Source: a virus. From it: DNA of 25,522 nt. Position numbers and translations under genes: made by a program. Location: positions 1 through 25,522 of IMG/VR virus record IMGVR_UViG_3300027759_000382; one strand, written 5' to 3'. Positions 1 to 25,522 of this stretch are shown piece by piece (position 1 is the stretch's first letter; the number at the start of each line of letters is the position of its first letter). The notes beneath the pieces were generated by a model. The model ran no database searches. It was not told the DNA's origin and was given only the letters and a program-made list of their open reading frames with translations.

Positions 1-1181
1 ATAACAAAGGTTGTGTGTATATTCCAACCGGAGGAGGCAAAACAGTAGTAATGAAAGAGGACATCAAACAACGGTTGTTGAATGCAACTGAACCAATGAC
101 TGTTGTAGTTGTTGCTCCTCGTATTCTTCTTGCTAATCAACTCTGCTCCGAGTTTGAAGAGTATCTTGGTGAGTTTGATATTGTGTATATGCACGTTCAT
201 AGTGGTGAAACTCATCACGTTTCTTCTACAAAACCAGATGTGATTGTGGAGCAGAATGGACTTGCACTTACATTTGGTAAGCATAACTTCATCTTCACCA
301 CCTATAACTCTTTGGGTCGTGTGAATGATGCTAAAATCAGTGTGGATGTTGTTTATTTTGATGAAGCACACCATTGTGTGAAACCAAGCAACTTTGTTGG
401 TATTGCTCACACTTCCAAGTATGCTGAGAATGCTTATTTCTTCACGGCAACTCCCAAGTTCAACAACTCACAAGAGTCAATGAATAATACTGCTGTGTAT
501 GGAGAGAAAATCATCTCTATTCCAGCACAAGAATTGATTGATGCTGGTAGTATCATTCCTCCTCGTATTCATACTTACGAAGCAAAGACTATTCGCACCA
601 AAGAAAATGCTGCTTATGTGGATGCAGAGAACATTATTGGTATTCTCAATGAGATGGATGATGATAGTTTCCCCAAAGTTCTTGTTGCTGCTCCTAGCAC
701 AAAAGTAATTTGGGATATGTTCACTGAAAGTGATTTGCTACAACAACTCAATGATATGGGTTTTGCTGTGCTTCACGTTACATCCAAGCACGGTGCTTAT
801 GTGAATAAGAAGAAAGTCAGTCGTGAGGAATTCTTTGAGATTATGACCGAGTTTGGCAATGATCCTCAACAAAAGTTCATTGTGTTTCATTATTCCATCC
901 TTTCCGAAGGAATGAACATTCACGGACTTACTGATTGTATTATGCTGCGTAATCTTCCTGTGATTGAGATGGCACAAACAATTGGTAGGATTATCCGTAT
1001 GAACAAGGATGACCGTAAGGATATTCAAGATGGTAAGATTGCTGCTGGTCAGTTTTCACTTTATCGCAAACCATTCGGCACTATCACTGTTCCTGTGCAA
1101 AACAACTATGGTGATAAGATTGCTCGGCAACTTGAGAACGTGGTGAATGCTATTTTTGTGAAAGGAGAGTTGTGTGTATAG
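1..1181 (+). CDS. SF2 DEAH-box helicase, UvsW/ResIII-like (5' partial)
   Basis: This is the 3' part of an ATP-dependent nucleic-acid helicase or translocase; the start lies before the window. The reading frame is open from base 3, so the GTG at 15 is only an internal Val codon. Visible motifs in order are Walker A PTGGGKT (24-44), the DEAH box in YFDEAHH (around 360-371), motif III as TAT in FFTATP, and motif VI as QTIGRIIR (975-998). The roughly 390 residues after Walker A fit a two-RecA-domain SF2 core such as T4 UvsW, which unwinds branched DNA during recombination-dependent replication. No nuclease or methylase domain is visible in this part. The SF2 assignment is secure. UvsW versus another ResIII-type phage helicase cannot be settled from the sequence alone. 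Confidence 0.9.
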   Translation, partial: NKGCVYIPTGGGKTVVMKEDIKQRLLNATEPMTVVVVAPRILLANQLCSEFEEYLGEFDIVYMHVHSGETHHVSSTKPDVIVEQNGLALTFGKHNFIFTTYNSLGRVNDAKISVDVVYFDEAHHCVKPSNFVGIAHTSKYAENAYFFTATPKFNNSQESMNNTAVYGEKIISIPAQELIDAGSIIPPRIHTYEAKTIRTKENAAYVDAENIIGILNEMDDDSFPKVLVAAPSTKVIWDMFTESDLLQQLNDMGFAVLHVTSKHGAYVNKKKVSREEFFEIMTEFGNDPQQKFIVFHYSILSEGMNIHGLTDCIMLRNLPVIEMAQTIGRIIRMNKDDRKDIQDGKIAAGQFSLYRKPFGTITVPVQNNYGDKIARQLENVVNAIFVKGELCV

Positions 1182-1209
1182 ATAATTGTATCTGTCCCAC
1201 ATACAAACT

Positions 1210-1374
1210 ATGCCTTTCACAAAGAAGTTCCCACAATCAGGTGAAACAACACACATACGAGTTCCAAAAGTTTATGCTGACCTTATTTTGGAACTGATGG
1301 TTACATTTGACAATCGTTTTGATGTAGATAAGGGCAAGCACCTATTAAAGAAGTTCATACACAATCTAACGTGA
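1210..1374 (+). CDS. small ribbon-helix-helix-like protein
   Basis: This is a 54-residue protein. The ATG at 1210 is preferred to the in-frame TTG at 1186 because it follows an A-rich ACAAACT leader like other genes here. Residues 15-50 carry THIRVPKVY, then a helix (ADLILELMVTFD) and a second helix ending LLKKFI. This is the strand-helix-helix layout of small CopG-like DNA-binding proteins. The same pattern (RVP-x-Y, helix, LD, LL-x-x-FI) recurs in the product of 12209-12373. Its TGA stop is the first codon of the left block of the cassette that follows. The DNA-binding role is inferred from pattern only. Confidence 0.6.
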   Translation: MPFTKKFPQSGETTHIRVPKVYADLILELMVTFDNRFDVDKGKHLLKKFIHNLT

Positions 1375-1471
1375 GTCCAATGATACTCTGTGCCACAAGT
1401 GGCACTGTCCCTACAATCGACCAAACCCCCCTGACCCGTGCTATGATTACGGAGTAATCAAGAGAAACGTA
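1375..1471 (+). promoter_or_regulatory. cassette A: stem-loop plus class-1 promoter
   Basis: The left block gtgagtccaatgata is followed by the near-palindrome GTGCCACAAGTGGCAC (1390-1405). A C-rich spacer then leads to the -10-like TATGAT (1442-1447). That hexamer overlaps the perfect inverted repeat GATTACGGAGTAATC (1445-1459), followed by AAGAGAAA and the ATG at 1472. It likely ends the upstream transcript and starts the next. There is no clear -35 TTGACA. Confidence 0.65.
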
Positions 1472-1648
1472 ATGCCTTACACTGTTTACATCACCGAAAC
1501 CAGTTACACTTCTGTTGTCTTTGCTACAAAAGAAGAAGCAGAAGCATTTATGGAAGAACCTGATTATGATTTGTGTGGTAGTTGGGAAATGTCCGATTCT
1601 AGCATTGAACTGGTGGAGGATGTGCCACTTGTGGCACTGGCACAGTAA
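1472..1648 (+). CDS. small acidic hypothetical protein
   Basis: This 58-residue protein of unknown function starts MPYTVYITET, with a beta-strand-like N-terminus followed by a helix rich in Glu (ATKEEAEAFMEE). It follows the class-1 promoter leader of cassette A directly. Its last eight codons (VPLVALAQ) and TAA stop are encoded by the stem-loop of the next cassette. The cassette has therefore invaded or replaced the original 3' end of the gene. Confidence 0.6.
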   Translation: MPYTVYITETSYTSVVFATKEEAEAFMEEPDYDLCGSWEMSDSSIELVEDVPLVALAQ

Positions 1649-1703
1649 ATGAGCACAGACCCCTCTGGGGTGCTATGATTACGGAGTAATCAAGAGAAAA
1701 GCA
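1619..1703 (+). promoter_or_regulatory. cassette B: stem-loop plus class-1 promoter
   Basis: GTGCCACTTGTGGCAC (1622-1637) can form a 7-bp stem and is followed at once by a second TGGCAC. Next come AGTAAATGAGCACAGACC, a short spacer and TATGAT (1674-1679). The -10 overlaps GATTACGGAGTAATC (1677-1691). The leader AAGAGAAAAGCA runs to the ATG at 1704. It is nearly identical to cassettes A and E in its right half. The hairpin lies inside the coding region of the preceding gene. Confidence 0.65.
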
Positions 1704-1901
1704 ATGGCAGTCGTTCCTGGTTTTACTTTCAATGAGGAAACTGAAATGATTTCAGCACTTTATAGTGCTGTTGCACTGATGAAACGGTATGAAGAAGAAT
1801 CTGTGGATCATAAAAGTTATTGGAGGCAACGTATAGAAGATTATACAAACGTTGCTGATAAGTTTTCTACTGCCTGCCGTGATGCCATTTACAATGCCTG
1901 A
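1704..1901 (+). CDS. small hypothetical protein
   Basis: A 65-residue, mostly alpha-helical, unrecognised protein (MAVVPGFTFNEETEM...). The ATG is 12 bases after the class-1 operator-like repeat, so it is the first gene of a short operon running through at least 2754. Its end overlaps the next candidate start (1894) by eight bases. Confidence 0.6.
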   Translation: MAVVPGFTFNEETEMISALYSAVALMKRYEEESVDHKSYWRQRIEDYTNVADKFSTACRDAIYNA

Positions 1902-2079
1902 TTTACTGGAGAAAGTTCTAATGATTGAAGAAGCACTGACTGACAAACAACTAACTGCTTTGCGTGATATGTTGTATCACTACAAAGAGTTTCATGAAGA
2001 ACTCTATGACTATCCTGAACCTGATACTCTATTCACACAAACACAACGAGAACTCTTCACTCTTCTGGATATTGTATGA
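1894..2079 (+). CDS. small hypothetical helical protein
   Basis: A 61-residue protein of unknown function, rich in Leu, Glu and Tyr (ALTDKQLTALRDMLYHYKEF). Three ATG starts are possible: 1882, 1894 (overlapping the upstream stop) and 1921. The last has a GGAG nine bases before it and would give 52 residues. I list 1894, but 1921 is equally plausible. The stop overlaps the next ATG as ATGA, which indicates translational coupling. Confidence 0.5.
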   Translation: MPDLLEKVLMIEEALTDKQLTALRDMLYHYKEFHEELYDYPEPDTLFTQTQRELFTLLDIV

Positions 2080-2351
2080 GCAAACTTCTTGACCTGATTG
2101 AACAAAACGCAATCAAACAAGCACGTTTTTCTAACACTTCTAACACTATGTCTTCTTCATCTTCTTCATCTTCCGGTGGTATCAGTTTCACTGGTGCTTT
2201 GACTGTATTGTTTGTTGGTCTCAAACTGACTAACGTTATTACTTGGTCTTGGTGGTGGGTATTATCTCCCATTTGGATTAGTCTTTCACTTGCAGTTTTA
2301 GTTATTGTTATTGCTGTTATCATTGCTATTATTGCTGAATCTTTCAAATGA
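2076..2351 (+). CDS. two-helix membrane protein, Fragile-X-F (TMEM185-like) type
   Basis: A 91-residue protein in three parts. Residues 1-24 form a polar amphipathic leader (MSKLLDLIEQNAIKQARF...). A Ser tract starting at Met25 follows. After that come two hydrophobic segments at about 37-58 and 62-86. The segment LKLTNVITWSWWWVLSPIW is the signature of phage small membrane proteins often annotated as transmembrane Fragile-X-F. It should sit in the host inner membrane; its function is unknown. The first 18 residues nearly match those of the protein at 9932, which is otherwise unrelated. Met25 (2148) is an alternative start. Confidence 0.75.
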   Translation: MSKLLDLIEQNAIKQARFSNTSNTMSSSSSSSSGGISFTGALTVLFVGLKLTNVITWSWWWVLSPIWISLSLAVLVIVIAVIIAIIAESFK

Positions 2352-2527
2352 CTTACAAAGAACTTCTTGCTGAACTTCAAAAACTCAACGAAGAGCAACT
2401 CAATCAGGATGTTTGTATTTGGGATTGTTGGGGGCAAGATGAGTATTACCAAAAAGGTGTAGAGTTTGTATTTGCAACTGATGCACAAGATGTTCTAGAT
2501 GTAGACCACCCTATCATTCAATACTGA
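2348..2527 (+). CDS. small hypothetical protein
   Basis: A 59-residue acidic protein (MTYKELLAELQKLNEEQLNQ). It starts in the ATGA overlap with the preceding membrane-protein gene and ends in a TGATG overlap with the next gene, so it is tightly coupled in one operon. A helix of about 20 residues is followed by a short beta-rich part containing WDCWGQDEYY. The type is reminiscent of small phage proteins with an N-terminal ELxxLxxEQLxxDV pattern. No function can be assigned. Confidence 0.6.
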   Translation: MTYKELLAELQKLNEEQLNQDVCIWDCWGQDEYYQKGVEFVFATDAQDVLDVDHPIIQY

Positions 2528-2754
2528 TGAAGTTTCAAGTTACTGAAATTGAGTTTGATTTCACCAATGATGATGTCGTCATTTTCACACCAGAAGGTGA
2601 GCGTCAACTTCTCCCTTGCGAAAGAGAGGAAATCACTAATGAAACCATCGGTCAAATCTGGGAGGCAGATGATGAAGATGATTTAGTTGAAGAAATTACT
2701 TGTGCCACTGGTTGGTGTATCAAATCCCTTGACTATCGTATCATTCTTTCCTAA
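2527..2754 (+). CDS. small acidic hypothetical protein
   Basis: A 75-residue, very acidic protein (MKFQVTEIEFDFTNDD, then EADDEDDLVEEI). It is a beta-beta-alpha type small protein of the kind frequent in T4-like cyanophages; the family has no known role. The start overlaps the previous stop by one base (TGATG). It is followed by the short linker TAAACAAA before the next ATG. Confidence 0.65.
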   Translation: MKFQVTEIEFDFTNDDVVIFTPEGERQLLPCEREEITNETIGQIWEADDEDDLVEEITCATGWCIKSLDYRIILS

Positions 2755-2759
2755 ACAAA

Positions 2760-2936
2760 ATGACCTACAACGTAGCACCAAACTTCAACTCCGAACGTGA
2801 AGAGTTGTTGTATGAATCCTGCCTCAAAGATCCCGACCTATTGGCAACAGTAATCACCGAGTATATCACTCGGTTGAGTGATACTGACCTGACTGAACTT
2901 GACGACTTTCTCACTAACAACTTCGGAGACAACTAA
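2760..2936 (+). CDS. small hypothetical protein
   Basis: A 58-residue acidic helical protein (MTYNVAPNFNSEREELLYES). It is preceded by CCTAAACAAA, the same linker that precedes 3142, with no Shine-Dalgarno sequence. It ends two bases before the next ATG. Function unknown. Confidence 0.6.
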   Translation: MTYNVAPNFNSEREELLYESCLKDPDLLATVITEYITRLSDTDLTELDDFLTNNFGDN

Positions 2937-2938
2937 TT

Positions 2939-3136
2939 ATGGCAACTCTACAAGGACTCACTCAAGAATTGAAAAACGGTGCAACTTTAGTATGGAATGA
3001 TCCAGATTACATTGAGGGCAATGATTACAAGATTGTGTCAATCAAAGAACTCAATGATGAAATTGCACTGATTAAATATAATCAAGGTCTGAGTGAAGCA
3101 GAGGTTTTTCTGCACGAAATCAATTTTTCTAACTAA
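2939..3136 (+). CDS. small hypothetical protein
   Basis: A 65-residue protein, probably a small beta barrel (ATLVWNDPDY, DYKIVSIKEL, IALIKYNQG, EVFLHEINF). It is unrecognised. It starts two bases after the preceding stop in a non-SD context. Confidence 0.6.
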   Translation: MATLQGLTQELKNGATLVWNDPDYIEGNDYKIVSIKELNDEIALIKYNQGLSEAEVFLHEINFSN

Positions 3137-3141
3137 ACAAA

Positions 3142-3387
3142 ATGGCACGAACTTTACAACAACTCAAAGAATCTGTTGAGCGTTTGATTGAGCAGCAGGG
3201 CAATGATGCTCCTGTTGCTTACTGGATTTACACAAATGAAGATGTATTTGTAATGGATGAGGATTGTAATCCCGATTATGTGAGTCGTGAGATTGCCGAA
3301 ACTGTGCTTCATGAATTAGAAGGTTATGATCACATTCACAAGGAGATTGCTGATGCTATTGAAACAGAACTTAAGGAGATTCAGTAA
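3142..3387 (+). CDS. small acidic hypothetical protein
   Basis: An 81-residue protein. Residues 1-17 are helical (MARTLQQLKESVERLIEQQG), then VAYWIYTNEDVF, then an acidic helical C-terminus. It is preceded by AACTAAACAAA. The stop TAA overlaps the next ATG by one base. Function unknown; it resembles small T4-like cyanophage proteins only in style. Confidence 0.65.
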   Translation: MARTLQQLKESVERLIEQQGNDAPVAYWIYTNEDVFVMDEDCNPDYVSREIAETVLHELEGYDHIHKEIADAIETELKEIQ

Positions 3388-3536
3388 TGGCTACTAAACG
3401 ATGGTTTATGACTCTTGTGGTGGAGATTGATGAAGAATCTAATCCTCGCAAGTTTGTTCCTGATGCTATCAATGAATGTCTGGATTCTGCGAAAGGAGAG
3501 GACATTATTGATTACAAATTTGTCTGCCCTGATTGA
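3387..3536 (+). CDS. small hypothetical protein, possibly frameshifted
   Basis: A 49-residue protein (MATKRWFMTLVVEIDEESNP...KFVCPD). Right at its end another frame stays open to 3574 and reads LSALIDSEIQEVLKQTLS, a plausible helical C-terminus. A one-base shift near 3520 would fuse the two. The gene may be a recently frameshifted form of a longer protein, or the extra codons may be chance. Confidence 0.55.
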   Translation: MATKRWFMTLVVEIDEESNPRKFVPDAINECLDSAKGEDIIDYKFVCPD

Positions 3537-3589
3537 TAGTGAGATTCAAGAAGTTCTAAAGCAAACTCTATCCTAATTAAACAAACACA

Positions 3590-3895
3590 ATGACACTTAC
3601 CCGCGAACAGTTTGACCAACTTGCTGGCACCTATGCAGAGCATGTTGTAGAGGGAATGGATATTGATTCTCTAGTTGAATTTGCATATGAAACGATTGTA
3701 GAAAATCTTGAAGATGCTGGTGATGAGACACTTCTAGAACGACTTTCTTCTTATTACGAAGAAGATGAAGTTGTATCTATGTTAGAAGATGTAGGAGCAA
3801 ATCCTGCTGAGTTTGATATTCCTACTAATGGAGATGAACTCACCGAAGAGCAACAAAAACAACTCCGAGACTTAGTAAAGCCTACTGATACCTGA
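3590..3895 (+). CDS. conserved phage-type acidic hypothetical protein
   Basis: A 101-residue protein, strongly acidic. It contains HVVEGMDIDSLVEFAYETI followed by VENLEDA, a pattern (MDxDxLxxFAYxTIxxNLE) I associate with small T4-like cyanophage proteins of unknown function. The start follows TAATTAAACAAACACA, the A-rich linker. The stop is the TGA of a TGAGTCTAGTGTTGAGA left cassette block, shared with the block at 5864. Confidence 0.65.
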   Translation: MTLTREQFDQLAGTYAEHVVEGMDIDSLVEFAYETIVENLEDAGDETLLERLSSYYEEDEVVSMLEDVGANPAEFDIPTNGDELTEEQQKQLRDLVKPTDT

Positions 3896-3958
3896 GTCTA
3901 GTGTTGAGATGTGCCAGTTGTAGAGCTGGCACAAACCCCTTCCATTAAACAAACAATT
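3896..3958 (+). promoter_or_regulatory. cassette C: stem-loop without a promoter
   Basis: The left block ends TGTTGAGAT and is followed by GTGCCAG (3911-3917), an eight-base loop and CTGGCAC (3926-3932). A linker CCATTAAACAAACAATT then leads to the ATG at 3959. No TATAAT-like element is visible, so this is a terminator-type half cassette. An ATG inside the stem (3910-3912 region) opens an in-frame extension of the next gene that I judge spurious. Confidence 0.55.
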
Positions 3959-4165
3959 ATGACTTCAATCTCATTTACATCTGGTGAGTTGTATGATATT
4001 ATCTCTGCTCTTCAACTTGTAGAAGAAGGAGTGTATGATGATGGAGATCATCAATGTGCTGCTTATTATCAAAATATGATTCAAAAATTAGATCTCATTC
4101 ATGATAAACTTCAGGAGTTTGTTCCTGAAAACCGTGTTGCCAATCTTGTTCTTGCTGTAAATTAA
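3959..4165 (+). CDS. small helical hypothetical protein
   Basis: A 68-residue protein (MTSISFTSGELYDIISALQL). The start at 3959 is chosen because the upstream in-frame start is within the cassette stem-loop, whereas 3959 is preceded by the usual AAACAAACAATT linker. Two amphipathic helices are visible (GELYDIISALQLVEEG and YYQNMIQKLDLIHDKLQEF). Function unknown. Confidence 0.6.
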   Translation: MTSISFTSGELYDIISALQLVEEGVYDDGDHQCAAYYQNMIQKLDLIHDKLQEFVPENRVANLVLAVN

Positions 4166-4166
4166 A

Positions 4167-4577
4167 ATGATGAAAACTAAAATGAATCCCGAAGTTAAGC
4201 AGAAGTGGATTGATGCTCTGCGTTCTGATAAGTATGAGCAGGGCAGTAGGAAACTACGCAGTGTGACTGGTTATTGTTGTCTTGGTGTTCTGTGTGACCT
4301 TTATTCACAAGAACACAATACGCAATGGGAGTTTAGAGGAAATGATGAAATAAATCTTCAACATCAAGACTATTGGTATTTTGATGAACACAGTGAGTTT
4401 CTACCTGAATCTGTAATGAATTGGGCAGATCTAAAAACTCCTAATCCTAATGTGCGAGTTGATGTTGAGGATAATGAAGATGAAGATAATTGGTATTATA
4501 CAGATGAACTCTCAAACATAAATGATTCAGGTTATAGTTTCAATGGCATTGCGAATCTCATTGAAGCACAACTATGA
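4167..4577 (+). CDS. conserved phage hypothetical protein (CCLGVLCDL type)
   Basis: A 136-residue protein with the marks of a family widespread in phages and some bacteria. It has an N-terminal KWIDALRSDKYEQG, then GYCCLGVLCDLY (residues about 35-46), a central ESVMNWADL and a C-terminal NDSGYSFNGIANLIEAQL. The Cys pair and the ending are the recognisable family features. The function is not established. Starts at 4167, 4170 and 4182 are all possible. It ends in the sequence TATGAGTGAGTC, the left block of cassette D. Confidence 0.75.
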   Translation: MMKTKMNPEVKQKWIDALRSDKYEQGSRKLRSVTGYCCLGVLCDLYSQEHNTQWEFRGNDEINLQHQDYWYFDEHSEFLPESVMNWADLKTPNPNVRVDVEDNEDEDNWYYTDELSNINDSGYSFNGIANLIEAQL

Positions 4578-4677
4578 GTGAGTCTTGATTGTGACTGTGC
4601 CAGTTGTAGCACTGGCACAGTAAACGGGCACAGACCCTAAAACCTGCTATAATAAACTCATACACAACACCACTCAA
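4578..4677 (+). promoter_or_regulatory. cassette D: stem-loop plus class-2 promoter
   Basis: CTGTGCCAGT (4595-4604), a six-base loop and ACTGGCACAG (4611-4620) form a perfect 10-bp stem, the strongest of the series. It is followed by TAAACGGGCACAGACC, an 11-base spacer, and TATAAT (4648-4653). The leader has no operator-like palindrome. The stem-loop probably terminates the operon ending at 4577, and the promoter drives 4678. Confidence 0.7.
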
Positions 4678-4857
4678 ATGACTGACACCGAAGTTTATGA
4701 AATGATTTGCCGTATGAAAGCATATGGTGGGTCATTTGTTGTTGCTCTATCAAATGCTTTTCAAAGTGCTGATAGTCAAAATAAGCAACGATTGATTGAT
4801 GCTTTTCCTGATTATGTTAGTGAGTATGGACCAACCAGTAGGTTTCCTACTTACTGA
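4678..4857 (+). CDS. small conserved hypothetical protein
   Basis: A 59-residue protein (MTDTEVYEMICRMKAYGGSF). The string KAYGGSFVVALSNAFQSAD followed by DAFPDYVSEY matches a short phage family I recall only as hypothetical. It is a single-gene transcription unit between two stem-loop cassettes. Confidence 0.65.
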   Translation: MTDTEVYEMICRMKAYGGSFVVALSNAFQSADSQNKQRLIDAFPDYVSEYGPTSRFPTY

Positions 4858-4945
4858 TGAGATGTGCCACTTGTAGCACTGTTCATATAATCCCCAAAAC
4901 GACCTAAACCCGTGCTATGATTACGGAGTAATCAAAAGAAAACCG
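4858..4945 (+). promoter_or_regulatory. cassette E: decayed stem-loop plus class-1 promoter
   Basis: GTGCCACTTGTAGCACTG starts the usual hairpin (from 4864), but the right arm is degraded to ACTGTTCAT. The promoter half is intact: GACC, 11 bases, TATGAT (4916-4921), overlapped by GATTACGGAGTAATC (4919-4933), then AAAAGAAAACCG and the ATG at 4946. The promoter parts survive better than the stem in this copy. Confidence 0.6.
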
Positions 4946-5365
4946 ATGTCTGTTCCTTTCACTATGAGTTACAAAGAAGTCTATTCGCAGGAAACTGTGG
5001 ATAAAATTGAAGAACTGCTAGAAGATTCTTATGCTCTGGAAGATATTATAGAGTTCATTGACGCAAACTCTGAAGAAAATTTCCGCACATATTATGAGGT
5101 TTATGTTGTTGTTGGTGAAGAGTATTCTTACGATGCCGTAGATGCTTTCATTGAAGAGTTTGGTCTTCATGTTTTCACACAATCCAACTTTGAATATTCT
5201 TATCGGGGTCAATATGATTCCAAAGCAGATTATGCTGAACAATACACTTCTGATGTGTATTGTGTAGAAGTTCCAAGTTTTGTGGAAGTTGATTGGGAAG
5301 CAACATTTGATAATCTGGATGATGTTTTCAGTGCTAATGGTTATGTGTTCAACACTCAATTCTGA
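4946..5365 (+). CDS. ardA: ArdA-like antirestriction protein
   Basis: A 139-residue, strongly acidic protein (about 30 Asp/Glu). The C-terminal half has the layout of the ArdA family: EYSYRGQYDSKADYAEQYT, then VPSFVEVDWEATFDNL, then GYVFNTQF. ArdA proteins are acidic DNA mimics that occupy type I restriction-modification enzymes and protect incoming DNA. The usual length is about 165 residues, so the N-terminal part is short and less clear. The class-1 promoter just upstream would allow early expression, which suits an antirestriction role. The family call rests on motif similarity; the function is inferred. Confidence 0.6.
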   Translation: MSVPFTMSYKEVYSQETVDKIEELLEDSYALEDIIEFIDANSEENFRTYYEVYVVVGEEYSYDAVDAFIEEFGLHVFTQSNFEYSYRGQYDSKADYAEQYTSDVYCVEVPSFVEVDWEATFDNLDDVFSANGYVFNTQF

Positions 5366-5368
5366 TTT

Positions 5369-5620
5369 ATGAAACTTCAATCTAAAACTGGTTCAATGGT
5401 GGTTGATTTTTATCCAATCAAAACACCAATGGGTGATGTATCCAAAGAGTGGTTTCTAAAAACTCTCACGTTTCAAGGTAAAACACAATCCAAGACATTT
5501 CTCAATCGTATTGAGATGAATCTTGAAGTAAATGAGTATTTGAATAATGTGCCTATTCCTTATGAGGTTGTAGAGTTCAATACGATTCCACAACTTGCTA
5601 ATCCTTTTGCTACTGTTTGA
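5369..5620 (+). CDS. small hypothetical protein
   Basis: An 83-residue, beta-rich protein (MKLQSKTGSMVVDFYPIKTP) without recognisable family. It starts three bases after the ArdA-like gene and so is probably co-transcribed with it. The hairpin at 5625-5646 follows its stop. Confidence 0.55.
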   Translation: MKLQSKTGSMVVDFYPIKTPMGDVSKEWFLKTLTFQGKTQSKTFLNRIEMNLEVNEYLNNVPIPYEVVEFNTIPQLANPFATV

Positions 5621-5624
5621 TTAT

Positions 5625-5646
5625 GAGGGAGATTTGAATCTCCCTC
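5625..5646 (+). terminator. intergenic hairpin, possible weak terminator
   Basis: GAGGGAGA, loop TTTGAA, TCTCCCTC form a perfect 8-bp stem just after the stop at 5620. There is no T-run behind it, so a role in RNA stability or processing is as likely as termination. Confidence 0.5.
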
Positions 5647-5677
5647 TGTGGATTTAATTCATTTATCACTGATTCTA

Positions 5678-5866
5678 ATGTTTCTTTCCTGCCCTGTTTC
5701 TCTTGATTTGATTGATGCTCAATGGTATGATGATATTGATGAAGCAAAAGAAGATGCACTTGATTGGAGTGTTGAACTGTCTGGTGAAAAAGTGATTGTT
5801 TATCGGGCAGTTGAGAGTAATGGTGGTGATTATGAGTTCAATAAACTCTATGCCATCTGTGCGTGA
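5678..5866 (+). CDS. small conserved hypothetical protein
   Basis: A 62-residue protein (MFLSCPVSLDLIDAQWYDDI). The middle DAQWYDDIDEAKEDALDWSVELSG and VIVYRAVES look like a phage family with a helix-strand pattern. An in-frame GTG at 5648 would add ten hydrophobic residues. The ATG at 5678 is preferred because the extension touches the hairpin. Its TGA stop is part of the TGAGTCTAGTGTTGAGA cassette block. Confidence 0.6.
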   Translation: MFLSCPVSLDLIDAQWYDDIDEAKEDALDWSVELSGEKVIVYRAVESNGGDYEFNKLYAICA

Positions 5867-5984
5867 GTCTAGTGTTGAGATGTGCCACTTCTTCTAGTGG
5901 CACACTAAACCGGCACAGACCTGAAAATGTGGTATTCTTAAGGGGTGGAGGGGCTCTGGGCCTCAGTTCTTTATAGAGATTCAA
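5867..5984 (+). promoter_or_regulatory. cassette F: stem-loop plus class-3 promoter
   Basis: TGTGCCACT (5881-5889), loop TCTTCT and AGTGGCACA (5896-5904) make a 9-bp stem. Next are CGGCACAGACC, an 11-base spacer and the -10-like TATTCT (5933-5938). The leader continues TTAAGGGGTGGAGGGG with a different sequence but similar potential hairpin (GAGG...CCTC) compared with cassettes H and I. It drives the nucleotidyltransferase gene at 5985. Confidence 0.65.
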
Positions 5985-6725
5985 ATGTTCCAATTCGCAG
6001 AAGTTGGCGGAGCAGTCCGAGACAAGTTTCTTGGTGTAGATTCCAAGGATGTTGATTTCGTTGCTATTCCCAGAAACCTTGAGTTTCATCGTAGTGCCGA
6101 AGATGCCTTCAATAATCTTGTAAGGCATCTAAAATGGTGTGGTTTCAAAGTATTCTTGGAAACTCCTGAGTTCTTCACTGTTCGGGCACAAGTCCCTGAT
6201 GGTCATCCACTGAAAGAACGCACTACTGTTGCTGATTTCGTGCTTGCCCGTAAGGATGGTCCGAGTAGTGATGGTCGTCGTCCTGATTTTGTTCTACCTG
6301 GAACTCTGATGGATGATTTGCAACGACGGGATTTTACTGTTAATGCAATGGCAATTCTGGATGATGAACTGATTGACCCATTTGGTGGTCGTGAAGACCT
6401 TGATAACCGTCTTATTCGGTTTGTGGGTAATCCTAATGACCGCATTGCAGAAGATGGTCTAAGGGTTATGCGAGCACTGAGGTTTGTTGTAACCAAAAGT
6501 GGGTTTACTCTTGAACGGGAAACTTTTCGGGCAATCAATAGCAATTTTGCTGCTGAAATGCTAATGAAAGTTTCTGTTGAGCGTATTCGGGAAGAATTGG
6601 AAAAAATGTTTTCCGCAGATAGTGTGGGAACTATGAAACTTCTTTTTCAAGTTTTTTCTCTTAATTCTTTACAAGATGCCATCTTCCGTGATGGTTTGCG
6701 TCTGATGCCAACTCTCAAAAAGTAA
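5985..6725 (+). CDS. CCA-adding-type tRNA nucleotidyltransferase, head domain
   Basis: A 246-residue class II nucleotidyltransferase of the poly(A) polymerase/CCA-adding family, which adds nucleotides to RNA 3' ends. Motifs in order: GGAVRDKFLG (residues 8-17), the metal-binding DVD (Asp22, Asp24), RRDFTVNAMA (114-123) with the base-selection Arg/Asp, DPFGGREDL (131-139) and RIAEDGLRVMRALRF (153-167). All key residues of the catalytic head and neck are present. Cellular enzymes are about 400 residues long, so the body and tail regions that clamp the tRNA are largely missing. No tRNA gene was found in this window. It may mend host or phage tRNAs or act on other RNA. Confidence 0.88.
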   Translation: MFQFAEVGGAVRDKFLGVDSKDVDFVAIPRNLEFHRSAEDAFNNLVRHLKWCGFKVFLETPEFFTVRAQVPDGHPLKERTTVADFVLARKDGPSSDGRRPDFVLPGTLMDDLQRRDFTVNAMAILDDELIDPFGGREDLDNRLIRFVGNPNDRIAEDGLRVMRALRFVVTKSGFTLERETFRAINSNFAAEMLMKVSVERIREELEKMFSADSVGTMKLLFQVFSLNSLQDAIFRDGLRLMPTLKK

Positions 6726-6848
6726 CTTATTATGTTTGCTCTTATTTGCCTTTCTCCATTCGTAGTAATTCTTCTCCTAGTATTACTTTTCGATGATGAT
6801 ATTGAAACTTTAGATAAAAACCACCACCTCAAAAAGTAAATTATTATG
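6714..6848 (+). repeat. 20/21-base direct repeat flanking the micro-ORF
   Basis: Copies are at 6714-6734 and 6828-6848. Both span the last codons of one gene, its TAA stop and the ATG of the next (CTCAAAAAGTAA, then TTATTATG), with one mismatch. The unit between them is exactly the 35-residue membrane ORF. Confidence 0.85.
6732..6839 (+). CDS. 35-residue single-helix membrane protein
   Basis: A micro-ORF, MFALICLSPFVVILLLVLLF followed by an acidic and then His/Lys tail. It has one membrane segment (about residues 2-20) and a C-terminus ending HHLKK. Both flanking junctions share the 21-base CTCAAAAAGTAA[c/a]TTATTATG sequence, so the gene looks inserted or duplicated between its neighbours. 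Short, but the hydrophobic profile and the exact spacing support it. Confidence 0.55.
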   Translation: MFALICLSPFVVILLLVLLFDDDIETLDKNHHLKK

Positions 6849-7214
6849 GATAACTCTTCTTTCCGTAAATGTATTGAGGAACTCGCAACATCTCCCACTG
6901 TTGTTCGGTTTGATGTGAACAAGATAATTCCTTCAAAAGACTTTGATGCCTATGACTACAACTTGTTTCTCAATTTTGCTAGTCAAGCAGAACTAGAAGG
7001 AGATTATTGTGTTTCAGAAACATTCACAAAAATTGAAGGATATAAGATTCAAGGACTTACACCAAAAATTGAAGGATATAAGATTCAAGGACTTACACCA
7101 AGAGTTGATGTAGTAGAAGATGAAGAATCTGGAGAATTGGAAGAGGTTATTAAGTATGTAATGAATTATTATGAACCTCAAAGAACATCTAAAACAAAGA
7201 CACCTAAACCTTGA
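6846..7214 (+). CDS. hypothetical protein with perfect tandem duplication
   Basis: A 122-residue protein with no recognised family. Residues 62-73 and 74-85 are the identical 12-mer KIEGYKIQGLTP, encoded by a perfect 36-base tandem repeat, so the duplication is recent. The C-terminus is acidic then basic (EDEESGELEEV...SKTKTPKP). The last 44 bases overlap the Toprim gene in another frame, suggesting coupled expression. It could assist that protein, but this is only inferred from position. Confidence 0.6.
   Translation: MDNSSFRKCIEELATSPTVVRFDVNKIIPSKDFDAYDYNLFLNFASQAELEGDYCVSETFTKIEGYKIQGLTPKIEGYKIQGLTPRVDVVEDEESGELEEVIKYVMNYYEPQRTSKTKTPKP
7029..7100 (+). repeat. perfect 36-bp tandem duplication
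   Basis: Two identical 36-base copies, 7029-7064 and 7065-7100, are in frame and encode KIEGYKIQGLTP twice. The absence of any difference indicates slippage or unequal recombination not long ago. Confidence 0.95.
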
Positions 7215-7713
7215 ACTACATCAACCAGTTCTAGATGAGGAACTAAATATCGCAACATTCTATTGTTGGAACCTCTCAGGTCAACTTGTGGGATATCAAC
7301 AATATAATCCATTAGGAGATAAGAAAATCTTCAATTCTAAATTGGAGGGCAAATACTACACCTACAGAAATAAGAATCAACCGACTGTAGTTGTATGGGG
7401 TGTTGAAAGTCTTTATCAATCAAATGGTGTTGTCTATCTTACTGAGGGTATCTTTGATTCTGCTCGTATGACAAATCTTGGACAATCTGCTCTTGCTTCT
7501 CTATGTAATAATCCACCTAAGGATTATAAGAACTGGTTGCAACTTCTAAATCGTCCTATTGTTGCCGTCTGTGATAATGATGATGCTGGAAGGAAACTCG
7601 CAAAGTTTGGTGATTATGTAGAAATAGTTCCTGAGGGTAAGGATTTAGGTGATGCTCCTGATGATTATGTCTGTTATCTTATGAATAAGTATGCTCCCTG
7701 TGCCACTTGTTGA
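7171..7713 (+). CDS. stand-alone Toprim (DnaG-type) primase-like protein
   Basis: A 180-residue protein. Residues 20-70 match the N-terminal part of phage Toprim proteins (TFYCWNLSGQLVGYQQYNP). The Toprim signature is YLTEGIFDS with Glu92 and AVCDNDDAG with Asp135-x-Asp137, the acidic residues that bind magnesium in primases and topoisomerases. VPEGKDLGDAPDD (153-165) is the usual end of this family. There is no zinc finger and no helicase domain, so it is not a full primase-helicase. It starts 44 bases inside the previous gene; a stop at 7159 blocks further extension. The final PCATC and stop are encoded by the stem-loop of cassette G. Confidence 0.8.
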   Translation: MNLKEHLKQRHLNLELHQPVLDEELNIATFYCWNLSGQLVGYQQYNPLGDKKIFNSKLEGKYYTYRNKNQPTVVVWGVESLYQSNGVVYLTEGIFDSARMTNLGQSALASLCNNPPKDYKNWLQLLNRPIVAVCDNDDAGRKLAKFGDYVEIVPEGKDLGDAPDDYVCYLMNKYAPCATC

Positions 7714-7783
7714 ACTGGCACAGTATGCCCCCAAAGCACCCTAGAACCTGCTATAATAAGAAGACACAAGCAAAGGAAAGTAA
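7698..7783 (+). promoter_or_regulatory. cassette G: stem-loop plus class-2 promoter
   Basis: CTGTGCCA (7698-7705), a ten-base loop and TGGCACAG (7716-7723) make an 8-bp stem lying across the stop of the Toprim gene. After a diverged spacer come CACC, 11 bases and TATAAT (7752-7757). AAGGAAAG before the GTG start at 7784 is the best Shine-Dalgarno in this half of the window. Confidence 0.65.
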
Positions 7784-8059
7784 GTGAACATCAACAATCT
7801 CTTCCCTTATGTTTATATTGATGAAAGTTCTTTAGGAGAAAGTAGTTCCAAGTTCATTAAAATCTCATTAGATGCTAAGGAAGATTGGTCCTACGGAATA
7901 TATCATAACTCACGATATGCTATATTTTGTATAAGAGACGAAAAGATGGAACTTATATCAAAGCATTTCAATATGCCAAAGTTCCGAAAGTCTAATGTAA
8001 AAAGTGATGCTGATATTGTGAATAAACTAACTAAGTATCATTCTTTATCTAATGTATGA
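7784..8059 (+). CDS. hypothetical protein (GTG start)
   Basis: A 91-residue protein (MNINNLFPYVYIDESSLGES). No ATG lies close by, and the GTG at 7784 follows an AAGGA element, so this start is favoured. It has a beta-rich N-terminus and a Lys-rich helical C-terminus. Unrecognised. Its stop overlaps the left block of cassette H. Confidence 0.6.
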   Translation: MNINNLFPYVYIDESSLGESSSKFIKISLDAKEDWSYGIYHNSRYAIFCIRDEKMELISKHFNMPKFRKSNVKSDADIVNKLTKYHSLSNV

Positions 8060-8184
8060 GTTGGTGTAGTCGGTGTGCCACCCATACCACTGGCACAGTA
8101 AACGGGCACAGACCTGAAAATGTGGTATTCTTAAGGAGTGGAGGGAGCAAGTCCCACCCGAGTCTCAATCTTTATTCTTTTAAC
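8060..8184 (+). promoter_or_regulatory. cassette H: stem-loop plus class-3 promoter
   Basis: TGTGCCA (8074-8080), a ten-base loop and TGGCACA (8091-8097) form the stem. Next are AGTAAACGGGCACAGACC, an 11-base spacer and TATTCT (8126-8131). A leader with GGGAGCAAGTCCC can fold as a small hairpin. From 8089 to 8176 it matches cassette I at 87 of 88 bases. It drives the DUF2786 gene. Confidence 0.7.
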
Positions 8185-8859
8185 ATGGACCGTTCACAAG
8201 TCATCTCCAAGATTCAGTCTATCCTGAAACTTCAGGAAGGAACTTCTTTTGATGGTGAAGCAGATGCTGCTGCAAAGATGATTGATAAACTTTGCAAACA
8301 GTATGGTGTTACTATCACCGAAGCAACTGAAACTCAGGTTTATGATGAGTCTTTTGCTACCTTCAAACGCAAAAATGCCGCTATAATTATTCTTGTAAAT
8401 GCGATTGCAAAATTTTATGATGCAAAAGCATATATGAAGAATGGTGATGTACAATCACTACAAATCATTGGTAGTGATGCACAACAGATTCAAGTGAAAC
8501 TGTATTTCGATTACTTGAATCAAGTAATGGAGAAAGAAGCAGAAGTTGCACATCAAGCAGAGAAGATTCTTTCTAACCTGACTGGTGGAAGTGTATCTCG
8601 TAGTTTCAAACTTAACTTCCGTAAGGCATTTGCTGATAAGGTAGCACTGCGGTTGATGGAAATGAAAGAAGCAGAGGGTCGGGTGCATGATGATAAGCAA
8701 GCAGTGAGTGATAAACTCTCTACGATGCGATTTGGTCGTGGTCGTAAAATGAATGGAGCAAGTGGTGAAGGTGCTGCTGTTGGGTCAAATGTTGGTGCTG
8801 GTGTTTCTTTGAATCGTCAGGCAACAGGTTCTACTCAACGTGCTCTGTGCGGTGTGTAG
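8185..8859 (+). CDS. DUF2786 family protein
   Basis: A 224-residue protein. The longer reading frame opening at 8056 runs through cassette H and is rejected; 8185 has the class-3 leader right before it. Residues 1-45 (KIQSILKLQEGTSFDGEADA, then KMIDKLCKQYGVTITE) are the DUF2786 helical domain. NFRKAFADKVALRLMEMK (about 147-164) and the C-terminal Gly-rich GAGVSLNRQ are also standard in the family. These proteins are frequent in phages and mobile DNA. Their role is unknown, although a nucleic-acid-related function is often supposed. Confidence 0.75.
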   Translation: MDRSQVISKIQSILKLQEGTSFDGEADAAAKMIDKLCKQYGVTITEATETQVYDESFATFKRKNAAIIILVNAIAKFYDAKAYMKNGDVQSLQIIGSDAQQIQVKLYFDYLNQVMEKEAEVAHQAEKILSNLTGGSVSRSFKLNFRKAFADKVALRLMEMKEAEGRVHDDKQAVSDKLSTMRFGRGRKMNGASGEGAAVGSNVGAGVSLNRQATGSTQRALCGV

Positions 8860-8975
8860 GTGTTGTCACAGGCAACTCTGTTATTCCAAACAAACAATCC
8901 TGTATGAATGCTGGAGGAAAATGGTCTGAAGGCATTCAATACAGTCGTATGACTCAACTCTGCACTTATAACTGA
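8860..8975 (+). pseudogene. possible remnant of a small Cys-containing protein
   Basis: One frame reads through 8847-8975 and ends QSCMNAGGKWSEGIQYSRMT then QLCTYN and TGA at 8973. The Cys-x5-Gly-x-Trp...Cys pattern recalls the C-terminus of small secreted phage proteins. No convincing start or signal peptide remains. The ATG at 8904 would give 23 residues, and the GTG at 8847 gives 42 residues overlapping the DUF2786 gene. It is either a remnant or a very small gene. Confidence 0.35.
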
Positions 8976-8977
8976 CT

Positions 8978-9217
8978 ATGGACAAAGAAGCAAAAGAACT
9001 ATTGACGTTTGCTGGAGTGCTTGCTGGCACATTTAGTTTTGCAATGTTTACCATTATGGGAACTGTATACTTGTTTAATCATATTGAAGATACCATCAAG
9101 TTCAACCGATACAACGAGGCACTTAAAGAGTATCGGGAGTGTGCTCAAAAGTATCAGGATGAGTATTCTGTAAGAACTTATTGTGGTGATTCTCCTTCCT
9201 CCAATATTCTATCCTAA
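8978..9217 (+). CDS. small single-pass membrane protein
   Basis: A 79-residue protein with one membrane segment at about residues 9-33 (LTFAGVLAGTFSFAMFTIMG and onward). A charged helical domain follows (YNEALKEYRECAQKYQDEYS) with two Cys residues. The orientation is likely N-terminus in. Function unknown. Confidence 0.65.
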   Translation: MDKEAKELLTFAGVLAGTFSFAMFTIMGTVYLFNHIEDTIKFNRYNEALKEYRECAQKYQDEYSVRTYCGDSPSSNILS

Positions 9218-9224
9218 TCTGATT

Positions 9225-9302
9225 ATGAAAGCATACAAATTTGAAATCGTTTGTTTTGACCCAAACGGTGATTGTGATTTTGATTCTATGCTATACACCT
9301 GA
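9225..9302 (+). CDS. very small ORF, possibly truncated gene
   Basis: 25 codons (MKAYKFEIVCFDPNGDCDFD...). The beginning has the beta-strand character of small cyanophage proteins that are usually 60-80 residues long, and then stops abruptly at TGA. It is probably a 3'-truncated gene. Confidence 0.35.
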   Translation: MKAYKFEIVCFDPNGDCDFDSMLYT

Positions 9303-9318
9303 ACCTATTTGATGTAAA

Positions 9319-9408
9319 ATGATTGCACGTATTCTTGGAACTGGAGCAGGTGTATTCCTTATCCTGTTCGTTCTTTTATCGAGAGGCATTATAACCTGTC
9401 CCACATGA
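9319..9408 (+). CDS. 29-residue single-helix membrane peptide
   Basis: MIARILGTGAGVFLILFVLL followed by SRGIITCPT. It has one membrane helix (about residues 4-21) with positive residues at both ends. Its TGA stop is the first codon of cassette I's left block (TGAGTCCAATGATAC). Confidence 0.45.
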   Translation: MIARILGTGAGVFLILFVLLSRGIITCPT

Positions 9409-9534
9409 GTCCAATGATACGGTGTGCCAGTTGTTGAACTGGCACAGTAAACGGGCACAGACCTGAAAATGTGGTATTCTTAAGGAGTGGAGGGAGCAAG
9501 TCCCACCCGAGTCCCAATCTTTATTAGAATCAAA
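9409..9534 (+). promoter_or_regulatory. cassette I: stem-loop plus class-3 promoter
   Basis: Left block GTCCAATGATAC is as in cassette A. TGTGCCAGT (9423-9431), six-base loop and ACTGGCACA (9438-9446) form a 9-bp stem. GGGCACAGACC, 11 bases and TATTCT (9475-9480) follow, with the same leader as cassette H (one difference in 88 bases, at 9514). It drives 9535. Confidence 0.7.
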
Positions 9535-9696
9535 ATGACTAATGCACAACTTGTTTCCCGTCGTGCCCGAGTCAAGCAACTTATTGCCGAAGGTCGTGTG
9601 ATGACTGATGCGATGCGTAAAAAGCAAAAAGAAGTTGCAAAGTATCAAGAAAAACTTGAAACTCTTGCAGATAGGATTCTGTCTGGTCGTATCTAA
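9535..9696 (+). CDS. small basic coiled-coil protein
   Basis: A 53-residue, Lys/Arg-rich helical protein (MTNAQLVSRRARVKQLIAEG). Start 9535 is taken rather than the in-frame start at 9487, which lies in the promoter leader. Heptad-like spacing runs through KQKEVAKYQEKLETLADRIL. Function unknown. Confidence 0.6.
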   Translation: MTNAQLVSRRARVKQLIAEGRVMTDAMRKKQKEVAKYQEKLETLADRILSGRI

Positions 9697-9752
9697 AAAT
9701 ACTATCACTGAGAATTAGTTTAATCTTCACAAACACACAAACAACAAAGCAA

Positions 9753-9926
9753 ATGACGACTTCACAAAAGATGGAAAAGTATTTCTTTCTCAATCTTATT
9801 TCTCTTGTGAATGAAGTGCAAGGTAAAACTAAACTACCTTCACAGTTCAATCAAAAGAACAAGTCTTCTTGGGTGAAGCAAAATCACAATCCCAAGCAAA
9901 AAAAAGATGCTCTTTCCCGTGTTTGA
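9753..9926 (+). CDS. small basic hypothetical protein
   Basis: A 57-residue, Lys-, Asn- and Gln-rich protein (MTTSQKMEKYFFLNLISLVN). The leader is purely A/C-rich (ACAAACACACAAACAACAAA), without Shine-Dalgarno. It ends five bases before the next ATG, so the two are probably co-translated. Confidence 0.55.
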   Translation: MTTSQKMEKYFFLNLISLVNEVQGKTKLPSQFNQKNKSSWVKQNHNPKQKKDALSRV

Positions 9927-9931
9927 ACTCA

Positions 9932-10480
9932 ATGAGTAAACTTCTTGATCAAATTGAACAAAACGTAATTAAACAATCACGATATAAAACTATGTCTTCT
10001 TCCTCAATGAAAAACTATCAAGAACTGGAAAACAAGATTCAAGAACTTCAAGCAGAAGTTGAACGTCTCAAACAAGAAGAAAAGGCAGAACAAATTGATC
10101 TTTCAACTTGTATTATGGGTCAATTAGTTCAACTTCGCAATGGTCAGTTTGATTATTACGAATCTAAGTGTGGTGTATATACTTATTATGTTATTGGAGG
10201 TAATACTTATGATAAGGATGGAAGTCAGTATAACTACTCTCAGGAATCCGAGTATGATGTAGTGAAAGTATTTCCTGCCGAGATTCCAGTTCCTGGTAAT
10301 TTTAGTGTTTCTCGTGCCAAGGAAGTTCTAAATGGAGATATTTCTTATCTTAACATTTCATTTGGTTTTGCCAATACTCCACAAGGAGTTCAATACTGGA
10401 GAGATATTTACGATGGTAAAACTCATCTTACTTTTGGTGATATGATTTTCATTCAGAAGTGGATCATTCAATCACTCTGA
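9932..10480 (+). CDS. coiled-coil protein with shared N-terminal leader
   Basis: A 182-residue protein. ATG 9932 is chosen over the in-frame start at 9869 because the latter overlaps the preceding gene and because residues 1-17 match those of the protein at 2076 (MSKLLDQIEQNVIKQ). Met21 starts a Ser run, as in the 2076 protein. Residues about 27-53 form a coiled coil (LENKIQELQAEVERLKQEE). The rest is a beta-rich domain with YYESKCGVYTYYVIGG. No family recognised. It is followed by the hairpin and TTGACA promoter of cassette J. Confidence 0.65.
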   Translation: MSKLLDQIEQNVIKQSRYKTMSSSSMKNYQELENKIQELQAEVERLKQEEKAEQIDLSTCIMGQLVQLRNGQFDYYESKCGVYTYYVIGGNTYDKDGSQYNYSQESEYDVVKVFPAEIPVPGNFSVSRAKEVLNGDISYLNISFGFANTPQGVQYWRDIYDGKTHLTFGDMIFIQKWIIQSL

Positions 10481-10585
10481 ACGGTAAGCATACCCATCAG
10501 GGATGCTGATAGGTAGAAGAACCGTAGACCCCTTGACAACCACCCCAAAAGGTGCTATGATAAGGGGACAGACAAACAAAGGCAA
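10481..10585 (+). promoter_or_regulatory. cassette J: hairpin plus canonical sigma-70 promoter
   Basis: A hairpin of different sequence, AGCAT-a-CCC (10487-10495) with GGGATGCT (10500-10507), follows the stop at 10480. Then TTGACA (10533-10538), 17 bases and TATGAT (10556-10561) form a near-consensus promoter. AAACAAAGGCAA precedes the ATG at 10586. It has the same architecture as the other cassettes but with unrelated hairpin sequence and a real -35. Confidence 0.8.
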
Positions 10586-10759
10586 ATGAGTGAGTTTCAA
10601 AAAATCATTCAAGAAGCAAACTTTCAATCAAATTCAAAGAACCAATTTATTCAAGAACTTTTGAAAGATAAAGTGTTCTGTTCATTGATGATTGAATCTT
10701 GTTTGATTGGATTTGTAGATGGTGTGGTAGAAGCTATATTTCCTGATAAAGATAACTGA
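10586..10759 (+). CDS. small hypothetical protein
   Basis: A 57-residue, mostly helical protein (MSEFQKIIQEANFQSNSKNQ). It is the first gene after the best sigma-70 promoter of the window. Its C-terminal half is moderately hydrophobic with two Cys (FCSLMIESCLIGFVDGVVEA), but is not a clear membrane helix. Function unknown. Confidence 0.6.
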   Translation: MSEFQKIIQEANFQSNSKNQFIQELLKDKVFCSLMIESCLIGFVDGVVEAIFPDKDN

Positions 10760-10783
10760 TCTTTCTCACTCACTCAAAACACA

Positions 10784-10912
10784 ATGACAACTCGTTTCAC
10801 TTACGACATTCAAACTCAACAACTTGTTTATGCTATTGTTGATAAAGATGGTGTTTGTAAGTATCTAACTACTTCCATCACTGATGCTATTAAACTCTGT
10901 CAACAAAACTGA
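10784..10912 (+). CDS. small hypothetical protein
   Basis: A 42-residue protein (MTTRFTYDIQTQQLVYAIVD). It has two beta strands and a short helix. Leader CACTCAAAACACA, no Shine-Dalgarno. It ends one base before the next ATG. Confidence 0.5.
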   Translation: MTTRFTYDIQTQQLVYAIVDKDGVCKYLTTSITDAIKLCQQN

Positions 10913-10913
10913 A

Positions 10914-11228
10914 ATGACTATTACCGCAAACGAACTTCTTCAACTCATCTCCAAAGTTGAAAAACTTGGTTATACTTGGAGTACGAATGAAGATGAAGAT
11001 GGTGGTTATGAGATTGAGATTTGTTGGTGTGATAATGAAGAAAAACAAGTGATGTATTTGTATATTAATAAGAAATCAGATAATTACCACAATGCTAGTT
11101 ATGAGGAATTCAGTTATGTGATGCGTGAAATTGATAAAGAATTATATGAAATGATGCACGGTAAAGAAAGGCAAGAACGATTCAAAATGTATCAACAACT
11201 TCAAAAAGAGTTCGGAAACAACGTATGA
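10914..11228 (+). CDS. acidic hypothetical protein
   Basis: A 104-residue protein. ATG 10914 is taken; the in-frame start at 10884 would overlap the preceding gene. Helix MTITANELLQLISKVEKLGY, then an acidic linker (TNEDEDGGYEIEICWCDNEE), then a long helical C-terminus. Function unknown. The end overlaps the next ATG (ATGA at 11225-11228). Confidence 0.6.
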   Translation: MTITANELLQLISKVEKLGYTWSTNEDEDGGYEIEICWCDNEEKQVMYLYINKKSDNYHNASYEEFSYVMREIDKELYEMMHGKERQERFKMYQQLQKEFGNNV

Positions 11229-11323
11229 AAAAGAAAGAAAAGTTCAATCTCTTATCCAAAGCACAAAATGGAAATGATTTGATTCTAATTGCTTATGCTA
11301 TCATCACTTCACAAAAGAACTAG
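11225..11323 (+). CDS. very small basic ORF
   Basis: 32 codons (MKKKEKFNLLSKAQNGNDLI). The ATGA overlap with the upstream gene and tight fit with the next gene (seven bases) support translation, but the short length leaves doubt. Confidence 0.4.
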   Translation: MKKKEKFNLLSKAQNGNDLILIAYAIITSQKN

Positions 11324-11330
11324 TCTTACA

Positions 11331-11603
11331 ATGTTTGATGCTTTCACTGATTATCCAATTCACAACATCTATAATGATATCAACGATACTGATGATACAT
11401 TAGCACCAGTTCGCAAATGTAAAATCCTTACTTATGATCGTAATAAGTATTGTGATGTTCTTGTATTTTATACGGATAGTGATGGTGATGAACGAGCAGT
11501 AGTATCTAACATTAAGGCATGTTATTGTTATAAAAATGAAGCACGAGTTGATGATGGAGAAATATTTGCTTATGATGAATTGATAACTCTTCCTTGGTCT
11601 TAA
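11331..11603 (+). CDS. small acidic beta-rich hypothetical protein
   Basis: A 90-residue protein (MFDAFTDYPIHNIYNDINDT). Strands KCKILTYDRNKYCDVLVFYT and ERAVVSNIKACYCYK suggest a small beta barrel. The start at 11331 is preferred to the in-frame start at 11289, which overlaps the preceding ORF. Function unknown. Confidence 0.6.
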   Translation: MFDAFTDYPIHNIYNDINDTDDTLAPVRKCKILTYDRNKYCDVLVFYTDSDGDERAVVSNIKACYCYKNEARVDDGEIFAYDELITLPWS

Positions 11604-11628
11604 ACTTACATCCTTTACTGAAACTAAC

Positions 11629-11832
11629 ATGCTTATCCTACACAAAGAAGATCACGGTTGTGCTTATACACTAGATGAAGATAATGATCTAATGTATGCT
11701 CCTATCTACACTGATAATACAATCAACCTGAATGAGTTTGATTATGTAGATATGGATAGATGTGATGATGAATATGAAGTCCTTGATATTCAAAATGAAC
11801 TGATTAGTGCTTCATCTAATGTGCGATACTGA
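11629..11832 (+). CDS. small acidic conserved hypothetical protein
   Basis: A 67-residue protein (MLILHKEDHGCAYTLDEDND). The pattern DEDNDLMYAPIYTDNTINLN is typical of small proteins in T4-like cyanophages whose function is unknown. It is the last gene of the accessory block; a 376-base largely non-coding stretch follows. Confidence 0.6.
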   Translation: MLILHKEDHGCAYTLDEDNDLMYAPIYTDNTINLNEFDYVDMDRCDDEYEVLDIQNELISASSNVRY

Positions 11833-12208
11833 GACTATTTCTCTACTCTATTCCTTATGCTCATAAGCATAGATTATCAATTAGAACACAATTACGTTAT
11901 ATTTCATAATTAAATTAAATGTATTAAAGAATGTATATGCGTGTTTTGTGTGGTGCTATATATTAGTTACTTTATAGTGTGTTAGGTCTTCTAATTCATG
12001 TGTTAACACTTCATAAAGGTCTTGATTTTTATGGGTCTAGGCCCGCAGTCTACCATGATTCGCAGAAATTGTCAAGCACCTCACAGACCCTTATAGGACT
12101 GGCACAGCACATCTTGACAAAAAACCTAGTGTTTATAATACTTTTGAAGGACATTATAGTTATGTCCCGAAACCCCCCCTAAATAACCCTAGTTTCGGGA
12201 CAAAACTA
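11833..12208. other. non-coding stretch with hairpins and cassette fragments
   Basis: No credible gene. It holds a small hairpin TATGCT-CATA-AGCATA (11856-11871), the palindrome GTGTTAACAC (around 12000), and scrambled cassette pieces (CACAGACCC and ACTGGCACAG near 12083-12106). A TTGACA (12114-12119) and TATAAT (12134-12139) stand only 14 bases apart. The large inverted repeat at 12164-12201 closes it. The AT-rich first half shows nothing else. Confidence 0.6.
12164..12201 (+). promoter_or_regulatory. perfect 10-bp inverted repeat before a small gene
   Basis: GTCCCGAAAC (12164-12173) and GTTTCGGGAC (12192-12201) are perfect complements separated by 18 bases that include a C7 run. The repeat is 25 bases downstream of a TATAAT and ends eight bases before the ATG at 12209. 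It could be an operator for the encoded protein or an RNA hairpin at its start. Confidence 0.65.
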
Positions 12209-12373
12209 ATGAGGCCCCAAAAGTATAAGAATCTAGGACCAACGGAAAGAATGAGAGTGCCTTTATACCGACAGATTACGATTTTATGTGATGTATTAGA
12301 CAGAAAGGCAGAAGAAGGTTATGATGCCGTTGAGTTATTAGATTCATTTATTGAGGATATAAGCAGTCGTTAA
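12209..12373 (+). CDS. ribbon-helix-helix-like small DNA-binding protein
   Basis: A 54-residue basic-then-acidic protein. Residues 12-24 (TERMRVPLYRQIT) look like an N-terminal strand plus helix, then ILCDVLDRKAEEGYDAVELL and SFIEDI. This is the pattern of small CopG/Arc-like proteins in cyanobacteria and their phages, and parallels the 1210-1374 product (RVP-x-Y...LD...LL-x-x-FI). It stands alone in a non-coding region, with a perfect inverted repeat just upstream and three phased direct repeats starting ten bases after its stop. That is the usual neighbourhood of an autoregulated DNA-binding protein. The fold is inferred by eye. Confidence 0.55.
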   Translation: MRPQKYKNLGPTERMRVPLYRQITILCDVLDRKAEEGYDAVELLDSFIEDISSR

Positions 12374-12381
12374 TACAAAAC

Positions 12382-12444
12382 CTGTGGAAAACTTATAAGA
12401 AACTGTGGAAAACTATTCAAAACTTGTGGAAAACTATTCGGTAT
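12382..12444 (+). repeat. three 21-bp direct repeats containing DnaA-box-like TTTTCCACA
   Basis: TGTGGAAAA occurs at 12383-12391, 12404-12412 and 12425-12433, exactly 21 bases apart, within longer similar units (CTGTGGAAAACT). The complement, TTTTCCACA, fits the TTWTNCACA DnaA-box consensus and is the form usually given for cyanobacteria. Two helical turns of spacing place all three on one face of the DNA. Confidence 0.85.
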
Positions 12445-12542
12445 ACATAAGAGTTCGTTATAGCAGTTCGTCATACAGCACAGTATAAGCATATGTTCGT
12501 TATAGTATGTGAGAGTATGACAATACAACAGTCCCTCAATTA

Positions 12543-12766
12543 GGACACCCCCCATACAGTTTGCTATTCTGTTCGTCCTGTGCTATAATATTCGTTGTAC
12601 ACAGTACTGTGTACTAACCTATAACCCCACTATCTTATAACTCATACACACTTCGTCCTTATTGCATACCCCCCGTATAGTTTCGTTATTTGAATCTGAC
12701 AGTGTTACATAAGCACTTATATCGTCCTCTTCGTTATATTGGACACCCCCCATATAGTTCGTTATA
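12543..12766 (+). repeat. three copies of a C6-tract unit
   Basis: Units begin near 12543 (GGACACCCCCCATACAGTTT), 12664 (GCATACCCCCCGTATAGTTT) and 12741 (GGACACCCCCCATATAGTTC), each continuing into a TTCGT-like or TTTGCT sequence. Spacings are 121 and 77 bases. Isolated C7 runs also occur at 12173 and 12877. Confidence 0.75.
12561..12614 (+). promoter_or_regulatory. sigma-70-like promoter with 18-bp palindrome at the start site
   Basis: TTGCTA (12561-12566), 17 bases, TATAAT (12584-12589). The perfect palindrome GTACACAGTACTGTGTAC (12597-12614) begins where transcription should start. No ORF follows for over 400 bases, so it would make a leader or non-coding RNA, or be controlled by a dimeric repressor. 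Confidence 0.6.
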
Positions 12767-12953
12767 ACAACACACAGTACTGAATATAAGTATTCGTCAT
12801 TGTTCGTCTATTCTTATTAAACAGCACTGTTTGACAGTTATATATTGTGTTGTTGTATTCTTATACCTAACCGATGCCCCCCCTAAAGCTAAAAAGGCAA
12901 ACTACCCTAACCTACAAACCTTTGAAAGCGTCCGAGGGATTATGAATAAAAAT

Positions 12954-12979
12954 AAAAAAATTTTCCTAAAAATTTTTTT
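12954..12979. repeat. A/T-only inverted repeat in AT-rich tract
   Basis: A7T4, CCTA, A4T7: a perfect 11-bp arm on each side. It contains no G or C in the stem, so it is a poor terminator but an easily melted or bent DNA element. Confidence 0.6.
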
Positions 12980-13032
12980 GGTAAAAGGTTAAAATGCTAT
13001 ATAAAAACAAAAGGTAAAATTGCATAAGAGTT

Positions 13033-13185
13033 ATGAAATTTGAATTTGATGATTACGAGAAAGATGTATTATTGGAGACAATTCGACATCGGTTAGATAC
13101 GGATAAGGTGTTAATTATCAATGATAGTTTAAGGAAGGATGTGGAGGACTTATTCCAAAAGATAGAAGAGGATGAATACTTATAA
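13033..13185 (+). CDS. small acidic hypothetical protein
   Basis: A 50-residue helical, charged protein (MKFEFDDYEKDVLLETIRHR). It starts after the AT-rich tract; a TGCTATAT at 12995-13002 may be its -10. The last 14 bases overlap the next gene. Function unknown. Confidence 0.6.
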   Translation: MKFEFDDYEKDVLLETIRHRLDTDKVLIINDSLRKDVEDLFQKIEEDEYL

Positions 13186-13342
13186 TATTTCAGTTCGGGG
13201 TGTGAATGTAATTGAGCAAATTTCCCAGGAAGATTTACAAGAGAGTCTGAAATTAATCAGAGGACTTGTATGGACAAGTGGGGGAGGAAACGAGGACATC
13301 ACAGTAGTTCTAAATAGCAACGAAGTACCTTGCAATGAATAA
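13172..13342 (+). CDS. small conserved hypothetical protein
   Basis: A 56-residue protein (MNTYNISVRGVNVIEQISQE). Its layout of a strand, then SQEDLQESLKLIRGLVWTSG and EDITVVLN, resembles small T4-like cyanophage proteins ending in a WxxGG-x-DI-x-V pattern. The start lies within the end of the preceding gene. Function unknown. Confidence 0.65.
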   Translation: MNTYNISVRGVNVIEQISQEDLQESLKLIRGLVWTSGGGNEDITVVLNSNEVPCNE

Positions 13343-13358
13343 ATTGTAGTGGTATAAT
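13330..13358 (+). promoter_or_regulatory. promoter for the glycosyltransferase gene
   Basis: TTGCAA (13330-13335), 17 bases, TATAAT (13353-13358), with TG one base before the -10. The predicted start is about 13365, giving an 18-base leader to the ATG at 13383. Confidence 0.6.
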
Positions 13359-13382
13359 ATCAAATGTACGGTGAAAAATTTT

Positions 13383-14132
13383 ATGGCTAAAGGATTTACG
13401 GTTAAGACAGTAGCACCTAAAGTAACATCAGAGAATGATTTTAATTTAGAGGCAGCAAAAGAAATGATTCGTGGAAAGTCTGTGGTATTTTGTTTACCAG
13501 GACGAGGAGTATCTTACACGTATTTGAAGAACTTTGTACAATTATGTTTTGATTTAGTACAGAGTGGAGCAAGTATTCAGATTTCACAAGATTATTCAAG
13601 TATGGTTAATTTTGCGAGATGTAAGGTACTTGGAGCAAATGTATTAAGGGGACCAAAGCAAGTTCCATGGGATGGAAAGTTGCAGTATGATTATCAGTTA
13701 TGGATTGATAGTGATATTGTATTTGATACAGAGAAGTTTTATCGTCTTGTAGCAATGGATAAAGATATTGCTGCTGGTTGGTATATGACCGAAGACGGTC
13801 ACACCACATCTGTTGCACATTGGTTAGAGGAAGATGATTTCAGAACTAATGGTGGAGTCATGAATCATGAGAATGGTGATACGATGAGCAAACGTCGCAA
13901 ACCATTTACAGTTGATTACACAGGATTTGGATGGGTATTGATTAAGAAGGGAGTATTTGAGAGTTTGGAGTATCCTTGGTTTGCACCAAAGATGCAACAA
14001 TTTGAGAGTGGTGAAGTACAGGACATGTGTGGCGAGGATGTCTCATTCTGTCTTGATGCGAAGGATGCTGGATTTGAGATTTGGTGTGATCCAAGAATTC
14101 GTGTTGGACACGAGAAGATGCGAATTATTTGA
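13383..14132 (+). CDS. GT-A type glycosyltransferase
   Basis: A 249-residue enzyme likely to transfer a sugar from a nucleotide-sugar donor. FCLPGRGVSYTYLKNFVQLC (36-55) starts the Rossmann-like half. YSSMVNFARCKVLGANVLRG (71-90) resembles the region before the metal site. LWIDSDIVF contains the DxD metal-binding motif (Asp109, Asp111). GFGWVLIKKGVFE (181-193), CGEDVSFC (216-223) and VGHEK (241-245) complete the acceptor half. The ATG at 13383 is preferred to an in-frame GTG at 13371. Similar genes precede baseplate or neck genes in T4-like cyanophages and may modify virion proteins or DNA; the substrate is unknown. A strong hairpin terminator follows. Confidence 0.78.
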   Translation: MAKGFTVKTVAPKVTSENDFNLEAAKEMIRGKSVVFCLPGRGVSYTYLKNFVQLCFDLVQSGASIQISQDYSSMVNFARCKVLGANVLRGPKQVPWDGKLQYDYQLWIDSDIVFDTEKFYRLVAMDKDIAAGWYMTEDGHTTSVAHWLEEDDFRTNGGVMNHENGDTMSKRRKPFTVDYTGFGWVLIKKGVFESLEYPWFAPKMQQFESGEVQDMCGEDVSFCLDAKDAGFEIWCDPRIRVGHEKMRII

Positions 14133-14158
14133 GTTGACTTAGAATGATGTGATATGAT

Positions 14159-14204
14159 AAAATGCTTCTATGAGGTTTTTTGAAAGTCTTGTAGAAGCAT
14201 TTTT
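14159..14204 (+). terminator. terminator after the glycosyltransferase
   Basis: AAAATGCTTCTA (14159-14170) and TAGAAGCATTTT (14192-14203) form a 12-bp stem with a 21-base loop, ending in a T-run (14200-14204). The large loop is unusual but the stem is perfect. Confidence 0.65.
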
Positions 14205-14263
14205 GATGTTTTTGAATATTGTAAAAACCCTTTTATAAAACCGTTAGATGGAGAATTAAAAAA

Positions 14264-14401
14264 ATGGCGCAACAAAGTCGGAAGGATCTACAAATTGAAA
14301 GTACTCCAAAGAATACTCGGCAAGGAGATGGACGTAATACAAAACATAGTGCTACGAGTCGTAATGTAGCACGTAAGAAGTATAGAGGACAAGGACGATA
14401 A
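14264..14401 (+). CDS. small basic conserved phage protein
   Basis: A 45-residue, very basic protein (MAQQSRKDLQIESTPKNTRQ). The pattern ESTPKNTRQGDGRNTKHSAT and ARKKYRGQGR is one I associate with T4-like cyanophages, where it lies near baseplate genes. About one quarter of the residues are Arg or Lys, so it may bind nucleic acid or be a virion component. GGAG lies ten bases before the ATG. The best terminator of the window follows. Confidence 0.75.
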   Translation: MAQQSRKDLQIESTPKNTRQGDGRNTKHSATSRNVARKKYRGQGR

Positions 14402-14420
14402 ACTATTTAAATTAAATTAT

Positions 14421-14467
14421 AAATGCCCAGTCATTACCTTTAGGTGTAATGACTGGGCATTTTTTTG
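14421..14467 (+). terminator. strong rho-independent terminator
   Basis: AAATGCCCAGTCATTAC (14421-14437) pairs perfectly with GTAATGACTGGGCATTT (14446-14462) around an eight-base loop. The T-run goes through 14466. Confidence 0.95.
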
Positions 14468-14547
14468 GTTGAAAGATAAAATAGTATAGATAGAAATAAG
14501 GGATAGGAACCCCTCAAAAAGTTCTGATTTTACAATCAGGAGTTAAA

Positions 14548-14787
14548 ATGTCTAATTTACCAATAGATAGAAATTCAAATTATATGAGGCAGATGTGGGG
14601 AACTACAAAGTTAGTTACAGATTATGAGCAAAAACCCACAACAAGAGTGATTCAAGAGTTTATGAATGATCAAGCACCAAAGCATGATCTAACAAAACAA
14701 ACTGATCTTCATGAAAAGATTAGAAATGATGAAGATTATGATGATTGGGAGTATGGAACTGAACCAGTTTACGGAAAAAACTGGTAA
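14548..14787 (+). CDS. small conserved hypothetical protein next to baseplate genes
   Basis: A 79-residue, polar and acidic protein (MSNLPIDRNSNYMRQMWGTT) with a C-terminal DYDDWEYGTEPVYGKNW. AGGAG five bases before the ATG is a real Shine-Dalgarno, inside a small hairpin (CTGATT-TTAC-AATCAG) that may modulate it. It lies just upstream of gp25 and may be a minor structural or assembly protein; no function is established. Confidence 0.7.
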   Translation: MSNLPIDRNSNYMRQMWGTTKLVTDYEQKPTTRVIQEFMNDQAPKHDLTKQTDLHEKIRNDEDYDDWEYGTEPVYGKNW

Positions 14788-14824
14788 AAAAGTATTATAG
14801 ATATATTAAAGTATAGAAAGATGA

Positions 14825-15226
14825 ATGGCAGTAACAATTTCTCGTAGTTTTAAGGACATTAGTTTGTCTTTTGCGAGGCATCCAGTTACGAATGATGTGA
14901 TTGCACTCAAAAATGAGGACGCAATTAAAAAATCTGTTATAAATTTGGTCAGAACTCGTCTTGGTGAAAGATTTTTTAATGATTTGTTGGGAACATCAGT
15001 AGAAAATTCAATGTTTGAGTTGCAAAATTCAGGCATAAGTTCATTTTTACAAGAAGAAATTACATCATTGTTGAATAATTTTGAACCTAGAATAAAATTG
15101 AGAACTGTTTTTATTGACGAACCAGAAGATACAAATGATTTAAACATCAATATTTCTTATGATATTGTTGGGTTACCATTTCCGACACAAAATATAGAAT
15201 TCATCTTACAACCAACAAGAGTATAA
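14825..15226 (+). CDS. 25: baseplate wedge protein gp25
   Basis: A 133-residue protein, nearly the length of T4 gp25 (132). It begins MAVTISRSFKDISLSFARHP, followed by NDVIALKNEDAIKKSVINLV and RTRLGERFFNDLLGTSVENS, the characteristic gp25-like (lysozyme-fold, non-enzymatic) core. gp25 joins the baseplate wedge to the central hub and sheath in contractile tails, and is conserved in T6SS (TssE). The stop overlaps the gp6 start (TAATG), so both are translationally coupled. Confidence 0.93.
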   Translation: MAVTISRSFKDISLSFARHPVTNDVIALKNEDAIKKSVINLVRTRLGERFFNDLLGTSVENSMFELQNSGISSFLQEEITSLLNNFEPRIKLRTVFIDEPEDTNDLNINISYDIVGLPFPTQNIEFILQPTRV

Positions 15227-17112
15227 TGTCCTTCAATCAGTTTACAAATTTAGATTTTAATGATTTAAGAACTCAGATTAAAGATTATCTGAGAGCAAAT
15301 CCCAATTTTACTGATTTTGACTTTGAAGGATCCAATTTTTCAGTTTTAATTGATCTTCTTGCTTATAATAGTTACATTACATCATATAATACTAATATGG
15401 CTATCAATGAGTCATTCATTGATAGCTCCACATTAAGAGAAAATGTAGTTTCTTTGGCAAGAAATATTGGTTATGTGCCAAGATCTGTTAAATCTGCAAA
15501 AGCAAAGATTAGTTTTAGCGTAGATGTTAGTAATATTAATACAAGATTAGTAAAATTAAATGCTGGCGTAGTTGCTTTAGGGTCAGTTCAAGGTGGAAAC
15601 TATATTTTTTCAATTCCAGAGGACATTTCTGTTACTCCAGATGGTAATGGGATTGCAACATTTAATAATGTTGAGATTTATGAAGGGACATTTTTAAGAA
15701 AGACGTTTAATGTAGATAATTCACAAGGAAATGCAAAATATATCTTACCAAATGCAAATATTGACACTTCAACAGTTAGAGTTTCTGTTACTGGCACCAC
15801 AACAGAAAATTATGAGCTCTATACAAATATTTTTACAGTAGAATCAAACTCAAAAATCTTTTTAATTCAAGAAATTGATGATGAAAAGTATCAAATTTTG
15901 TTTGGTGATAACACTTTTGGCAAAAATCCAGAAAATGGTAGTACAATTACCGCGTCATACATTGTAACAAACGGAATTGATGGTAATGGTAGTGCAAATT
16001 TCACATTTTCTGGTAATTTATCCTATGTAGAGAACGGAATTGATAAACCAGTTACTTCTGGCATATCTCTTCTTACTACCCTACAATCGTCCGAAAACGG
16101 AGATGGTATTGAATCCATAGATACGATCAAATATCTTGCTCCAAGGGTCTACGCATCGCAATACAGGGCAGTTACGTCCAATGATTATACGAGTCTAATT
16201 CCATTTTTATACTCAAATGTTGATTCGGTGAGTGCATATGGTGGAGAAGAACTTGATCCTCCACAATATGGTAAAGTTTACATTACAATTAAACCAAAAA
16301 ATGGTGAAATTCTCTCCGATGTTACAAAAAATTCAATCAAAAATAATTTAAAAAAGTATACAGTAGCAGGAATTAAACAAGAATTTATTGATTTAAAATA
16401 TTTGTACGTAGAATATGATTCAACAGTATCATATGATCCAAGTTTTGTATCAAATAAAGAAAATTTATACACAAGAATACAATCAACGATTAATTTGTAT
16501 TCAAAATCTTCCGATATTAACTCATTTGGTGGAAGAATTAAATATAGTAAGATGATTTCATTAATTGATAACGTAGACAAGGGTATAACTTCAAATATTA
16601 CTCTTTTAAAAATGAGAAGAAATCTTTCTCCTGCATATAATGTGCTTGCCAATTATGAATTATGTTTTGTGAATAAATTTCACGCAGATATCTATGGATT
16701 CAACATCCGTTCAACATCATTTAGAATAAGTGGAGTGGATGGTGATGTTTATTTGACTGATCTTCCAGATGATCCTACAGGAAAAAAAGGAAAAATTAAA
16801 TTTTTTACCTTAATTAATGGATCTCCAAACTTTATTAATGATAATGCAGGAGCAGTAAACTATGAAAGAGGAGAAATTATATTATATCCTTTAACTATTA
16901 CATCCACATCATCTTCTGTTGGAATTGAAGTTGAAGTTATTCCAGATTCAAATGACATTATTGCAAAAGAAAATCTTTATATTGTTCTAGATACTACAAG
17001 TAATAGTTTACTAAATCTTATAGAAGATCCCATATCTTCTGGGTCCAACAAATCTGGAAATTCCTACGTTCCACCTTCTAGTTACACAAGCAATAAAAAG
17101 TATACGAGATAA
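15226..17112 (+). CDS. 6: baseplate wedge protein gp6
   Basis: A 628-residue protein, close to T4 gp6 (660). N-terminal SFNQFTNLDFNDLRTQIKDY and SVLIDLLAYNSYITSYNTNM, NESFIDSSTLRENVVSLARN are typical of gp6 (baseplate J-like) proteins, as is LAPRVYASQYRAVTSNDYTS near the middle. gp6 forms the inner ring of the baseplate and dimerises between wedges. The order gp25-gp6-large structural protein is the usual one. The C-terminus is variable with Ser- and Asn-rich repeats. Codon use turns A/T-rich compared with the accessory block. Confidence 0.93.
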   Translation: MSFNQFTNLDFNDLRTQIKDYLRANPNFTDFDFEGSNFSVLIDLLAYNSYITSYNTNMAINESFIDSSTLRENVVSLARNIGYVPRSVKSAKAKISFSVDVSNINTRLVKLNAGVVALGSVQGGNYIFSIPEDISVTPDGNGIATFNNVEIYEGTFLRKTFNVDNSQGNAKYILPNANIDTSTVRVSVTGTTTENYELYTNIFTVESNSKIFLIQEIDDEKYQILFGDNTFGKNPENGSTITASYIVTNGIDGNGSANFTFSGNLSYVENGIDKPVTSGISLLTTLQSSENGDGIESIDTIKYLAPRVYASQYRAVTSNDYTSLIPFLYSNVDSVSAYGGEELDPPQYGKVYITIKPKNGEILSDVTKNSIKNNLKKYTVAGIKQEFIDLKYLYVEYDSTVSYDPSFVSNKENLYTRIQSTINLYSKSSDINSFGGRIKYSKMISLIDNVDKGITSNITLLKMRRNLSPAYNVLANYELCFVNKFHADIYGFNIRSTSFRISGVDGDVYLTDLPDDPTGKKGKIKFFTLINGSPNFINDNAGAVNYERGEIILYPLTITSTSSSVGIEVEVIPDSNDIIAKENLYIVLDTTSNSLLNLIEDPISSGSNKSGNSYVPPSSYTSNKKYTR

Positions 17113-17114
17113 AG

Positions 17115-20100
17115 ATGTTAGAAAACAAAGTTAAAATTTCAAATATTGTTGAGAATCAAATTCCAGAATTTCTGAATGAAGAAAATCCTTTATTTAGAGA
17201 ATTTTTAAATCAATATTATATTTCTCAAGAATTTGAATATTCTATTGTAAATCTAGCAGAAAATATCCCTTCGTATAAGCATATTGATACTTATAGCAAT
17301 GTTGGATTATCCACAATTTCTATAAGTTTAACTTCTGATGTATTGGCATTTGATGATACAATTAATGTAAACACAACTATTGGATTTCCTTCAAAATATG
17401 GGTTATTGAAAGTTAATAATGAAATTATCACTTATACTGGAATTACAACAAATTCTTTTACTGGTTGTATTCGTGGTTTTAGTGGTATTTCCCAAATCGA
17501 AACTGAAGGCAATCCAGAATTTTTAACTTTTAGTTCAACTGATGCAGAAGAGCACTTCTCTGGATCGTTAGTTAGTAATTTAAGTTCTATATTTGTACAA
17601 GAATTTTTCAAAAAATACAAATATCAATTTTTACCTGGATTTGAAAATAGATCTTTTGCTCCTGGAGTATCTGTTGAAAATATTTTAACTAGAGCAAAAG
17701 ATTTTTATAGTTCAAAGGGAACTGATAGTGCTATCAAAATTCTATTTAAAATTTTATTTGGAAAAAATGTCCAAATTATAAAACCATTTGACAATACAAT
17801 ATCTCCATCAGAAGCAGAATGGATAAGTGTTGATGAAATGATAGTAGAATCTTTAAATGGAAATCCAACCAATCTTAAAGAAACTACCCTATATCAAAAT
17901 TCTTTTGATTTTCCTACTGCAAGTGGAGCAATATCAAATGTGGAAGATGTTTATTTGGGAAATAAAAGATATCATAAAATCAGTTTTCCAAAATCTACTG
18001 TTAATGGAAATTTTTTAATTAGCAATAAGACTAAAGTAATTGGAAGTACACCATCTTCCGATATCGTTACTGTAGATTCCACTATTGGATTTAAAGATTC
18101 TGGTAATTTTTATTATTTGAATGAAGAAAATAATACATACACTCAAATTGAATACACATCAAAATCTCATAATCAATTTTTTGGTTGTAGTGAACTTACA
18201 ACTCCATTAAATGAAAATACACCTATTATAGATGATAATTTTGTTTATGGTTATGAAAATAACGATATAAACTTAATATGCAGAATGAGGGTTGTTGGTA
18301 CAATTTCAGACATTTCTACTGGAGTTGATAATACAAAATATTTTCTTCCTGGTGATAAAATCAAATTAAAATATATTGGCGAGAAAACTTCATTAGATGA
18401 TAAAAAGTTTTCTACTTGGTTTCATAATAATATTTCATACGTAGAAACTCAATCTGTAGATGCAGCGTCAAATACAATAACAACAAAATCTCCACATTTT
18501 CTACAAAAAGGAAATAGTGTAGATATTATCAACAAATTAACAAATTCAACAACAGTAAGTTCTTCTGAAGTTTCTAGTGTATTAAATTCTACTCAATTTA
18601 AAATTGCAACAGGATCTTTAGATAGTAATACAGAATATTATGTTAAGAAAAATTTAAATTTTGTTTCTAGTAATTTAAATTTAAATAGTCTTCTTGCAGA
18701 TATTCAAAATTCATTTATTGATGAAGATAAAAATACTTATATTGCATTTTCTGGTTATCCATCATATAGTGCATTAGAAACAACTAACAGATCAAAAACG
18801 TTTACTTCAAACTCTGCATCTTCAGGTGCAATTAATATTAGTTCTCATAGATTCATTACTGGAGATAAAATTTATCTAGAAGCATCTTCGGATATAACTG
18901 GCATATCATCTGGTTATTATTATGTAAATAAATTGAACGATAATTCTATCCAATTATCTTTAAGTAGATTGAACATATATTCAAATAATTTTTTAAATTT
19001 TAATGGATCTGGAGATAGTACAAATACAATTACACTAGCAGATCTTTATGGAAATAATTTAAAAAATCAAGATAATTTTAAAAGAATTTTAAAAAATCCA
19101 GAAAAAAATACAAACAATTCACTATTATATGGTCCAATTGGAGTTTCTTTGAATGGTGTGGAATTGCATTCCCCAATCTCAAATGATTCTGTATTCTATG
19201 GACAATTACAAAAAATTAATGTTTTAGAAAATGGATCAAATTATGATGTCGTAAATCCTGCAACTATTTCAATTTTAGATTCATCTGGATCTGGAGCAGA
19301 AGCATATCCACATTTATCTGGAAGTATTGAAGAAATAATTTTAGAAAATCCTGGATTTGATTATATTGATTTGCCAATAGTAAAAATATCAGGAGGTAAT
19401 GGATCTGGTTGTGTTGCTGAAGCAAAAATGACCTCATATCAACATTTTGTGTCTTTCTCTGATTTTAAAGTTAATTTAATTTCAAATTCAATTAATTTAG
19501 ATGATGATCACAAATTTTTTGATGGGGAAGAAGTAATTTATACTTCTTCTGGTCTTCCAATTGGAATTGGAAGTACAAATGTTGGATTTACAACATCTCG
19601 TTTAACAAATAATACATTTTATTATATTTCAAAAACTGATAATAAATCATTTTCTATTGCAGCATCAAAAGAAAATGCATTAACAAAAACAAATCTTATA
19701 GATTTTATATCTTTTGGAAACCAAACACACACTTTTAAGTCTTCAAAATTTAAAAATATTATTGATAGAATTTCAATTCAAAATCCAGGAAGTACATATT
19801 CAAATAAAAAAGTAGTAGTTGATTCTATTGCATATCCACCTTCAGAGAAAAAAGATATATTTAAAACTTTTGTTGGTATAAACACTTATGATGATTATAT
19901 TTTTGCAATAAATCATAATTATAAAAATGGTGACGTACTAACATATTCTGTTGATGGTACTACAATATCTGGATTGTCAACTTCAAATTATTATAAAGTG
20001 ACAGTAATAGATGAAAATAAATTTAAATTAAGTTATGCTGGAACTGCTTCAAGTGTAAGCAATACAGATTATGACAACAAAATTTATACAAATTTAACTA

Positions 20101-23100
20101 ATATTGGAGTAGGAACACATACATTCAATTATCCACCAATAACTGTAAGTATTTTTGGAAATACTGGTATTTCATCAACAACAATTCCGTCATATTATAC
20201 TGCAACTGCATATGCTACTGTGAGTGGTAAAGTTGAAAATGTATTTTTGAGAAAAGGTGGCATTGGTTATGGTGTTGCAAATATCATAAACTTAATAAGA
20301 AGGCCAGAAGTAACTCTTCAAACTGGAAAAAATGCTTCAATTGAAGCAATTGTAAATGATAATGGAGAAATTTCGGATGTTTATATTGTAAACAAAGGAT
20401 CTGAATATACAACTCCACCAATTTTAGAAGTAATTGGTTCTGGAAATTATGCAGAATTGAAAGCAAATATTTCTGGTGGGCAAATAACATCAATTGATAT
20501 CATAAGTGGTGGAAAGGGGTATTCTAAAAATAATACTACAATAAAAGTAACCCCTCGTGGATCTGGCGCATTTTTTAATGCTGAAATTCAAAAATGGTCA
20601 ATAAACGCAGTAGAAAAATATAAAAATATTTTAGAAACAGAAATATATAAAGGAACTTTACAAATTCCATCTGAAGCAAGATTTAAAGAAAATAAAATAG
20701 GTTCATATTATGCAACAAAAGAAATTCGTAAAATTTTAAATGATAATTTAGATGAAAATACATTTGAAGAATTGGATGAACTCAATTCGCACTCACCAAT
20801 TATAGGTTGGGCATATGACGGCAATCCAATTTATGGACCATATGGAAATGCAAAGAGCATTGCAGATTCTTCTGGGACTGGTGGATTGAAAAGGATTGTT
20901 TCGGGATATACATTAGATCCAATTAATGATAATACATTAAGACCATCATATCCAGATGGATATTTTGTTGAAGATTATAATTTTAATGATAGTGGAGATC
21001 TTGATGAGCACAATGGAAGATTTATTGTTAATTCTGATTTTCCAAATGGAACCTATGCTTATTTTTCAACTTTAGATGTAAATAAAAATCCAGTATTTCC
21101 ATATATAACATTTAATCATCACAATGCAACCGATTTATTCAATTATGATGTATTAAAAACTCAATCAGATTCATATTTAAACACAGGAGAATATAAAAGA
21201 AATATTACACCACAGGGAATATCAGAGAAATATAAAAAATATCCTTTCTTTGATGATAATTTTAATTCTAATGTTGATTTGGAAGTAATTCTTACAAAAA
21301 AATCTGGAATTTCTACAATTAGTATCAAAAATGGTGGTTTTGATTATAAAGTTGGAGATGATGTAGTATTTTCAAATGCTCCAAATGTTAATTCCAGCGT
21401 AAAGGAAGTTTTAGGAAAAAATATTGTATCAATTGCATCTTCTGAAATTACAAATAACAATCTTGTATTTTCATTTTTAGATAAAAAAGTTACTGCATTC
21501 AGCACAATTCCTCACAATTTTGTAGATGGAGACATTGTTGAAATTTCTGGAATTTCATCGGCATTATACAAAAATACAGAAGGGTTAAAAACAATTGAAG
21601 TTTCGGCAATAGTTGCATCACTATCCGTTTCTATTGGAAACACAAGCACTACTGGAATTACTACATTTATTTCAATTTCAGACCCAACTTCAAATGGTAA
21701 TTTTACACCAAACAATATTATACAGATTGAATCCGAACAATTATTAATTTTGAATCTTGATGATTATAATAACAGATATAGAGTTCAAAGGGCATACAAC
21801 AATACAGTTGGATCAGCACACACAGCAACAAGCCTAGTTCGTTTATTGCCAAAATCATTTACATTTAATAATAATTCATCAATACCATCAAATATTGAAA
21901 CAAATTATTCATATTATTTTAATCCAAATACTTCTATTGGAATTGGCAACAGTTATACTAATGTTATTGTAGCAACTTCTGGAAGTAATGATATTGTAAA
22001 ATCTGTCTCACCAAGATCAATATATTTACCAAATCATAAATTTAATACTGGAGATTTGATTTCTTACACTTCTATAGGTTCTACAATAATTGCATCAAAA
22101 AATAATTCTCTTACTCCAACATTTAGATTAAATGATTTTCAAAATTTATATTGTGTTAAAATTAGTGATGAATATATTGGAATTTCCACAGAAAAAGTTG
22201 GATTTACAACTTCCTATGTTTATTTTGTTTCATATACAGGAACAAATCATAATTTCGAATCCACCAAAAATCAAGTAACAGGGAATTCCAAAAAAGTAAA
22301 TGTTACAGTAACTGTTGACGAATCAATTGATTTGATGGTAGGTGATAATATAAATTTAAATATATTACCAAAATTAAATCAATCTTTTAATTTTAAATTC
22401 AATAACGTTATAAAAAAATTAGTTGTCGATCCAGTTTCATTTGCATCGACAGCAGTTGGTGTTGGAACTGCAAATTCTACAATAACAATTAATAACCATA
22501 ACTATAAAACTGGAGATGTGGTAGTATACACTGCAGCAAATCCAATTACACCTCTTACAAATAATCAAATTTATTATGTCATAAAGACATCAAATTCTTC
22601 TATTAAACTAGCATCAAATTCATACAATGCTTCTAAACTAGATTATGATTATATTGGAATTTCTTCGTATGGATCAGGAACTCACAATTTATCATTAATC
22701 AATCCAAAGTTAACTTTTTATAAAGGAAATAATGTTTCTATAGCAGTATCAGATACTAGTTTGTCTGGATATGATATTAAATTTTATTATGATAATCAGT
22801 TCAAATCAGAATACAATTCAACTTTAATAAGAAAATATGGAACAATTGGAGATTCAAATCCTTCATCAAGAATAAATGTTTCCATTGGTGATTCAATTGA
22901 AAATCAATTCTTTTATAGAATTGAAGGAAAAGATATAAAGTTTACTGATACTTATCCATCATCAACAAATACTGACGTTGAAAATTATTCATTAATAGAA
23001 GTAAAAGAATCAATATATAATGGATCTCATATTATTTCTGGAGTTGGATCAACTTCATTTAATTTTACTTTAGTTGAAGCACCAGAGACAACATCATATA

Positions 23101-25522
23101 ATGCATCTGGTTTTTCGACTGCATATTACTCAACAGATTCTCAAAATACAAAAGGAAAAATATTTTCAATAAAAACAATTAATTTTGGATTAAATTTACA
23201 AAAAATACCTCAAATATCTTCCATACGATCATCCGAAGGAACTGATGGAGTTCTTTCAATTGAATCTAATGATATTGGAAGCATAAAAGATGTTAGAGTT
23301 ATAAATCAAGGTCTTGAATTTTCAAATAATAAAACATTAACCCCAAAAGCAGATACATATACGATTTTAAAATTAAAAAATGTATATAAATTAAAAACAA
23401 TTGGAATTACTACTGGTGGTAAAAATTATACTTCTCCACCAAATGTTATTGCTGTTGGAAATTCATCAATTTTAACAAAAACTTCATTACAAGGAAGTTC
23501 TGTGTCAAAAATAGAAATTATTTCAAATGATAGTGGGTTGACAAATGACATTAGAATTTTACCAATCAATAATTCAAATGGAGTTGGTATTATTAATGCA
23601 ACATCAAGTTTTAAACTTAATACTTTGTATCTGAAAGCACCTCTTTTGGGATTCACAGAATTTCCATTTAATATTGATGATAAAATTTTTGTAGAAAATG
23701 TATTAATAACTGATTCATCCGATGGATATAATTCCAGTGATTATAATTACAAATATTTTACAATCACTGGAATTAATACAGTTTCTGGTTCAGAATATGT
23801 CAGTTATTCAATTTCTGGTCTTGGTAATACTGGTGGATTATTTGATTTAACAAAAACTTTTGGTAGAGTCATAAAAGTAAATGATTTGCCAACATTTAAT
23901 ACAGAATTTGAAAAAATTAATTTTCTAGAAGGAGAAAAAATAACTCAATTGATCGATAATACAACCGCATATGTTTCCAGAAATGGTTGGGATTCAGAAA
24001 CACAGACGTTAAAGGTTATTAATGTTGATGGAAAATTTAATGAAGATGGTCAAATAAAAGGATCAATAGGAAATTATAAATCAAGTATTGATTCTACATA
24101 TTCATTTGATTTTGATTTAAATGTCAATTCAATTGTCAAAAAAGATAAAAACTGGAATACAGATAAAGGAAAATTAAATTTTGACAATCAAAGAATTCAA
24201 GATAGTGATTATTATCAAAGATTTTCATATTCCATAAAAGGAGAAGTTGATTATGATGTATGGAAAGAATCAGTCAATAGTTTGACTCATACCTCTGGAT
24301 TTAAAAACTTTTCTAATTTAGAAATACTAAATGGTATTGGAAAATCATCTTCTGTAAAATCAACTGATTCACAAATTGATTTAAATGTTGAAGTATCAAG
24401 TTTAGCTTCAGTGAATGATAGATTGTATTATGATCTTGCTTCCGAAGATACTAGCAATCAATCTTTATCAAAAATAATTAAATTTGATTCTAAAATTATT
24501 GCAGACTATAATGAATCAAGAACAAATAAAGCTTTAGAAATTGATGATATTAGTTCACAATTTACAGGAATAACAACTACTCTTGGTGGTCAAATTGTTG
24601 GATTGACTTCATTTAGTTTATACAATAATGGAAATACATTATTGTATAAAATTTTTAACTCTTCTGGAATAACAACATCTTTATCATTAATAACAATTTC
24701 TGATCATGAATTTAACACTGGTGAGATATTGAAATATTCTCCAAATGGAGGAACACCAATTGGAATCACAACAGCAACAGTAGTTGGTGTTGGAACAACA
24801 ACTATATTGCCATCTAATGTGTATGCTATTAAAATATCTAAAGATACGATTAAACTAGCAATAGGATCGTCCGAAGCATCTTCTGGAATAGCAATAACAT
24901 TTACTTCTTCTGGTATTGGAACACAACATAGTCTTTCTGTTGAATCTGAATTGGCTACAAGTAGATGTTTAATTACTGTTGACAATATAATTCAAAGCCC
25001 ATTATCCAGAAAAGATATATCAGTAGGATTATCCACTCAAGTTGGATTGACCACAACAACAATTTATTTAAATGATATTTCAAAAATTCAAGGAAAATCA
25101 TTATTAAAAATAGAAAACGAAATATTTAAAGTAAATCTAGTTGGTGTTGGGACAACTAATTCTCTCAATGTCATCAGAAGTTATATGGGTTCTGTCGCAT
25201 CCGCACATACTGTTGGTGCAGCAGTTACCGTATTGTCTGGAGATTATATAATAAAAGATGGTACAATTTATTTTTCCGATGCTCCTTATGGTCCAACAGG
25301 AATTGGATCATTGACATCAAAATCAACTTTTACTGGAAGAGTATTTTATCGATTAAATTATAATACAAATTACATTATTGATGATATTTCAGACCTATTT
25401 GATAGTACCGAAAATCAATTTAATTTGAAAACAAATGGAACAACTTTATCTGGAATACAAACCAGTTTTGGAGTTGTTTTAATTAATAATATTTTTCAAA
25501 GGCCATTTTATGGTGATGTTGG
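17115..25522 (+). CDS. giant baseplate/tail structural protein with YHYH domain, gp7-position (3' partial)
   Basis: ATG 17115 lies two bases after the gp6 stop. I read the frame to the window end with no stop: at least 2802 codons. Residues 1-220 form the conserved start (NPLFREFLNQYY...; RAKDFYSSKGTDSAIKILFK at about 193-212). A YHYH domain lies at 1226-1317 (HSPIIGWAYDGNPIYGPYG, LDEHNGRF). The rest is made of recurring modules. At least seven are H-x-F/Y-x-x-G-D/E-x-V segments (about residues 577, 796, 933, 1467, 1641, 1795, 2531). Three are IENE...IRG...GSAH-type segments (about 98, 1537, 2665). Several are V-x-N-x-G-x-Y-x-x-P segments. It stands where T4 has gp7, the wedge initiator, but is far longer than T4 gp7 (1032). 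A combined wedge and fibre-like role is inferred. Confidence 0.82.
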   Translation, partial: MLENKVKISNIVENQIPEFLNEENPLFREFLNQYYISQEFEYSIVNLAENIPSYKHIDTYSNVGLSTISISLTSDVLAFDDTINVNTTIGFPSKYGLLKVNNEIITYTGITTNSFTGCIRGFSGISQIETEGNPEFLTFSSTDAEEHFSGSLVSNLSSIFVQEFFKKYKYQFLPGFENRSFAPGVSVENILTRAKDFYSSKGTDSAIKILFKILFGKNVQIIKPFDNTISPSEAEWISVDEMIVESLNGNPTNLKETTLYQNSFDFPTASGAISNVEDVYLGNKRYHKISFPKSTVNGNFLISNKTKVIGSTPSSDIVTVDSTIGFKDSGNFYYLNEENNTYTQIEYTSKSHNQFFGCSELTTPLNENTPIIDDNFVYGYENNDINLICRMRVVGTISDISTGVDNTKYFLPGDKIKLKYIGEKTSLDDKKFSTWFHNNISYVETQSVDAASNTITTKSPHFLQKGNSVDIINKLTNSTTVSSSEVSSVLNSTQFKIATGSLDSNTEYYVKKNLNFVSSNLNLNSLLADIQNSFIDEDKNTYIAFSGYPSYSALETTNRSKTFTSNSASSGAINISSHRFITGDKIYLEASSDITGISSGYYYVNKLNDNSIQLSLSRLNIYSNNFLNFNGSGDSTNTITLADLYGNNLKNQDNFKRILKNPEKNTNNSLLYGPIGVSLNGVELHSPISNDSVFYGQLQKINVLENGSNYDVVNPATISILDSSGSGAEAYPHLSGSIEEIILENPGFDYIDLPIVKISGGNGSGCVAEAKMTSYQHFVSFSDFKVNLISNSINLDDDHKFFDGEEVIYTSSGLPIGIGSTNVGFTTSRLTNNTFYYISKTDNKSFSIAASKENALTKTNLIDFISFGNQTHTFKSSKFKNIIDRISIQNPGSTYSNKKVVVDSIAYPPSEKKDIFKTFVGINTYDDYIFAINHNYKNGDVLTYSVDGTTISGLSTSNYYKVTVIDENKFKLSYAGTASSVSNTDYDNKIYTNLTNIGVGTHTFNYPPITVSIFGNTGISSTTIPSYYTATAYATVSGKVENVFLRKGGIGYGVANIINLIRRPEVTLQTGKNASIEAIVNDNGEISDVYIVNKGSEYTTPPILEVIGSGNYAELKANISGGQITSIDIISGGKGYSKNNTTIKVTPRGSGAFFNAEIQKWSINAVEKYKNILETEIYKGTLQIPSEARFKENKIGSYYATKEIRKILNDNLDENTFEELDELNSHSPIIGWAYDGNPIYGPYGNAKSIADSSGTGGLKRIVSGYTLDPINDNTLRPSYPDGYFVEDYNFNDSGDLDEHNGRFIVNSDFPNGTYAYFSTLDVNKNPVFPYITFNHHNATDLFNYDVLKTQSDSYLNTGEYKRNITPQGISEKYKKYPFFDDNFNSNVDLEVILTKKSGISTISIKNGGFDYKVGDDVVFSNAPNVNSSVKEVLGKNIVSIASSEITNNNLVFSFLDKKVTAFSTIPHNFVDGDIVEISGISSALYKNTEGLKTIEVSAIVASLSVSIGNTSTTGITTFISISDPTSNGNFTPNNIIQIESEQLLILNLDDYNNRYRVQRAYNNTVGSAHTATSLVRLLPKSFTFNNNSSIPSNIETNYSYYFNPNTSIGIGNSYTNVIVATSGSNDIVKSVSPRSIYLPNHKFNTGDLISYTSIGSTIIASKNNSLTPTFRLNDFQNLYCVKISDEYIGISTEKVGFTTSYVYFVSYTGTNHNFESTKNQVTGNSKKVNVTVTVDESIDLMVGDNINLNILPKLNQSFNFKFNNVIKKLVVDPVSFASTAVGVGTANSTITINNHNYKTGDVVVYTAANPITPLTNNQIYYVIKTSNSSIKLASNSYNASKLDYDYIGISSYGSGTHNLSLINPKLTFYKGNNVSIAVSDTSLSGYDIKFYYDNQFKSEYNSTLIRKYGTIGDSNPSSRINVSIGDSIENQFFYRIEGKDIKFTDTYPSSTNTDVENYSLIEVKESIYNGSHIISGVGSTSFNFTLVEAPETTSYNASGFSTAYYSTDSQNTKGKIFSIKTINFGLNLQKIPQISSIRSSEGTDGVLSIESNDIGSIKDVRVINQGLEFSNNKTLTPKADTYTILKLKNVYKLKTIGITTGGKNYTSPPNVIAVGNSSILTKTSLQGSSVSKIEIISNDSGLTNDIRILPINNSNGVGIINATSSFKLNTLYLKAPLLGFTEFPFNIDDKIFVENVLITDSSDGYNSSDYNYKYFTITGINTVSGSEYVSYSISGLGNTGGLFDLTKTFGRVIKVNDLPTFNTEFEKINFLEGEKITQLIDNTTAYVSRNGWDSETQTLKVINVDGKFNEDGQIKGSIGNYKSSIDSTYSFDFDLNVNSIVKKDKNWNTDKGKLNFDNQRIQDSDYYQRFSYSIKGEVDYDVWKESVNSLTHTSGFKNFSNLEILNGIGKSSSVKSTDSQIDLNVEVSSLASVNDRLYYDLASEDTSNQSLSKIIKFDSKIIADYNESRTNKALEIDDISSQFTGITTTLGGQIVGLTSFSLYNNGNTLLYKIFNSSGITTSLSLITISDHEFNTGEILKYSPNGGTPIGITTATVVGVGTTTILPSNVYAIKISKDTIKLAIGSSEASSGIAITFTSSGIGTQHSLSVESELATSRCLITVDNIIQSPLSRKDISVGLSTQVGLTTTTIYLNDISKIQGKSLLKIENEIFKVNLVGVGTTNSLNVIRSYMGSVASAHTVGAAVTVLSGDYIIKDGTIYFSDAPYGPTGIGSLTSKSTFTGRVFYRLNYNTNYIIDDISDLFDSTENQFNLKTNGTTLSGIQTSFGVVLINNIFQRPFYGDV

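Follow-up and report, generated by a model that had tools for sequence, protein, structure and literature searches.

Three exact copies of TTTTCCACA are regularly spaced in a non-coding region of a T4-like cyanophage. They would be binding sites of host DnaA that mark a phage origin of replication, or its control region, in the interval between uvsW and gene 25; we give this reading a probability of about 0.58. The window analysed here is the whole IMG/VR record IMGVR_UViG_3300027759_000382 (25,522 bases), a fragment of a T4-like cyanophage with relatives among Synechococcus and Prochlorococcus phages. DnaA boxes are known elements. Their setting in a T4-like cyanophage is unexpected; textbooks treat the T4-like group as the standard example of replication independent of the host initiator. 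No report of DnaA boxes or of a mapped origin in T4-like cyanophages was found in the open-access literature, subscription papers being mostly outside the search.

All of the three boxes lie on the minus strand and match the consensus exactly: box 1 at 12383–12391 (context AGTTTTCCACAGG), box 2 at 12404–12412 (context AGTTTTCCACAG) and box 3 at 12425–12433 (context AGTTTTCCACAA). Their start-to-start distances are 21 and 21 bp, so that the positions and the spacing given in the original prediction were reproduced exactly. The boxes fit within 51 bp, and a repeat search delimited a direct-repeat array of three 21-bp units at 12373–12435 (minus strand). The 25.5-kb window holds no further exact copy, and copies with at most one mismatch occur in it at the chance rate (16 versus 16.8 expected). 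In Markov-2 simulations, a window held 0.83 exact copies on average, and 0 of 1500 had three of them within 60 bp. The analytic probability of three boxes within 60 bp by chance is about 1.6e-6.

The boxes had also been placed in a non-coding region, and no plausible gene was found across the array. The overlapping 61-aa ORF (12370–12555, minus strand) is merely a mechanical listing. A 54-aa ORF of unknown function (12209–12373, plus strand) has its stop about ten bases before the array, and some 600 bp after the array are devoid of a plausible gene. Just before this ORF, at 12157–12208, a 17-bp near-perfect inverted repeat, TAGTTATGTCCCGAAAC / GTTTCGGGACAAAACTA, surrounds a C-run. A nearby AT-rich element, likewise proposed, was only partly borne out. 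The flanks of the boxes are not unusually AT-rich, but in a stability scan of the neighbourhood the 80-mer with the lowest stability lies about 510 bp from the boxes, at 12941–13020. Only 0.6% of the 80-mers of the window are less stable, and this stretch is a candidate unwinding element.

In the literature, the 9-mer TTTTCCACA is the species-specific cyanobacterial DnaA box, and the interaction of DnaA with the origin has been studied in Cyanothece (PMC4674748; PMC6323995). Direct pairs of this word within 42 bp were present in 45 of 59 cyanobacterial genomes (one class), against 0 for the reversed word, and their spacing is mostly about 21 bp among the matches listed. The dnaN-upstream arrays of small cyanobacterial genomes carry TTTTCCACA or TTATCCACA. 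In two small low-GC cyanobacterial genomes with dnaN at the contig start, the near side, which was read, had only ATTTCCACA variants near dnaN; one of these genomes has two copies 9 bp apart. Judged from the match to the published word and from the spacing of 21–22 bp, the commonest in cellular arrays, the identification of the repeats as DnaA boxes is well supported.

DnaA is encoded in 12 of the 12 cyanobacterial genomes checked. DnaA domain IV, the DnaA-type DNA-binding domain, was not found in 16 phage records. Therefore, the binder is probably the host protein, and a phage-encoded DnaA was rejected on these 16 records. A different phage protein with DnaA-like specificity, as yet unknown, might instead use the boxes as iterons. 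There is a precedent in T4 oriE, which has iterons, and the RepEB protein is implicated in replication; the role of the oriE iterons is unresolved according to the T4 review. However, the phage boxes have the sequence, the flank and the phasing of the host box, and no protein family was identified as co-occurring with the clusters. Together with the missing domain IV, these points make such a protein improbable.

The spacing of the boxes follows the helical turn of DNA. The 54-aa ORF was found in 23 viral contigs; one to three exact boxes stand directly behind it in 17 of them, and the remaining 6 have no boxes there. The spacings in these relatives are 11, 21 or 32 bp, near whole helical turns, so that close relatives do not keep to exactly 21 bp. 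Across the whole set, phage arrays are spaced by 11, 21, 22, 32 and 42 bp, and they preserve the helical phase in the way that cyanobacterial arrays do. Conservation of the spacing in relatives therefore holds for the helical phase and for the genomic place, but not for the exact 21 bp. In free-spacing scans, the commonest same-strand spacing was 21–22 bp; it accounted for 107 of 338 adjacent pairs in bacteria and for 41 of 123 in T4-like phages, with secondary peaks at 11–12, 31–32 and 42 bp. In a pair scan, 53 of 92 spacings among the matches listed fell on helical multiples versus 21 expected. The excess at 21–22 bp is partly present in the control word and is not decisive alone. Because codon periodicity raises the control at 21 bp, the spacings of 22 and 32 bp, which are not multiples of three, were also relied on.

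The gene order of the window defines the place of the array. The left border of the interval is a partial UvsW-like helicase gene (15–1181, plus strand) and the right border is gene 25, which encodes a baseplate wedge protein (14825–15226, plus strand); hence the boxes are enclosed by uvsW on the left and gene 25 on the right. A glycosyltransferase-like gene, phrog_1574 (13371–14132, plus strand), served as the marker for anchoring relatives, and gene 6 (15226–17112) follows gene 25. At 5985–6725 there is a poly(A) polymerase / CCA-adding enzyme-like protein; no structural RNA or tRNA gene was found in the window.

The scan of isolates covered the whole genomes of 24 cyanophages and of T2, and two or more exact boxes within 60 bp counted as a cluster. 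Thirteen clusters were obtained in 10 of the 24 isolates, namely DSL-LC02, DSL-LC03, P-SSM7, S-SM2, P-TIM68, S-CAM22, QB2, ACG-2014d, S-IOM18 and ACG-2014g. Each of the 13 is found upstream, by at most about 8 kb, of gene 25 or the glycosyltransferase gene. A search of relatives for the same cluster at the same place had been proposed as a check, and it confirmed the place: all of the isolate clusters fall in the uvsW–gene 25 interval, uvsW on the left side being located in P-SSM7 and S-SM2 and not in every genome. Repeats scattered genome-wide, which would have spoken against the original prediction, were looked for and not seen, since no cluster occurs outside that interval in the 24 cyanophage genomes. 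Isolated boxes elsewhere are few per genome, a background like that of the reversed word. The P-SSM7 direct pair occupies a 40-bp gap separating two genes, and the clusters are intergenic in DSL-LC02, DSL-LC03 (five boxes in a single cluster) and ACG-2014d. The S-SM2 pair is inside an annotated 34-aa ORF of doubtful reality.

The confinement to one interval bears on a decoy function, by which boxes multiplied with the phage genome would titrate host DnaA and halt new rounds of host chromosome replication, with no phage origin involved. Binding alone would suffice for such a decoy, and the fixed spacing could reflect cooperative binding. A decoy needs no single genomic interval, yet every cluster is in one. 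Furthermore, there are typically just 2–8 boxes per phage genome, although this low number could be multiplied by the phage copy number. The patchy presence of the clusters would suit an accessory function. On balance, a pure decoy appears unlikely, and an origin or its control region remains our preferred reading.

The same place was found in viral contigs. At glycosyltransferase-gene loci chosen regardless of boxes, the box density is 11 per 10 kb in the region 1–1.5 kb upstream of the gene, against 0.06 per 10 kb in the 8 kb that follow it. Among at least 119 contigs fetched solely for a 21-bp pair, at least 68 carry a T4-like cyanophage marker. An unbiased direct-pair scan (gap 3–33) covered at least 98 loci, at least 30 of them with the marker. 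Among the matches listed, 36 of 36 distinct direct pairs on marker contigs were in the conserved interval, recognised by a position downstream of uvsW or upstream of either gene 25 or the glycosyltransferase gene. The reversed-word control gave 0 of 120 loci with a marker among the matches listed. A convergent element, TTTTCCACA-N14-TGTGGAAAA (a 23-bp pair), was found in at least 86 distinct forms, at least 65 of them on marker contigs, and 65 of 65 convergent pairs with a marker, among the matches listed, were in the uvsW–gene 25 interval. Its middle 14 bases vary widely. These direct-pair and convergent-pair contig scans are samples and not totals. Contamination by host chromosomes was rejected, as the contigs hold phage genes and the isolates show the same.

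Three further observations were made on the contigs. The 284-kb IMGVR_UViG_3300027541_000009 has two clusters 210 kb apart, each with its own glycosyltransferase gene and gene 25, and is probably two phages joined during assembly. In IMGVR_UViG_3300035541_000081, five copies of TTTTCCACA stand in an exact 12-bp tandem at 21841–21897. Box arrays also occur on many viral contigs that lack a T4-like marker.

A coding check was carried out on the convergent pair, since chance similarity or a by-product of coding could produce boxes that have no function. In P-SSM7, S-CAM22, S-IOM18 and relatives, the pair does form the end of a small ORF and is read as the peptide FST...VEN. The codons TTT TCC ACA and GTG GAA AAC are invariant there, and the neighbouring codons vary. 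QB2 and ACG-2014g carry this 32-bp element after the stop codon, outside any gene. This convergent double box is a DNA element that has moved in and out of the reading frame among cyanophages. Because it is retained in QB2 and ACG-2014g while non-coding, selection appears to act on the DNA, and the element is independent of coding. The five named phages share an orthologous site and are not fully independent counts. Coding as a full explanation was rejected on the position of the pair behind the stop codon, and chance was rejected by the simulation and the placement controls. Considering also the low probability calculated for the window and the place conserved across many genomes, an origin of the boxes in chance or coding is very improbable.

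Clusters are absent from about half of the 24 isolates. No degenerate cluster was found in the nine intervals that were read in isolates lacking exact boxes; S-SCSM1 and S-CAM4 have one exact box and one near-match each. On a tree of the glycosyltransferase gene with 53 sequences, the cluster label needs 11 changes, at least 5 of them on well supported branches. The DnaA-box cluster is gained and lost often, always within one interval. Therefore, with about half of the isolates lacking it and 5–11 gains or losses on the gene tree, the cluster is dispensable or replaceable.

Directly downstream of the array, a non-coding region at 12440–12900 (plus strand) is conserved in close relatives. TTCGT occurs in it 11 times on the plus strand and 0 times on the minus strand. 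It also carries three CCCCCC-AT repeats and CCCCCCAT(A) repeat units, and its local GC skew falls to about –0.3. A sigma70-like promoter match is located inside it at 12561–12589. Matches of this type, the only promoter type scanned, numbered 11 versus 7.6 in shuffles. Other bacteria are known to use DnaA as a transcription factor, and here it could time the early phage promoters to the cell-cycle or energy state of the host. The conserved promoter-like region beginning just behind the boxes counts against the origin reading to this extent, as it would fit regulation too. However, this TTCGT-rich, promoter-containing region stays in most relatives that lack the boxes, and the clusters of other phages adjoin unrelated small genes. 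We therefore regard transcriptional regulation as quite unlikely, although both it and titration are genuine alternatives to the origin, to which we return.

GC skew had been suggested as a check of the locus, and its outcome was mixed. No genome-wide switch was found in the whole-genome skew, which is uninformative as a proof of an origin. A local rise is present at the locus and is ambiguous. The mean local skew of 190 distinct clusters has slightly negative values as far as 1.5 kb ahead of the cluster and turns clearly positive behind it. This rise is owed largely to the G-rich glycosyltransferase gene and is present where clusters are lacking, too. In 61 phages that lack the glycosyltransferase gene, the change from negative to positive sign is still at the cluster. 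The local skew change gives weak support to an origin.

On the origin reading, host DnaA would bind the helically phased boxes on one face of the DNA early in infection. The bound DnaA would then open or bend nearby DNA, perhaps at 12941–13020, and the opened DNA would admit a helicase for the first rounds of replication, which would start here. Recombination-dependent phage replication would take over later. T4-like phages supply a helicase loader and a primase of their own. DnaA does not appear in the account of origins given by the T4 review. Both points weaken the reading of the array as a DnaA origin.

Taken across the family, a sizeable share of the T4-like cyanophages (Kyanoviridae) might start replication at a host-DnaA-dependent origin in the place of T4 oriF, so that a T4-type replisome would be combined with an oriC-type switch in a module repeatedly gained and lost. 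We put forward this extension tentatively, at somewhat below an even chance. At the least, the sequences suggest that T4-like cyanophages with a host-type box cluster may use or trap host DnaA. The conserved cluster provides a precise origin candidate in the cultured phages P-SSM7, S-SM2, P-TIM68, DSL-LC02 and DSL-LC03. If the reading is true, cyanophage replication would be linked to the host initiator, perhaps also to the physiology of the host, and the locus would show a phage swapping its initiation module while the place stays.

The array was compared with known systems. In a datA-type titration locus, DnaA boxes are concentrated at a site other than the host oriC. The phage array resembles it in this local concentration and differs in being phage-borne at a fixed place. 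Like T4 oriE and plasmid iterons, the phage array consists of direct repeats at even intervals within a region resembling an origin. Unlike them, the phage repeats are the host DnaA box, occur in both orientations and vary in spacing, and the ORFs scanned beside the array gave no PHROGs match to a Rep initiator. The cyanophage array stands between uvsW and gene 25 in the window and in the annotation of P-SSM7 and S-SM2. T-even phages have T4 oriF, which is ori(uvsY) in the T4 review, in the corresponding interval, the T2 gene order being uvsW, uvsY, 25, and promoter matches are near the cyanophage array as well. On the other hand, oriF uses a middle-promoter R-loop (T4 review) and lacks a DnaA-box cluster; the one box of T2 is isolated and lies within gene 26. 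In comparison with the dnaN-adjacent cyanobacterial oriC, the phage array has fewer boxes, no dnaN or dnaA and a patchy presence, and it stands in a lytic T4-like phage beside phage genes, between uvsW and gene 25. With that oriC it nevertheless shares the same 9-mer, a similar flank, AGTTTTCCACAG, the helical spacings of 11, 21, 22, 32 and 42 bp and a mostly intergenic location.
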